From assembly GCF_014897705.1 (NCBI RefSeq), contig NZ_JABUXV010000003.1, positions 186,001 through 250,000 of the forward strand: 64,000 nucleotides of DNA, in the 5' to 3' direction. This DNA comes from Brachybacterium sp. FME24 (lineage in GTDB: Bacteria; Actinomycetota; Actinomycetes; Actinomycetales; Dermabacteraceae). Positions within the stretch are counted from its first letter, which is position 1. Every line of letters starts with the position of its first letter. The notes under the pieces were generated by a model, which saw nothing but the letters and a program-made list of their open reading frames with translations, was not told where the DNA came from and did not search any database. Position numbers and translations under genes: made by a program. This document shows, piece by piece, positions 1 through 64,000 of this stretch.

Positions 1-305
1 ATCAGCGCCTCGGAGCCCACCACCTCGTCGGCCAGGTATTCCTTGTTCGGTGGCGGGACCATGTCGAACAGGCGGATCGCCTCATCGCGCAGCGCCCTCA
101 TCCCCCGCTGGGACAGCGGGGTGTTCTCGTGGGAGAAGATCGCGTCGGCCCACACCCGCGGATCGGGTTCGTCGACCCCTGCGGTGGGCACGATGACCAC
201 ATCGCAGTAGTCCGGGATCGGGATGTCGCGCAGTGCCAGCGAACTGCCGGCGGTCGTGGCCGGACCCGTGTGCAGATCCGCGTCGGACGGGACGTCGTCG
301 CTCAT
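1..305 (-). CDS. Hypothetical protein, N-terminal part (cut by window edge)
   Basis: An open frame starts at ATG 305 behind a GAGGGAG stretch about 11 bases upstream and runs off the left edge after 101 codons. It begins MSDDVPSDADLHTGPATT and continues with a 'DYCDVVIVPT' segment and 'RALRDEAIRLFDM'. The layout faintly resembles DUF2867-type proteins, but I cannot assign a family. It lies 51 bases downstream of murA on the same strand, so it may be co-transcribed. The lysophospholipid acyltransferase often seen beside murA in relatives is not recognisable here. Confidence 0.55.
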   Translation of the reverse strand, partial: MSDDVPSDADLHTGPATTAGSSLALRDIPIPDYCDVVIVPTAGVDEPDPRVWADAIFSHENTPLSQRGMRALRDEAIRLFDMVPPPNKEYLADEVVGSEAL

Positions 306-356
306 GGTCAGCTGTGCTCCCTCGGCTCGCAATGGGTGGTCGGTGCTCCCGCGACG

Positions 357-1673
357 TCAGTTCTCCCAGTATTCAGCGCCCAGCGCCGTGAGCTTCTCCC
401 GGAAGGACTCGTAGCCGCGGTCGATGAGGTCGATGCCGCGGATCGTGGAGACGCCCTCGGCGCCGAGCGCAGCGATCAGGTACGAGAAGCCGCCGCGCAG
501 ATCGGGGACTGTGATGTCCGCGCCACGCAGGGTCTTGGGACCGGAGATCACGGCGGAGTGGTTGTAGTTGCTGCGCCCGAACCGGCAGCTGGAGCCACCG
601 AGGCACTCGCGGTACACCTGGATGTGGGCGCCCATGTCGTTCAGCGCCGACGTGAAGCCCAGCCGGTTCTCGTACACCGTCTCGTGGACGATGGAGATGC
701 CGTCGGCCTGCGTCAGCGCGACCACCAACGGCTGCTGCCAGTCGGTCATGAGGCCGGGGTGCACATCCGTCTCCACCGCGATCGCGCGCAACGGCGTGCC
801 CGGGTGGTAGAAGCGGATCCCGGCCTCGGTGATGTCCATCCCGCCGCCGACCTTTCGGAAGGTGTTCAGGAAGGTCGCCATCGGCTTCTGCTGGGCGCCG
901 CGCACGAGCACCGAGCCCTTGGTCACCAGCGCCGCGCAGGCCCAGGACGCGGCCTCGATGCGATCGGGCAGTGCCACGTGCTCGTAGCCGCCCAGCTCCT
1001 CGACGCCCTCGATGGTGATGGTGCGGTCGGTCTGGACCGAGATGAGCGCACCCATCTTCTGCAGCACCGCGATGAGGTCCTCGATCTCGGGCTCGACGGC
1101 GGCGTTGACCAGCTCGGTGATGCCCTGGGCGCGCACAGCGGTCAGCAGGACCTGTTCGGTCGCACCGACGCTGGGGTACTCCAGGTGGATCTTGGCACCA
1201 CGCAGCCCGTTCGGCGCCGTGATGTAGATGCCCATCTCGCGCTTGTCCACGACCGCGCCGAAGTTGCGCAGCACATCGAGGTGGTAGTTGATCGGACGGT
1301 CCCCGATCCGGCACCCGCCGAGATCGGGGATGATCGCCTCGCCGAGGCGGTGCAGCAGCGGACCGCAGAACAGGATCGGGATGCGGGAGCTGCCCGCATG
1401 CGCGTCGATATCGGCCACGTGGGCGCGCTCGACGTTCGAGGGGTCCATGCGCAGGGTGCCGCCGGCGACGTCGCGCTCGACCTTGACGCCGTGGATCGAC
1501 AGGAGCTCGGAGACGATCTGCACGTCGCGGATGTCCGGGACCGATTCCAGCACGCTGGGGCGGTTGCCCAGCAGTGACGCCACCATCGCCTTGGAGACCA
1601 GGTTCTTCGCCCCGCGGACGGTGATCTCACCGTCGAGGGGGCGCCCTCCGCGGACGTGGAATGTCGAGCTCAT
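357..1673 (-). CDS. murA: UDP-N-acetylglucosamine 1-carboxyvinyltransferase (MurA)
   Basis: First committed step of peptidoglycan synthesis in the cytoplasm: transfers enolpyruvate from PEP to UDP-GlcNAc. The 438-residue product has the family length. The active-site Lys/Asn pair lies in 'RGAKN' (residues 20-24) and the catalytic cysteine, target of fosfomycin in the family, is present as Cys121 in 'LGGCRIGDRP', so intrinsic fosfomycin resistance by Cys-to-Asp change is not indicated. I chose ATG 1673 because AAGGA precedes it at good spacing; an upstream in-frame start at 1742 would add 23 residues unlike the family. It lies 124 bases downstream of leuD on the same strand. Confidence 0.95.
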   Translation of the reverse strand: MSSTFHVRGGRPLDGEITVRGAKNLVSKAMVASLLGNRPSVLESVPDIRDVQIVSELLSIHGVKVERDVAGGTLRMDPSNVERAHVADIDAHAGSSRIPILFCGPLLHRLGEAIIPDLGGCRIGDRPINYHLDVLRNFGAVVDKREMGIYITAPNGLRGAKIHLEYPSVGATEQVLLTAVRAQGITELVNAAVEPEIEDLIAVLQKMGALISVQTDRTITIEGVEELGGYEHVALPDRIEAASWACAALVTKGSVLVRGAQQKPMATFLNTFRKVGGGMDITEAGIRFYHPGTPLRAIAVETDVHPGLMTDWQQPLVVALTQADGISIVHETVYENRLGFTSALNDMGAHIQVYRECLGGSSCRFGRSNYNHSAVISGPKTLRGADITVPDLRGGFSYLIAALGAEGVSTIRGIDLIDRGYESFREKLTALGAEYWEN

Positions 1674-1797
1674 AGTGTCCTTGCTTCGCTGGACAGGCGT
1701 CACGGACGCCCGGTGTCTGACCAGCTCACCATACCGGAGCACACTGCGCGGACACCGCGATCCCCGTCATACCCGCGCCGACCGACCGGGCGGTGGG

Positions 1798-2418
1798 TCA
1801 GACGCTCTCGGCGTTGCGCGCGGGCAGCGTCTTGGGCAGCCACGCCGGGCGCTTCGCCTCGAAGTCCGTGATGTCCTGCTCGTGGCGCAGGGTGAGGCCG
1901 ATATCGTCCAGGCCCTCCATCAGGCGCCAGCGGGTGTAGTCGTCGACGTCGAAGCGGAATACGGCTCCAGCCTCGCCCGCGTGGGCCTGACGGTTCTCGA
2001 GGTCGATGGTCACCTCGGTGCCGGGCGCCTCCTCGAGGATCTTCCACAGCTGCTCGAGGTCGTCCTCGGAGAGCACGCCGGCGACGAGGCCCTGCTTGCC
2101 GGCATTGCCGCGGAAGATGTCCGCGAATCGGCTCGAGAGCACGGCCTTGAAGCCGTAGTCGCGCAGTGCCCACACGGCGTGCTCACGGGAGGATCCGGTG
2201 CCGAAATCGGGACCCGCGACCAGCACGGAGCCCTTCGTGTAGGCGGGACGATTCAGCACGAAGTCGGGATCGTTCGTGCGCCAGGCGTGGAACAGGCCGT
2301 CGTCGAATCCGGTCTTGGTGACCCGCTTGAGGTACACGGCCGGGATGATCTGGTCGGTGTCGACGTTGCTGCGACGCAGGGGGACACCGATGCCGGTGTG
2401 GGTGGTGAAGGCTTCCAT
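1798..2418 (-). CDS. leuD: 3-isopropylmalate dehydratase small subunit (LeuD)
   Basis: Small subunit of isopropylmalate isomerase, which converts 2-isopropylmalate to 3-isopropylmalate in leucine synthesis. The 206-aa product matches family length and shows '[13 protein letters not shown]' near the N-terminus and the swivel-domain '[13 protein letters not shown]' substrate-binding segment. ATG 2418 gives the canonical '[14 protein letters not shown]' start; longer upstream frames overlap leuC. It follows leuC by 14 bases, so the two subunits are co-transcribed and probably translationally coupled. Confidence 0.95.
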
Positions 2419-2432
2419 GGCGATGCTCCTGA

Positions 2433-3872
2433 TCAGGCGACGGGCTGGAGATCGGAGGGCGCGGTCGGGGCGCCCAGATCCGACGGGGTGGACAGCGTGC
2501 CGCGCACCGCGGTGGCAGCGGCGACGACCGGGGACACCAGGTGGGTGCGTCCGCCCTTGCCCTGGCGGCCCTCGAAGTTGCGGTTCGAGGTGGAGGCCGC
2601 ACGCTCCCCCGGCGCGAGCTGGTCGGGGTTCATGCCCAGGCACATGGAGCAGCCGGCCTGGCGCCACTCGGCACCGAAGGCGAGGAAGATCTGATCCAGC
2701 CCCTCCTTCTCGGCCTGCAGCCGCACCCGTGCCGACCCCGGCACGACCATGACCCGCACCTCGGGGTGCTTCCGGCGTCCCTCCAGCACGGAGGCGAAGG
2801 CCCGCAGGTCCTCGATGCGGCCGTTGGTGCACGACCCCATGAAGACGGTGTCGACCTTGATGTCCTTCAACGGGGTGCCGGGGACGAGGTCCATGTACTC
2901 CAGGGCGTTCTCGGCGGCGACGCGGGCGTTGTCGTCGGTGAAGTCCTCCGGGGCCGGCACGGAGGCCGACAGCGGCAGACCCTGGCCGGGATTGGTGCCC
3001 CAGGTGACGAACGGCTCGAGGTCATCGGCGTCGATGTGCACCTCGGTGTCGAAGGTGGCGTCGTCCTCGGAACGCAGCGTCTTCCAGTACTCGACCGCCT
3101 CGTCCCAGTCCGCGCCCTGCGGGGCGTGGGGACGGCCCTGGACGTACTCGAAGGTGGTCTCGTCCGGGGCGATCATGCCCGCGCGGGCGCCGGCCTCGAT
3201 GGACATGTTGCAGATCGTCATCCGGCCCTCCATGGAGAGCGTGCGGATGGCCTCGCCGCGGTACTCGAGCACATAGCCCGCGCCGCCGCCGGTCCCGATC
3301 TTCGCGATCACCGCGAGGATGATGTCCTTCGCGGTCACGCCCGGCTTCAGAGTGCCGTCGACGGTGATCGCCATGGTCTTGAACGGATTCAGGGGCAGCG
3401 TCTGGGTGGCGAGCACGTGCTCGACCTCGCTGGTGCCGATGCCGAAGGCGAGCGCGCCGAACGCACCGTGGGTCGAGGTGTGCGAGTCCCCGCACACCAC
3501 GGTGATGCCCGGCATCGTCAGGCCCAACTGCGGGCCCACGACGTGCACGATGCCCTGGTCCACATCGCCCAGGCTGTGGATGCGCACCCCGAACTCCTCG
3601 GCATTGCGTCGCAGGGTGTCGATCTGGGTGCGCGAGGTGAGGTCCGCGATCGGCTTGTCGATGTCGATCGTCGGGGTGTTGTGGTCCTCGGTCGCGAGCT
3701 GCTGATCGAGGCGACGGGGGGTGCGGCCCTCCTGGCGGAGACCGTCGAACGCCTGCGGGCTGGTCACCTCGTGCAGCAGCTGGAGGTCGATGTACAGCAG
3801 ATCCGGTTCGCCGTTCTCTCCGAGACGGACCACGTGATCCGCCCAGACCTTCTCCGCGAGGGTCCCCGCCAT
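2433..3872 (-). CDS. leuC: 3-isopropylmalate dehydratase large subunit (LeuC)
   Basis: Aconitase-family large subunit carrying the [4Fe-4S] cluster for isopropylmalate isomerisation. The 479-aa product has the cluster cysteines in '[10 protein letters not shown]' and '[11 protein letters not shown]', plus the family '[19 protein letters not shown]' block. ATG 3872 is preceded by GGAAGGA. It heads leuC-leuD and is transcribed away from the IclR-type regulator at 4014; the 141-base spacer holds a palindrome between plausible leuC -35 and -10 elements (see 3972). Confidence 0.96.
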
Positions 3873-3971
3873 GTCGATCCTTCCCTGCGTCCGTCGTGGG
3901 GACGCGCGTCTGCATGCTGAAACGCGCTCGGGGTGCAAGCGCAGGTCCCATCGTGTGCCGGTCCATGATCT

Positions 3972-3985
3972 GACGCACTTGCGTC
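3972..3985. promoter_or_regulatory. Palindrome GACGCA-CT-TGCGTC, likely leuCD/IclR operator
   Basis: A perfect 6-bp inverted repeat with a 2-base spacer in the divergent leuC/iclR intergenic region. On the plus strand it overlaps a -35-like TTGCGT (3979-3984), 17 bases before a -10-like CAGTAT (4002-4007) that would start transcription near the ATG at 4014. On the minus strand it lies between TTGGTG and GATCAT, a weak leuC promoter. IclR-type regulators of leuCD (LtbR, NdgR) bind such divergent regions; assignment here is inference. Confidence 0.5.
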
Positions 3986-4013
3986 TCACCAAATAAGACG
4001 GCAGTATCGGAGC

Positions 4014-4748
4014 ATGGACAAGATCTCGGAGGAGAACGGCAGCGGCGTCGGCGTGCTCGACAAGGCGGCCATCGTGCTCGGTGCCCTGGAAGCTGGACCT
4101 GCCACTCTCGCCCAGCTCGTGCAATCGACCGGGTTGGCCCGCCCTACTGCCCACCGCCTGGCGGTGGCGCTCGAGTACCACCACCTGGTCTCCCGCGACA
4201 TGCAGGGCCGCTTCATCCTCGGACCGCGCCTGGGTGAGCTGGCCGCCGCCGCCGGGGAGGATCGACTCCTCGCCGCCGCCGGCCCGGTGCTGGCCGCCCT
4301 GCGCGATCACACCAGCGAGTCCGCCCAGCTCTACCGTCGCCAGGGCGACCACCGCATCTGCGTCGCCGCCGCCGAGCGCCCGATCGGGTTGCGCGACTCC
4401 GTCCCGCTGGGCTCGGCGCTGACCATGAAGGCCGGGTCCGCTGCACAGATCCTGCTGGCCTGGGAGGAGCCGGATCGCCTGCATCGCGGACTGCTCGGGG
4501 CGCGCTTCACAGCCACTCAGCTCTCCGCCGTGCGCCGTCGCGGGTGGGCGCAGTCCATCGGCGAGCGCGAGCCCGGCGTGGGCTCCGTCTCAGCCCCGGT
4601 GCGGGGCCCCAATGGCCGTGTCGTGGCCGCCCTGAGCATCTCCGGTCCGATCGAGCGCATCACTCGCCAGCCGGGCCGACTGCACGCGGCCTCCGTGATG
4701 AGCTCCGCGAACCACCTCACCGAACTGCTGCGCCGCGCAGGGGCCTGA
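4014..4748 (+). CDS. IclR-family regulator, leuCD-linked (LtbR/NdgR type)
   Basis: A 244-residue IclR-family regulator: N-terminal winged helix-turn-helix ('[20 protein letters not shown]', about residues 30-50) followed by the effector domain with '[20 protein letters not shown]'. Divergent placement next to leuCD is the conserved actinobacterial arrangement for LtbR (Corynebacterium) and NdgR (Streptomyces), which control leucine genes and wider amino acid metabolism. The start has no separated ribosome-binding site, and a promoter with its predicted start point at the ATG suggests a leaderless message. The 3' end is 5 bases from the convergent stress-protein gene. Confidence 0.88.
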
Positions 4749-4753
4749 GCTCC

Positions 4754-5593
4754 TCAGTCCCGTTCGATCCAGACCGGCGTATTGGCGTATCGCAGCACGG
4801 TGACCAGCTGACGGGGCGCGGAGACAGGCTTGTCGGGCCCGTGGACGCGGTCCCCCGCCACCACGATCATGCTCGCCCCCTCACTGGCATGCACGAGTTC
4901 CTTCGCGCTCCCGGTGGCGGCGACGCTCACATCGCGCACGTACACGTTCGGGTGCGACAGCGCGATCCGTTCGCTGGTGCGCGCAAGGATCTCCTGCGCC
5001 TGCTCCGGGGTCGTCTCGGCGCGGACGATGAGCTGGATGTCCTGGCGATACGCGGAGGCGAGATCGGCAGCGCGGGTGACGACCTCGGTCGCACTCTCGT
5101 GATGGACCAGCCCGATCGGCCCGTCACTGTCGACCATGCCGCGCACGACCACGACCGGACAGTGGGAGCGGGCGGCAAGCGCCAGGCTCTTGGAGCCGAC
5201 GATGAGCGTCAGCAACCGGCCCATCCCCCGCCCGCCGACGACGATCACGTCAGAGTCGCTGCTGGCCTCGACCAGCACCGGCACGGCATTGCCGTCGACG
5301 ATCTCCGAGGTGATCGGGAGATCTGGATGCCCTTCCCGGGCGATCGCCAGGGCGTCCTTGATCAGGCTGTGCGCGGCGTTGCGGATGCCCGATCCGGTCA
5401 TGCCCGGGATCGGATCGGTGTTCACATCGAGCTCTGTCCACACGAAGGCGTGGATCAGGTGCAAGGTGCCGCCGACCCGCTCGGCATGGCGAGCGGCCCA
5501 TTGGACGGCGAGGTCCGACTCGTCGGCGTCGAAGACGCCCACGGTGATCATCGGCGGCGTATTCTGCGGCGCTGGCGGAGTGACGTGCGTCAT
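4754..5593 (-). CDS. Universal stress protein, two tandem UspA domains
   Basis: 279 residues with two UspA-like domains: the first begins 'MITVGVFDADESDLAVQWAA' and contains an ATP-binding-type 'VVGGRGMGRL' glycine loop followed by 'LALAARSHCPVVVV'; the second begins 'DGPIGLVHHESATEVV' and ends with 'IVVAGDRVHG'. The second glycine motif is less canonical. Cytoplasmic; stress or ATP-binding roles are known for the family but the specific role is unknown. ATG 5593 is the first in-frame start after the tRNA region; an ATG at codon 15 is an alternative. Confidence 0.85.
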   Translation of the reverse strand: MTHVTPPAPQNTPPMITVGVFDADESDLAVQWAARHAERVGGTLHLIHAFVWTELDVNTDPIPGMTGSGIRNAAHSLIKDALAIAREGHPDLPITSEIVDGNAVPVLVEASSDSDVIVVGGRGMGRLLTLIVGSKSLALAARSHCPVVVVRGMVDSDGPIGLVHHESATEVVTRAADLASAYRQDIQLIVRAETTPEQAQEILARTSERIALSHPNVYVRDVSVAATGSAKELVHASEGASMIVVAGDRVHGPDKPVSAPRQLVTVLRYANTPVWIERD

Positions 5594-5676
5594 ATCGCGA
5601 CGATACTCCGTCCGGCGCCCGATTCCCAGGAGAACTGGACACCTGGAGGCGGCAGAAGAACATTGCGGGGAAACAG

Positions 5677-5707
5677 AAAAGGAGCCGATACCTATGGCAT
5701 CGACTCC
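5677..5707 (-). terminator. Intrinsic terminator of the tRNA operon
   Basis: Read on the minus strand, GGAGTCGAT pairs with ATCGGCTCC (9 pairs including one G-U) around a 9-base loop and is followed by TTTT and a T-rich stretch. It lies 6 bases downstream of the last tRNA-Glu copy. Confidence 0.75.
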
Positions 5708-5713
5708 AGTCCG

Positions 5714-5786
5714 TACCCCGTACCGGATTTGAACCGGTGTTACCGCCGTGAGAGGGCGACGTCCTAGGCCGCTAGACGAACGGGGC
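5714..5786 (-). tRNA. tRNA-Glu (CUC), copy 3 in transcription order
   Basis: 73-nt cloverleaf on the minus strand: acceptor GCCCCGT/ACGGGGT with discriminator A, anticodon arm GCCCT-CTCAC-GGCGG region giving CTC, and a T arm ending in GGTTCAAATCC. CCA is not encoded. Identical to the copies at 5815 and 5916, in a 101-bp tandem array. Confidence 0.93.
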
Positions 5787-5814
5787 CTGCGCAAGAACCG
5801 AAGCACTCGCGTCG
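5787..5814 (-). repeat. 28-bp spacer of tRNA-Glu array, identical to 5888-5915
   Basis: The spacer between tRNA-Glu copies is the same 28 bases in both positions, so the array is a perfect 101-bp tandem repeat rather than independent tRNA genes. This indicates recent duplication or ongoing homogenisation. Confidence 0.9.
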
Positions 5815-5887
5815 TACCCCGTACCGGATTTGAACCGGTGTTACCGCCGTGAGAGGGCGACGTCCTAGGCCGCTAGACGAACGGGGC
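5815..5887 (-). tRNA. tRNA-Glu (CUC), copy 2
   Basis: Identical 73-nt sequence to the other two tRNA-Glu copies, anticodon CTC, no encoded CCA, same strand and spacing. Confidence 0.93.
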
Positions 5888-5915
5888 CTGCGCAAGAACC
5901 GAAGCACTCGCGTCG

Positions 5916-5988
5916 TACCCCGTACCGGATTTGAACCGGTGTTACCGCCGTGAGAGGGCGACGTCCTAGGCCGCTAGACGAACGGGGC
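5916..5988 (-). tRNA. tRNA-Glu (CUC), copy 1
   Basis: First tRNA-Glu after tRNA-Gln in the operon. Identical 73-nt gene, anticodon CTC. It lies 33 bases from the tRNA-Gln gene. Confidence 0.93.
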
Positions 5989-6021
5989 GCGGACCGCACG
6001 GCGAACAATCGCCGTGAAGCG

Positions 6022-6093
6022 CTGGGGTACCAGGACTCGAACCTAGAACGACGGTACCAGAAACCGCTGTGTTGCCAATTACACCATACCCCA
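6022..6093 (-). tRNA. tRNA-Gln (CUG)
   Basis: 72-nt cloverleaf: acceptor TGGGGTA/TACCCCA with discriminator G, anticodon loop TTCTGGT (CTG) on a GCGGT/ACCGT stem with one G-U pair, and T arm containing GGTTCGAGTCC. No encoded CCA. First tRNA of the operon. The window also encodes GatCAB, needed to amidate Glu-tRNA(Gln) where no glutaminyl-tRNA synthetase exists. Confidence 0.94.
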
Positions 6094-6187
6094 TGGTGAG
6101 AGCACGTTTCCTTGTCTCTTCCCGATCTGTTCCCCGGTGGAATCCGAGGCCTTATCGAGCTGATCCGCAGTGGCGTACCGAGGTAAG

Positions 6188-6216
6188 ACACTACCGGGTC
6201 TTCTCGTCCTTGACAA
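6188..6216 (-). promoter_or_regulatory. Putative sigma-70-type promoter of the tRNA operon
   Basis: Minus-strand TTGTCA (6211-6216) and TAGTGT (6188-6193) separated by exactly 17 bases, about 95 bases upstream of tRNA-Gln and in the correct orientation. Confidence 0.55.
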
Positions 6217-6231
6217 AGCGAGAAGGGCCTT

Positions 6232-6269
6232 GAGCGCTGTGAGGCTGAGCACGCCGCCCCACAGCGCTC
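6232..6269 (-). terminator. Hairpin downstream of gltX
   Basis: Perfect 10-bp inverted repeat GAGCGCTGTG/CACAGCGCTC with an 18-base loop, starting 7 bases after the gltX stop codon. There is no T-run, so it is a terminator-like or 3'-end stabilising structure rather than a textbook intrinsic terminator. Confidence 0.5.
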
Positions 6270-6275
6270 ATCAGG

Positions 6276-7796
6276 TCACCGAGCCGTGGCGAGCCGATCG
6301 CGCAGCGCGCGCAAGCGGGCCAGGCTCGAGGGCTTGCCCAGCAGTTCCATGGACTCGAACAACGGTGGGGAGATGCGTCGGCCGGAGATCGCGCTGCGCA
6401 ACGGCCCGAAAGCCAGTCGCGGCTTGATGCCGAGGTCCTCGACGATCGCCTCGCGCAGGACGCCCTCCAGAGGCGCTGCGGTGAAGGACTCGGTCGGCAC
6501 CGCCTCGACCTCGGAGATCGCCCGCTCGAGCACGGCCACCGGGTCGTCCCCGAGCTTCTTCAGAGCATCGTCCTGGACCACCAGGTCCTCGTCGGCGGTG
6601 AACAGGAAGCCCATCAGGTCCGGGGCCTCGCCGAGCAGGTTCATGCGGGTCTGCACGAGCGGGGTGGCAGCGGAGACCAGTGCGCGCTGCTCCGGCGTCA
6701 CGGTCTCCCCCAGCACGCCACCGTGCTGCAGATACGGGATCAGTCGCTCGCTGAGATCGGCCTCGGGCAGCAGCCGGATATGGTCCGCGTTGATGGCGGT
6801 GGCCTTCTTGATGTCCACGCGAGCCGGATTCGGGTTGACGTCCTCGGCCGTGAAGCGTTCGACGAGCTGCTGGCGGCTGAAGATGTCCTCGTCTGCGCTG
6901 TAGCCCCACCCCAGCAGCGAGAGGTAGTTGACCATGCCTTCGGGCACGAATCCCTGTTCGCGATAGAGGAACAGGTCTGCCTGCGGATCACGCTTGGAGA
7001 GCTTCTTGTTGCCCTCGCCCATGACGTAGGGAAGGTGACCGAACTCGGGGACGCGCTCGGCGACGCCGATGTCGATCAGGGCCCGGTACAGCGCGATCTG
7101 ACGTGGGGTCGAGGACAGGATGTCCTCGCCACGCAGGACGTGGGTGATCCGCATGAGCGCGTCGTCGACGGGATTGACCAGCGTGTAGAGCGGCTGACCG
7201 TTGGCGCGCACCACGACGAAGTCCGGCGTGGTGCCGGCCTTGAAGGTGATCTCACCGCGCACCAGGTCGGTGAAGGTGAGATCCGTATCGGGCATGCGCA
7301 GGCGCCAGGTGGGCTCGCGGCCCTCCGCGCGGTAGGCCGACTTCTGCTCATCGGTGAGGTCCCGATCGAAGCCGTCGTACCCGAGCTGAGGGTCCCCGCC
7401 CGCGGCGCGATGGCGCGCGGAGATCTCCTCCGCGGTGGAGTAGGACTCGTAGATGTGCCCGGCGTCCTTCAACTTCGCGATGACGCCCTGGTAGATATCG
7501 GCGCGCTGGGACTGACGATAGGGGCCATCGGGACCACCCACCTCGACGCCCTCGTCCCAGTCGATGCCCAGCCAGCGCATGGCGTCCAGCAGCTGGTGGT
7601 AGGACTCCTCGCTGTCACGCGCGGCATCGGTGTCCTCGATGCGGAAGATGAGTTTGCCGCCGTGATGCCGGGCATGTGCCCAGTTGAACAGAGCGGTGCG
7701 CACCATGCCGACGTGCGGGGTGCCCGTGGGGCTGGGGCAGAAGCGCACCCGGACCTCGTCGGTGGGTGCTGAGGTCTGTGCCGGGGTGGTCGTCAC
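6276..7796 (-). CDS. gltX: Glutamyl-tRNA synthetase (GltX)
   Basis: Class I aminoacyl-tRNA synthetase charging tRNA-Glu and, in bacteria without GlnRS, mischarging tRNA-Gln for GatCAB. The 506-aa product shows the HIGH-type signature '[10 protein letters not shown]' (residues 21-30) and the KMSKS-type 'KLSKR' (265-269). The start is GTG 7796 behind a good AGGAG. It sits directly upstream of its likely tRNA substrates, three tRNA-Glu and one tRNA-Gln. A non-discriminating specificity is inferred from the presence of gatCAB, not proven by sequence. Confidence 0.96.
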
Positions 7797-7854
7797 GCGG
7801 GATGCTCCTGGAGGTGGGGGGATGATGTCGGGGCGGGCGGGGCTGCGCCGCGGG

Positions 7855-8631
7855 TCAGCGGCGCACGACGGGATTGGACAGCGTGCCGATTCCCGCGATG
7901 GTGACGTCGATGCTCGAGCCGGCCTCGACGGTGCGCACGCCGGCGGGGGTGCCGGTCAGGACCAGGTCACCGGGCAGCAGGGTGACCACGGTGGAGATCT
8001 CGGCGATGAGGTCGGCGACGGAACGGACCATGTCGGCGGTGGTGCCGTTCTGCGCGACCTCGCCGTCGACGCTCGAGGTGATCGCGACGGCGGAGGGGTC
8101 GAGGTCGGTCTCGATCCACGGACCGATCGGGCACGAGGTGTCGAACGCCTTGGCGCGGAACCACTGGTCCTCCTCGCGCTGCGCGTCGCGCGCGGTGAGG
8201 TCGTTGGCACAGGTGTATCCGAGGACGACGTCGGCGACATCCTCCGGGGAGACGTTCTTGGCCATCCGCTTGATGACCACCGCGAGCTCGGCCTCGAGAC
8301 TCACCTCGTGACTGTATTCCGGGATCACGATGGGATCACCGGGGCCGACGACGGCGGTGTTGGGCTTGAGGAAGAACAGGGCCTGCTCAGGAACCTCATT
8401 GCCGAGTTCGGCGGCGTGCGCGGCATAGTTGCGGCCGACGCACACCACTTTCGAGCGCGGGATGACGGGGGCGAGCAGGCGGACGTCCTCGAGAGGGACG
8501 ATCTTTCCGGTCGGACTGATCTCGGTGTACAGGGGGTCCCCGGTGATCCCGTAGACCATGTCCTGGCCATCCTTCGCCTGGACGATGCCGTACATGGGAT
8601 CTTCGCCGGTGGTGAATCGAGCAATACGCAT
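7855..8631 (-). CDS. Fumarylacetoacetate hydrolase-family protein
   Basis: 258-aa FAH-superfamily protein with the core '[17 protein letters not shown]' and metal-site region '[13 protein letters not shown]', followed by '[20 protein letters not shown]' and the C-terminal '[15 protein letters not shown]'. The family includes 2-hydroxyhepta-2,4-diene-1,7-dioate isomerases and acylpyruvases; the exact substrate cannot be read from the sequence. ATG 8631 gives the usual '[11 protein letters not shown]' start. It lies 58 bases upstream of gltX, the same arrangement as in many actinobacteria, suggesting co-transcription. Confidence 0.88.
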
Positions 8632-8803
8632 GGTCGCCAGTCTAGGCCCGCCCATCGCGAGTGCTCCGGGGCGCCGTCGCCGCGGGGCTCCCCGGGGACG
8701 GGGGTGGCGGAGGTCGTGGAACCGAGGCGGAGTCCCGACGGATCCTCCTGGAGTCCGACGGAGCGTCCTCTACGATCGCCTCGACCGTAAAGGGGGTCAC
8801 GCG

Positions 8804-9358
8804 ATGCGCCGATCCTCGCCGTCGGAAGGAACCCGCGCCGTGTCCGCACCCGTTGCCCACCGGAACCCGCGCGTCTTCTATCGCGCCGGGCCCTCCACGC
8901 TGTACAAGGTGCTGGTGGCGGTCCAGCTGACAATCCTCACCCTCACGATGTCGAGCGGGGTCCTGCTCGCCGTCCTCGTCCCGGAGGACCCGCACCTTCC
9001 CCTCGCGGCGGTCTGCCTGCTGATGCTGTGCGTCCTCGGGACCGGGGTCGCGCTCCTGCTCCGCCCCGCCTTCCGCGTGACCACCGTCGGCATCGAGGTG
9101 CGGGGGTACCTCGTCGCCCACCGCCTCGGCTGGGCGGAGATCGCCGTCGTGGAGATCGACCGTGCCCTCATGAACCGGGGTGCGACCGTGGTCGTGCTGC
9201 GGGACGGCCGACGCATCCGCAGCGCACTGACGGGATCCCGCTTCGCCCTGTATCGCGGCGAGTCCATCCACGACCACGGATCCGACCTGCTGCAGCCTGC
9301 TCGTCCCACGCGAGCCGCGATCGACACGCATCGTCGATGGCTGCACGGGGCCCTCTGA
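8804..9358 (+). CDS. Membrane protein with C-terminal PH-like domain
   Basis: 184 residues: short cytoplasmic N-terminus, two membrane segments (about residues 37-60 and 68-88), then a PH-like domain starting 'FRVTTVGIEVRGYLVAHRLG' with 'WAEIAVVEID', as in the actinobacterial bPH_6/CFP-6 family. Function unknown. ATG 8804 follows a GGGGG-rich stretch; the longer upstream frame is arginine-rich and non-native. Convergent with the lipoprotein gene at 9422. Confidence 0.75.
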   Translation: MRRSSPSEGTRAVSAPVAHRNPRVFYRAGPSTLYKVLVAVQLTILTLTMSSGVLLAVLVPEDPHLPLAAVCLLMLCVLGTGVALLLRPAFRVTTVGIEVRGYLVAHRLGWAEIAVVEIDRALMNRGATVVVLRDGRRIRSALTGSRFALYRGESIHDHGSDLLQPARPTRAAIDTHRRWLHGAL

Positions 9359-9421
9359 GCCCTGCCGGACGACGTCCCACGAGGGTTCGTCCCTGTCGAC
9401 GGCCGCGGTCCGTGGCCCCGG

Positions 9422-9748
9422 TCAGTTGGCCTCGTCGGCGACCTCGATGTCGAAGTTCACGGTGTCGTCCTCGACGGCGGTGACCGTGACCATCACGTCG
9501 ATGCTCTCCCCGTCCGCGGTGAGCTCGCAGGTCATCTCGGCGCCCTCCTCGGCCGGGAGGTCCTCCGGGCAGGAGACCTCGTCGGGCTCCTGCCCGACCT
9601 GTGCGGTGAGCTGCTCGGAGATCTTCGTCTCGACCTCGTCGGCGGGAAGAGAGCCGGCGCCGAGCAATCCGCACCCGGCAAGCGCGAAGGTTGCCGCAGC
9701 GGTGAGGGCGAGCGGGCGAACGACGGAGCGTAGGCGGGTGGTCGACAT
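9422..9748 (-). CDS. DUF4333-type lipoprotein
   Basis: 108-aa small lipoprotein. N-terminus MSTTRLRSVVRPLALTAAAT then lipobox 'LAGC', so export and lipidation on the outer membrane face are expected. The mature part holds a DUF4333-like domain with two cysteines ('DEVSCPEDLP' and 'AEMTCELTADG') and an acidic surface. AGGAGGAAACC precedes ATG 9748, deciding the start over the longer frame. Role unknown. Confidence 0.82.
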   Translation of the reverse strand: MSTTRLRSVVRPLALTAAATFALAGCGLLGAGSLPADEVETKISEQLTAQVGQEPDEVSCPEDLPAEEGAEMTCELTADGESIDVMVTVTAVEDDTVNFDIEVADEAN

Positions 9749-9989
9749 GGTTTCCTCCTGGATATCTGCCGGTGCAGCAGCCCATGACGGCGACCGGACA
9801 CAGCACAGCGATGAAGGTCCATCCTCAGGGCACGAGGCAGATCCGTCGATGGGGAGAAGTCCCCACCGTTCGAGGTCACCGCGCGGCCGGGCGGTCCGCT
9901 CCACCTTCTGCGCGGCCACGCCGCTGACGGAGATCCGGTGACGCTCGGTCGCCTCACCCACTGGACACCAGGGCCCGTCAGCCCCATAC

Positions 9990-10001
9990 TTGAAACATCA
10001 A
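9990..10001. promoter_or_regulatory. Inverted repeat TTGA-AACA-TCAA upstream of LLM gene
   Basis: Short dyad just upstream of an AATACT hexamer (10003-10008) and 57 bases before the LLM oxidoreductase start. TTGA/TCAA arms are typical of MarR-type operators and resemble the arms of the repeats at 11158 and 11200. Weak evidence because of shortness. Confidence 0.3.
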
Positions 10002-10057
10002 CAATACTGGAGAGAGCGAATCCCGCTCCCCCGGCTACCCAGGAGGCTCGCATCAGC

Positions 10058-11140
10058 ATGAGCATCGACCCACGATCCGTCACCTTCGGCCTGGACACCT
10101 TCGGGGACGTCACCCTCGACGACGCAGGCCAGCCCGTTCCCGCCGCTCAGGTCATTCGCGACATCGTCGCCCAGGGTGAGCTCGCCGATGCGGTGGGCAT
10201 CGACCACTTCTCGATCGGCGAGCACCATCGACCGGACTTCGCCGTGAGCGCCCCGGACACGGTCTTGGCCGGCCTCGCGACCCGCACCGAGCGCATCACG
10301 CTGGGCACCGCCGTGATCGTGCTGAGCTCCGACGATCCGATTCGTGTCTTCGAGCGCTTCTCGACCTTGGACGCCCTCTCGCACGGCCGGGCGGAGCTCA
10401 CCGTCGGGCGGGGTTCGTTCACCGAGTCGTTCCCGCTGTTCGGATTCGACATGCAGGACTACGAGACCCTGTTCGAGGAGAAGCTCGACCTGCTCGGCGC
10501 GGTACTCCCCCAGGAGCCGGTCACCTGGTCCGGCAGCATCCGCCCACCCCTGAGGCAGCAGTCGGTCCACCCCCGCATGGAGCGCACGCTGCCCACCTGG
10601 GTGGCCGTCGGCGGCAGCCCGAACTCCGTGGTGCGAGCAGCCCGGCATGGATTCCCCCTGATGCTCGCGATCATCGGCGGCCCGGCAGAGCGCTTCGCGC
10701 CCTACGTGAGCCTGTTCCACGAGGCCTCCGAGAAGCTCGGTCGCGACCGCCTGCCGGTCGGCGTGCATTCCCCCGGCCATATCGCGGCCGACGATGCCAC
10801 CGCCCGCAACCAGCTCGCCCCGCACTGGCTCCACAACCGCAACGAGATCGGCCGGGAACGAGGATGGGGGCCCGCCGGCATCGCCGAGTTCGAGGCCGAG
10901 GTGCATCACGGCGCCCTGTACGTCGGCGGCGTGGAGACCGTCGCGCAGAAGATCGCCACCACCCTCCAGACCCTCGACGTGAATCGATTCGACCTGAAGT
11001 ACGCCAGCGGCCCCATGCCGCACGGCCAGCTCACGGAATCCATCGAGCTGTACGGCACGAAGGTCATCCCGCGCGTGCGTGAGCTGCTCGAGCAGGGCGC
11101 CACCGTGCCCCAACAGCACTCAGCCTTCGACGAGGCCTGA
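10058..11140 (+). CDS. LLM-class flavin-dependent oxidoreductase
   Basis: 360-aa luciferase-like monooxygenase-family protein using FMN/F420-type flavin in a TIM barrel. Seen: 'VTFGLDTFGDV' start strand, 'HFSIGEHHRPDFAVSAPD', 'RITLGTAVIVLSSDDPIRV' and 'GRAELTVGRGSF', all family landmarks. ATG 10058 is preceded by AGGAGG at 10041. The substrate is unknown. The following small HTH gene is separated by 111 bases and its own promoter. Confidence 0.9.
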   Translation: MSIDPRSVTFGLDTFGDVTLDDAGQPVPAAQVIRDIVAQGELADAVGIDHFSIGEHHRPDFAVSAPDTVLAGLATRTERITLGTAVIVLSSDDPIRVFERFSTLDALSHGRAELTVGRGSFTESFPLFGFDMQDYETLFEEKLDLLGAVLPQEPVTWSGSIRPPLRQQSVHPRMERTLPTWVAVGGSPNSVVRAARHGFPLMLAIIGGPAERFAPYVSLFHEASEKLGRDRLPVGVHSPGHIAADDATARNQLAPHWLHNRNEIGRERGWGPAGIAEFEAEVHHGALYVGGVETVAQKIATTLQTLDVNRFDLKYASGPMPHGQLTESIELYGTKVIPRVRELLEQGATVPQQHSAFDEA

Positions 11141-11157
11141 GGCCCGCTTCGTATCGA

Positions 11158-11177
11158 TCGTCAACATCTATTGACGA
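11158..11177. promoter_or_regulatory. Operator-like inverted repeat 1
   Basis: TCGTCAA-N6-TTGACGA, a perfect 7-bp inverted repeat whose right arm is also the -35 hexamer TTGACG (11171-11176) of the promoter driving the 71-aa HTH gene. Shares the core GTCAA-N6-TTGAC with 11200-11215, centre to centre 40 bp. Confidence 0.65.
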
Positions 11178-11199
11178 ACGGGGGCGCGCCGCGTAGTGT
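11171..11199 (+). promoter_or_regulatory. Promoter of the small HTH gene
   Basis: TTGACG (11171-11176), exactly 17 bases, TAGTGT (11194-11199). The expected start point is near 11206, inside the second inverted repeat, giving a leader of about 46 bases. Confidence 0.6.
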
Positions 11200-11215
11200 G
11201 TCAACACATATTGAC
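11200..11215. promoter_or_regulatory. Operator-like inverted repeat 2
   Basis: GTCAACACATATTGAC, the same GTCAA-N6-TTGAC core as repeat 1, covering the predicted transcription start. Confidence 0.65.
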
Positions 11216-11251
11216 GCCTAGGTTCATCGACTCGCTGTCGGAGGGAAGCTC

Positions 11252-11467
11252 ATGCAGACCGCACTGGAACAGGCCGAGAATCCAGACCCTCGTGACGGGC
11301 TGCGTGAATGCGCCGCGCGGCGCGTTCAGCTCGAACAGGATCAATCCGCGCTCGTCCGGCGGGCACGGGTGGAGGGCCTCTCCTGGGCGGAGATAGCCTT
11401 CGCGCTCGGCGTCACCCGGCAAGCAGCGCATCGCAAGTACAGCGGATCCCGGTTCCGCCGCGAGTGA
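11252..11467 (+). CDS. Small helix-turn-helix protein (71 aa)
   Basis: 71 residues: an acidic/amphipathic first half ('ALEQAENPDPRDGLRE', then 'AARRVQLEQDQSALVRRARV') followed by a helix-turn-helix 'LSWAEIAFALGVTRQAAHRK' (residues about 45-64) typical of sigma-region-4 or MarR/AsnC-like recognition helices. GGAGGGAAG precedes ATG 11252. Two matching inverted repeats flank its promoter, so autoregulation or control by a MarR/TetR-type repressor is plausible. DNA binding is inferred; the target is unknown. Confidence 0.7.
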   Translation: MQTALEQAENPDPRDGLRECAARRVQLEQDQSALVRRARVEGLSWAEIAFALGVTRQAAHRKYSGSRFRRE

Positions 11468-11483
11468 TCCCTGCGGCGATCCC

Positions 11484-12026
11484 TCAGAGGTCGATCGCGG
11501 GCAGCAGCGTCGAGCGGATGCGCAGTTCCGCCTCCCTCCTCGTGATTCCGTCGTAGAAGTCCCGCACCAGCGGATGCCCGAACGTCGAGTCGGGCACGAT
11601 CAGGGGCCGGCTCATGCCGCGCGTGATGACCTGCACCGGCACGGCGAAGGGGTTCGGGTATCCGGGAATCGCCGTGGCCAGCTGCCCGGAGTAGTGCTCA
11701 CGATGGTCGGGATCGTCGTAGTGCTCGACGTAGTCCTCGTAGCTCACGCCGCTGAGGCCGGCCCACGGCCCGTACTCGAGCGTGACGGCTTCCCCGATGA
11801 TCGGCATCGAGAGGATCACGCGCACGAAGCAGTCGGGGCGGCCTCCATGGTGGATCACGCAGAGGTCGTCGGTGGCCTGGGCGTGGAATCTCCTCGCGTG
11901 CGTGCCGAGCTCGAGATACGGATCGGGCCGACGGAAGGCGAGCACGGGCCACGGGCTGGTCGCTGTGCCGTCGGTGCCTTCGTGGTGCTCTCCGCAATAT
12001 GCGCAGTCGAAATCTATGCCGGTCAT
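11484..12026 (-). CDS. DUF2199-type protein
   Basis: 180 residues. Starts with 'FDCAYCGEHHEG', a CxxC-like pair near the N-terminus, then 'ATDDLCVIHHGGRPDCFVR', 'GPWAGLSGVSYEDYVEHYDD' and a C-terminal 'LVRDFYDGITRREAELRI'. This pattern fits DUF2199 proteins, of unknown function. AGGAGCATCAGG precedes ATG 12026. Convergent with the small HTH gene, 16 bases between stops. Confidence 0.75.
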   Translation of the reverse strand: MTGIDFDCAYCGEHHEGTDGTATSPWPVLAFRRPDPYLELGTHARRFHAQATDDLCVIHHGGRPDCFVRVILSMPIIGEAVTLEYGPWAGLSGVSYEDYVEHYDDPDHREHYSGQLATAIPGYPNPFAVPVQVITRGMSRPLIVPDSTFGHPLVRDFYDGITRREAELRIRSTLLPAIDL

Positions 12027-12203
12027 CCTGATGCTCCTCGCCCGGTCGCAGCGTCTCGTGCTCTGAGCTCACCGTAGGTGAGCACCTGACCGCGCTGCGG
12101 GGGCCGGGGCACGGCTGTGGACGTCGGCACCATGGGGAGGAACGAACGCCGCGGGCTCGTACGATGGGTCAGACCCCGATCCCGCCGGCAGAAGGAGCAC
12201 GAG

Positions 12204-13196
12204 GTGAGCACACCGTCCATCGCTGCTCCGTGGCTCGTCATGACGGCGAAGGAGGCTGCGCGGGCCCGCCAGGAGCATGAAGCGCGCGCCGACGCCCTGA
12301 CCGCCGCACACCGAGAGCGCAAGCAGCGCGGGATGAAGCATCCCGTCGAGGACTTCCTGTTCACCTACTACCCCTTCTCCCCTGCCAAGCTGCGCCGCTG
12401 GCATCCGGGCTGGGAGATCGCCTACGACGCACGCGCCGATCTCGATGTGCATGGACAGCCGTCCATCGCCGACGTCGACACCACCGGGCAGCGCTCCTGG
12501 TACCTCGACGTTCCCGCGGGAACGTCCACCGACCGCGCCGTGACGACGCGACGGGCCGACGTCGAGCGCTACCTGGCCGAGCGGTCCTCGGCCCTTGCCT
12601 TCATGACCCGCCTGCTCTCGGCGTCCTCGCTCAGCAGGCGCCGGCCGCAGTTCGGCTGTTTCGGCCTGCACGAGTGGGCGATGGTGCACCGGCTCGGGGA
12701 GGGACAGCAGCGCCATGAGGACCTGCCGCTGCGCCTCACCCCGACCGAGACCGACCAGGTCGTCGAGCGGGAGAACCTGGTGTGCTCGCACATCGACGCG
12801 TTCCGCTTCTTCACCCCGTCGGCCTCCCCGCTCAATGCCCTGCAGCCCAGCCGCGCCACCCAGGTCGATCTCGACAACCCCGCGTGCCTGCATGTCGGGA
12901 TGGATCTGTACAAGTGGGCCATGAAGCTCACCCCGCTGGTGCCGTCCGCACTCGTCCTGGACTGCTTCGAGCATGCCCGCGAGACCCGGGTGCTGGACAT
13001 GGAGGCGAGTCCGTATGACGTGCGGCCGCTCGGCTACGGCGTCGTGCCGATCGAGACCTCACAGGGCAAGGCCGAGTACGTGCAACGCCAGCGCGTGCTC
13101 GCCGAGCACGCCGACGCGCTGCGCATGCGGGTTCTGGACCATGTCCTCGCGTTCGACGACGCGACTGGCCGTGCCGATCGAGGCCGGCAGCACTGA
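12204..13196 (+). CDS. Actinobacterial protein usually annotated as 3-methyladenine DNA glycosylase
   Basis: 330 residues with the distinctive 'KHPVEDFLFTYYPFSPAKLR' and 'WHPGWEI' block near the N-terminus, 'FGCFGLHEWAMVHRL' in the middle, and 'NPACLHVGMDLYKWAMKLTP' towards the end. Proteins with this layout are commonly labelled 3-methyladenine DNA glycosylase in actinobacteria, but I see no helix-hairpin-helix or other classical glycosylase motif, so a repair role should be treated as tentative. The GTG start 12204 has GAAGGAG upstream; the longer in-frame start at 12117 would add a basic 29-residue tail. Confidence 0.65.
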   Translation: MSTPSIAAPWLVMTAKEAARARQEHEARADALTAAHRERKQRGMKHPVEDFLFTYYPFSPAKLRRWHPGWEIAYDARADLDVHGQPSIADVDTTGQRSWYLDVPAGTSTDRAVTTRRADVERYLAERSSALAFMTRLLSASSLSRRRPQFGCFGLHEWAMVHRLGEGQQRHEDLPLRLTPTETDQVVERENLVCSHIDAFRFFTPSASPLNALQPSRATQVDLDNPACLHVGMDLYKWAMKLTPLVPSALVLDCFEHARETRVLDMEASPYDVRPLGYGVVPIETSQGKAEYVQRQRVLAEHADALRMRVLDHVLAFDDATGRADRGRQH

Positions 13197-13254
13197 GCTG
13201 GACTGCTGACCCTTCGGGGCCGGTGCTGCCTGCTCCCCCTGGCAGACTGGCCCC

Positions 13255-15822
13255 ATGCCGATCCTGACGCCGTTCCTGCCCGAGAACCACACCGCCGCCG
13301 GTCAGGACGCAGTTGTCGACGGTTTCATGGAGGCCCAGGAATCCGTCGGCCGCACGCTGTACCCGCACCAGGAGGAGGCGCTGCTGGCGATCGCTGCCGG
13401 CGATCACGTCATCGCCGCCACTCCCACCGGCTCGGGCAAGACCACCATCGCGTACTCCGCGCTCTTCGCCGCCATGGCCCGCGGGGAGCGCTCGTACTAC
13501 ACGGCCCCCATCAAGGCGCTGGTCAGCGAGAAGTTCTTCGACCTGGTCGGGCAGTTCGGCGCCGAGAACGTGGGCATGATGACCGGCGACTCCAGCGTGA
13601 ACCACGATGCCCCGATCATCGTGTGCACCGCGGAGATCTTCGCCAACCACGCCCTGCGCGACGGCCCCGGCAGCGACGTCGGCCTCGCGGTCATGGACGA
13701 GTTCCACTATTACGGAGACCCCCAGCGCGGCTGGGCCTGGCAGGTGCCGCTGGTCGAACTGCCCGACTGCCAGTTCGTGCTCATGAGCGCAACCCTCGGC
13801 GACGTGACCAGCCTGGTGACGGACCTCCGGGACCGCACCGAGCGCGACGTGAGCGTGATCGATGACGCCCCGCGCCCCGTGCCGCTCGACTTCCGCTGGT
13901 CGCTCGAACCGCTGCCGGACACGATCGAGACGATCCTGCAGGACCGCGACGCCCCGGTCTACATCGTCCACTTCACCCAGAAGGACGCCCTCGAGCAGGC
14001 ACAGGCCCTGCTCGGGCAGAAGATCCTCACCGGTGAGGAGAAGGAGCGGATCCGCGAGATCATCGGCGACTTCCGCTTCTCCAAGGGCTTCGGGCAGTCC
14101 CTGTCCAAGCTCGTGCGCGACGGCATCGGCGTGCACCACGCGGGGATGCTCCCGAAGTACCGCCGTCTGGTCGAGAAGCTCGCCCAGTCCGGACTGCTGA
14201 AGATCATCTGCGGCACCGACACCCTCGGCGTGGGCATCAACGTACCGATCCGCACTGTGCTGCTGACAGGGCTCGCGAAGTTCGACGGCAAGCGGATGCG
14301 TCTGCTGAACGCTCGGGAGTTCCACCAGATCGCGGGGCGCGCGGGCCGAGCCGGCTTCGACACGATCGGTCACATCGTGGTGCAGGCGCCGACGTGGACC
14401 ATCGACTTCGAGCGCGAACGGGCCAAGCAGCGCCAGCGCGAAGAGGCCGGCAAAGCCCCCAACAGTGCGAAGAAGCGCAAGAAGGAGCCCAAGCCCCGGA
14501 TCCCGGACGGCGCGGTCTCCTGGTCGGAGGCCAACATGACCAAACTGGTCGAGAACGCCCCGGAGCCACTGCGCCCGCATCTGAAGATCACCGCAGGCAT
14601 GGCGATCGCGCTGATCTCCCGCCCCGGGGATGCGATCGCCTCGGGCCGGCACCTCATCATGACCAGCCACCAGACCAGCACCCAGAAGCTCAAGCTGGTG
14701 AGGGACGCGGTTGAGCTCTTCCGGGGCCTGCGGGAAGCCGAGATCATCGAGGTGCTCGAGGCCCCGGACCATCTCGGCCGACGCATCGCCCTGGTCGAGG
14801 ACCTGCAGCTGGACTTCACGATGAACCAGCCGCTGGCGCCGTTCGCGATCGCCATGATCGACTCCCTCGACGAGGATTCCGAGTCCTTGACCTTGGATAC
14901 CGTCTCGATCCTCGAAGCGATCCTGGAGGACCCCAGGCAGGTGCTGATGGCCCAGCAGAACGCAGCCAAGGGGGAGCTGCTCGCCGAGCTGAAGGCCGAC
15001 GGGGTGGAGTACACCGAGCGCATGGCCCTCCTGGACGAGGTCGGCTGGCCCAAGCCGCTGGCCGAGGATCTCGAGGCCGCATTGGAGATCTATGCGAAGA
15101 CCCGACCCTGGGTGCGCATCGAGGACCTCTCCCCCAAATCCGTCGTCCGCGAGATGTACGAGACCGGTCAGACCTTCAGCGAGTTCGTCCAGCGCTACGG
15201 ACTGCAGCGCTCCGAGGGCATCGTGCTGCGGTATCTCTCCGCCGCGTACCAGGCGATGCGCCGCACCCTTCCCCAGGACCTGCGCACCGAGGCTCTCGAG
15301 GATCTCATCGAGTGGCTCGGAGTACTGGTGCGCGGCATCGATTCCTCTCTGCTGGATGAGTGGGAGGCCCTGTCCCACCCGGAGGACGGCGATCCTGCTT
15401 CCGGGGATGTCGCCAGCGACCTGCGCCCCACGACGCCCCGCGGACTGTCCGCCCAGACCAAGGTGCTGCGCACCATGGTGCGGGCCTCGCTGTGGCAGCG
15501 GGTCGAGCATTTCGCCTTCGAACGCGAGGGACGACTCGGGGAACTCGACGCCGGATCGGGCTGGGACCGTCCTCGCTGGGCGGAAGCCATGGACGCGTAC
15601 TACGACACCTACGACCACGTCGGCATCGACGGCCCGGCCCGCTCACCACAGCTGTTGCAGATCACCGAGGAGTCGAAACTCTGGCGGATCCGGCAGGTGC
15701 TGGACGATCCTGACCGCAACCACGACTGGGCGATCGAGGCGGAGCTCGACCTCGAGGCGACCGACGAGGCCGGTGAACCCGTGCTCACGATCACCCATGT
15801 CGGAGACATCGCCGACCGCTGA
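13255..15822 (+). CDS. DEAD/DEAH-box helicase with DUF3516 C-terminus
   Basis: 855-aa superfamily 2 (Ski2-like) helicase. Walker A 'ATPTGSGKTT' (residues 55-64), motif II 'MDEFH', motif III 'LMSATLGD', and motif VI 'QIAGRAGRAGFD' are all present, with a Lys-rich linker 'KKRKKEPKPR' after the helicase core and a long C-terminal DUF3516 region. Family members are conserved in actinobacteria and probably unwind RNA or structured nucleic acids; the target is unknown. It lies 58 bases downstream of the glycosylase-like gene. Confidence 0.88.
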   Translation: MPILTPFLPENHTAAGQDAVVDGFMEAQESVGRTLYPHQEEALLAIAAGDHVIAATPTGSGKTTIAYSALFAAMARGERSYYTAPIKALVSEKFFDLVGQFGAENVGMMTGDSSVNHDAPIIVCTAEIFANHALRDGPGSDVGLAVMDEFHYYGDPQRGWAWQVPLVELPDCQFVLMSATLGDVTSLVTDLRDRTERDVSVIDDAPRPVPLDFRWSLEPLPDTIETILQDRDAPVYIVHFTQKDALEQAQALLGQKILTGEEKERIREIIGDFRFSKGFGQSLSKLVRDGIGVHHAGMLPKYRRLVEKLAQSGLLKIICGTDTLGVGINVPIRTVLLTGLAKFDGKRMRLLNAREFHQIAGRAGRAGFDTIGHIVVQAPTWTIDFERERAKQRQREEAGKAPNSAKKRKKEPKPRIPDGAVSWSEANMTKLVENAPEPLRPHLKITAGMAIALISRPGDAIASGRHLIMTSHQTSTQKLKLVRDAVELFRGLREAEIIEVLEAPDHLGRRIALVEDLQLDFTMNQPLAPFAIAMIDSLDEDSESLTLDTVSILEAILEDPRQVLMAQQNAAKGELLAELKADGVEYTERMALLDEVGWPKPLAEDLEAALEIYAKTRPWVRIEDLSPKSVVREMYETGQTFSEFVQRYGLQRSEGIVLRYLSAAYQAMRRTLPQDLRTEALEDLIEWLGVLVRGIDSSLLDEWEALSHPEDGDPASGDVASDLRPTTPRGLSAQTKVLRTMVRASLWQRVEHFAFEREGRLGELDAGSGWDRPRWAEAMDAYYDTYDHVGIDGPARSPQLLQITEESKLWRIRQVLDDPDRNHDWAIEAELDLEATDEAGEPVLTITHVGDIADR

Positions 15823-15838
15823 GATGCCCTTCACGCGC

Positions 15839-15872
15839 CACAGGCCGGCACCCTCTCGGGCACCGGCCTGTG
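15839..15872. terminator. Hairpin between convergent helicase and repeat-peptide genes
   Basis: CACAGGCCGG/CCGGCCTGTG, a perfect 10-bp stem extended by three more pairs after a 2-base mismatch, 16 bases past the helicase stop and 43 bases past the repeat-peptide stop. It could end transcription from both sides. No strong T-run. Confidence 0.55.
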
Positions 15873-15915
15873 TCACTGTGAGCTGCTCGGGCGGCCGTGG
15901 AGCGCCGCCGCGCAA

Positions 15916-16305
15916 CTAGTACCGCGGGTTGACCTCGACCTGCGGATTGACCTCGACCCACTGCGGGTTGACCTCGACCTGCGGATTGACCTCGACCCAC
16001 TGCGGGTTGACCTCGACCTGCGGGTTGACCTCGACCCGCTGCGGGTTGACCTCGACCTGCGGATTGACCTCGACCCACTGCGGGTTGACCTCGACCTGCG
16101 GATTGACCTCGACCCACTGCGGGTTGACCTCGACCTGCGGGTTGACCTCGACCCGCTGCGGATTCACCTCGACTGCTGAAGCGAAGCCCGCACCTGCGAG
16201 AGTCAGCCCCGCAGCAAGAGCGGCGCCGCCGACGACGCGGGCGCCTCGGCTCATCCAGGACATGGCGGGGGAACGGACGGACTGCATGTGGCTCTTCTGA
16301 GTCAT
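15916..16305 (-). CDS. Secreted VEVNPQ tandem-repeat peptide
   Basis: 129-aa product (an alternative GTG start one codon upstream at 16308). Residues 1-44 are a long Sec-type signal peptide: basic start, 'MSRGARVVGGAALAAGLTL', then AGAGFASA before the mature chain. The remaining 85 residues are 13 back-to-back units alternating VEVNPQ and VEVNPQ plus one aromatic or basic residue (R, W, W, R, W, W), ending VEVNPRY. No Cys, Gly, membrane anchor, LPXTG or known domain; net charge about -10. Signal peptide, leader and repeat motif resemble the neighbouring protease gene (16434-17459). Function unknown: possible protease substrate, inhibitor, pro-peptide or surface peptide. AAAGG precedes the start. 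Confidence 0.72.
   Translation of the reverse strand: MTQKSHMQSVRSPAMSWMSRGARVVGGAALAAGLTLAGAGFASAVEVNPQRVEVNPQVEVNPQWVEVNPQVEVNPQWVEVNPQVEVNPQRVEVNPQVEVNPQWVEVNPQVEVNPQWVEVNPQVEVNPRY
15919..16173 (-). repeat. 13-unit VEVNP(Q) coding tandem repeat with 117-bp higher-order repeat
   Basis: 85 codons of alternating 18- and 21-bp units. Units 8-13 (15919-16035) repeat units 2-7 (16036-16152) in unit type, R/W pattern and almost all Asn codon choices (AAC versus AAT), so a 117-bp block was duplicated after the basic unit had expanded. Unit 1 (16153-16173) differs most, with GTG AAT where others use GTC AAC or GTC AAT. The final unit lacks the Gln codon and ends in Arg-Tyr. Confidence 0.95.
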
Positions 16306-16377
16306 CACGGGTCACCTTTCAGGAGACTGGCGTCGGGACCAGCACGGACAAGTCCGACAATACGCAATGTTACCCGC

Positions 16378-16387
16378 TTCACACCAG
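16378..16387 (-). promoter_or_regulatory. CTGGTGTGAA box upstream of repeat-peptide gene
   Basis: Minus-strand CTGGTGTGAA about 75-82 bases upstream of the start, identical to a box at the same distance from the protease start (17533-17542). A TATTGT hexamer follows 16 bases after the GTGTGA part, so it may hold a -35-like element or activator site. Confidence 0.45.
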
Positions 16388-16433
16388 GGGGCGCCATCGC
16401 CTGTCCTTCCTGCACATCACGCAGCAGAACGGC

Positions 16434-17459
16434 TCACGCGGCGGAGGCCGCCTCGTAGACCTCTTCGGCGACGTCACCGAGGTACGGGCCGTACATGACG
16501 TTCGGCTGCGAGGTGTATCCGAAGCTGTTCACCGAGACCTGGTACCCCTCGGGGCCGTCCCCGACGAACCATGGGCCGCCGGACGACCCCCCGGTCATAT
16601 CGCAGTCGATCCCCTGGTCATCGGTGCCACCCAGGGTGTCATCGAAGCCGGTGCCCTGGCACTGCTCGAGAGTCTCGCCGTCGAACGGTGCGGCGGCCGG
16701 GTAGCCGAAGGACGTGTACAGCGCCCCGCGGTCGGTATTGAACTCGATCCCGGAACCGCCCACCGTGTCGGTGAGCGTCGCGGTTCCGCTCTCGGGCTCG
16801 ACGGTCGCGAAGGCGATGTCGTAGTTCATGTCCTCCTGGCCGACCCATTGGTCAGTGGCGAAGAGATCAGAGGCGCTCCACAGACCGTATGGGGCCTGTC
16901 CGTTGTCGTATCCCGGGGCGAACACCCAGTTGCTGGCCCAGGTGCCGGCCTCGTTCACGCAGTGACCTGCCGTCGAGACGGTCGAGCCGTTCCCGGAGGC
17001 GACCGCGTTGCCGGAGCACACGTAGTCGGCGCCGTTCACCGTGAAGAACACCTTGCCGACGTGATCGGTGCCGGCGGCAGCGGCGGTCCGGGACCCGTCG
17101 TGGGTACCGGGCGCGGCCTGTGGGGAGGCGTCCGCCTGGGGGTTCACCTCGACGGCCGGAATCTTCACGGAGTCGGAGGCCTCGACCTGACCATCCGGCG
17201 CCTCGTTCTCGGCGATGAGCTCGTCGGCCGGGGTCGCGGACTCCATGCGCTCCGCGGTCCAGTACTCGACGGCGTCACCTTGTGAGGACTCTGAAAGCGT
17301 CGTGGCCTCGAGATCGTTGTCGCTCGGGTCGGCCGTGGCGAGGCCGGCACCGCCGAAGGTCAGGGCTGCCGCGAAGGCGACGCCGCCTGCCGCCCTGGCG
17401 CCGCGGCCGAGGCGGGAGAGGAAGGGGGTGCAATCATCCTGGGGATCTGGGGAGTGCAT
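16434..17459 (-). CDS. Secreted trypsin/V8-like serine protease with VEVNPQ in pro-region
   Basis: 341-aa secreted S1-family peptidase. Signal peptide to about residue 43 ('LGRGARAAGGVAFAAALTF'), an acidic pro-region (44-130), then the protease domain: catalytic His166 in 'STAGHC', Asp214 in 'NYDIAF', Ser293 in 'GGSSGGP', and likely disulfides Cys148-Cys167 and Cys267-Cys286. The layout is like glutamyl-endopeptidase (V8-like) enzymes, but cleavage preference cannot be read. Residues 103-108 of the pro-region are VEVNPQ, the unit of the adjacent repeat peptide. ATG 17459 is chosen because its GAAAGG...GTGATG context matches that gene; an upstream start at 17537 lacks support. Confidence 0.85.
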   Translation of the reverse strand: MHSPDPQDDCTPFLSRLGRGARAAGGVAFAAALTFGGAGLATADPSDNDLEATTLSESSQGDAVEYWTAERMESATPADELIAENEAPDGQVEASDSVKIPAVEVNPQADASPQAAPGTHDGSRTAAAAGTDHVGKVFFTVNGADYVCSGNAVASGNGSTVSTAGHCVNEAGTWASNWVFAPGYDNGQAPYGLWSASDLFATDQWVGQEDMNYDIAFATVEPESGTATLTDTVGGSGIEFNTDRGALYTSFGYPAAAPFDGETLEQCQGTGFDDTLGGTDDQGIDCDMTGGSSGGPWFVGDGPEGYQVSVNSFGYTSQPNVMYGPYLGDVAEEVYEAASAA

Positions 17460-17532
17460 CACTGGGGGATCCTTTCGGGGGAACGGGCGCGGTCTGAGGA
17501 ACCGCGGTGCCACGCTATGCGACGTGATGCCG

Positions 17533-17542
17533 TTCACACCAG
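17533..17542 (-). promoter_or_regulatory. CTGGTGTGAA box upstream of protease gene
   Basis: Same 10-mer as at 16378-16387, 83 bases from the protease ATG to its far end (82 in the repeat-peptide gene). Followed by CATAGC where the other gene has TATTGT. Confidence 0.45.
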
Positions 17543-17559
17543 AGGTTCGACGCGATCAA

Positions 17560-17575
17560 GTGACCCAAGGGTCAC
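17560..17575. promoter_or_regulatory. Palindrome GTGACCC-AA-GGGTCAC upstream of protease
   Basis: Perfect 7-bp inverted repeat with a 2-base centre, about 100 bases upstream of the protease start and 41 bases past the stop of the 85-aa gene. A single GGGTCAC half-site also lies just before the repeat-peptide start. Candidate regulator site. Confidence 0.45.
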
Positions 17576-17616
17576 CATCTGCCGCGGCGACCGACTGCCA
17601 CCCTTCGCCCTCTCCG

Positions 17617-17874
17617 CTAGTCGTCGCGCTCTGCAGCCTGCACCCCGTCAACGCAGGTCGCTCCACCCTTCGTCACTCCGAGTCCCGACTCCCCCGGCTC
17701 CTGCGACTCCGCCTCGTCTCCGTGCGCCGCACCGGGTGAATCCGCCGAAAGCTCTCTCTCGAAAGGGGCGGGCCGTGCGGCGTGTCGCCGCTGCGCGGTC
17801 CAATAGGCGGCAGCGGACCCGACACCGTCGGACAGTTCGCGGGCGGCGGGATCCTCCGAGCGTCGTGCAGTCAT
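17617..17874 (-). CDS. Small hypothetical protein (85 aa)
   Basis: An 86-codon frame opens at ATG 17874, 11 bases after the phosphatase stop, with GAGGAG at good spacing. It begins MTARRSEDPAARELSDGVGS, then 'AAYWTAQRRHAARPAPFERE', and ends in an acidic tail with one Cys. No family recognised. Position and ribosome-binding site support translation coupled to the phosphatase; composition is otherwise unremarkable, so it could be spurious. Confidence 0.5.
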   Translation of the reverse strand: MTARRSEDPAARELSDGVGSAAAYWTAQRRHAARPAPFERELSADSPGAAHGDEAESQEPGESGLGVTKGGATCVDGVQAAERDD

Positions 17875-17885
17875 GGCGAAGCTCC

Positions 17886-18449
17886 TCACAGGTCGACGAG
17901 ATGGCCGACGTCGCTGACAGCGAGCACCGACCATTCTCCGGTCGGACGGATGCGCAGTTCGGTGAGGCTCGCAGCGGCCACCGGCAGCTGCATCCAGGCG
18001 GCGGGCGGGGCTCCGAGCGCGGCGCTCACGAAGGCGCCGACCACGAAGGCGTGGGTGACCGCGAGAAGCGTTCCGGGCTCCCCCGACGCGCTGAGCTCCT
18101 CCCATGCCCGGCCGAGCGCCGCCGCATCCTCGTCCCGCTCCTGGACCGGGGTCTGCTGCAGGCGCTCCCAGCGGTGGCGCGGGTAGTCTCCCCAGCGGTC
18201 GGCCGAGGGGCGCGGCGTGCGGTCCTCGAGGAGCGAGGTCGGGCGGGAGTCCAGGCCGATGCCCTGTGCGAGGATCTCGGCGCTCTCCCGGGCGCGGCGT
18301 CGCGGTCCGTGCCGCAGCTCATCGATGTCCTCTCCTCGAAGACGTGCAGCGAGCGCCTGGGCCTGACGGGCACCGACCTCGCTGAGTGCGGGGTCGGCGT
18401 CGTCGTGTGCGGCCGCCTGGGCATGGCGTACGAGCAGGATCCGGTCCAT
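17886..18449 (-). CDS. Histidine phosphatase-superfamily protein
   Basis: 187 aa. N-terminal 'ILLVRHAQAA' is the RHG-type catalytic motif (RHA here) with phosphoacceptor His; 'LLAVTHAFVVGAFV' gives the second catalytic His. 'ALSEVGARQAQALAARL' is the usual helix after the active site. A phosphomonoesterase or SixA/phosphoglycerate-mutase-like role is likely; substrate unknown. Third gene after cimA in a same-strand run. Confidence 0.85.
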   Translation of the reverse strand: MDRILLVRHAQAAAHDDADPALSEVGARQAQALAARLRGEDIDELRHGPRRRARESAEILAQGIGLDSRPTSLLEDRTPRPSADRWGDYPRHRWERLQQTPVQERDEDAAALGRAWEELSASGEPGTLLAVTHAFVVGAFVSAALGAPPAAWMQLPVAAASLTELRIRPTGEWSVLAVSDVGHLVDL

Positions 18450-18505
18450 GGCGCCGAACCTATCAAGGAGAGCCCAGGAGGCCCGTGCTCAGAGGCCCGT
18501 CGGGG

Positions 18506-19039
18506 TCAGTCCCTCGCGTCGAGTTCCAGGTCGACCATGAGCTCCGCGGCGATCCGCTCGAGCGCGTCGCGGATCTGGGTCTCGTCGGTGCCGGTGGCCA
18601 GACGCACCTCGGCCTCCGCCTCGAACAGCATGCCGCCCCCCTCGGGAGCCGCGCGGGTCCAGCTGCGCAGACCGTCGATCGTGGCGCCCTGCGAGGTGAG
18701 AGCCGTGGTGATCTCTCGGACCATTCCGGTGCGGTCCTGCCCCAGCAGATGCAGCTGCAGCGACTCGCCGGTGGCGGCCCGGCCCGCACCGGTCGCAGCG
18801 GCGCTGGCTTCGACCTCGAGGCCCACCTCGTCGGCCAGGGCGGGGAGAGTGTTCAGGAATCCCTCGACGTTCTCCTCCGGAAGGTCCACCTGGACGATTC
18901 CGGCGAACTTCCCGGCGAGCAGGGCCAGCTGGCTGTCGACCCAGTTCCCGCCGTGCTCGTCGACGGCGGCAGCGAGGGCGGCGACGAGGCCGGGGCGGTC
19001 GTCTCCGAGGGCGGTGAGCAGGTAGGTCGTCATGGCCAC
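18506..19039 (-). CDS. Tandem ACT-domain protein (GcvR-like)
   Basis: 177 residues with two ACT-type domains: 'YLLTALGDDRPGLVAALAAA' at the start and 'LHLLGQDRTGMVREITTALT' (about residues 94-113). Small amino-acid-sensing regulators such as glycine cleavage repressor GcvR have this layout; the ligand is not readable but the position after cimA/ilvE/leuB/serA suggests amino acid sensing. GTG 19039 is better spaced from AAGGAAG than the ATG two codons later. Confidence 0.78.
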   Translation of the reverse strand: MAMTTYLLTALGDDRPGLVAALAAAVDEHGGNWVDSQLALLAGKFAGIVQVDLPEENVEGFLNTLPALADEVGLEVEASAAATGAGRAATGESLQLHLLGQDRTGMVREITTALTSQGATIDGLRSWTRAAPEGGGMLFEAEAEVRLATGTDETQIRDALERIAAELMVDLELDARD

Positions 19040-19082
19040 AGGCTAATGCTTCCTTCCTGGTGCGACGAGCCGCGACGCGGGA

Positions 19083-20705
19083 TCAGACGCCTGCCTTGTA
19101 CAGCCCGTAGGTGTACGCGTCGAAGATCGCCTCCCACGAGGCCTCGATGAGGTTCGGCCCCACGCCCACGGTCTGGAACTCGAGCCCGCGACCGGAGGTG
19201 CGCACGAGAACCCGGGTGGTGGCATCGGTGCCGTGCTGCGCGTCGAGGATCCGCACCTTGAAGTCCTGCAGCTCGAAGTCGTCGATCATCGGGTATCGGT
19301 CCCGCAGAGCAGCCCGCAGTGCGAGGTCCAGGGCGTGGACGGGCCCGTTGCCCTCGGCGATCGCCACCTTCCGCTCCCGCTCCCCCTGGGCATCTCCCGC
19401 GAGCTTCACGGTCGCCTCGGTCTCGAGCACGCCATCGCGCCCCTGCTGCGAGGTCGTCCGCCAGGATTCGACCTGCACGAAGCTCGGCACCTGGCCGAGC
19501 TCATCGAGCACGAGCAGCTCGAAGGAGGCATCAGCCGCCTCGTAGGAGTAACCCTCCGCCTCGCGCTGCTTGACCGTTGCGGCCAGGCGCGAGAGGAGAT
19601 CGGGGTCCCCGGTGAGGTCGAAGCCCAGCTCACGGCCCTTGAGTTCGATCGAGGAGCGGCCGGCCATGTCAGAGATGATCATGCGCATGTCGTTGCCGAT
19701 CGCGCGCGGATCGATGTGCTGGTAGAGGTCGGGGTCCACGCGGATGGCGCTGGCGTGCAGACCGGCCTTGTGCGCGAAGGCGCTCGCACCGACATAGGGC
19801 GCCCGCGGGGTGACCGGCATGTTGACGATCTCTCCGATCGCGTGCGCGATGCGGGTGGTCTCCCCGAAGGTCCCCGGGGGCACCAGATCCATCCCCATCT
19901 TCAGCTGCAGATCCGCGACCAGGGTGAGCAGGTCGGCGTTGCCGGTGCGCTCCCCGTAGCCGTTGATGCAGCCCTGGACGTGGGAGATCCCGGCGCGCAC
20001 CGCGGTCAGCGCGTTGGCGACCGCGCAGCCGGAGTCGTTGTGGGTGTGCACTCCCAAGCGCGCCTGCGGATGCCCGGCGGCGACGAGACGCGCACGGAGG
20101 TCCTCGATGATCTCGGTGACCTGATGCGGGAGCATCCCTCCGTTGGTATCGCACAGGGCGACGACCTCGGCCCCCGCCTCATAGGCGGCCACGACCACGG
20201 AACTTGTGTAGTCGGCGTCGTGGACGAAGCCGTCGAAGAAGTGCTCGGCATCGACGAAGACCTCGCGGCCAAGTCCCACCAGGTGTGCCACGGTGTCGCG
20301 CACCATGGCGAGGTTCTCCTCCCCGGTGGTGCGCAGAGCGCCGGTGACGTGCCGCAGGTCGGATTTCGCGACCAGGGTGATGGTGGGAGCTCCGGAGTCG
20401 ACCAGGGCTGCCACCTGGGCATCCTCGGCAACCTGGATGCCCGCCTTGCGGGTGGCGCCGAAGGCGGCCAGGCGTGCGGTGGTCAGCTCGAGCTCGCCGG
20501 CGGCGCGGGCGAAGAATTCTGTGTCGCGCGGCACGGCGCCGGGCCAGCCGCCCTCGATATACGTCACGCCGAGTTCGTCGAGGAGTCGGGCGACGGCGAG
20601 CTTGTCGGCGACCGAGAGGGTCAGTCCCTCCTGCTGGGAGCCGTCCCGCAGGGTCGTGTCGTAGACGTGGAAGTCGTGGAGGGGCGCAGTGGCTCGTGTA
20701 CTCAT
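19083..20705 (-). CDS. cimA: (R)-citramalate synthase (CimA)
   Basis: Condenses acetyl-CoA with pyruvate to citramalate, giving 2-oxobutyrate for isoleucine without threonine deaminase. The 540-aa product starts with 'YDTTLRDGSQQEGLTLSV' (catalytic Arg/Asp), has the metal-binding 'GVHTHNDSGCAVANAL' and a C-terminal LeuA-dimer regulatory domain ending 'AIFDAYTYGLYKAGV'. Length and N-terminal motif fit CimA better than 2-isopropylmalate synthase. It follows ilvE by 7 bases. Confidence 0.9.
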   Translation of the reverse strand: MSTRATAPLHDFHVYDTTLRDGSQQEGLTLSVADKLAVARLLDELGVTYIEGGWPGAVPRDTEFFARAAGELELTTARLAAFGATRKAGIQVAEDAQVAALVDSGAPTITLVAKSDLRHVTGALRTTGEENLAMVRDTVAHLVGLGREVFVDAEHFFDGFVHDADYTSSVVVAAYEAGAEVVALCDTNGGMLPHQVTEIIEDLRARLVAAGHPQARLGVHTHNDSGCAVANALTAVRAGISHVQGCINGYGERTGNADLLTLVADLQLKMGMDLVPPGTFGETTRIAHAIGEIVNMPVTPRAPYVGASAFAHKAGLHASAIRVDPDLYQHIDPRAIGNDMRMIISDMAGRSSIELKGRELGFDLTGDPDLLSRLAATVKQREAEGYSYEAADASFELLVLDELGQVPSFVQVESWRTTSQQGRDGVLETEATVKLAGDAQGERERKVAIAEGNGPVHALDLALRAALRDRYPMIDDFELQDFKVRILDAQHGTDATTRVLVRTSGRGLEFQTVGVGPNLIEASWEAIFDAYTYGLYKAGV

Positions 20706-20712
20706 CGTGTTC

Positions 20713-21804
20713 TCAGACCAGTCGGGTCAGCCAGCCGTGACGGTCCGGGATGCGGCCGTACTGGATGTCGGTGAGCTCCTGGCGCAGCGCGAGGGTGACG
20801 TCGCCGGAGCCGCCGTCACCGACTCTCCAGCTGCCGCCGTGGGCTCGGAATTCCCCGATGGGGTTGATCACCGCCGCGGTGCCGCAGGCGAACATCTCGG
20901 TGATCTCCCCGGAGTCCAGCTGCGCGAGGAGGTCGCTCATGACGAGCTTCTGCTCGACGGTCTCGAGCCCGCGGTCGGCGGCCAGGCGCAGGATCGATTC
21001 GCGGGTGACGCCCTCGAGGATCGATCCGGTCAGGGTCGGGGTGAGGAGACGACCGTCCTTCGTGATCGCGAAGACGTTCATCCCCGAGAGCTCGTCGATG
21101 CTCGTGTGGGTCTCGGAGTCCAGGAACAGGACCTCATCGGCGCCGTGCTCGGCGGCCTCGTTCTTGCCCAGCAGCGAGGAGGCATAGTTGCCGCCGCACT
21201 TGGCCGCGCCGGTGCCGCCGGCGCCGGCGCGGGCGTACTCGTCGGTGATCCACACGACTAGCGGCTGCACGCCGCGCGGGAAGTACGGGCCGGCGGGAGA
21301 GGCGATGACGTAGTACTCCACGGTGTGGGAGGCCCGCACCCCGAGGAACTCCTCGCTCGCGAACATGAAGGGTCGCAGGTACAGCGACTCCTCGCTGGTG
21401 GCCTCGGGCACCCAGGGCTCGTCGGCCGCGACCACGGCCTTCAGCGAGCTCAGGAAGTCCTCGACCGGCAGCTCCGGCAGGGCGAGTCGGCGAGCGGAGC
21501 GCTGCAGGCGCTGCGCATTGCGCTCGGGACGGAAGGTCCACACCGATCCGTCGGCGTGCCGGAACGCCTTGAGTCCCTCGAAGATCTCCTGGCCGTAGTG
21601 CAGCACCGCGACGGCCGGCGACAGCGACAGCGGGCCGAAGGGCAGCACCTCCCCCCCGCTCCAGCCGCCCTCGATCCGCCAGGTCGCGTGGGCCATGAAG
21701 TCGGTGTAGTACTGGCCGAAGCCCGGGTCGGCGAGAATTCGAGCGCGCTCATCCTCGCCGATGCGGCGAGTCAGGTCGGACTGGGTGAAGGCGAGCGCGC
21801 TCAT
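20713..21804 (-). CDS. ilvE: Branched-chain amino acid aminotransferase (IlvE)
   Basis: PLP-dependent class IV transaminase making valine, leucine and isoleucine from their keto acids. 363 aa, family length. The PLP lysine lies in 'GTGAAKCGGNYASSL'; 'LHYGQEIFEGLKAFRHADG' and 'LRPFMFASEEFLGV' are family blocks. CGAGGAG precedes ATG 21804. Between leuB (39 bases upstream) and cimA (7 bases downstream) on the same strand. Confidence 0.95.
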   Translation of the reverse strand: MSALAFTQSDLTRRIGEDERARILADPGFGQYYTDFMAHATWRIEGGWSGGEVLPFGPLSLSPAVAVLHYGQEIFEGLKAFRHADGSVWTFRPERNAQRLQRSARRLALPELPVEDFLSSLKAVVAADEPWVPEATSEESLYLRPFMFASEEFLGVRASHTVEYYVIASPAGPYFPRGVQPLVVWITDEYARAGAGGTGAAKCGGNYASSLLGKNEAAEHGADEVLFLDSETHTSIDELSGMNVFAITKDGRLLTPTLTGSILEGVTRESILRLAADRGLETVEQKLVMSDLLAQLDSGEITEMFACGTAAVINPIGEFRAHGGSWRVGDGGSGDVTLALRQELTDIQYGRIPDRHGWLTRLV

Positions 21805-21843
21805 GGGATTCTCCTCGAGGCAGTGGGGTTCGGGGCAAGTGTG

Positions 21844-22923
21844 TCAGTGCCCGGAGATCGCGGCGACCAGGGCGTCGCCGATCTCCGTGGTGCCGCGGGC
21901 CGCGAGATCCGCGGTCTCGGCGCGTGCGGCGAGATCCATCTCGACGGCTGCGCGCACCGCGGCGGCGGGCTCGACGTGTCCGAGGTGGTCCAGCATCAGG
22001 GCGACCGAGAGCACCGTGGCCGTGGGATCGGCCAGGTTCTTGCCCGCGATATCCGGGGCGGAGCCATGGACCGGCTCGAACATCGAGGGGAAGGCACCGG
22101 AGGGGTTGAGGTTGCCGCTCGCAGCGAGGCCGATGCCGCCGCCGACGGCCGCGGCCAGATCCGTGACGATGTCCCCGAAGAGGTTGTCGGTGACGATGAC
22201 GTCGAAACGGCCGGGATCCGTGGCGAGGTAGATCATCGCGGCATCGACATGGGCGTAGTCCACGACGACGTCGGGGTGCTCGGCGCCGACCTCCTCGACG
22301 ATCCGGCGCCACAGGTGACCTGCGTGGACCAGCACGTTGTGCTTGTGGACCAGGGTGAGCTTCCCGCGACGCTGCTCGGCCTGCTCGAACGCGTAGCGGA
22401 CCACGCGCTCGACGCCGACGGCGGTGTTCAGGGAGACCTCGGTGGCGACCTCCAGTGCCGTCCCGGTGCGCATGGAGCCGCCATTGCCGACATACGGGCC
22501 CTCGGTGCCTTCCCGGACCACGAGGAAGTCCATGTCGCCGGGATCGGCGAGCGGCGAGGCCACCCCCGGGAAGAGCTTGGTGGGACGCAGGTTCACGTAG
22601 TGGTCGAAACCGAAGCGGAGCTTGAGCAGCAGTCCGCGCTCGAGCACGCCCGAGGGCACATCGGGGTCGCCCACGGCTCCCAGCAGGATCGCGTCGTGCT
22701 CGGCCAGCCGGATCATGTCCTCGTCGGTGAGGGTCTCACCGGTGCGGTGCCAACGGCCCGCTCCGAGGTCGTAGTCGGTGGTCGCCACGCTGACGCCGAC
22801 CGGCTCGAGGGCGGCGCGCAGGGCACGCACGCCCTGCGGCACGACCTCCTTGCCGATGCCGTCTCCCTCGATGACGGCGAGGCTCAGGACGTCGGGCGAG
22901 GCGGATGCACGGGTGGTGCTCAT
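21844..22923 (-). CDS. leuB: 3-isopropylmalate dehydrogenase (LeuB)
   Basis: NAD-dependent oxidative decarboxylation of 3-isopropylmalate in leucine synthesis. 359 aa with '[20 protein letters not shown]', Mg/substrate-site '[19 protein letters not shown]' and the NAD loop '[20 protein letters not shown]'. ATG 22923 has GGAG upstream; a longer frame overlaps serA and is rejected. Follows serA by 37 bases. Confidence 0.95.
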
Positions 22924-22960
22924 GGGGAACTCCGGTTCTTCGGGGTCGTCGGGACGCTGG

Positions 22961-24568
22961 TCAGTAGACGAGATCGACCGCGTGGATCGCGTGGGCGCCG
23001 ATGCTCGTGCCGATCTGCTCGGCGAGCTCGCGGTCCACGGATTCGTCGAGGTCCAGGACCACGAGGGCCTCGGCGCCGCGGACGTTGCCCGCACGGGAGA
23101 CCTGCATGCCGGCGATGTTGACGCCTGCCTCGCCCAGTCGGACGCCGTACTGGCCGATCAGGCCCGGCCCGTCGTCGTAGCGGATCAGCAGCAGGTGGTC
23201 GCTCAGCGGCACGTCCAGGGCGTGGCCGGCGACTTCGGTGAGCTTGTGCTCCTGGTCGACGCCGCTCAGGGTGCCCGAGACGGAGACGACCTCCCCGTCG
23301 CGCAGAGTGCCGCGCAGGGTGATGACATTGCGGAAGCGCTCGGAGGTCTCGTCGGTCACGAGCTGCACCGTGATCCCGCGCTCCTCGGCCAGGACCGGCG
23401 CGTTGACGTAGCTGACCTGCTCGGTCACCACGCTGCGGAAGAGGCCACGCAGGGCGGAGAGCTTGAGCGCGGTGACGTCCCGGGACGCGATCTCGCCGTG
23501 CACCTCGATATCGAGCAGCTCGGGCGATTCGCCCGCGAGGGCCGTGAAGAGCTGGCCGAGACGGTCGGCGAGGGCCACGCCGGGGCGGACCAGGTCGTCG
23601 ATCGCGCCGCCGGCGACGTTCACGGCGTCGGGGACGAGTTCTCCGGCCAGTGCCAGACGCACCGATTTCGCGACGGCGACTCCGGCCTTCTCCTGGGCCT
23701 CGGCGGTCGAGGCGCCCAGATGCGGGGTGAGGGTGATGTTCTCGAGGTCCAGGAGTCGCTTCGCACTGGGTGACGATGCGGGCGGCTCGGAGGTGTACAC
23801 GTCCAGTCCGGCGCCGGCGATGCGGTCCGAGCTGAGCGCCTCGTAGAGGGCGTCCTCGTCGATCAGGCCACCGCGGGCGGCGTTGACGATGTGCAGGTTC
23901 GGCTTCGCGAGCGCGAACTGCTCCGTCCCGATGAGCCCGGTGGTCTCCGGGGTCTTCGGCATGTGGACCGTGACGATGTCGGCCTCGCCCATCAGCTCGT
24001 CGAGCTCGACGACCCGGGCTCCGAGCTCGGCGGCCCGGGTGTGATTGACATAGGGGTCGTAGGCGAGCAGGTTCACGCCGAAGGGGGCGAGGCGCTCGGC
24101 GACCAGCTGCCCGATGCGGCCGAAGCCCACGACGCCGACGGTCTTGCCCAGCAGCTCGACACCGGTGAGCTGCTTGCGCTCCCAGCGACCCGACTTCACC
24201 GAGGCGTCGGCGCGCGCGAGGTTGCGCAGCGAGGTGAGGATCAGGGTGACGGCGAGCTCGGCGGCCGAGACGATGTTCGAGGTGGGTGCATTGATGACCA
24301 TGACGCCGGCCGATGTCGCGGACGGGACGTCGACGTTGTCCAGGCCGACGCCTGCACGGGCGACGACCTTCAGCTGCTTCGCCGCGGCGAACACCTCGGC
24401 GTCGACCTGGGTCGCGGAGCGGACCAGGAGCGCGTCGGCCTCCGCGATGGCGGAGAGCAGTGCGGCACGGTCGGTGCCGTCGACATGGCGGACATCGGCG
24501 TCGCTGCCGAAGACCTCGATAGTGGCGGGCGAGAGTTCTTCGGCGAAGAGCACGACGGGTCGCGTCAC
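22961..24568 (-). CDS. serA: D-3-phosphoglycerate dehydrogenase (SerA)
   Basis: First step of serine synthesis. 535 aa: NAD-binding Rossmann motif '[17 protein letters not shown]', '[13 protein letters not shown]', catalytic '[15 protein letters not shown]', an intervening ASB-type domain, and a C-terminal ACT domain ('[20 protein letters not shown]') that in the family binds serine. GTG 24568 sits behind GGAGGAACATCCC. Heads a same-strand run through leuB, ilvE and cimA. Confidence 0.95.
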
Positions 24569-24748
24569 GGGATGTTCCTCCGGGTCGGGTGGCGGCACTC
24601 GGAAAAGCCGTCTCCGGGGCCACGGAAAGAATACGACGGTGTCCGCCATACGGTCACACTGGCCAAGATTCGAGACGGGAGATCGTGGCCCGCAGCCATC
24701 CGTCGCCACCGCCGGGCGGCACCGCCGGCGCGTGCGAGGTGACGCCTT

Positions 24749-25741
24749 TCACTCCTTCGCCGCACTCTTCGCCGCCTCCTTCGCGAGCACCTTCGCCCGA
24801 TCCCGCTCCGCCCGCAGGCGCCCCTCGCGCTTCTCGAGCTCCTGCGCGCGGCGCTGCGTGGCCTTGCGCAGCGCGATGATCGACGCCAGCTCGCTCTCGG
24901 CCGCCACGAGCGCTGCGGCCGCCGGGCGTGCAGGCTCCGTCGGCGAGGACGGCGCGCTCGCGGTCCCACCCTCCTCGAAGGCCCGCTCGATACCGGGCAT
25001 CAGCAGCGAGAGCGCGACCTCCACATCGTCGTCCCCGCCCGTCGACTCCGACCCCGCCGCGGGGTCCCCGAAATAGGCCCCGGAGTCGATGAGGTCCCGA
25101 GCGTCCGGGAAGCGGCCCTCGGCGACGATCTCGCGCAGCAGCTGCTGGGTCGCCTCACCGCCGCCATCCTGCTCCACGTTCATCTCGCGATTCATCGAGG
25201 CGAAGCCGCGCGCATTGACCGCCAGCAGCATCAGCACCCCTAGCTTGTCCTCCGCGGCGCCGGGGAGCGTGCGCATGGCCCGCATCCCGGCATCGACCGC
25301 GCGCACCTGGCCCGGCATGAGCATGGTCTCGCTCGCCAGGGGGATGTCGAGCGCCCAGGGATGACGCCGATAGGCCTCCATGATCGTGCGCACCCACTGC
25401 TCGAGCCCGGCGCGCCAGTCCTTGTCGTCGATCACCCACCCCTTGTCGCCGATGGCGGCATCGAGCATCAACCCCTGCAGGTCGTCCTTGGAGGAGACGT
25501 ACCGGTACAGCGCCATGGTCGTGAAGTCGAAGACTCGCGCCACCCGCTGCATGGTCACAGCAGTCAGACCCTCGCTGTCCGCGATCTCGATCGCCGCCTC
25601 CACGATCCGCTCGTGGCTCAGCTCCCGCTTGGGCCCGCGCTGCGGAGCGGCCGCGACGCCCCACGCCATGGCCACCAGTCTGGAGACGCCCTCGTCGCCC
25701 TGCCGTTCATCCTGTCGCGCCACGCTCCGCCTCCTGGTCAT
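24749..25741 (-). CDS. TetR-family regulator with Ala/Lys/Arg-rich C-terminal coil
   Basis: About 330 aa. N-terminal TetR helix-turn-helix ('LTAVTMQRVARVFDFTTMAL', 'YRYVSSKDDLQGLM'), then a ligand domain, and an extra C-terminal stretch of about 70 residues rich in Ala, Lys, Arg and Glu, predicted coiled coil ('LEKREGRLRAERDRAKVLAK'). It is divergent from a DrrAB-like ABC exporter, the usual position for its local repressor. Start uncertain: ATG 25741 has only an adjacent GAGG; ATG 25669 would omit 24 residues. Confidence 0.82.
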   Translation of the reverse strand: MTRRRSVARQDERQGDEGVSRLVAMAWGVAAAPQRGPKRELSHERIVEAAIEIADSEGLTAVTMQRVARVFDFTTMALYRYVSSKDDLQGLMLDAAIGDKGWVIDDKDWRAGLEQWVRTIMEAYRRHPWALDIPLASETMLMPGQVRAVDAGMRAMRTLPGAAEDKLGVLMLLAVNARGFASMNREMNVEQDGGGEATQQLLREIVAEGRFPDARDLIDSGAYFGDPAAGSESTGGDDDVEVALSLLMPGIERAFEEGGTASAPSSPTEPARPAAAALVAAESELASIIALRKATQRRAQELEKREGRLRAERDRAKVLAKEAAKSAAKE

Positions 25742-25841
25742 CCTCGGCACGCACTCCCTCGAGCCGCACCGCCGTACTCCCCGACAGCGTACGTCACACA
25801 CAGTTCCTTCCCGAGAACCCTTGCCCGTCCACTGCGTGCCA

Positions 25842-25866
25842 TGCATACTGTTTATGTTGCATACAG
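25842..25866. promoter_or_regulatory. Direct/inverted repeats, likely TetR operator for exporter
   Basis: TGCATAC occurs at 25842-25848 and 25858-25864, 16 bp apart, and CTGTTT...ATACAG (25848-25866) forms an imperfect dyad with 5 of 6 outer pairs. The A/T-rich island lies 43 bases before the ATPase gene in the divergent tetR/ABC spacer. Confidence 0.45.
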
Positions 25867-25908
25867 CAACGCGGTCATCGACTCCACCACGAACGGAACG
25901 GAACGCCC

Positions 25909-26778
25909 ATGAACGGCACCCTCGAGATCTCCGGGCTCTCCAAGTCATATCGGGAGCCCGTCCTGGACCACCTCGACCTCACGATCGACGACGGGGTGTT
26001 CGCCCTGCTCGGCCCCAACGGCGCCGGGAAGACCACACTGGTCTCGATCCTCACCACCCTGGTGCTGCCGGATTCCGGGTACGCCCGCATCGGGGGCGTC
26101 GACGTCGTGACCTCACCGCGCGAGGCACGCCGGCTCTTCGCCGCCACCGGGCAGGAGACCACCCTGGACGACCTCCTCACAGGCCGCGAGAACCTCGTGA
26201 TGCTCGGGAGACTGCTGGGACTGGGCCGGGGCGCGACGCGGCGCGCCGACGCGCTGCTCGAGCAGTTCGACCTCGCACCCGCGGGGCGTCGCACGGTCGC
26301 CACGTACTCCGGTGGCATGCGGCGGCGGCTCGATCTGGCCGCCTCCCTCCTCACGCAGCCCGCCGTGCTCTTCCTGGACGAGCCCACCACCGGGCTCGAC
26401 CCCGTGAGCAGGAACCGGGTCTGGGACGACATCCGAGCCCTGGCCGAGACGGGGACGACGGTCTTCCTCACCACCCAGACGCTCGACGAGGCAGAGGCGC
26501 TCGCCGACCGCATCGCCGTTCTGCGGGCGGGGCGGCTCGTCGCCGACGGCACCGCCGAGGAGCTCATCGCCGCCGTGGGCGGTCAGAGGTTGGTCCTGCT
26601 CGACTCCGAGAGGAACGAGGTGCGCAGCATCGACACCGACGGCACCGCTGCCTCCCTGGCCCACGCCATGTCCTCCCTGCACGCGCACGAGCAGGGACTG
26701 CACGTCGCTCTGCGCTCCCCCAGCCTGGACGACGCCTTCATCGCCCTGACCCAGACCCACCAGGAGGTGGCAGCATGA
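25909..26778 (+). CDS. ABC transporter ATP-binding protein (DrrA-like)
   Basis: 289-aa ATPase of an ABC-2 type exporter. Walker A 'GPNGAGKTTLVSIL', signature 'YSGGMRRRLDLAASLL', Walker B 'VLFLDEPTTGLDP', and His-switch region with Gln ('VFLTTQTLDEAEALADRI'), followed by a DrrA-like C-terminal extension. DrrA-like pumps export drugs or lipids; the substrate here is unknown. Its stop overlaps the permease start (ATGA), so the subunits are translationally coupled. Confidence 0.92.
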   Translation: MNGTLEISGLSKSYREPVLDHLDLTIDDGVFALLGPNGAGKTTLVSILTTLVLPDSGYARIGGVDVVTSPREARRLFAATGQETTLDDLLTGRENLVMLGRLLGLGRGATRRADALLEQFDLAPAGRRTVATYSGGMRRRLDLAASLLTQPAVLFLDEPTTGLDPVSRNRVWDDIRALAETGTTVFLTTQTLDEAEALADRIAVLRAGRLVADGTAEELIAAVGGQRLVLLDSERNEVRSIDTDGTAASLAHAMSSLHAHEQGLHVALRSPSLDDAFIALTQTHQEVAA

Positions 26779-27566
26779 CCGCTCTCGCTCCCGACCGACC
26801 CAGCTCCGCGCACGGCGTGGGGCCGTGGCGCTCCAGCGGTGTATTCATCGGCCGCAGCCTGCGTCACAGCCTCCGCGACGGCGAGGGGATGCTCATGGCC
26901 GTCGCCCTGCCGGTGATTCTGCTGCTGTTGTTCACCTATGTGTTCGGCGGCGCGATCATCGCCGACGGCTACGTGGACTTCGTCGTGCCCGGCGTCATCC
27001 TCACCTGCGCCGGCTACGGCGCAGCCTCGGTGGCCGTCTCCGTGAACCGGGACATCACCCTCGGCGCCATGCGACGATTCCGCACCCTGCCGATCGTCTC
27101 CGCAACGGTGCTGGCCGGCCACGTGGTCGCCAGCGTCCTGCGGAACCTCGTGGCGACGATGATCGTGATCCTGGTGGCTCTCGCGATCGGGTTCCGCCCC
27201 TCCGCCACCGTCCTGGAGTGGTTCGGCGCCCTGGGACTCGTGGCGATGTGGATCCTCGCCATCACCGCCCTGTTCGCGTGCATCGGCCTGGTCTCGGGGA
27301 GCGTGGAGGCGGCCAATGGCTACGGGTTCATCCTGCTGTTCCTGCCCTATCTCTCCAGCGCCTTCGTGCCGATCGAGACCATGCCGGCCTGGCTGCAGCC
27401 GATCGCGACCCATCAGCCCATGGGTCCGTTGGTCGAGGCCATCCGCGCCTTGCTGACCGGTGCCGGCGAGGCGCCTGCCCTGGTTTCCCTGGCGTGGAGC
27501 TGCGGCATCATCGCGTTGTCGATGGTGCTGATCACGCTCGCCCTGCCCCGCAGCAAGGACCGTTGA
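26775..27566 (+). CDS. ABC-2 type transporter permease (DrrB-like)
   Basis: 263 aa with about six membrane segments: 'MLMAVALPVILLLLFTYVFG', 'VDFVVPGVILTCAGYGAASV', a pair near residues 110-165, 'YGFILLFLPYLSSAFVPIE' and a C-terminal segment. 'PIETMPAWLQPIATHQPMGP' is the ABC-2 permease signature region. ATG 26775 overlaps the ATPase stop. Likely regulated by the divergent TetR protein. Confidence 0.92.
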   Translation: MTALAPDRPSSAHGVGPWRSSGVFIGRSLRHSLRDGEGMLMAVALPVILLLLFTYVFGGAIIADGYVDFVVPGVILTCAGYGAASVAVSVNRDITLGAMRRFRTLPIVSATVLAGHVVASVLRNLVATMIVILVALAIGFRPSATVLEWFGALGLVAMWILAITALFACIGLVSGSVEAANGYGFILLFLPYLSSAFVPIETMPAWLQPIATHQPMGPLVEAIRALLTGAGEAPALVSLAWSCGIIALSMVLITLALPRSKDR

Positions 27567-27594
27567 GCTCGCAGTCTGCACGGCCCCCGCACGC

Positions 27595-27634
27595 CGACGG
27601 CGGGCGCACCCCTCGAGGGGTGCGCCCGCCGTCG
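27595..27634. terminator. 18-bp stem bidirectional terminator-like palindrome
   Basis: A 40-base perfect palindrome: 18-bp GC-rich stem around a TCGA centre, between the converging permease stop (27566) and ilvC stop (27652). Strong hairpin on both strands; no T-run. Confidence 0.75.
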
Positions 27635-27651
27635 CGGTGAGGAAGGGTGGA

Positions 27652-28824
<1,173 letters not shown>

Positions 28825-29388
28825 TCAGCCCAGCAGGCTGCGGTCGGTGATCGCTCGCCCGCCGCGCCCGATGGCGACCGCGCCGGATTTGACGATCTCG
28901 CGGACGCCGAAGGACTCGAGCATCTCCAGCAGTGCGGTGAGCTTGTCCTCCGTACCGGTCGCCTCGATGGTCACGGAGTCGGCGGCCGCATCGACCACCT
29001 TCGCCCGGAACATCTGGACGATCTCCAGCACCGAGGTCCGAGTCGAGTTGTCCGCGGTGACCTTGATGAGGATGAGCTCGCGCTGGACGGTCTGTCGCGC
29101 GTCGAGCTGGACGATCTTGAGCACGTTGACCAGCTTGTTGAGCTGCTTGGTGATCTGCTCGAGTCGACGCTGATCCACGTCGACGACCACGGTGATGCGG
29201 GAGATCTCCGGATGCTCGGTCGGTCCGACCGCGAGCGAGGAGATGTTGTACCCGCGCCGCGAGAACAGAGCGGTGACGCGGGTGAGCACACCGGGCTTGT
29301 TCTCGACCAGCACCGAGAGGGTCTGGCTGTCCGGAGTCATCACGTAGTCCGAGGTGCTCGGGGGGTTCACGGAATTGGTGGTGGTCAT
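28825..29388 (-). CDS. ilvN: Acetolactate synthase small subunit (IlvN)
   Basis: Regulatory subunit conferring valine feedback on IlvB. 187 aa with N-terminal ACT domain ('LSVLVENKPGVLTRVTALFS') and the C-terminal AHAS-small domain ending near 'FGVREIVKSGAVAIGRGG'. Starts 2 bases after the ilvB stop, so translational coupling is expected. The usual length of about 165-185 residues is matched. Confidence 0.95.
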   Translation of the reverse strand: MTTTNSVNPPSTSDYVMTPDSQTLSVLVENKPGVLTRVTALFSRRGYNISSLAVGPTEHPEISRITVVVDVDQRRLEQITKQLNKLVNVLKIVQLDARQTVQRELILIKVTADNSTRTSVLEIVQMFRAKVVDAAADSVTIEATGTEDKLTALLEMLESFGVREIVKSGAVAIGRGGRAITDRSLLG

Positions 29389-29390
29389 GA

Positions 29391-31181
29391 TCAGATGTCC
29401 CTCTCCCACTCGGGGCTCATGCCCTGCGCGATCTGGATCTCGTCGTTGGAGACCCCCGACGGCACCATCGGCCACACCATGGCGTCGGCGCTGACCGTGA
29501 AGTCGACGACCACCGGTCGGTCGTTGATCTCCATCGCCTGCTGGATGGTCGCATCGATGTCCTCGTCGCGCTCGCAGCGAAGACCCGCGGCGCCGTACGC
29601 ATCGGCGAGCTTGACGAAGTCGGGAACGCGACGGGTGCCGTGCCCCGTGTTCAGGTCGGTATGGGAGTAGCGCTTCTCGTAGAACAGGTTCTGCCACTGC
29701 CGCACCATGCCGAGGCTGGAGTTGTTGATGATCGCGACCTTGATCGGGATGTCGTTGATGACGCAGGTCGCGAGCTCCTGGTTGGTCATCTGGAAACAGC
29801 CGTCACCGTCGATGGACCACACGACCTTGTCGGGCTGACCGACCTTGGCACCCATGGCCGCGGGCACCGAGTACCCCATGGTGCCCAGGCCCCCGGAGTT
29901 GATCCACGAGCGGGGCTGCTCGTACGTGATGAACTGGCTGGACCACATCTGGTGCTGACCCACGCCCGCGACGAAGATCGATTCGGGACCCGAGATGGCT
30001 CCGATCCGGGAGATCACCTTCTGCGGCGCGGTGAAGCCGTCCTCGGTCTCGCTCCAGCCCAGCGGGTAGTTGTCCCGGAGCATGTCCAGGGTGTTCCACC
30101 ACGCCGCGTAGTCGCGGACGTCCGAGACGGCGATGCTCTCGCGCAGCTCGGCGGTCAGAGCGCGGGCGATCTCGGCGGCCTGGCCCACGATCGGCACGTC
30201 GGCGTCGCGGTTCTTGGAGATCTCCGCCGGGTCGATGTCGGCGTGCACGATCTTCGCACCGGGAGCGAAGGACTCCAGGACGCCGGTGACGCGGTCATCG
30301 AACCGCGCCCCGATGTTGACGATGAGGTCCGAGCGCTGCAGGGCGGAGACCGCGGAGACGGTGCCATGCATACCCGGCATGCCGAGGTGACTGGGATGGG
30401 AGTCGGGCAGCGCACCGCGGGCCATCAGAGTGGTCACGAACGGCGCCCCGGAGACATCGATGAGCTCACCGACCTCCTGACTGGCGCGGCCGCGCAGCAC
30501 GCCACCGCCGAGCAGGAACACCGGGCGCTTGGCCTCCATCAGGAGCCGGGCGGCCTCGCGGATCTGCTTGTTGTGAGGTCGCGGGTCGGGGCGGTAGCCC
30601 GGCAGGTTCAGTGCCTCGGGCCACACGAAGGACGTCTGCGCCTGCTGGGCGTCCTTGGTGACGTCCACGAGCACCGCGCCGGGCCGACCGGTCGAGGCGA
30701 TATGGAAGGCCTGCTTGATCACCTGGGGAATGTCATCGGCGTCGGAGACCAGGAAGTTGTGCTTGGTGACCGGCATGGTCATGCCGACGATGTCGGCCTC
30801 CTGGAACGCGTCCGTGCCGATGAACGCGGAGCCGACCTGGCCGGTGATCGCGACCATCGGGATGGAATCCATCTGGGCGTCGGCGATCGCCGTGATCAAG
30901 TTGGTGGCGCCGGGACCCGAGGTCGCCAGGCACACGCCGACCTTGCCGGTGGCGTGGGCGTAGCCGCTCGCGGCGTGCCCGGCTCCCTGCTCGTGGCGGA
31001 CCAGCACGTGGCGCAGGCCCTCGGCGTCCATCAAAGGGTCGTAGGTAGGCAGGATGGCACCGCCGGGAAGGCCGAAGACGACCTCGGCCCCGGCGTGCTT
31101 GAGGGACTCGACCAGCGCCTGCGCGCCGGTCATCTGCTGTCCGGTCATCGGAACTCCTTCGTCGTCTCGGACGGTGGGCAT
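29391..31181 (-). CDS. ilvB: Acetolactate synthase large subunit (IlvB)
   Basis: TPP-dependent catalytic subunit forming acetolactate or acetohydroxybutyrate. 596 aa: catalytic Glu in '[19 protein letters not shown]', FAD-binding middle domain, TPP motif '[19 protein letters not shown]' followed by '[17 protein letters not shown]'. ATG 31181 is preceded by AAGGTGACCGCC; upstream starts lie in the attenuator. Preceded by a BCAA-rich leader peptide and terminator. Confidence 0.96.
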
Positions 31182-31247
31182 GGCGGTCACCTTCTCTGCA
31201 GTCCGCGATCCCCCTCCGACACGCTCCGCACCCATGACCGGGACACG

Positions 31248-31281
31248 AAAAAGCCCCTCCGCCTGGGGCTCAGGGAGGGGC
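31248..31281 (-). terminator. ilvB attenuator (intrinsic terminator in leader)
   Basis: On the minus strand GCCCCTCC (31281-31274) pairs with GGAGGGGC (31260-31253), an 8-bp GC stem directly followed by TTTTT (31252-31248), between the leader peptide stop and ilvB. An alternative pairing AGCCCC/GGGGCT within the loop overlaps the downstream arm. Confidence 0.85.
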
Positions 31282-31311
31282 GCGGATGACGTCTCGACGA
31301 AACGAACGGGG

Positions 31312-31350
31312 TCAGCCGCGCTCGGTAACTACGAGAAGAATCATCTGCAT
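31312..31350 (-). CDS. ilvBNC leader peptide [12 protein letters not shown]
   Basis: A 12-residue frame with Ile-Leu-Leu-Val-Val in a row, the three branched-chain residues whose genes follow, ending 31 bases before the attenuator hairpin. Such leader peptides control ilv operons by ribosome stalling. A TAGCAT hexamer (31358-31363) 7 bases before the ATG suggests a leaderless transcript beginning at the start codon; an alternative ATG lies at 31359. Confidence 0.82.
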
Positions 31351-31357
31351 GCACCAC

Positions 31358-31363
31358 ATGCTA
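31358..31363 (-). promoter_or_regulatory. Putative -10 element of the ilvB leader
   Basis: Minus-strand TAGCAT placing the transcription start at about 31350, the leader-peptide ATG. No clear -35 match is visible. Confidence 0.4.
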
Positions 31364-31439
31364 GGGCCTTCGCCGCGACGCACGCCACCCGTCCGGATCG
31401 CGAGATGACCGCCGGGACGCACGCCGTCACAATCGCCCA

Positions 31440-31452
31440 AAGCGCTTGTAAT
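31440..31452 (+). promoter_or_regulatory. Putative cys operon -10 with overlapping palindrome
   Basis: AAGCGCTT (31440-31447) overlaps TGTAAT (31447-31452), a 5-of-6 match to TATAAT, about 30 bases before the chosen sulfite reductase start. The -35 region is poor, which would suit an activator. Inference only. Confidence 0.35.
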
Positions 31453-31480
31453 GGCCGACATAAGCGTGCATCCTCGAGGC

Positions 31481-33229
31481 ATGCCGCGTACCGAGACCGT
31501 CGAGAACAGCGAGGCCGGTCCCGCTCGACCAGCTGCCGCTCCCCCACGAGTGCGCCCACCCCGCACCGAGAAACCGCAGGGACAGTGGAAGGTCGATGGC
31601 CCGGCCCCACTGAACGGGAACGAGGAGCTCAAGGCCGCCGACAACGGCCTGAACGTCCGCGACCGGATCGAGCAGATCTACGCTCCCGGGGGCTTCGACT
31701 CGATCCCGGAGGACGACCTCCACGGCCGCTTCCGCTGGTGGGGCCTGTACACGCAGCGCAAGCCCGGCATCGACGGCGGGCGCACCGCCCAGCTCGAGCC
31801 CCACGAGCTCGAGGACCGCTACTTCATGCTGCGGGTGCGCACCGACGGAGCCGCCCTGGATCCGCAGGCGCTGCGAGTCCTCGGCGGCATCTCCACCGAG
31901 CTCGCCCGCGGCTCGGCCGATGTGTCCGACCGCCAGAACATCCAGTACCACTGGGTCGGGATCGAGGACGTCCCGGAGATCTGGAGCCGCCTGGCCACCG
32001 TCGGCCTCGAGACCACGACCGCCTGCGGCGACACCCCGCGCGGCTTCCTCGGCAGCCCGGTGGCAGGGATCGCGGCCGACGAGATCATCGACCCCACCCC
32101 GGTGATCGCCGAGATCAAGCGCCGCTACCTCGGTGACCCCGAGCTGGCCAACCTGCCGCGCAAGTTCAAGACCGCGATCACCGGCCACCCGAGCCAGGAC
32201 GTCGTCCACGAGATCAACGACATCTCCCTGGTCGGCGTGGTCCATCCCGAGCTCGGCCCGGGCTACGACCTGTGGGTGGGCGGCGCACTGTCGACCACGC
32301 CGCGGCTGGCTGAGCGGCTCGGCGCCTTCGTGCGCGAGGAGCAGGCGGCCGACGTCTGGCACGGGGTGGTGCGGATCTTCCGCGACTACGGCTACCGCCG
32401 GCTGCGGAACAAGGCCCGACTGAAGTTCCTCCTGGCCGCCTGGGGCCCCGAGAAGTTCCGGGAGGTGCTGGAGACGGAGTATCTCGGCTACGCCCTGGCC
32501 GACGGCCCCGCTCCGGGCGCCCCCGTCGGCCCCGGCGACCACGTCGGCGTCCATCCCCAGAAGGATGGCCGCTTCTACGTCGGTGCCGCCACCACGGTGG
32601 GCCGGGTCGGCGGTGGTCTGCTGACTGCACTCGCAGACCTCGTCGAGACCGTCGGCGCCGACTCCGTGAGACTGACCCCGTTCCAGAGCCTCGTGGTGCT
32701 CGGGGTCCCCGCCGACCGGGTCGACGAACTGCTGGCCGGCCTCGACGAGCTCGGGTTGAGCGCTCGTCCCAGCCCCTTCCGCCGCTCCACCATGGCGTGC
32801 ACCGGGCTGGAATTCTGCAAGCTGGCGATCGTCGACACCAAGGACACCGCCGCCCACACCATCTCGGTCCTGGAGGAGCGGCTGAGCGATCTCACGCCGC
32901 AGCTGGAGCAGTCGATCAGCCTGCACGTGAACGGCTGCCCGAACTCCTGCGCCCGGATCCAGACCGCGGACATCGGCCTGAAGGGCCAGATCATCACCAC
33001 TGCAGACGGCGAGCAGCTGCCCGGGTTCCAGGTGCACCTCGGGGGGTCACTGGCAGCTCCCGAGCTCGAGCAGCCTCAGCTCGGCCGCACTCTGCGCCAG
33101 CACAAGGTCGCCGCCCGCGACCTGCCCGACTACGTCGAACGCGTCGTGCGGCGCTTCGTCGGATCCCGAGCCCCCGGCGAATCCTTCGCCGTGTGGGCGC
33201 ACCGCGCCGAGGACGAGGAGCTGCGATGA
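31481..33229 (+). CDS. cysI: Ferredoxin-type sulfite reductase (siroheme/4Fe-4S)
   Basis: Reduces sulfite to sulfide. 582 aa, with two ferredoxin-like halves ('RGSADVSDRQNIQYHWVGIE') and the C-terminal siroheme/[4Fe-4S] cysteines in 'CTGLEFCKLA' and 'NGCPNSC'. Nitrite reductases share the fold, but the operon with cysH-cysD-cysN points to sulfite. The start is uncertain: ATG 31481 fits the predicted promoter, while ATG 31451 would add 10 residues. Its stop overlaps the cysH start. Confidence 0.9.
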   Translation: MPRTETVENSEAGPARPAAAPPRVRPPRTEKPQGQWKVDGPAPLNGNEELKAADNGLNVRDRIEQIYAPGGFDSIPEDDLHGRFRWWGLYTQRKPGIDGGRTAQLEPHELEDRYFMLRVRTDGAALDPQALRVLGGISTELARGSADVSDRQNIQYHWVGIEDVPEIWSRLATVGLETTTACGDTPRGFLGSPVAGIAADEIIDPTPVIAEIKRRYLGDPELANLPRKFKTAITGHPSQDVVHEINDISLVGVVHPELGPGYDLWVGGALSTTPRLAERLGAFVREEQAADVWHGVVRIFRDYGYRRLRNKARLKFLLAAWGPEKFREVLETEYLGYALADGPAPGAPVGPGDHVGVHPQKDGRFYVGAATTVGRVGGGLLTALADLVETVGADSVRLTPFQSLVVLGVPADRVDELLAGLDELGLSARPSPFRRSTMACTGLEFCKLAIVDTKDTAAHTISVLEERLSDLTPQLEQSISLHVNGCPNSCARIQTADIGLKGQIITTADGEQLPGFQVHLGGSLAAPELEQPQLGRTLRQHKVAARDLPDYVERVVRRFVGSRAPGESFAVWAHRAEDEELR

Positions 33230-34083
33230 GCACGACGAAGGACACCACCGCCGCGACGGCCGATCGGGCTCAGCGCACCGCCCGACTGCGCGCCCTCGCC
33301 GACGACGCCTCGCAGCGCTTCGCGGCGCTCGAGGACGAGCTCGGCCCCGACGAGCTCGCCGAGGCCGCGAGCGCCTGGGCGGCGCAGACCTTCGGCCGCG
33401 ACCTCGCCGTCGCCTGCAGCATGGCCGACGCCGTGCTCCCGCACGTCGTCGCCCGTCACCAGAAGGGGGTGGACGTCCTGTTCCTCGAGACCGGCTATCA
33501 CTTCCCCGAGACCCTCGAGACCCGGGACCGCGTGGCCCGCGAACTCGACGTCACGGTGGTCGACGTGCTCCCCGAGCGCACGGTGCCCGAGCAGGACACC
33601 GCGCTCGGCGCCCGGCTCCACGACCGCGACCCCGCCACCTGCTGCGCGCTGCGCAAGGTGGACCCGCTGCGCAAGGCCCTGTCCGGGTACGACGCCTGGG
33701 TCACCGGGGTGCGACGAGAGGAGGGTCCCACCCGCGCGAACGCTCCTCTGATCTCCTACGACGAGTCCTTCGACCTGGTGAAGATCAACCCGCTGGTGAC
33801 CTGGTCGTTCGGACAGCTCATGGGCTACTCGCACGACCATGGGCTGCCCGAGAACCCCTTGCTGCAGCAAGGGTTCCCGAGCATCGGCTGCGCGCCCTGC
33901 ACGCGCGCTGTCGCCCCCGGCGAGGACCCCCGCGCAGGGCGCTGGGCGGCTTCCGCCAAGACCGAGTGCGGCCTGCACTCCTCCAGCGACAGTCCCTCCG
34001 GCGACACTCTCTCCGGCGGCGCCTCGTCCACCGTCACCCCGCTGTCCCTGCTCACCGTCGACACCGCCCAGGAGAACCGATGA
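33226..34083 (+). CDS. cysH: Adenylylsulfate (APS) reductase, CysH family
   Basis: 285 aa. The PAPS/APS reductase fold includes 'LFLETGYHFPETLETRD' and 'VTGVRREEGPTRANAP', and the catalytic Cys248 in 'ECGLH'. Cys139-Cys140 and Cys222-x-x-Cys225 supply the [4Fe-4S] ligands that mark APS-using enzymes, consistent with no APS kinase in the operon. ATG 33226 overlaps the reductase stop. A Ser/Gly-rich C-terminal tail follows the catalytic cysteine. Confidence 0.93.
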   Translation: MSTTKDTTAATADRAQRTARLRALADDASQRFAALEDELGPDELAEAASAWAAQTFGRDLAVACSMADAVLPHVVARHQKGVDVLFLETGYHFPETLETRDRVARELDVTVVDVLPERTVPEQDTALGARLHDRDPATCCALRKVDPLRKALSGYDAWVTGVRREEGPTRANAPLISYDESFDLVKINPLVTWSFGQLMGYSHDHGLPENPLLQQGFPSIGCAPCTRAVAPGEDPRAGRWAASAKTECGLHSSSDSPSGDTLSGGASSTVTPLSLLTVDTAQENR

Positions 34084-35045
34084 CGACCCTGATCCCGGAC
34101 CCGCGGCCCACCGCCGCGACCGCCACTGCCCTGTCCACGGTCCCCTCGACGGACCCGCCCGATCTGCTCGACGCGCTCGAGAGCGAAGCCCTCCACATCA
34201 TCCGTGAGGTGGTCGGCGAGCTCGAGCGCCCCGTCATGCTGTTCTCCGGGGGCAAGGACTCCGTCGTGATGCTGCATCTCGCGGAGAAGGCGCTCTGGCC
34301 CGCCCCGGTCCCCTTCCCCGTGCTGCACGTGGACACCGGGCACAACTTCCCGGAGGTGCTGGCGTTCCGGGACGCCGCCGTGGAGCACTACGGCGTGCAG
34401 CTCCATGTCGCCTCGGTGCAGGACTACCTCGACGACGGAAGGCTGCGCGAACGCGCCGACGGCACCCGCAACCCTCTGCAGACCATGCCCCTGCTCGACG
34501 CGATCGAGGAGCATCGCTTCGATGCCGTCTTCGGCGGCGGCCGGCGCGACGAGGACAAGGCCCGCGCCAAGGAGCGCATCGTCAGCCTCCGCAACTCCTT
34601 CGGACACTGGGATCCCAAGAACCAGCGCCCCGAGCTGTGGCACCTCTACAACACCCGGCGGCGCCCGGGCGAGCACGTGCGCGTCTTCCCCCTGTCGAAC
34701 TGGACCGAGCTGGACGTGTGGCGCTACATCGCCCGCGAGGACATCGCCCTTCCCTCGCTGTACTACGCCCACGAGCGGGCGGTCGTCGAGCGCGACGGCA
34801 TGCTCCTGTCCCCCGGGGACTGGGTTCAGCTGCGCGACGACGAGGAGCCGAGCGTGCGCACCGTCCGCTACCGCACCGTGGGCGACATGTCCTGCACCGG
34901 CGCCGTCGCCTCCACCGCCCGGGACGTCGAGGCGGTGATCGCCGAGGTCGCGGCGACCACCGTCACCGAGCGCGGCGCCACCCGCGCCGACGACCGCCTC
35001 TCCGAGGCCGCCATGGAGGACCGCAAGAAGGAGGGCTACTTCTGA
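34080..35045 (+). CDS. cysD: Sulfate adenylyltransferase subunit 2 (CysD)
   Basis: ATP-sulfurylase catalytic subunit making APS from sulfate. 321 aa with the PP-loop 'MLFSGGKDSVVMLHLAEKA', 'LHVDTGHNFPEVLAFRD' and 'AVFGGGRRDEDKARAKERI', ending in the family C-terminus 'DRKKEGYF'. Starts at ATG 34080 overlapping the cysH stop, and its own stop overlaps the cysN start (TGATG). Confidence 0.96.
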   Translation: MTTLIPDPRPTAATATALSTVPSTDPPDLLDALESEALHIIREVVGELERPVMLFSGGKDSVVMLHLAEKALWPAPVPFPVLHVDTGHNFPEVLAFRDAAVEHYGVQLHVASVQDYLDDGRLRERADGTRNPLQTMPLLDAIEEHRFDAVFGGGRRDEDKARAKERIVSLRNSFGHWDPKNQRPELWHLYNTRRRPGEHVRVFPLSNWTELDVWRYIAREDIALPSLYYAHERAVVERDGMLLSPGDWVQLRDDEEPSVRTVRYRTVGDMSCTGAVASTARDVEAVIAEVAATTVTERGATRADDRLSEAAMEDRKKEGYF

Positions 35046-36352
35046 TGAGCACCACGACGAGCACCATCGCCCCGACCACGACCCCGACCCTCCTTCGCCT
35101 GGCGACCGCCGGCAGCGTGGACGACGGCAAGTCGACCCTGATCGGCCGGCTGCTGCACGACACGAAGTCCGTGCTGGCCGATCAGCTGGCAGCGGTCGAG
35201 GACGCGAGCCGGCGCCGCGGCTGGACCGGCGAGCTGGCGGAGCTCGCCCTGCTCACCGACGGACTGCGCGCCGAGCGCGAGCAGGGCATCACGATCGACG
35301 TCGCGTACCGCTATTTCGCGACGGCCGAGCGGTCCTACGTCCTGGCCGACACCCCGGGGCACGTCCAGTACACCCGCAACACCGTCACCGGGGCCTCGAC
35401 GGCCGACGTGGTCGTGGTGCTGGTCGACGCCCGCAACGGAGTGGTCGAGCAGACCCGTCGCCATCTCGCGGTGGCCTCGCTGCTGCGGGTCCCCCACGTG
35501 GTCGTGGCCCTGAACAAGATCGACCTGGTCGAGGATCCCCTGCAGGTGCACGAGCAGGTCACCTCCCAGCTGGCCGAGGTGGCCGATGCGCTCTCCCTGC
35601 CCGTCCCGCCGGTGGTCCCGCTCTCGGCGCTGCGCGGCGACAACGTGGTGCACGCCGCCGGGTCCACTCCCTGGTACACCGGGCCTACCCTGCTGGCCCT
35701 GCTGGAATCGCTGCCGGCCGCCCGGGACCTGCGGAACGACGCCTTCCGGATGCCGGTCCAACTGGTGATCCGTCCCCAGCACGGTGCCCGGGACGCCGCC
35801 CACATCGACTACCGCGGCTACGCGGGACTCATCACCTCCGGAGCGATCGAAGTGGGCGATCGCGTGGTCGTCGCCGGCTCCGGTCGCGCCACCACGGTGG
35901 CCGGGATCGACCTCGACCGCTCCAGTGTGCAGCGCGCCGAGGCGGGTCTGTCGGTCACGGTGCGTCTGAGCGAGGACGTCGATCTCTCCCGCGGCGATCT
36001 GCTCGCCGCCGGTGACGTGCCCGCTCCCAGCCGGAGCTTCTCCGCCGTGCTCTGCTGGCTGTCCGAGTCCCCGTTGCGACCGGGCGCCCGGGTGCTGATC
36101 AAGCACGGCACCAGCACCGTGCAGGCGAAGGTGGGCGCAGTCCGCGATCGCCTGGACATCTCGACCCTCGAGCACGCACCGGCCGAGCAGGCGGAGCTCA
36201 ACGACCTGGTCCGGGTGGACCTGGACCTCGCCCAGGCGCTGCCGCTGGAGTCGTACTCCGTCTCCCGCGAGGGCGGGGCATTCATCGTGATCGACCCCCA
36301 GGACGCCACCACCCTCGCCGCGGGGATGGTCGACGTCCCTGTGCGGTCCTGA
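35045..36352 (+). CDS. cysN: Sulfate adenylyltransferase subunit 1, GTPase (CysN)
   Basis: 435-aa EF-Tu-like GTPase that drives APS formation. P-loop 'AGSVDDGKSTLIGRLLHDTK', switch 'LRAEREQGITIDVAYRYF', G3 'ADTPGHVQYTRNTVTGAS', G4 'ALNKIDL'. It stops without a C-terminal APS kinase (CysC) domain, matching the APS-type CysH. Confidence 0.96.
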   Translation: MSTTTSTIAPTTTPTLLRLATAGSVDDGKSTLIGRLLHDTKSVLADQLAAVEDASRRRGWTGELAELALLTDGLRAEREQGITIDVAYRYFATAERSYVLADTPGHVQYTRNTVTGASTADVVVVLVDARNGVVEQTRRHLAVASLLRVPHVVVALNKIDLVEDPLQVHEQVTSQLAEVADALSLPVPPVVPLSALRGDNVVHAAGSTPWYTGPTLLALLESLPAARDLRNDAFRMPVQLVIRPQHGARDAAHIDYRGYAGLITSGAIEVGDRVVVAGSGRATTVAGIDLDRSSVQRAEAGLSVTVRLSEDVDLSRGDLLAAGDVPAPSRSFSAVLCWLSESPLRPGARVLIKHGTSTVQAKVGAVRDRLDISTLEHAPAEQAELNDLVRVDLDLAQALPLESYSVSREGGAFIVIDPQDATTLAAGMVDVPVRS

Positions 36353-36362
36353 GTCGGGCCTC

Positions 36363-37289
36363 GTGGTCGTGGAGCTGCTGCCCGCCGCGATCGCCGGGTT
36401 CCTGGCCCAGATGGTCGACGGTGCTCTCGGGATGGGCTACGGCGTCACCTCGGCCTCGCTCCTGCTGGCGACCGGCATGGCACCGGCCGTGGTCGCCGCG
36501 ACGGTGAAGTTCGCCCAGCTGGGCACCACGCTCGCCTCCGGGGCCAGTCATTGGCAGGCGAAGAATGTCGAGGGTCGGATCGTGGCCCGTCTCGCCGTCC
36601 CCGGTGGGATCGGTGCCCTGGTCGGGGCGACCGTGCTGTCCGCCCTCTCCCTCGACGCCGCAGCACCGGTGATGTCGGCCCTGCTGCTCGCCCTGGGAAT
36701 CCTGGTGGTGCTGCGCTTCACCACCCGTCGCGACCGGGCGACCACGACGGCCCCCGGGAGCCCGGGCGGGCGTCTGCTGATTCCCCTGGGACTGGTCGGT
36801 GGTCTGGTCGATTCCACGGGCGGTGGCGGGTGGGGGCCGGTGGTGACCTCTACCCTGCTGACCTCGGCGCGCACGGCGCCCCGCACCGTGATCGGTTCCG
36901 TCGCCGCCGCCGAGTTCGTGGTCACCGTCTGCGCGAGCATCGGCTTCCTCCTGGGTCTGGGCCTCGGCGGTGTGTCCCTCGGGCTCACCCTCGCCCTGAT
37001 GATCGGTGGCGTCCTCGCCGCTCCGATCGCGGCACGGCTGGCGGGCCGCCTTCCGGCGGGCATGCTGGGGGTGCTCGTCGGAAGCCTGATCATCACCCTG
37101 AACCTCGGGCCGACGCTCACCGCTCTCGCGGTGGCACCCCCTGTGCGGCTCGCAGCGCAGATCGTCGGGGCGCTGCTGTGCCTGCTGTTCCTCGTCGTCG
37201 CCCTGCGACGACACCGGGCCTCACGCACACAGCCCGCCGTGATCGCCGTGGAGGACCGCCCCCGGCCTCTCTCCGCGCCGGCCCCCTGA
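36363..37289 (+). CDS. Sulfite exporter TauE/SafE-family permease
   Basis: 308 aa with about seven to eight hydrophobic segments and the two internally similar halves of the family ('QMVDGALGMGYGVTSAS' and 'GLVDSTGGGGWGPVVTSTLL'). In this operon it may move sulfate, sulfite or another sulfur compound. The start is GTG 36363 or GTG 36369, 10-16 bases after cysN. Direction of transport cannot be read. Confidence 0.87.
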   Translation: MVVELLPAAIAGFLAQMVDGALGMGYGVTSASLLLATGMAPAVVAATVKFAQLGTTLASGASHWQAKNVEGRIVARLAVPGGIGALVGATVLSALSLDAAAPVMSALLLALGILVVLRFTTRRDRATTTAPGSPGGRLLIPLGLVGGLVDSTGGGGWGPVVTSTLLTSARTAPRTVIGSVAAAEFVVTVCASIGFLLGLGLGGVSLGLTLALMIGGVLAAPIAARLAGRLPAGMLGVLVGSLIITLNLGPTLTALAVAPPVRLAAQIVGALLCLLFLVVALRRHRASRTQPAVIAVEDRPRPLSAPAP

Positions 37290-37323
37290 GCGCCCGCGCA
37301 GACATCTCCTGCTGTGCCCCGCC

Positions 37324-37343
37324 TGTCCTGTCCTGTCCTGTCC
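37324..37343. repeat. (TGTCC)4 pentanucleotide repeat
   Basis: Four perfect TGTCC units followed by a decayed copy (agtgc) and another TGTCC, 27 bases before the cobA-cbiX start. Non-coding, so copy-number change would alter leader length or spacing, not frame. Confidence 0.85.
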
Positions 37344-37369
37344 AGTGCTGTCCTGATCGAGAGTCCACT

Positions 37370-38929
37370 ATGACCTCCCCCCACCCTGCGCTGGGCGATG
37401 CCCTGTCCACCGCCGTGCTCGAGCCGGGTTCCGTGGCCCTCATCGGTGGTGGCCCCGGCGCCCTGGACCTCATCACGGTGCGCGGCCTGACTCTGCTGCG
37501 CCAGGCCGACGTGGTGGTGGTGGACCGACTGGGACCGGCCGGTCTCACCGAGCTGCTCGGCGCGGAGGTCGAGGTGATCGACGTCGGCAAGCGACCGGGT
37601 GCGCACTCCCTGCGCCAGTCCGGCATCGAGGAGCTGCTGGTGTCGAAGGCACTCTCCGGTCATCGGGTGGCCCGCCTCAAGGGCGGGGATCCCTTCGTCC
37701 TCGGCCGCGGCGGCGAGGAGGTGCTCGCCTGCCGCACCGTCGGCGTCCCCGTCCAGGTCGTCCCGGGCGTGACCTCGTCGATCGCCGGACCCACCGCCGG
37801 GGACGTCCCGGTCACCCATCGTGGCACCGCCGTCGCCCTCCACATCGTCAACGCCCATGGCGACCTGGGGCCGGCGGACCTCGCCGCCCTGCGGGACCCG
37901 GGCACCACCACAGTGCTCATGATGGGCGTGGAATGGTTGCCGCGGCTGGTCGCGCAATCCCTGCTGAACGGGGTCGACGCGGCCACCCCGGTCGCGATCG
38001 TGCAGAGTGCGACGATGGCGGATCAGAAGGTGGTGCGCGGCACCCTGGCCACCATCGAGCAGGTCGCCGCCGACGCCGAGATCTCCCACCCCGCCGTGAT
38101 CACCGTCGGTCGCACCGCCGCCAAGGGCTTCCTGGAGCCTCCGATCCTCGCCGACCCGGTCCACGGCGCCGGCCGCGAGTCCCTGCCGCGTCCCGAGCAG
38201 ACCCCGCCCCCGGCGACCGTCCCGACCCTCATCGGCTGCGCCCACGGCACCCGCCTGCGCGAAGGCCGCGACATGGTGCGGGCGATCCTGCGCCGGATCA
38301 CGGCGCTCGTGCCCGAGGTGCCGGTGCGCGAGGCCTATGTCGACGTGCAGTCCCCCGACGTGGCCGAGGTGGTCGCCGACCTGTCCTCCGTGGCCTCGGA
38401 CGTGCGCACCCGAGAGGACGATGTCCCGCCCGCCACCGTGGTGGTCCCGCTGCTGCTCTCGACCGGTTTCCATGTCAGGCAGGACATCGCAGCCGCCGTC
38501 GCGGACCGGGATGCGGTCGCCGCCGGGCCGCTCGGCCCCGACCCCCGGCTGGCGGAGGTCATGGCGCAGCGGCTCACGGAGGCCGGGGCCTCGAGCGCCG
38601 ACCCGGTGGTGATGGCGGTGGCGGGAACCCGGGACCCGGCCGGCCAGGAGATGGCCCAGGAGATGGGCCGCCTGCTCGCGGCGCAGCTCGGCCGCGAGGT
38701 GGCCGTCGGCTTCATCTCGGCCGCAGCACCCTCGGTGGCCGAGGCCGTCGACCGCCTGCGCACCGCGGGCGCGAACCGGATCGCCGTCGCGACCTACCTG
38801 CTCGCTCCCGGACAGTTCCACTCCCAGCTCGACGACGCCGGGGCGGACCTCGTCTCCGCCCCCCTCGGCGACCATCACCTGGTCGCGGAGGTCGCCGTGG
38901 ACCGGTACCGCTCGATCCTCGGCGCCTGA
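37370..38929 (+). CDS. Uroporphyrinogen-III methyltransferase fused to CbiX-type chelatase
   Basis: 519-aa two-part enzyme for siroheme, the sulfite reductase cofactor. Residues about 15-260 are a SUMT/CobA methyltransferase (SAM loop 'VALIGGGPGALDLITVRG', 'RLKGGDPFVLGRGGEEV', 'VVPGVTSSIAGP'). Residues about 280-519 are a CbiX/SirB-like sirohydrochlorin chelatase with metal His in 'LIGCAHGTRLREG' and a second repeat. The NAD-dependent precorrin-2 dehydrogenase part of CysG is missing. The ribosome-binding site is weak (GAGAG). Confidence 0.88.
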   Translation: MTSPHPALGDALSTAVLEPGSVALIGGGPGALDLITVRGLTLLRQADVVVVDRLGPAGLTELLGAEVEVIDVGKRPGAHSLRQSGIEELLVSKALSGHRVARLKGGDPFVLGRGGEEVLACRTVGVPVQVVPGVTSSIAGPTAGDVPVTHRGTAVALHIVNAHGDLGPADLAALRDPGTTTVLMMGVEWLPRLVAQSLLNGVDAATPVAIVQSATMADQKVVRGTLATIEQVAADAEISHPAVITVGRTAAKGFLEPPILADPVHGAGRESLPRPEQTPPPATVPTLIGCAHGTRLREGRDMVRAILRRITALVPEVPVREAYVDVQSPDVAEVVADLSSVASDVRTREDDVPPATVVVPLLLSTGFHVRQDIAAAVADRDAVAAGPLGPDPRLAEVMAQRLTEAGASSADPVVMAVAGTRDPAGQEMAQEMGRLLAAQLGREVAVGFISAAAPSVAEAVDRLRTAGANRIAVATYLLAPGQFHSQLDDAGADLVSAPLGDHHLVAEVAVDRYRSILGA

Positions 38930-38955
38930 GCGCGACCCGGATCAGTCCGGCGGGA

Positions 38956-40788
38956 TCAGTCCAGGTGCCGCCGGGTGGCGCCGTAGGTGGCCGAACGCAC
39001 CAGGTGCGCGTAGACCTTGAGCGCCTGGGAGACACTGCGCTCACGCTGTGCGGGACGCCAGGGCAGCGGACCCTTCGCCTCCCGGCGGCGGGCGATCTCC
39101 TGCTCGTCCACGTCGAGCTCCAGGAGGCGCTTGTCGACGTCCATGATGATCCGGTCGCCGTCCTCGACCAGAGCGATGAGGCCACCCTCGGCCGCTTCCG
39201 GAGAGATGTGTCCGATGGAGACACCGCTGGTGCCGCCGGAGAAGCGGCCGTCGGTGATCAGCGCGCAGGTCTTCCCCAGGCCGCGTCCCTTGAGGAAGGA
39301 GGTCGGGTACAGCATCTCCTGCATCCCGGGGCCGCCCTGGGGGCCCTCGAAACGGATCACCACCACGTCGCCGTCCTTGACGGTCTTGTCGAGGATCTTC
39401 TGGACCGCCTCCTCCTGGGACTCGCAGACCACCGCGGTCCCTTCGAAGTGGAAGAGATCCTCGGAGATGCCGGCCGTCTTGAACACGGCGCCTTCGGCGG
39501 CGAGGTTGCCCTTGAGGACGGCGAGGCCGCCATCCTTGGTGTAGGCGTGCGGGACCGCACGGACCACGCCCTCCTCGCCATCGGTGTCCAGCTCGTCCCA
39601 GGTGTTCGTGGTGGAGAACGCCTGCGTGGTGCGCACCCCGCCGGGGGCGGCATGGAACAGGGCCTCCGCCTTCTTGGAGGCCGAGCCGCCGCGGATGTCC
39701 CATTCGGCCAGCCAGCTGGAGAGGTCCGGGGAGTGCACGGTGTGGACGGTGTGGTCCAGCAGGCCGGCACGGTCGAGCTCGCCGAGGATCGCGGGGATGC
39801 CCCCGGCTCGGTGGACGTCCTCCACGTGGGCAGTGCCGTTGGGGGCGACCTTGGACAGGGTCGGCACCAGGCGGGAGATGCGGTCGATGTCGTCCAGGCC
39901 GAAGTCGACCTCGCCCTCGATCGCGGTGGCGAGGATGTGCAGCACCGTATTGGTGGAACCGCCCATCGCGACGTCCATGGCCATGGCGTTGGAGAAGGCC
40001 GCCTTGGTGGCGATCGAGCGCGGCAGGACCGACTCGTCGTCGTCCTCGTAGTAGCGCCTGGACAGGTCCACGATCTTCCGGCCGGCCTCGAGGAACAGCT
40101 CCCTGCGGAAGGCATGGGTGGCCAGTGTGGTGCCGTTGCCCGGCAGCGACAGTCCCAGCACTTCGGTGAGGCAGTTCATCGAGTTCGCGGTGAACATGCC
40201 CGAGCAGGAGCCGCAGGTGGGGCAGGCGTTCTCCTCGACCTCCGCGAGCTGGGCGTCGGTGATGGAGTCGTCCGCGCTGAGGGACATCGCATCGACCAGG
40301 TCGATGCGGTTCTCGGTGACGCCCTCGATGGGCTTGCCCGATTCCGACGGCCCGCCGGAGACGAAGACGACCGGGATGTTCAGGCGCATCGCGGCCATCA
40401 TGTGGCCCGGGGTGATCTTGTCGCAGTTGGAGATGCACACCAGGGCGTCCGCGGTATGGGCATTGACCATGTACTCGATGGAGTCGGCGATGATGTCGCG
40501 GCTGGGCAGCGAGTAGAGCATGCCGCCGTGGCCCATGGCGATGCCGTCGTCCACGGCGATGGTGTTGAACTCCTTGGAGACCCCGCCGGCCTCCGAGATC
40601 GCGCTGGCGACGAGGTCGCCCATGTTCTTGAGGTGCACATGACCGGGGACGAACTGGGTGTACGAGTTCGCGATCGCGACGATGGGCTTGCCGAAGTCAC
40701 CGCTCTGCATGCCGGTCGCGCGCCACAGGGCGCGGGCACCGGTCATGTTGCGGCCGTGGGTCGAGGTGCGGGAACGGAGCTGAGGCAT
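38956..40788 (-). CDS. ilvD: Dihydroxy-acid dehydratase (IlvD)
   Basis: Fe-S dehydratase forming the keto acids of valine and isoleucine. 610 aa. Cluster cysteines lie in '[13 protein letters not shown]' and '[18 protein letters not shown]'; '[17 protein letters not shown]' is a family signature. Convergent with the siroheme gene (27 bases). There is no strong ribosome-binding site before ATG 40788, but a clear promoter lies 50 bases upstream. Confidence 0.95.
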
Positions 40789-40837
40789 ACGACCATTAGG
40801 CCATGGGCGGCCCCTGCCCACCAAGACGGTCCGAATA

Positions 40838-40866
40838 CTAGTAGTGGGACTGATAGTTTTCGTCAA
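40838..40866 (-). promoter_or_regulatory. ilvD promoter
   Basis: Minus-strand TTGACG (40861-40866), exactly 17 bases, TACTAG (40838-40843). Start point near 40830, a 5' leader of about 42 bases. The region is shared with the divergent XRE regulator gene. Confidence 0.65.
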
Positions 40867-40903
40867 GGGGAGCCCGGGTGGACGTCGTACGGAAGGAGCA
40901 GCG

Positions 40904-41713
40904 ATGACGAAGGACCTGACCACGCGCACCGAGCTGGGGGCCTTCCTGCGGGGCAAGCGCACCCGCGCGCTGCGCGCGGACCACGACCTGCCACCAGCGG
41001 GGCGGGGCCGCACGACGGGACTGCGCCGGGAGGAGATCGCCGTCCTCTCCGGGGTCTCGGTGACCTGGTACACCTGGTTGGAGCAGGGGCGCGACATCAA
41101 CCCCTCCCGCCAGGTGGTCGACGCGATCGCCCTGCAGCTGCGTCTGACGGAGGCGGAGCACGACTACGTGCTGGGGCTGGCGGGCTTCGCCCCGAACCCG
41201 CGCCCTGCCCTGTCGGAGCCGGCGGCGGTGCCCGCTCACGTGCAGCACCTGCTGGACACCCTGGACCCGGCGCCGTCCTTCGCGCTGACTCCGCACTGGG
41301 ACATCGCCGCCTGGAACCCCGCCTACCAGGATCTCTTCCCCGGTGTCGCCGACGCCGACCCCACCCAGCGGAACCTGCTGGTGTTCATCTTCACGGACCC
41401 GCGGGTGCGGGATCTGCTGCCGGACTGGGAGCGCACCAGCCGCCGGTTCCTCGCGGAGTACCGCACGGAGACGGGGGCGCGCCGCGGCGGGACGGCGCAC
41501 GTGCGCCTGCTGACCCATCTGCGCTCGGCCAGCGAGGACTTCGCCCGCGCGTGGGACGAGAACGCGGTCCAGCGATTCGCCTCGAGCCGACGGGAGTTCA
41601 CCCACCCGCGGCACGGAGACGTCGCCTACGAGCAGGTCAATCTCCTCCCGCAGGACGCACCGGAACTGCGCGTGATCAGCTATCTGCCGATCACGCGCGC
41701 CGGCGGCCGCTGA
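40904..41713 (+). CDS. XRE-family regulator with MmyB-like ligand domain
   Basis: 269 aa. N-terminal helix-turn-helix containing '[20 protein letters not shown]' and '[10 protein letters not shown]', then the MmyB-like domain with '[20 protein letters not shown]' and C-terminal '[13 protein letters not shown]'. Family members in actinobacteria often control an adjacent oxidoreductase, but here the divergent neighbour is ilvD. GGAAGGAG precedes ATG 40904. Convergent with gatB (3 bases between stops). Confidence 0.88.
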
Positions 41714-41716
41714 CGG

Positions 41717-43231
41717 TCAGCCGGTGACGCCCAGCTTCTCCATGATGATCTCGCGCACGCGGCCGGCGTCTGCCTGGCCGCGGGTGGCCTTCATGATCGG
41801 TCCGATGAGGGCGCCGATGGCCTGGACCTTGCCGCCCTGGATCTTGGCGACCACGTCGGGGTTGTCGGCGATGGCCTGATCGACGGCGCCGGTGAGCACC
41901 GACTCGTCGGAGACGACCGCGAGCCCCTCCTGCTCGACGATCTCGGCCGGGCCTCCCTGACCCTCGAGGATCTTGAGAAGGACCTGCTTGGCGATCTTGT
42001 CGTTGATCTTCTTCCCGTCGACCAGGCCCTGCAGCTCGGCGATCTGGACCGGGGTGACCGACAGGTCCTCGAGCTCGACGTCGCGGTCCTTGGCCACGCG
42101 GGCCAGTTCCCCCATCCACCACTTGCGGGCGGACTGGGCGCTCGCGCCGGCGCTGACCGTGGACTCGATCAGGTCGAGGGCGCCGGCGTTGATCGCGTCG
42201 CGCATCTCGAGATCGCTGAAACCCCACTCGCCCAGCAGGCGGCGACGACGCGCCGCCGGCAGCTCGGGAAGCCCGCTGCGGATCTCCTCGACCCACTCGC
42301 GGCTCGGGGCGACCGGGACCAGGTCCGGCTCCGGGAAGTACCGGTAGTCCTCGGCGTCGGACTTCGGGCGGCCCGAGGAGGTATCGCCGGTGTCCTCGTG
42401 GAAGTGACGGGTCTCCTGGACGATCTTCTGCCCGGCGTCGAGCATGCCCGCCTGGCGGGAGATCTCCGAACGCACCGTGCGCTCCATGGCGCGGAAGGAG
42501 TTGACGTTCTTCGTCTCGGTGCGGGTGCCCAGAGGAGCCTCGGCATCCGCTCGCAGGGAGACGTTGATGTCGGCGCGCACGTTGCCCCGCTCCATCTTCG
42601 CCTCGGAGATGTCCAGCGCCCGGAAGATGTCGCGCAGGGTGCGCACGTAGGCGGCGGCGACCTCGGGGGCCCGCCCCTTGGTGTTCGGGATCGGCTTGGT
42701 GACGATCTCGACCAGGGGCACACCGGCGCGGTTGTAGTCGACCTGGGAGTGGGTCGCGCCGTGGATGCGTCCAGTTGCGCCGCCGACGTGGGTGTTCTTG
42801 CCGGCGTCCTCCTCCATGTGGGCACGCTCGATCTCGACGCGGATGACCTCGCCGTCCTCGAGCTCGATGTCGACCCATCCCTCGTAGGCGATGGGCTCGT
42901 CGTACTGCGAGGTCTGGAAGTTCTTGGTCAGGTCCGGGTAGAAGTACTGCTTGCGCGCGAACCGGCAGGTCTCGGCGATGGAGCAGTTCAGCGCGAGCCC
43001 GATCTTGATCGCGTACTCGACGGCCGTGCGGTTCACGACCGGCAGCGCGCCGGGAAGCCCGAGCGAAGTCGGGGTGATCGCCGTGTTGGGCTCGGCGGCG
43101 AACACGTTGGGCGCGCCGTCGAACATCTTGGTGGCGGTACCGAGCTCGACGTGGACCTCGATCCCCAGGACCGGGTCGTAGCGTTCGATGGCCTCGTCGT
43201 AGTCGACGGGTTCGATGGTGGTCGCAGTCAT
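41717..43231 (-). CDS. gatB: Asp/Glu-tRNA amidotransferase subunit B (GatB)
   Basis: 504-aa tRNA-binding and kinase subunit of GatCAB, converting Glu-tRNA(Gln) to Gln-tRNA(Gln). N-terminal 'VLGIEVHVELGTATKMF', 'FYPDLTKNFQTSQYDEPIA', and the C-terminal YqeY-like tail domain. ATG 43231 overlaps the gatA stop (TGATG); an in-frame GTG one codon upstream is an alternative. AGGAGGAG precedes. Confidence 0.96.
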   Translation of the reverse strand: MTATTIEPVDYDEAIERYDPVLGIEVHVELGTATKMFDGAPNVFAAEPNTAITPTSLGLPGALPVVNRTAVEYAIKIGLALNCSIAETCRFARKQYFYPDLTKNFQTSQYDEPIAYEGWVDIELEDGEVIRVEIERAHMEEDAGKNTHVGGATGRIHGATHSQVDYNRAGVPLVEIVTKPIPNTKGRAPEVAAAYVRTLRDIFRALDISEAKMERGNVRADINVSLRADAEAPLGTRTETKNVNSFRAMERTVRSEISRQAGMLDAGQKIVQETRHFHEDTGDTSSGRPKSDAEDYRYFPEPDLVPVAPSREWVEEIRSGLPELPAARRRRLLGEWGFSDLEMRDAINAGALDLIESTVSAGASAQSARKWWMGELARVAKDRDVELEDLSVTPVQIAELQGLVDGKKINDKIAKQVLLKILEGQGGPAEIVEQEGLAVVSDESVLTGAVDQAIADNPDVVAKIQGGKVQAIGALIGPIMKATRGQADAGRVREIIMEKLGVTG

Positions 43232-44745
43232 CACTTCACTCCTCCTGTGAGCCCGGCGAGCTCGGGGGCCTTGGCCAGCAGGGGACCTCCCCAGGCGTCC
43301 TCGAGCAGCGCCTCCAGGGCACCGCCGACGCGGTAGAGGCGCTCGTCGGCCCGGGCGGGGGCGAGGAACTGGATGCCGGCGGGAAGGCCGTCCTCGGCCA
43401 GGCCGCTGGGCACCGAGATGCCCGGGGTGCCGGCGAGGTTGGCGGGGATGGTGGCGATGTCGTTCATGTACATCGCCATCGGGTCGTCGACCTTCTCGCC
43501 GAGGCGGAAGGCGACGGTCGGCGAGGTCGGCGAGGCGAGCACGTCGACCTGCTCGAAGGCGGCGGTGAAGTCGCGCTGCACGAGGGTGCGGACCTTCTGC
43601 GCGCTGCCGTAGTAGGCGTCGTAGTACCCGGCCGACAGGGCGTAGGTGCCCAGCAGGATGCGGCGCTTGACCTCGTCGCCGAAGCCGGCGCCTCGGGTGG
43701 CCTTCATGACGGACTCGGCGGTGGGGTGATCCTCGGGGATCACGCGCAGGCCGAAGCGCATGCCGTCGAACTTCGCGAGGTTGCTCGAGGCCTCCGACGG
43801 CATGATCAGGTAGTAGGCGCCCAGGGCGTACCGGAAGTTCGGGCAGGAGATGCGCACGATCTCTGCGCCCGCCTGCTCCAGCTGTGCGAGGGACTCCGTG
43901 AACCGGGCCCGGACCTCGGGGGCGAAGCCGTCCCCCTCGAGCTCCTCGATGACACCCACGCGCAGGCCCCTGACGTCCTTGCTGCGCGCCGCCGCGGTGT
44001 AGGCGCCGATGGGGTCGGTGAGGGAGGTCGAGTCGTGCGGGTCGTGCCCGGCGATGAGCTCGTGCAGCAGCGCGGCGTCCTCGACGGTGCGGGTGACGGG
44101 TCCTGCCTGGTCCAGCGAGCTGGCCATGGCGATCAGGCCGTAGCGGGAGACGGAGCCGTAGGTCGGCTTCACGCCGACGGTGCCGGTGACGGCGCCGGGC
44201 TGACGGATGGAGCCGCCGGTGTCGGTGCCGATCGCCAGCGGCGCCTCGTAGGCGCCCACCGCTGCCGCGCTGCCGCCGCCGGAGCCGCCGGGGATCCGGT
44301 CCCGGTCCCAGGGGTTGCGGGTGAGGCCGAACGCGCTGGTCTCGGTGGAGGAACCCATGGCGAATTCGTCCATGTTGGTCTTGCCGAGGATCGGCAGGCC
44401 GGCCTTGCGCAGGGCCGTGACCAGGGTCGCGTCGTAGGGCGGGATCCAGCCCTCGAGGATCTTGGAGCCCGCGGTGGTCGGCTGGCCCTGCGTGACCACG
44501 ATGTCCTTGACGGCGATCGGGACCCCGGCGAGCGCGTGCAGCTCCTCGCCGGCGGCGCGGCGGGAGTCGATGTCGGCGGCGGTGGCCAGTGCTTCGTCCT
44601 GGTTCACGTGGAGGAAGGCGTTGAGGTCGCCGTCGACGTCGGCGATGCGGTCGAGATGGGCACGCGTGAGCTCCTGCGAGGAGACCTCACCGGTGCTCAG
44701 CGCGGTGGCCTGGGCGGCGGCGCTGCGGCGGATGATGTCGGTCAT
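43231..44745 (-). CDS. gatA: Asp/Glu-tRNA amidotransferase subunit A (GatA)
   Basis: 504-aa amidase-signature glutaminase of GatCAB. Catalytic Lys in '[11 protein letters not shown]' and Ser pair in '[20 protein letters not shown]' with '[16 protein letters not shown]' form the Ser-cisSer-Lys site. Follows gatC by 4 bases and overlaps gatB. Confidence 0.96.
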
Positions 44746-44749
44746 GGAG

Positions 44750-45055
44750 TCACTCCTCTCCCAGGATCTGTGGGACGGCGAAACGGCCGTCCTGTGCCTC
44801 AGGAGCGCCGGCGAGCGCCTGCTCCTGGGTCAGGGTGTTCTCGACGACGTCCTCACGGAAGACGTTCGTCATGGCAATGGGGTGGGACGTCGCGGGAACA
44901 TCCTCGGTGGCGACCTCGGAGACGGAGGCGACAGCGTCCATGATGGAGTCGAACTCGCCGGCGAAGCGGTCGATCTCCTCATCACTGAGCTGGATCCGTG
45001 CGAGGTCGGCGAGGCGTGCGACGTCATCTCGTCCGATCGAAGGCATGAGGGTCAT
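44750..45055 (-). CDS. gatC: Asp/Glu-tRNA amidotransferase subunit C (GatC)
   Basis: 101-aa assembly subunit with '[20 protein letters not shown]' and '[20 protein letters not shown]', both family landmarks. ATG 45055 starts 1 base after the acetyltransferase stop, suggesting coupled translation; ATG 45046 is an alternative. Confidence 0.93.
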
Positions 45056-45056
45056 T

Positions 45057-45929
45057 CTAGGTCGGGTCGCTGGGCGCGGTGCGCACCCGGTAGTGATACT
45101 CGCCCAGATGCTCGAATCCCAGGCCCCGGTAGAGGGCCAGTGCGGGAGCGTTGTCCTGCTCGACCTCGAGCAGGACGCGGTCGGCGCCCTGGACGGCGGC
45201 GATCGCCAGCAGGGTCTGCGAGAGGGCGCGGCCCAGCCCTCGCCGGCGATGAGCAGGATCGACCGCGATCATGTTCAGGACGGCGACCGTCTCCCGGCCC
45301 GCTTCGACCAGCGCCGCGCGGCCGACGGCGACCGGCTCCGCTCCGGTCCCTCCCTCGAGATCCCCTTCCGCCCGAAGCAGCACCTGCACCGCCGGCGTGC
45401 CGGCGAGGATGTCGTGCATCGTCTCGCGGGCCTGATCGCCGTCGCGCGGTGCGAGGAGCCAGGCCGCCTCGAACCAGTCCTCATCCAGTGCGCCGGTGCG
45501 GATCTCGGCCGACGGATGGGGATCAGGCAATCGGGCGCCGCGGAGGGTCGTCGCGAGCAGTGCGCTGTGCCCCGTGCTCTCGTAGCCGCGCTCGGCGAGG
45601 ACGGTGTCGAGCTGGGCGGGGCCGTGCATGTCCAGGACCCGGAACGTCGACGGTTCCCCGGCCATCGCGTACAGCGCCTCGACCCGCTCGATCGCCCCGT
45701 TCAGGGCGTCGTCGGCGGTCGGGGCCTCGAGGGCGAGGGCACTGTTGGCGCGCCGGGTGACGCCTCGTGAGCGCAGCAGCGCGAAACCGTCGACATCGAG
45801 GCGCTGCAGAGGCCGCCAGCCAGCGATCAGAGCCTCGGCGAGTCGAAAGCCGGTCAGCGGGCGGGGGGTCGTCTTCGCGGTGGTCTTCGCAGAGTTCTTC
45901 GCGGGGGCGCGGCGGGAGCGTGGGGTCAC
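45057..45929 (-). CDS. GNAT-family acetyltransferase
   Basis: 290 aa. N-terminal basic and Ala/Thr/Lys-rich tail, a degenerate N-terminal half, and a GNAT domain with acetyl-CoA loop 'AVDPAHRRRGLGRALSQTL' and 'LALYRGLGFEHLGEYHYRV'. Substrate unknown. GTG 45929 is the last start before the conserved region; the upstream frame has no ribosome-binding site. First gene of a run into gatCAB. Confidence 0.8.
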   Translation of the reverse strand: MTPRSRRAPAKNSAKTTAKTTPRPLTGFRLAEALIAGWRPLQRLDVDGFALLRSRGVTRRANSALALEAPTADDALNGAIERVEALYAMAGEPSTFRVLDMHGPAQLDTVLAERGYESTGHSALLATTLRGARLPDPHPSAEIRTGALDEDWFEAAWLLAPRDGDQARETMHDILAGTPAVQVLLRAEGDLEGGTGAEPVAVGRAALVEAGRETVAVLNMIAVDPAHRRRGLGRALSQTLLAIAAVQGADRVLLEVEQDNAPALALYRGLGFEHLGEYHYRVRTAPSDPT

Positions 45930-46026
45930 CCGACCGATCGTAGCGATTCCGCCCGCCGGGCTGGCGCCGTCGGGCGGACACCCCGGTAGACTTCCCCACT
46001 CCAGCGCAGCACGAAGGGACCCCGCC

Positions 46027-46233
46027 ATGTCCGTCGACCCGAACATCGACTACACCTCCCACGACCCCGAGGACGGCGCACAGGCGTCGCAGGATCCGGC
46101 GATCCAGGAGGCTCAGGAGCTCGAGGCGACGATGCGCCGCGCCCTGGCCACCAAGGAGGATCCGCTGCGTGACGACGAGTCCACCTCGGAACGTCTGCGC
46201 CGGCTCGCCGGCGAGAACGGATCCTCGCAGTAG
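46027..46233 (+). CDS. Small acidic hypothetical protein (68 aa)
   Basis: 68 residues, strongly polar: 'IDYTSHDPEDGAQASQDPAI' then a helical 'EAQELEATMRRALATKEDPL' and 'SERLRRLAGENGSS'. AAGGGA precedes ATG 46027. No family recognised. Divergent from the acetyltransferase (97-base spacer), convergent with the HTTM-like gene. Confidence 0.65.
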   Translation: MSVDPNIDYTSHDPEDGAQASQDPAIQEAQELEATMRRALATKEDPLRDDESTSERLRRLAGENGSSQ

Positions 46234-46251
46234 TTCTCCGACCGCCGTCGC

Positions 46252-47169
46252 TCAGTTCCTCGGCTCGGGCGGCGGCATCAGCAGGAACGGCAGGTAGAGC
46301 ACGCCTGAGAGGTTGTAGGGGAAGGTGATCCGCATGATCGCCTTGATCCCCCAGTGCATCGCGAACGCCCCCAGCGCGAACAGTCGCCCTGCCCGGTGAT
46401 CGAGCACGGCGAGCGGGGCACCCATCTCGACGATCAGGGAGATCACCGCCATCGCGGTGAACAGCTCCCGATGCGGGTAGAGCAGCTTCCCCAGGGGTGA
46501 GGCCTCTTCCCCGAGCATCTCCTTGCGCAGGGCATCGAAGGCCACCTGGCCGCGCATGTTCCCGCCGTCGACCCATCTGATCCCGTTCCCGCCGGTGAAT
46601 TTGGCGAGCCCCGCGAGCAGGTAGGTCAGCGCGACCGCGGCGTTCATCACCGTCGGCGTCGCCCCGTACATCCACGAGCGGCGCCCGGGCAGCAGGGAGC
46701 GGTCGCGCACGAGCGCGTCCAGGCTCAGCGCGTCGGCCGACGGCGCGGCGCCGAGCACCATCGTGTGCAGCACCAGGTTGTTCTCGTGGTGGAAGACCAT
46801 CGACCAGGAGTTGCGGTAGGAGAAGTTCCAGGTCTGCAGCGCCGAATGCAACGGGCCGACGATGCGATGCGCCACTCCCGCGGTGAACAGGGCTCCGGTG
46901 ACGAGGGAGGCATCCAGGAGCCGGTCTGCCACGACCGGGGGCAGGGGTGAGCGCAGGATGCGCGCCGGGCCGACCGGGTCGAAGCTCGCGGCATCGGTGC
47001 GATGCACGCCCTTGTAGAGCTTCCGCCTGCGGGCGATATGCCAGAGGTGGTACCCGCCGACGGCCACCCGCAGCAGGGCCGGGGTGGCAGCCCCGGTGCG
47101 CGGTGCCAGGTGCCGACGTGCGGTGGAGGCGGCCGCGATCAGCGCGCCGGTGAGTCCGGCCCCGCTCAT
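46252..47169 (-). CDS. HTTM/gamma-carboxylase-like membrane protein
   Basis: 305 aa, about five to six membrane segments, with the pattern of HTTM (vitamin-K gamma-carboxylase-like) proteins: 'SMVFHHENNLVLHTMVLGAA' and 'AGLAKFTGGNGIRWVDGGNM' followed by 'LYPHRELFTAMAVISLIVEM'. Catalytic function in bacteria is unknown. Its start overlaps the stop of the partner gene at 47166. Confidence 0.72.
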   Translation of the reverse strand: MSGAGLTGALIAAASTARRHLAPRTGAATPALLRVAVGGYHLWHIARRRKLYKGVHRTDAASFDPVGPARILRSPLPPVVADRLLDASLVTGALFTAGVAHRIVGPLHSALQTWNFSYRNSWSMVFHHENNLVLHTMVLGAAPSADALSLDALVRDRSLLPGRRSWMYGATPTVMNAAVALTYLLAGLAKFTGGNGIRWVDGGNMRGQVAFDALRKEMLGEEASPLGKLLYPHRELFTAMAVISLIVEMGAPLAVLDHRAGRLFALGAFAMHWGIKAIMRITFPYNLSGVLYLPFLLMPPPEPRN

Positions 47170-47753
47170 CGTCCGGCCTCCGTCCCGAAGGAGGCGCCGG
47201 CGTGCCCCACCCGCTGGATCGCTCGACCTGGAACGTCGGCCGAGCCGCGCACGTCCAGCTTCGAGGTGAACACCTCGCGCGCCCTGCCGGTCATGAACGG
47301 TTCGACGAGATAGCGCCCGCGCACGATGTGCACCCGCACCACGTCGCGATCAGCGCCCCGGTCCCGCACCGAGAGCAGCTCGGCCGCGCGCTCGGCGATC
47401 TGCTGTCCGTCTCCGCTCAGCACACGCCGCCGCACCTGTCGGCGCACGGCATTGAGCCCGCCGGTTCCGAGGTAGGAGTAGTGCAGCGGGGCCACCGATC
47501 CGTCGGCCCGCACACCCAGGAGGTGCGTCACCCAGTAGTGCTCCTTCCGCTTCGCGGAGAACATGGGGTAGTGGCTGAAGGGGAAGGAATCCCGGGCGTC
47601 GTCGCGCCCGAGCCGCCGGGCCGGGAGAGACACGGCGGTCAGCAGCAGCGCCGTCACCACCGCGGCGACCAGGCGGGTCCCCGAGGTGTCGGGGAGCGTG
47701 GCCCCGAGAGGACCGCGGTCGCAGGAGGTCGGAGGACCGGCTTCGTTGCTCAT
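47166..47753 (-). CDS. Membrane-anchored partner of HTTM-like protein
   Basis: 195 aa: one N-terminal membrane segment ('TRLVAAVVTALLLTAVSLPA'), then an outside domain with 'SFPFSHYPMFSAKRKEHYWV' and 'RVHIVRGRYLVEPFMTGRAR'. No named family. The ATGA overlap with the HTTM-like gene suggests the two proteins act together. ATG 47753; longer upstream frame overlaps recQ control region. Confidence 0.65.
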   Translation of the reverse strand: MSNEAGPPTSCDRGPLGATLPDTSGTRLVAAVVTALLLTAVSLPARRLGRDDARDSFPFSHYPMFSAKRKEHYWVTHLLGVRADGSVAPLHYSYLGTGGLNAVRRQVRRRVLSGDGQQIAERAAELLSVRDRGADRDVVRVHIVRGRYLVEPFMTGRAREVFTSKLDVRGSADVPGRAIQRVGHAGASFGTEAGR

Positions 47754-47937
47754 GACGACCACCGTAGAGGGGCCCGATGAGACCGATTCGTCCCGGGATG
47801 AGAGGACGATGAGAGTCCTCTCAGAACACCCTGGATCCAGAGCCCCCTCGTCACGGGATGCTTCCTCCCCATCCCGCTCGTGTCCACACCGCCGCGCCGT
47901 GTCCTCGACGGTCGGTCGCAGTTGCCACACTGGGGGC

Positions 47938-50202
47938 ATGGACTCCTCGCATCCCTCCCCCACCTCGGACCGCTCCGCGCTGCGCGCCGAGGCGCAGGAC
48001 GCGCTGCGCGCGCTGACCGGACGCGCCGATGCGGACTTCCACGACGGCCAGTTCGAGGCGATCGAGGCCCTGGTCGAGGAACGGCGTCGCGTGCTGGTGG
48101 TCCAGCGCACCGGCTGGGGGAAGTCCGCGGTCTATTTCCTGGCCGCCCTGCTGCAACGGCGCCGGGGCGCCGGTCCCGCGCTGATCATCTCCCCGCTCAT
48201 CGCCCTGATGCGCGACCAGGTGGCGGCCGCCCGTCGTGCCGGGGTCAAGGCCGAGGCGATCAGCTCCGCGAACCCCACCCAGTGGTCCGACATCGACAGG
48301 GCGCTGGACGCCGACGAGATCGACGTTCTGCTGGTCTCTCCTGAGCGGCTGGTCAACCCCCGGTTCCGGGCCGAGCAGCTGCCGCGCCTGATCGAGCGCT
48401 GCGGGCTGCTGGTCATCGACGAAGCGCACTGCATCTCCGATTGGGGCCACGACTTCCGCCCCGATTACCGCCGGCTGCGGGACCTGGTCGCGGAGCTCGG
48501 GGACCAGGTCCCGGTGCTCGCGACGACCGCGACCGCCAATTCCCGGGTGGTGGCCGACGTCGCCGAGCAGCTGGGCGTGCACGGCGAGGGGGCGGCGCCG
48601 GTGCTGACCCTGCGGGGGGCACTGACCCGTGACTCGCTGCGCCTGGGCTGCCTGACCCTGCCGGACGACCGTTCTCGCCTGGAGTATCTGGTCGAGCATC
48701 TCGAGGATCTGCCCGGCTCCGGAATCATCTATACCCTCACCGTCTCCGCCGCGGAGGACCTGGCGGATCTGCTCGATCGCCCCGGCCGTCGGGTGCGGGC
48801 CTACACCGGTCGCACCGATTCCGACGAGCGCGCCGACCTCGAGCAGGCCCTCAAGGACAACGAGGTCAAGGCGCTGGCAGCGACCAGCGCGCTCGGCATG
48901 GGCTTCGACAAACCAGACCTGGGGTTCGTGGTGCATCTGGGGGCGCCGAGCTCTCCGGTGGCCTACTACCAGCAGGTGGGTCGTGCTGGCCGCGCCACGG
49001 ACACCGCGGATGTGCTGCTCCTGCCCGGACGCGAGGACCGCGCCATCTGGGAGTACTTCGCCACCGCCTCCATGCCCGCGCAGGCCTCCGCCGATTCGGT
49101 CCTCGCAGAACTCGGCGCCGCAGGCTCCCCGCTGTCCACCCCCGCGCTCGAAGCACGCGTGGACGTCAAGCGCAGCGCCCTCGAACTGCTGCTCAAGGTG
49201 CTGGCCGTCGAAGGAGCGGTGGACTCGGTGCGCGGCGGCTGGGTCGCCACCGGAACCTCCTGGACGTACGATGCCCAGCGCTACGAGAACGTCGCGCGTG
49301 CGCGCCGCCAGGAGCAGCAGGCCATGCTCGAGTACGAGCGCCTGCGCAGCGGGGATCCGCAGCAGTGCCGGATGATGTTTCTCGCTCGCCAGCTCGACGA
49401 CGACACCGCCGCCCCCTGCGGTCGCTGCGACGTGTGCACGGATCCCTGGTACCCGGCCCCGGGCGCCACCTCCGACGCGTCGATCGCTGACGCTTCTGCG
49501 GCGTCTGCCGGCTCTGGAGCGACGGACGCTGCCGCCTCCTCTCGGGACGCCGTCGCCCGTCTCCTGGACCGCGTCGGAGTTCCGGTGGACCCGCGCAAGC
49601 AGTGGCCGCAGGGGCTGGACCGTCTCGGTATCACCGCGGAATCCGGCTCGCCGCTGCGCGGGAACATCGCGGCCGGGGAGCGCCTCGAGGAAGGCCGCGC
49701 ACTCGCCCGCATGTCCGACCTGGGCTGGGCGGTACCCCTGCGAGAACTGCTGAGGGTCGACGAGCAGGGACGTCGCGTCGATGCCGCCCTCACCCCGGCG
49801 ATCGCGCATCGGGTCATCGAGATCCTCACGGACTGGGACTGGCGGCAGCGGCCCGCCGCGGTGCTCGCCGTCCCCTCCACCACCCGGCCCACCCTGGTAC
49901 GGGATCTCGGCGCAGGGATCGCGCGGATCGGGCAGATGCAGGATCTCGGCGCACTCGGACTCGCCCCGGACGCGGCCCCGATGAACGGGGCCCGCAACAG
50001 TGCGTTCCGGGTCGCCGCGCTCTGGGATCGCTTCGTGATCACGCCCGATCTCGCCGAGTCGATCGCGGCATTGGACGGCGCCCCGATCCTGCTGGTCGAT
50101 GACGAGATCGACACCCGCTGGACGGTGACCATCGCCGGTCGTCTGCTGCGACGGTCCGGCTCGGGCCCCGTCCTGCCACTGGCGCTCGCGCTGGTCAGCT
50201 GA
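47938..50202 (+). CDS. RecQ-family DNA helicase with C-terminal phosphoribosyltransferase-like domain
   Basis: 754 aa. Walker A 'QRTGWGKS' (residues 56-63), motif II 'VIDEAHCISDWGHDFRPDYR', motif VI 'QQVGRAGRATDTADV' and RecQ zinc ligands ending 'CGRCDVC'. After residue 560 comes a PRTase-like domain with the PRPP loop 'LLVDDEIDTRWT' (about 718-729). Such fusions occur in actinobacteria; roles in recombination or repair are inferred. ATG 47938 follows GGGGGC. Confidence 0.9.
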   Translation: MDSSHPSPTSDRSALRAEAQDALRALTGRADADFHDGQFEAIEALVEERRRVLVVQRTGWGKSAVYFLAALLQRRRGAGPALIISPLIALMRDQVAAARRAGVKAEAISSANPTQWSDIDRALDADEIDVLLVSPERLVNPRFRAEQLPRLIERCGLLVIDEAHCISDWGHDFRPDYRRLRDLVAELGDQVPVLATTATANSRVVADVAEQLGVHGEGAAPVLTLRGALTRDSLRLGCLTLPDDRSRLEYLVEHLEDLPGSGIIYTLTVSAAEDLADLLDRPGRRVRAYTGRTDSDERADLEQALKDNEVKALAATSALGMGFDKPDLGFVVHLGAPSSPVAYYQQVGRAGRATDTADVLLLPGREDRAIWEYFATASMPAQASADSVLAELGAAGSPLSTPALEARVDVKRSALELLLKVLAVEGAVDSVRGGWVATGTSWTYDAQRYENVARARRQEQQAMLEYERLRSGDPQQCRMMFLARQLDDDTAAPCGRCDVCTDPWYPAPGATSDASIADASAASAGSGATDAAASSRDAVARLLDRVGVPVDPRKQWPQGLDRLGITAESGSPLRGNIAAGERLEEGRALARMSDLGWAVPLRELLRVDEQGRRVDAALTPAIAHRVIEILTDWDWRQRPAAVLAVPSTTRPTLVRDLGAGIARIGQMQDLGALGLAPDAAPMNGARNSAFRVAALWDRFVITPDLAESIAALDGAPILLVDDEIDTRWTVTIAGRLLRRSGSGPVLPLALALVS

Positions 50203-50214
50203 CGTCGCCTGACA

Positions 50215-51447
50215 TCAGCTGTAGTCTCCCTGCTTCACCGCGAACACCGGACGGTCGCCCTCCTTCTCCTTGAGGCACCACAGCAGATCCGGTCCGTCGG
50301 CGTCCTCCCAGTAGCTCAGGGACTGACCCCACGAGACCCAGGGGTACGAGGTCATCGCGCCCGAACCCGACCAGTGGTGCAGCGTCTTGTGGTGGGAGTC
50401 GTTGAACCACCAGCGTCCGTTGTGGGAGGCCACACCGTTGAGGTAATGCACAGGGACCTCAAGAGCCTCGGTGGCCGTGGTCGTCGCGGCGAACCGGGAC
50501 CCGCCGTCGGCGAAGGGGAAGCGGACCGCGCGCGTGGATCCCTCGGGGTAGGTGTCGCAGCCCACGCAGCGGTACTCGGTCATGACGATCGATCGGCTCA
50601 CGCGATCCAGGGAGATCGTGGACCACACCAGCTTCTCCGTCCCGTCGGCGACCGTCGAACTGATCGTCCCGACCTGGGGCAGCACGTAGGCGTAGTTGTG
50701 GGCGTAGAAGCTATCGCCCACCCTGCCGATCTGGTCCTTCGAGCCACCGGTGTCGGTGGTGACGATCCTGCTCATGTCGAACACCCGCATCCCGGCGCCG
50801 GTGTCCGCGACGTACAGCAGATCCCCGTACCAGGAGATCCCGCCGACGTGGATCCCGATGTCCTGGAAGCTCGGCTCCGCCTCGGTGCCAGTGGGCTCCA
50901 CCAGCAGGATCCGCCGATACGAGTTCGGATGCTTCGCGTCCCAGTCGATGAGGTTGATACGGCTGCTCTTGGGCGAGTTGTTGTAGAAGCTGACGGCGAT
51001 CACCTGGCGACCGTCGTACCGGCCGTTGTCGGCAGTGCCGACCGCATCGCGGCTCGTGGTGATCCCCTGGGGGAAGGCATCGGGATCGTTCTCATCGCTC
51101 GAGGCGAAGCGGAAGCCGTGCACCTGGTCGTCCAGGACTCTTGCCTCGGTGCGGTCGTGGTTGGCGTTGTCCATGACCTCGCTGACGCTCGCCGAACCGG
51201 CCTGCTCCAGCAGCGCCTCGACTCTCGCCGTATAGGCGTCGTAGTCGGCCGTGAGGGTGAAGTCCTTCGGGTCGAGCGTGTCCGGGGACGCAGCCTGGGC
51301 GGGAGCAGCCAGGGTTCCGCCGGCCGCGGTGAGGGCCCCGAGGAGACCCGCCCCACGCAGCACGGCACGTCGGTCGATGCCGCGGCGGGACAACCCCTCG
51401 ACGGACTCGCTGGGGATCATGGACGATGCGGGATGCCGGGTGCTCAT
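50215..51447 (-). CDS. Tat-exported hypothetical protein
   Basis: 410 aa with a twin-arginine signal 'SRRGIDRRAVLRGAGLLGAL' and AxA-type 'APAQAA' site, so folded export is likely. The mature part is beta-rich with 'YDGRQVIAVSFYNNSPKSSR', 'GGISWYGDLLYVADTGAGMR' and 'NDSHHKTLHHWSG', resembling beta-propeller-like secreted proteins of actinobacteria. Function unknown. GGAAGG lies upstream of ATG 51447 with long spacing. Convergent with recQ. Confidence 0.72.
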   Translation of the reverse strand: MSTRHPASSMIPSESVEGLSRRGIDRRAVLRGAGLLGALTAAGGTLAAPAQAASPDTLDPKDFTLTADYDAYTARVEALLEQAGSASVSEVMDNANHDRTEARVLDDQVHGFRFASSDENDPDAFPQGITTSRDAVGTADNGRYDGRQVIAVSFYNNSPKSSRINLIDWDAKHPNSYRRILLVEPTGTEAEPSFQDIGIHVGGISWYGDLLYVADTGAGMRVFDMSRIVTTDTGGSKDQIGRVGDSFYAHNYAYVLPQVGTISSTVADGTEKLVWSTISLDRVSRSIVMTEYRCVGCDTYPEGSTRAVRFPFADGGSRFAATTTATEALEVPVHYLNGVASHNGRWWFNDSHHKTLHHWSGSGAMTSYPWVSWGQSLSYWEDADGPDLLWCLKEKEGDRPVFAVKQGDYS

Positions 51448-51597
51448 GGTTGAGCAGCCTTCCTGTCGGGTGCGATGTGCATCACACACGCTGACATCCC
51501 GGACGGGAAGAGTCCAGATCACGAGCCCAGAATCCGTCGAACGGAGGAAGGATCCCCTCCTCCGGTCAGCGGAAGCACGGGCCGAGCAGGCGGCGGA

Positions 51598-55401
<3,804 letters not shown>

Positions 55402-55405
<4 letters not shown>

Positions 55406-56592
55406 GCGCGATGCTCCAAGGTGGCGGCGGCGAGCACCCGGTCATCGTCATAGAGCACGACGGTCTGACCGGGAGCAACTCCGCGGAGAGGGGTCTCCAG
55501 GCGCACGCGAAGGCGTGAGCCTGGAGGGGATGCGGGTGCCGGGGTCGTCACGGTGGCCGTGGCCTCCGTGGAGGAGTGCGCAGCGGTCGACGTCGCGCTG
55601 GCCGCATCACCCGGGGCGGGCGCTGCCGCGGCGGGGACCTCGAGGACCTGCGCGGGGATGGCGTCGCCGTGGGCGCGGATCTGGGCCCGCACCTCGCGGC
55701 CGACGAGCAGCGGCTCGAAGAGGACGACATCGGTCGCGATCAGCTCGCGCGTGGAGAGCAGCTCGGCGGCGCCGACGACGACCTGGCGGGAGGTCGGGTC
55801 GATGTCGACGACATAGCGCGGGGCGCCGTCGGCGGCGGGGTGCTCGATGCCCAGGCCCTTGCGCTGGCCGATGGTGAAGCCGTGCGTGCCGCGATGGGCG
55901 CCGATCACGGCGCCGGTGTCGTCGAGGACCTCCCCCGGAGCCTCGCCGAGATTCCGCTCGAGGAAGCCACGGGTGTCGCCGTCGGCGACGAAGCAGATGT
56001 CATAGCTGTCCGGCTTGGTCGAGACACCGAGTCCGCGGGCGTGGGCCTCTGCCCGCACCTCGTCCTTGGTCTCGTACTCACCCAGTGGGAACAGGGAACG
56101 GGCCACGGCGTCCGGCCCCATCACCGCCAGGACGTAGGACTGGTCCTTGGCCATGTTGCGCGAGCGGTGCAGGGAGGGTGTGCCGCCCGGGCCATCGGTG
56201 CGGATCGAGGCGTAGTGGCCCGTGCACACGGCGTCGAAGCCGAGCAGCGTGGCGCGCTCCAGGAGCGAGGCGAACTTGATGCGCTCGTTGCAGCGCACGC
56301 AGGGGTTCGGGGTGCGACCGGCGGCATACTCCGACAGGAAGTCCTCGACCACCAGGTCGTGGAAATCGTCGGAGAGGTCCCAGACGTAGTACGGGATACC
56401 GATCCGGTCCGCGGCGCGGCGCGCGTCGGAGGCGTCCTCGACCGTGCAGCAGCCGCGTGATCCGGTGCGGCGCTGATCGCGGTTCTTGGACAGGGCCATG
56501 TGGACGCCGACGACCTCGTGGCCGTCCTCTGCCGCCCGGGCAGCGGCTACCGCCGAGTCGACGCCGCCGCTCATCGCTGCCAGCACCTTCAT
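55402..56592 (-). CDS. mnmA: tRNA-specific 2-thiouridylase (MnmA)
   Basis: 396 aa. Thiolates U34 of tRNA-Lys, -Glu and -Gln, so acts on the Glu/Gln tRNA class. PP-loop 'LAAMSGGVDSAVAAARAAE', catalytic Cys in 'NPCVRCNERIKF' and in 'SYDICFVADG', and C-terminal beta-barrel. A low-complexity Pro/Ala/Thr stretch of about 40 residues interrupts the C-terminal domain near residues 325-365. AGGAGG-like sequence precedes ATG 56592. Confidence 0.93.
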
Positions 56593-57133
56593 CCTTCTGC
56601 CACCTCCTTGATCTGCACCCGTCGAGTGTACGGACGGGTGAGGTTCTGGTCAGGTGCCTGCGACGTGAGATGCGCCCTGCTCGCTGGACCCGGCCCGAGC
56701 TGCGAACCGGCTTCGACGAGAGCCGAGAACACCGTCGGGAGCCGGCGATCCTGCCGATCAGCCCACCGTTCGCCGACCCCTGCAGGAGGGCCGCGCTTCC
56801 TCCCCACAGGCTTCTTTCCACATTCCCACGAACCTCTTGACATTTTTCCACTCGTCACATTGTGGGCGACGCCGGATAGTGCGTCTCGTCGCCCTCGACA
56901 ACCACTCTCTGCGCGCCTGACCACTACCCGAGAGGACGGGTCGAGAGTTCCTCCTCCAGCACTCCTTCCAGGCGCATTGGCTACGTCTCGACACGGGCGA
57001 ACTTCTCGGCAACCCCGCACGAACCACAACCTCGCCGCAGCACCATTCCTCCACCGGACCCACTTATCCACATTCATCGCGGATCGAGTGAAACCACTTG
57101 CGCTTTTTCGCATCCATGTTCGATACTTGACCC
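56593..57133. other. 541-base intergenic region upstream of the HNH gene
   Basis: No supported gene. It contains a perfect DnaA-box-like TTATCCACA (57064-57072) and two looser copies, CTTTCCACA (56814-56822) and TTTTCCACT (56844-56852). A TTGACA is at 56837-56842 but lacks a good -10. TTGCGC (57098-57103), 18 bases, GATACT (57122-57127) would start transcription at the HNH ATG, implying a leaderless message. Confidence 0.5.
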
Positions 57134-58831
57134 ATGGGCCAGCACGTGGACGACCAGGACTCGACGGCAGACCATGCCGGTCGTCCGCTGGTGCGTGCCG
57201 GATCCGGAGTCTCTTCGGTCGGTCCTCTCGTCCTCGAAGAAGCTATCGAACTGCTTCGCCGCACGGGATCCCTGGGGTCGGACTCCTTCTCCCCCGGCAC
57301 CGCCTCGGCGCTCGATGCCGATTCCCTGCTCGATCTCCTGGAGCGCCTGCACGAACTCACGGACTCCATCGCAGCGGTGGAGATCCGAGCGACCGCCGCG
57401 CTCGACGCTGCCGTGCGCCGCGACAGCACGGATCGCGAAGAATCCACCGCGACGGCGGACAGGGTTTCGATGCGCGAGGTCTCCGTGGTCACCAGGACAT
57501 CTCCGTCCACGGCATCCCGCCGGACGAAGGCATGCCGGCGCCTGGTGCGCGACATGCCCGTCCTGCTCGGCGCGCTCGCGACCGGGATGATCGGGCCGGA
57601 GAAGGCATTTGCTGCGGCATCGACCACGTCGGTGCTCGACAGCGCCCAGCGTGGCTCGGTCGATCATGCTCTCGGGGCACGACTGGGCGATATAGCCGGC
57701 GCCGGGCAGCGTCAGTGGGTGGGCGAGGTCAATGCTCTGGTGCAACTGGTGGACCCTCACGGGGAGCGGCGTCGCCACGAGGTGGCCCGTCGGGGCCGAA
57801 GCGTGACCCTGCGACGTCGTGATCACGGCATGGCAACCCTCTCGATCAACCTCCCCGCGCTGGATGCCTCCTTGGCCCGCAAACGCCTCAGCCTCGAGGG
57901 GGAGAAGCGTCGCGCCGGAGGCGATCGCAGGGGTCACAGCGCGATCATGGCGGACACCGCCGCCGATGCCCTGATCGGCCGGGACGGGGCGATCGACCCG
58001 GTCTCTCTCGATATCGGGGTGATCATCACCGACCGCGCCCTGTTCTGTCCCGACAGTGCCGAGCCGGCGCTCATCGAAGGCTACGGGGCCGTACCTGTCG
58101 ATCAGATCAGCGAGTCGCTGCGCAACGCCACCCGCGAGCCCGACCCCGGAGGTGCCAACTCTGACGCTGCCGCGACCGGAGATTTCGAGCCTGATCGCCC
58201 CGACCGGCCCGCGCTGCGGGCGACCCTGCGACGGCTGTACACGCATCCGACCAGTGGCGAGCTGGTGGCCGTCGAGTCCCGAGCCAGAGCCTTCCCGCCT
58301 GCTCTGTCCCGTTTCCTGCGGTGGCGGTCGATGACCTGTGCGGGGCCCTTCTGCAATGCAGATATCCGCCATGACGATCACATCCGCCCGTACAGCAGTG
58401 GAGGCCACACCTGCCTCGACAACGGCAACGGCCTGTGCGCCCTGTGCAACGGCAAGGAGACGCAGGGCGTCATTGCTCGCGCCCCGAACCGGCCCCCGGG
58501 CGGGGCGGAGAATCGTCACCGGGTGCACTGGGAGACCCGGTACGGGTCAGTGGTCGATGTCGTCCCCACTCCGAGCGAGCTGTCCGCGATGCTTCCTCGC
58601 TCTCTGGCGTACGAACCCGCGGCCCACGGGACCGTCCCTCAGAGGCAGCGGCCATGCCCGAGACCGGGGCAGCCTCTACGACCGGGCCGGATCGACATCA
58701 TCGAGTTCTCTCCCCGCACCACGATCCTTCATCGCCGGCGGGTGCGTGATCACCGCCGACGTGCGACCTGGCGCCAGGTCCGCCTCCCCAGTCATGGGCA
58801 CGACCCTGGCGCAGATCCCTCCGACGGATGA
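57134..58831 (+). CDS. DUF222/HNH endonuclease-domain protein
   Basis: 565 aa of the 13E12-like actinobacterial family: N-terminal DUF222 region ('LLDLLERLHELTDSIAAVEI', 'ALDAAVRRDS') and a C-terminal HNH motif, 'CAGPFCNADIRHDDHIRPYS' followed by 'GNGLCALCNGKETQG'. Often multicopy and suspected mobile; activity unproven. It is inserted on the opposite strand between the cysteine desulfurase and mnmA, a pair that is contiguous in relatives. No clear terminal repeats were seen. Confidence 0.82.
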   Translation: MGQHVDDQDSTADHAGRPLVRAGSGVSSVGPLVLEEAIELLRRTGSLGSDSFSPGTASALDADSLLDLLERLHELTDSIAAVEIRATAALDAAVRRDSTDREESTATADRVSMREVSVVTRTSPSTASRRTKACRRLVRDMPVLLGALATGMIGPEKAFAAASTTSVLDSAQRGSVDHALGARLGDIAGAGQRQWVGEVNALVQLVDPHGERRRHEVARRGRSVTLRRRDHGMATLSINLPALDASLARKRLSLEGEKRRAGGDRRGHSAIMADTAADALIGRDGAIDPVSLDIGVIITDRALFCPDSAEPALIEGYGAVPVDQISESLRNATREPDPGGANSDAAATGDFEPDRPDRPALRATLRRLYTHPTSGELVAVESRARAFPPALSRFLRWRSMTCAGPFCNADIRHDDHIRPYSSGGHTCLDNGNGLCALCNGKETQGVIARAPNRPPGGAENRHRVHWETRYGSVVDVVPTPSELSAMLPRSLAYEPAAHGTVPQRQRPCPRPGQPLRPGRIDIIEFSPRTTILHRRRVRDHRRRATWRQVRLPSHGHDPGADPSDG

Positions 58832-58948
58832 GGAATGCCTCGATGTCGTCAGCTACCTGCGCGAACTACCGGGCCTGTCCACGCGCCAGTCCGAGGCGCT
58901 CGACGATGGCGGGCGACGCTCAGGCGGGGTCAGCGAGCCGGCGCGCTC

Positions 58949-60145
58949 TCAGCCGAACAGCGCCCCGACAGCTCGCGCCTTCCTCAGCGCCTCCGGCAGA
59001 GCCCGCAGGAACACCTCGACGTCGTGGTCGGTGCTGGTCCAGCCCATCGACAGCCGCAGCGCCCCGCGTGCGAGCTCGTCCGTCATGCCCATCGCCGCGA
59101 GCACCGGGCTGGCCTGGGTGACGCCGGCCGAGCAGGCCGAGCCTGCCGAGGAATCGACACCGCTCTCATCCAGCAGGAACAGCAGGGAGTCGGAGTTCGC
59201 TCCCGGGAACACGACGTGCACGATGTGTCCGGATTGCGGTGCTTCCGCCGGCAGGGTGAAACGGGCCGTCGGGTCGATCTCCTCGATACCGGCGCGCAGG
59301 CGGCGCGCGAGCGCCCGAACCTTCTGACTCTCCTGCTCCCGCTCGGTGAGGGTCTCCCGCAGCGCCGCGGCGAAGGCGGCCGCATGGGCCAGATCCAGGG
59401 TCCCGGAGCGCACTCCTCGCTGCTGACCCCCACCGGTGCTGGCCACACCGAACGGCACGTCGGGCTTCGCCACCAGGGCGCCGACACCCACCGGTGCGCC
59501 GATCTTGTGCCCGGACAACGACATCAGATCGATGTCCTCCCACGACGGACGGTCCGCATGGCCCACGCCCTGCACCGCGTCGGTGTGGACGAGGGTGCCA
59601 TGGGGCCGGGCAGCGGCAGCGAGCCTGGCCAGATCCTGCCGTGCCCCGGTCTCGTTGTTCACCAGCGCCGCACTGACGACGCTGACCGCGCCGTCGGCAA
59701 GAGCCTGCGCCACCGCATCCGGTCGCAGCACCCCCTGCGCGTCCACCGGGAGCACGCGCGCCTGGATCGACGGGGTCAGAGTGGCCAGCGAGCGCGCGGT
59801 CGCCAGGACGGCCGGATGGTCGGTGGCCGCCACCGCGACCGCAGTGCGTGCGGGATCCTCCGCCGCGGCTCCCAGGGCGACCGCACGGATCGCGAGGTTG
59901 TCCGCCTCGGTGCCACCCGAGGTCATGATCAGCCAGCTGCGCGGGACCCCGAGCAGTTCGGCGATGGACTCCATGGCGTCGTCGAGGACCGCACGAGCTC
60001 GGCGACCTGACGCGTGCACGGAGGAGGGGTTGCCGCGCACCGCAGAGGCCTCGAGGAAGGCCTCTCGAGCGACCGGCCGCAGCACAGTGGTCGCGGCGTG
60101 GTCGAGGTAGGCACGTTCCTCGCCCTGCATATCACGGATCACCAT
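58949..60145 (-). CDS. Cysteine desulfurase (IscS/NifS family)
   Basis: 398-aa PLP enzyme that takes sulfur from cysteine, probably supplying MnmA. 'YLDHAATTVLRPVAREAFLE', PLP-Lys in 'SLSGHKIGAPVGVGAL' and catalytic Cys in 'SSAGSACSAGVTQASPVLAA' are present. ATG 60145 overlaps the upstream gene's stop by 7 bases, so it is coupled to the Bat-like operon or reads through from it. Confidence 0.92.
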   Translation of the reverse strand: MVIRDMQGEERAYLDHAATTVLRPVAREAFLEASAVRGNPSSVHASGRRARAVLDDAMESIAELLGVPRSWLIMTSGGTEADNLAIRAVALGAAAEDPARTAVAVAATDHPAVLATARSLATLTPSIQARVLPVDAQGVLRPDAVAQALADGAVSVVSAALVNNETGARQDLARLAAAARPHGTLVHTDAVQGVGHADRPSWEDIDLMSLSGHKIGAPVGVGALVAKPDVPFGVASTGGGQQRGVRSGTLDLAHAAAFAAALRETLTEREQESQKVRALARRLRAGIEEIDPTARFTLPAEAPQSGHIVHVVFPGANSDSLLFLLDESGVDSSAGSACSAGVTQASPVLAAMGMTDELARGALRLSMGWTSTDHDVEVFLRALPEALRKARAVGALFG

Positions 60146-61053
60146 GGCTTCTCCGGGTCCTGGTTCGAGCCACCGGGCTCGGTCTCCCCCTCGCCGCCCT
60201 GGGACTCCTTGTTGCGCTCCTCCAGCTCGTCGTCCTTCTCCTGCTGGTCCCCGTCCCCTTCGGTCGGGGCCTCTTCATCGGGACCCTCACCTTCGGGATC
60301 CTCACGGGTCGGCTCACCCGCCTCCGGCGGAGTACCGCCCTGCTCACCGCGCTCATCCGGATCGTTACCGGCTTCTTCGTCGGCCTCTCGACGCTTCTCC
60401 TCGACGCGCTCGCCGTTGTCCTCGGTGGTCTCGGAATCCTCGTTGCCGGTGCCGCCGCCCTGGCCGTCCTCACCCTCGCCGCCGCCACTCGCAGCGCACG
60501 CCGCGAGCATCTCCTCGGCCTCGTAGAGCCGGTCCGCCCGCTGCTGCGGGTCCTCGATCGCGTCGGCCTGGCGCTCGATGGCGATGGCCAGGTTGTTCGC
60601 GATCTTGCACTGCGCATGCAGCGGCGAATTCAAGTCGCTGTGGCTGTCCCACTCGCTCATCGCGGTGCGAAGCTCCTCCTCGGCGGCCGCGTCCTGACCC
60701 TGCTGGAGGAGATCGGTCCCCTTGGACAGGTGCGGCAGGTACGGCTCGAACCAGTTCGCGAACTCCACCGGGGCGAGACGTTCGATCGCCGCCGGGTAGT
60801 CCGCGTTCTCATACGCCGATTGATGCGTCAGCTGCGTGATCGGCATGGACAGGAACTTGCCGGCGAGCAGGGCGAGCGCCAGGATCGGCACGGCGAGGAT
60901 GACGAACACGATGATCCTGGTGCGGCGCAGACGCCGCACGTTCAACCCGAAGTTCTTCGGGCTGCCGCTGGTGTCCTGCGCAAGCGCCGACGTCGTCCCA
61001 TCGCCCGCCGCAGGCGCGTCGGCGCGCGGTTTCTCGGCCAGTGGTGTGCTCAT
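60139..61053 (-). CDS. Membrane protein with TPR-like part and very acidic tail
   Basis: 304 aa. Basic N-terminus then one membrane segment (about residues 47-66), a helical TPR-like region (about 80-175) and a C-terminal tail of about 120 residues rich in Glu, Asp, Gly, Pro. Position last in a VWA operon resembles BatC/BatE tetratricopeptide partners. ATG 61053 overlaps the VWA gene stop. Confidence 0.7.
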   Translation of the reverse strand: MSTPLAEKPRADAPAAGDGTTSALAQDTSGSPKNFGLNVRRLRRTRIIVFVILAVPILALALLAGKFLSMPITQLTHQSAYENADYPAAIERLAPVEFANWFEPYLPHLSKGTDLLQQGQDAAAEEELRTAMSEWDSHSDLNSPLHAQCKIANNLAIAIERQADAIEDPQQRADRLYEAEEMLAACAASGGGEGEDGQGGGTGNEDSETTEDNGERVEEKRREADEEAGNDPDERGEQGGTPPEAGEPTREDPEGEGPDEEAPTEGDGDQQEKDDELEERNKESQGGEGETEPGGSNQDPEKPW

Positions 61054-62048
61054 CTCTGCGCTCCTGAGATGTCGTGGCGATCCAGCTTCCGCGGGAGCCG
61101 ATAGGTCATCTCGCCCAGCTCCCAGATCAGGAGCAGCGCGAGCGGTATCGAGGCGATCCAATACCAGTCCTCGAAGCTTGCCACCTCGCGGCTCGACTCG
61201 ATCGGGATCGACCTCAGCGTGATCCCCTCCATGGTGCCCTCGATCTCCGCCTCCGGATCCTCCCGGTGGAGGTAGGGCACAGCCATCTGGTCGGCGATGG
61301 TCTGCAGCTGCTCCTCGTCGATCGTGGAGATGCCCTGCTGGCCGTCCGGCCCCGTGATGTACTCCCCGTCCGTGGCGCCTCCCACGGCCTTCATCGGACC
61401 GCCCTCGGCGGTGCCGTAGCCGAGCACTCCGCCGCCATCGATGAACCCGGCGGCCTGGTCGAAGGACTCCGAGTCCTGGTCATCGGTGTTCTCCCCGTCG
61501 GACAGGAAGTACACCAGGATCTGGGAGTCAGGATCCTCGCGCTGGGTCTCCGTGAGCTCGACCAGGAGTGACTGCAGCGGTCGGTCCACGTTCGAGCCCT
61601 GCGAATACGCCGTGGGCTCGGTCGTCAACGTGTCGATCCAGGCGCTGGCCGCCCCGGCGTCAGTGGTCAGCGGCAGCTGCTGGGTCGCCGAGGAGTCGAA
61701 GGCGATGATCGAGTACCTCGATCCCTCGGTCATGCCCATGATGCGGGTCATGTCGGCCTTGACCCCCTCCAGGCGGGGCGAGTCGCCGTCGTAGTCCTCG
61801 GCGTTCATCGATCCTGTGCGGTCGACGACGAAGAAGACGTTGGCGTTCATCCGCTCGGTCTGTTCGCCGTCCAGCGGCGTCACCGGGCGCAGCGCCACCA
61901 CCAGCAGCAGGATGACCATGAGCAGTCGCCGCAGCCACGCCGCGCGCTGCCTCGACCGCCGGATCAGGAACACCCCGCAGATGATCAGCATCGCGCCGAA
62001 CAGCGGGATGATCGCCCACAGGGGCATGAGGTATTCGAGGCGGATCAT
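61050..62048 (-). CDS. VWA-domain membrane protein (BatB-like)
   Basis: 332 aa. Two N-terminal membrane segments, VWA domain with MIDAS-type 'VVDRTGSMNAED' (Thr in place of the middle Ser) and 'YFLSDGENTDD', and a C-terminal membrane segment 'WIASIPLALLLIWELGEMTY'. Its stop overlaps the next start; its start overlaps the previous gene. Bat-type VWA proteins usually act with a MoxR ATPase, which would lie right of this window. Confidence 0.82.
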   Translation of the reverse strand: MIRLEYLMPLWAIIPLFGAMLIICGVFLIRRSRQRAAWLRRLLMVILLLVVALRPVTPLDGEQTERMNANVFFVVDRTGSMNAEDYDGDSPRLEGVKADMTRIMGMTEGSRYSIIAFDSSATQQLPLTTDAGAASAWIDTLTTEPTAYSQGSNVDRPLQSLLVELTETQREDPDSQILVYFLSDGENTDDQDSESFDQAAGFIDGGGVLGYGTAEGGPMKAVGGATDGEYITGPDGQQGISTIDEEQLQTIADQMAVPYLHREDPEAEIEGTMEGITLRSIPIESSREVASFEDWYWIASIPLALLLIWELGEMTYRLPRKLDRHDISGAQR

Positions 62049-63067
62049 CGGGCCCTCCAGCCCAGCACCAGGATGCCGATCAGGGAGAGGAACGTCAGGA
62101 CGAACCCGACCCCCGGGTGGTCCGTGCGCACGACGGTCGGCTCCGCCCCCATCGACTGTGCCTGGGTCTTCTGGATCTCGTTGATGATCGACGGGATCGC
62201 CTCAGGGTCCGAGGACTCGTAGAGCTCTCCGTCCTGGTCCTCGGTGGCGGTCTTCAGCTCCTCGAAGCACCCCGGGCCGCATTCGTACGCCCCGGGATAG
62301 AAGGTGTACAGATCGATCTCGCGCGCCGCCACCGCGTCGGTGGCCTCCTGCAGGGTGAAGATTGGCTCGCCGTTGACCTCGTTGTCGGTCGCGAAGATGA
62401 TCGAGCGTGAACGGTCCGTCTCCGCCTGGTCGAAGACCTGTCCGCACGAGGCGAGGCCGTCCGGCACCACGGAGGCCTCATCGGGGATGCCGCGGGTGCC
62501 CTCGACGAAGTCGACGTACTTGCGCACCTTCTCGTCGGGGTAGTTGCGCGTCCCCAGGCGGTAACCGAACTCGTCGAAGTCGATCGCCTCGGCGCCGGCC
62601 TCGAGCTCGCGCTTGATGAGGTCGTAGTCGTTGGTCAGCGGGAACACGGTGCGGCTGGTCGAGTTGAAGATGGTCAGTGCCACGCGCTCCCCCTCGAAGG
62701 AGTCGACCATCTCCGCGAAGGTCGACAGGATCTCGGTGTCGTACTCGTACATCGACCCGGAGACGTCCAGGCACAGCACGATGTCACGGGAGGCGAAGTC
62801 CGGGGTCTCGATGCGCTCGGTCGCGATCCGCCCCGACAGCACGGAGCCAGCGATCACACCGAAGACGGCGATGCCGACCTGCAGCACCCGGACCACTTTG
62901 GCGGCGCGCTGGGCGCGGACGAAGCTCGGGATGCGGTCCAGGTACTGGGAGTTCGCGACCAGCACCGGTGCCTTGCGCATCGCACGGCGGTTCCAGAACG
63001 TGATCGCCCAGACGGCGAGGGCCGCCAGCAGGAGCAGCGCGGTGACCCACCAGAACGTCATGACCAT
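62045..63067 (-). CDS. VWA-domain membrane protein (BatA-like)
   Basis: 340 aa. N-terminal membrane segments, VWA domain with canonical MIDAS 'CLDVSGSMYEYD', 'RSIIFATDNEVNGEPIFTL', and a C-terminal membrane segment. Overlaps both neighbours by 4 and 10 bases. Functions with the downstream BatB-like protein are inferred from order. Confidence 0.84.
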   Translation of the reverse strand: MVMTFWWVTALLLLAALAVWAITFWNRRAMRKAPVLVANSQYLDRIPSFVRAQRAAKVVRVLQVGIAVFGVIAGSVLSGRIATERIETPDFASRDIVLCLDVSGSMYEYDTEILSTFAEMVDSFEGERVALTIFNSTSRTVFPLTNDYDLIKRELEAGAEAIDFDEFGYRLGTRNYPDEKVRKYVDFVEGTRGIPDEASVVPDGLASCGQVFDQAETDRSRSIIFATDNEVNGEPIFTLQEATDAVAAREIDLYTFYPGAYECGPGCFEELKTATEDQDGELYESSDPEAIPSIINEIQKTQAQSMGAEPTVVRTDHPGVGFVLTFLSLIGILVLGWRAR

Positions 63068-63570
63068 CGGCGGATCACCTCCCGTGCACGGCGCACGGAG
63101 TCCCGCAGCTCGGCATCCGACGCCATGGCGAAGTCCGGTTCGTAGAGGGCGGAGATGAGCTCGCCGACGGCTCGTGTACGCGGGTCGGCCGTCAGCGTGG
63201 CCATGTCCTGACTGGTCACGTCGTGACCAGTGGTGCGCCGCACGAAGCGGCGCATGACCCCGGTGAGCTCATGGTGTCCCTCGCGTGCTTCGATCTCTCC
63301 CGCCTCGTGGCGGTCGGCGATGTCGTTCACGGCGCGCAGGAATTCGGCCTTGATGTTCTCGACGTCGCTGGGGCGGTCCCGGTAGGCGATGCGCTTCTCG
63401 ATCGCACGGGTGATCTTCAAGGTGCCGAGGATCAGCCCCGTGATCAGCAGGGCGCACAGCACGGCCAGGATCACCCACGCGACGGAGTACTGGGGCGGGT
63501 CGATGATCTCCGGCGGTGCGGGCTCGGTCAGGAAGGGAGCCCCCGCCGCGAGCAGCTCAGGCACGGGCAT
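63058..63570 (-). CDS. DUF4381-like membrane protein
   Basis: 170 aa: short outer N-terminus, one membrane segment 'WVILAVLCALLITGLILGTL', then a helical cytoplasmic domain ending 'LRDSVRRAREVIRRWS'. Sits between the DUF58 gene and VWA genes, as DUF4381 proteins do in MoxR-DUF58-VWA operons. The start overlaps the DUF58 stop. Confidence 0.72.
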   Translation of the reverse strand: MPVPELLAAGAPFLTEPAPPEIIDPPQYSVAWVILAVLCALLITGLILGTLKITRAIEKRIAYRDRPSDVENIKAEFLRAVNDIADRHEAGEIEAREGHHELTGVMRRFVRRTTGHDVTSQDMATLTADPRTRAVGELISALYEPDFAMASDAELRDSVRRAREVIRRWS

Positions 63571-64000
63571 GGCGGTACTCCCTCGACCGCAGCATGGCGA
63601 TCATGTCCTCGACCACGGTGGATTCGCCGCTGGTGATCATGTGGGTCACGTGCAGGCGGTCGAGCATCTCGGTGATGCCCTCGCGGCGCGCCATCCGGTA
63701 CGCCTCGACGTCATGGGCCACACGTTTGGAGGACCGTGCCAACGACGCGATCTCGCGGGGGCGGTTCACATCGACCACGTCGTGGTCCAGATCGGTGCGC
63801 TGCAGCGGATCGGCGTCGGCGATGCGGATCACCATCACGTCGTGTCGTGTGGTCAGACGCCGCAGCAGAGTGAAGTCGTCGACTCCGGGGCCCGCCTCGT
63901 CCGTGATGATCGTCATCAGCGTGGAGCGGGAGGTGACCCGGAACGCGCGTTCGAGCAGCCAGGAGCTGTCCGCGACGGGCGCCGCCGTGGTCGTGGCCTG
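63557..64000 (-). CDS. DUF58-family protein, C-terminal part (cut by window edge)
   Basis: The frame is open to the right edge and reads 148 codons before the stop at 63557. Seen: 'SSWLLERAFRVTSRSTLMTI', 'TRHDVMVIRIADADPLQRTD' and a C-terminal 'ARREGITEMLDRL'. This is the vWA-like C-terminal half of a DUF58 protein, usually next to moxR. N-terminus lies outside the window. Confidence 0.75.
   Translation of the reverse strand, partial: QATTTAAPVADSSWLLERAFRVTSRSTLMTIITDEAGPGVDDFTLLRRLTTRHDVMVIRIADADPLQRTDLDHDVVDVNRPREIASLARSSKRVAHDVEAYRMARREGITEMLDRLHVTHMITSGESTVVEDMIAMLRSREYRHARA

Follow-up and report, generated by a model that had tools for sequence, protein, structure and literature searches.

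The stretch of DNA analysed here, referred to as the window, comprises 64,000 nucleotides of Brachybacterium sp. FME24 (contig NZ_JABUXV010000003.1, positions 186,001 to 250,000). It contains a gene for a small repeat peptide on the minus strand (15916-16305), which runs from an ATG at 16305 to a stop codon at 15916-15918. A GTG at 16308 is an alternative start (ORF 15916-16308, minus), and the ATG was judged to be better. The predicted signal peptide comprises residues 1-44 and ends with ASA (16174-16305, minus). It is followed by a mature chain of 85 residues (15919-16173, minus), which is composed of 12 VEVNPQ units, one VEVNPR unit, the residues R, W, W, R, W, W and a final Y, so that units of 6 and 7 residues alternate in G000. 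The initial annotation, which gave no strand, had described a signal peptide and a secreted chain of 13 VEVNP(Q) units with regularly placed R, W, W, R, W, W, a C-terminal Y and no cysteines, and all of this was found in the minus-strand translation. On the DNA level, Tandem Repeats Finder reported a period of 39 bp with 6.4 copies and 96% matches (15924-16173). Two further open frames lie over the same DNA (15929-16300, plus; 15791-16315, minus), and the minus frame 15916-16305 was preferred because of its codon statistics; the plus strand, read in frame across 15916-16305, contains an internal stop. When the genome was searched with its own repeat peptide, all five matches at E <= 10 fell at this gene. 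A ribosome-binding site, GAAAGG, is present at 16315-16320 (minus) and is conserved across the orthologues.

Family members were searched for in 38 Brachybacterium genomes. Matches at E <= 0.1 were obtained in 23 genomes, and 19 were accepted after inspection of the frames; the matches of the four dropped genomes (G016, G018, G020, G023) were weak and fell on other proteins, in the case of G020 on the signal peptide of the protease described below. In all 19 carriers (18 loci and the window) the gene is at the same site and directly adjoins the 3′-end of a convergent gene for a DUF3516/DEAD helicase (13255-15822, plus), which is a conserved landmark of the locus. The orthologues at the same site in 19 of 38 genomes, the conserved ribosome-binding site, the third-position bias and pN < pS (see below) are beyond chance, and thus the ORF is a real gene. 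A helicase tree of 37 genomes, which left out G029 because it had no helicase match, placed the 19 carriers within one well-supported clade of 22. Absence or breakage of the frame in close relatives had initially been named as evidence against the gene; this was not the case within the clade, though half of the 38 genomes lack the gene, including three clade members (G002, G015, G016). The distribution requires four changes on the helicase tree, consistent with a single gain and losses in three lineages. The array of G028 is not in frame with its start codon, and the G028 protease was also matched in two pieces, so that a sequencing error is possible.

The 1500 bases past the helicase gene were inspected for remnants in five genomes that lack the gene (G002, G015, G016, G020, G033), and neither an array nor a promoter-like site was found. 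The best match, in G002, had an E value of 0.001 over 34 residues and did not include an array; the other four had E values of 0.14 or worse. Eighteen gene-lacking loci, of which G005 and G020 overlap other loci of the set, were also scanned with looser criteria for minus-strand frames that resemble a signal peptide, and no candidate was accepted. Searches of the family (47 genomes), the order (396), the class (394, with a typed 36-residue chain as query), the phylum (396) and viral contigs revealed no family member outside of the genus; the order search scored 13 first-look candidates per genome and the family search up to 112, and weak relatives could thus have been missed. Apart from subtilases and low-complexity frames, the matches comprised a WYL-type protein, recognised by eye, and a few further proteins.

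The units are nearly uniform within a species and differ between species (VEVNPQ, VEINPQ, VQINPQ, IETNPL/Q, VEVNPW, IQGNPQ), with a mean identity of 0.96 within genomes and 0.72 between genomes. On the helicase tree, VEINPQ and VQINPQ cluster in one clade of five (G010, G030, G003, G031, G037), VEVNPW occurs in one clade of three (G014, G027, G028) and separately in G001, IETNP in one clade of two (G004, G026), and VEVNPQ on several branches. The linkers between the units have a length of 0-7 residues (12 in G003, when the degenerate EQISPQ is left out of the units). The first unit follows immediately after the AxA motif in 18 of the 19 family members, and the chain ends exactly with NPQ, NPW or NPL in 14.

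Pairwise comparison of units from the same genome revealed 460 synonymous versus 92 non-synonymous codon differences in the 19 genomes, and 26, 82 and 484 base differences at codon positions 1, 2 and 3, i.e., 484 of 592 were at position 3; these pair counts are not independent events, and the pattern by which units were counted requires P at position 5 and one of N, T or S at position 4, so that degenerate units are omitted. In 10 of the 19 genomes all counted units were identical on the protein level, yet they had 3-5 DNA variants. For the signal peptide plus the first unit, pN was smaller than pS in 136 of 136 pairs from 17 species (G028 and G036 were left out). At the codon level it could be shown that selection keeps the units alike in each species; homogenisation of the array by recombination is an alternative source of their likeness.

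The peptide had been proposed to fit no known family, and database searches bore this out. In Pfam scans of the 19 members no fitting family was found; Lysostaphin_N matched one member, Hexapep matched three, and other single matches were at chance level. NCBIfam, scanned with four members, gave only matches far below the cut-offs, a PDB search yielded two chains of the proteasome subunit RPN2 (E about 0.008), which were taken as chance, and PADLOC had no match for the repeat protein of the window. In the full-text literature the letter string VEVNP occurred in three papers, which are unrelated to judge by title and abstract, longer motifs were absent, and phrase searches found no description of a repeat-peptide family. 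The lysostaphin N-terminal pro-domain has 13-residue repeats, and Lysostaphin_N (PF25533), which matched with an HMM E value of 4.9e-4, resembles the peptide in being a secreted chain with tandem repeats. In contrast, the score was 20.6 bits against a cut-off of 60, only one of 19 members matched at E <= 0.1, and no peptidase domain follows the repeats. Chaplins and rodlins are likewise small secreted actinobacterial proteins, but the repeat gene encodes tandem NP hexapeptides and neither family was matched in the Pfam scans, in agreement with the earlier statement that the peptide is unlike both. Two AlphaFold2 models, built from 19 and 13 sequences, contained no fold apart from the signal helix (mean pLDDT 47.6 and 51.0), and the varied linker lengths argue against one fixed fold. 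The initial reading of a repeat peptide that is secreted, as judged from its signal peptide, and belongs to no known family therefore stood, and it could be extended to a conserved peptide with a unit under selection. The roles suggested along with it, namely a protease substrate, an inhibitor, an adhesive or a bioactive peptide released by cleavage, are candidates.

The next gene upstream of the repeat gene (16434-17462, minus) encodes a secreted trypsin-like (S1) serine protease with a signal peptide, which was matched by the PDB entries 3wy8 (E 5.7e-71) and 3cp7 (E 1.8e-65) and, just below the cut-offs, by Pfam Trypsin_2 and Trypsin. Its start codon is likely GTG 17462 or ATG 17459, because the start of the longest ORF (17537) falls inside the operator described below. 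Homologues (E <= 1e-10) are present in 22 of the 38 genomes, also outside of the repeat-gene clade. The protease gene adjoins the repeat gene, or sits across the helicase gene, in 14 of the 19 carriers. Both genes occur in 14 genomes, neither in 11, only the repeat gene in five and only the protease gene in eight, and a strict coupling of the two was therefore rejected. At the G031 locus (L056), the N-terminus of the protease homologue looks degraded by eye, and the repeat gene is intact.

Both genes carry a GTGA-N6-TCAC motif six bases before a TAnnnT -10 box. The repeat-gene site (GTGA-N6-TAAC-N6-TATTGT, 16357-16382, minus) agrees with the consensus at 10 of 11 positions and the protease site (GTGAACGGCATCACGTCGCATAGCGT, 17512-17537, minus) at all 11. 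Twelve of the 19 repeat promoters scored at least 10 and 13 at least 9, while none of 3800 shuffles of these promoters reached 10 and 0.6% reached 9. The repeat promoters of G009, G010, G021, G024, G025 and G036 scored 7-8, which is at or near the shuffle level. From the 22 genomes with a protease, 18 protease promoters were tested, and all scored at least 10; shuffles were made for the repeat promoters only. The exact operator pattern has 23 sites in the 38 whole genomes, namely before four repeat genes, before 12 protease genes and seven elsewhere; the pattern was derived from these same promoters and recovers them partly by construction, so that the informative result is the scarcity of other sites. 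A reversed control pattern had two matches. In several species (e.g., L037-L041) a second palindrome of the type GTGACC-(N)-GGTCAC was noticed by eye, tens of bases upstream of the protease operator.

For five of the seven sites elsewhere a downstream gene was found and named by eye from its translation. A DUF485/acetate-permease operon follows the operator-promoter pattern in G000 (C63:75018-75043, L167) and in G020. The G020 sites at C1:360027 (L194) and C1:2788319 (L202) are among those that lie before the DUF485/acetate-permease operon or a sugar-ABC-type ATPase gene, and the remaining named genes are amino-acid-permease-like and glutathione-peroxidase-like. The operator would cover the -35 region and the spacer of the promoter, a position that is more usual for repression. 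The best sites are close to TGTGA-N6-TCACA, a likeness that six of the 19 repeat promoters lack. Judged from the motif and the downstream genes, the operator suits a putative CRP/GlxR-type regulator. For Corynebacterium glutamicum GlxR, PMC4254451 gives the consensus TGTGANNTANNTCACA and describes mostly activation. Proteins with a CRP-type HTH were present in four of four genomes searched, and equally in 14 of 14 control genomes. A scan of 15780-17700 for consensus promoters and terminators found none. RNA structure in the 5′-leader was dropped as a candidate: small hairpins seemed visible by eye, but RNAalifold predicted no pair from 19 sequences, and a search of the leader against Rfam gave only sub-threshold miRNA matches.

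The repeat gene and the protease gene share more than the promoter type. Within the genus, the non-family matches of the family profile (E <= 1e-4; up to 112 candidates scored per genome) were the protease signal peptide, in 12 genomes; the one match beyond these came from another genus (G044) and belongs to a different protein. A signal-peptide profile built from 17 members was compared with 5243 frames from the window and from the collected loci, some of which overlap, and it found the repeat family and the protease. One other frame, in L082 (E 4.7e-6), coincides in part with the start of the G017 protease match and might represent the signal peptide of that protease read in a different frame. 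Three additional frames had E values of 0.024 to 0.6. Alignment of 20 protease pro-regions revealed a single VEVNPQ in G000 (17136-17153, minus) and a single VEVDPQ in G024, as well as the looser forms VAADPQ in G009 and AEASPQ in G001; in the other 16 no motif following the unit was seen by eye. Co-evolution of unit and pro-region was rejected for this reason, and the motif was kept as a hint that the unit may derive from it. Because the signal peptides are related and two pro-regions contain VEVNPQ or VEVDPQ, the repeat gene probably grew from a duplicated 5′-end of the protease gene.

The best explanation, to which we assign a probability of about 40%, is that the repeat protein would be a secreted, disordered precursor that holds one short peptide in many copies. 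The arrangement of the units, which start at the signal-peptide cut, mostly end the chain and are joined by variable linkers, resembles that of such a precursor. Also in favour are the likeness of the units within a genome despite their varied DNA, the clustering of unit types on the helicase tree, the lack of a predicted fold and the promoter type in common with the protease. Signal peptidase would cut after AxA, and extracellular proteases, perhaps including the co-regulated S1 protease, would cut between the units and release several copies of hexa- or heptapeptides (here VEVNPQ, VEVNPQR and VEVNPQW). Either extracellularly or once taken up, the released peptide might serve as a signal or effector typed by species, and a CRP/GlxR-type regulator at the shared operator could tie its production to the nutrient state. 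Such a gene may have originated by duplication of the protease promoter and signal peptide and amplification of the pro-region motif (PAVEVNPQ). Against this reading, no protease that cuts at Q|V, W|V or L|I could be identified, five of the 19 carriers have no protease match and the G031 protease looks degraded, and an intact multivalent chain explains the conservation of the units equally.

Such an intact chain, disordered and extracellular, with hexapeptide copies that repeatedly bind one partner (cell wall, surface protein or polysaccharide) and are not cleaved, is the main rival; it fits nearly as well as the precursor and must be taken seriously, if tentatively. The unit identity under selection, the variable linkers, the missing fold and the copy number of 3 to 13 are what would be expected, and several species have an acidic chain, with a net charge of -10 in G000. 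However, the copies go down to 3-4 in G014 and G001, with mature chains of 32 and 28 residues, the unit charge is not conserved across species (VQINPQ, IQGNPQ), and Pfam scans revealed no known wall-binding domain. The units might also copy the pro-region stretch and serve as a competing substrate or inhibitor of the co-regulated protease. The common promoter type, the related signal peptide and the pro-region motifs of G000 and G024 would fit, but in the VEVNPW species G014, G027 and G028 the motif of the pro-region does not track the unit, and this role appears unlikely; a dedicated inhibitor of the S1 protease is disfavoured because five of the 19 carriers lack a protease match at E <= 1e-10.

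Two further explanations are much less probable. The units might stack as in the left-handed beta-helix of acyltransferases, in which three hexads form one coil. The bacterial transferase hexapeptide repeat (PF00132) has the same six-residue period and its matches (E <= 0.1) reached 6.5e-6, G037 had LpxD/LpxA-type NCBIfam matches far below the cut-offs, and the mature length is a multiple of six in 11 of the 19 members. In contrast, matches were confined to three of 19 members, the alternation of units in G000 and the linkers of most species break the period, and several arrays do not fill whole coils. Neither uninterrupted hexads nor strand coils were found, the two low-confidence models having no strand, which does not in itself exclude the fold; altogether, a beta-helix seems very improbable. 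Hardly credible is a functionless by-product, i.e., a duplicated protease 5′-end running into a simple repeat. The related 5′-ends and the lack of the gene in half of the 38 genomes, among them three members of the clade, would agree with it, but it is already contradicted by the selection data, namely the strong synonymous bias and pN < pS in all pairs, and it does not account for the conserved promoter and ribosome-binding site.

For the precursor reading, two known systems offer parallels. Fungal alpha-factor-type pheromone precursors are secreted chains with many copies of one peptide and defined cleavage sites in the spacers; they are eukaryotic, and the repeat gene, unlike them, has no constant spacer. 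The tandem Phr pro-pheromones of RRNPPA quorum sensing in Bacillota are also exported precursors with a signal peptide and a repeated short peptide. According to PMC11343458, duplicated Phr precursors have identical or nearly identical hexapeptides, one of them C-terminal, that are cut by extracellular proteases, and 1-4 repeats are given, with up to eight copies reported. In contrast, Brachybacterium belongs to a different phylum, its peptide has no evident sequence relationship to Phr, and cleavage of its chain is predicted. Among six neighbouring proteins of the window (the protease, the DUF3516 helicase, a histidine phosphatase, an ACT protein, a luciferase-like protein and the product of ORF 12117-13196, which has no family), no TPR-type RRNPPA receptor was found with Pfam. 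It is tempting to speculate, though doubtful, that a new actinobacterial peptide-signal precursor might have arisen from a duplicated protease promoter and signal peptide and an amplified pro-region hexapeptide, under one CRP/GlxR-like operator and with units that change array-wide as species diverge. New in this study are the genus-wide family, its species-specific units, the promoter type shared with a secreted protease and the probable descent from the protease 5′-end. In view of its probable descent, the gene offers a compact case for testing how a protease gene can give rise to a gene for a secreted multi-copy peptide, and the genus includes named isolates, e.g., B. alimentarium. Should the units prove to be released, Actinomycetes would have a precursor of multi-copy peptides whose units are typed by species and which comes with a linked protease to test.

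Several other repeats were encountered during the searches. An unrelated frame of a distant phylum member (L154) contains a long NP repeat, (AAATNP)n, and a likewise unrelated protein that by eye resembles a WYL-type regulator contains a (PEVETN)n repeat (L141). In other Micrococcales (L185, 5448-9354; L187, 5193-9356), the S8 domain of subtilases without an evident signal peptide is immediately preceded by tandem repeats of the form (P-L/F-IETN)n or (PFMKTN)n. A CHAT-domain gene, with a sub-cut-off TPR match in L185, directly follows these subtilase genes. The loci are candidates for a pair of CHAT protease and subtilase, and the repeats could be a linker for activation cleavage; a similar unit, IETNPL, is found in Brachybacterium G026, and convergence may account for the likeness.
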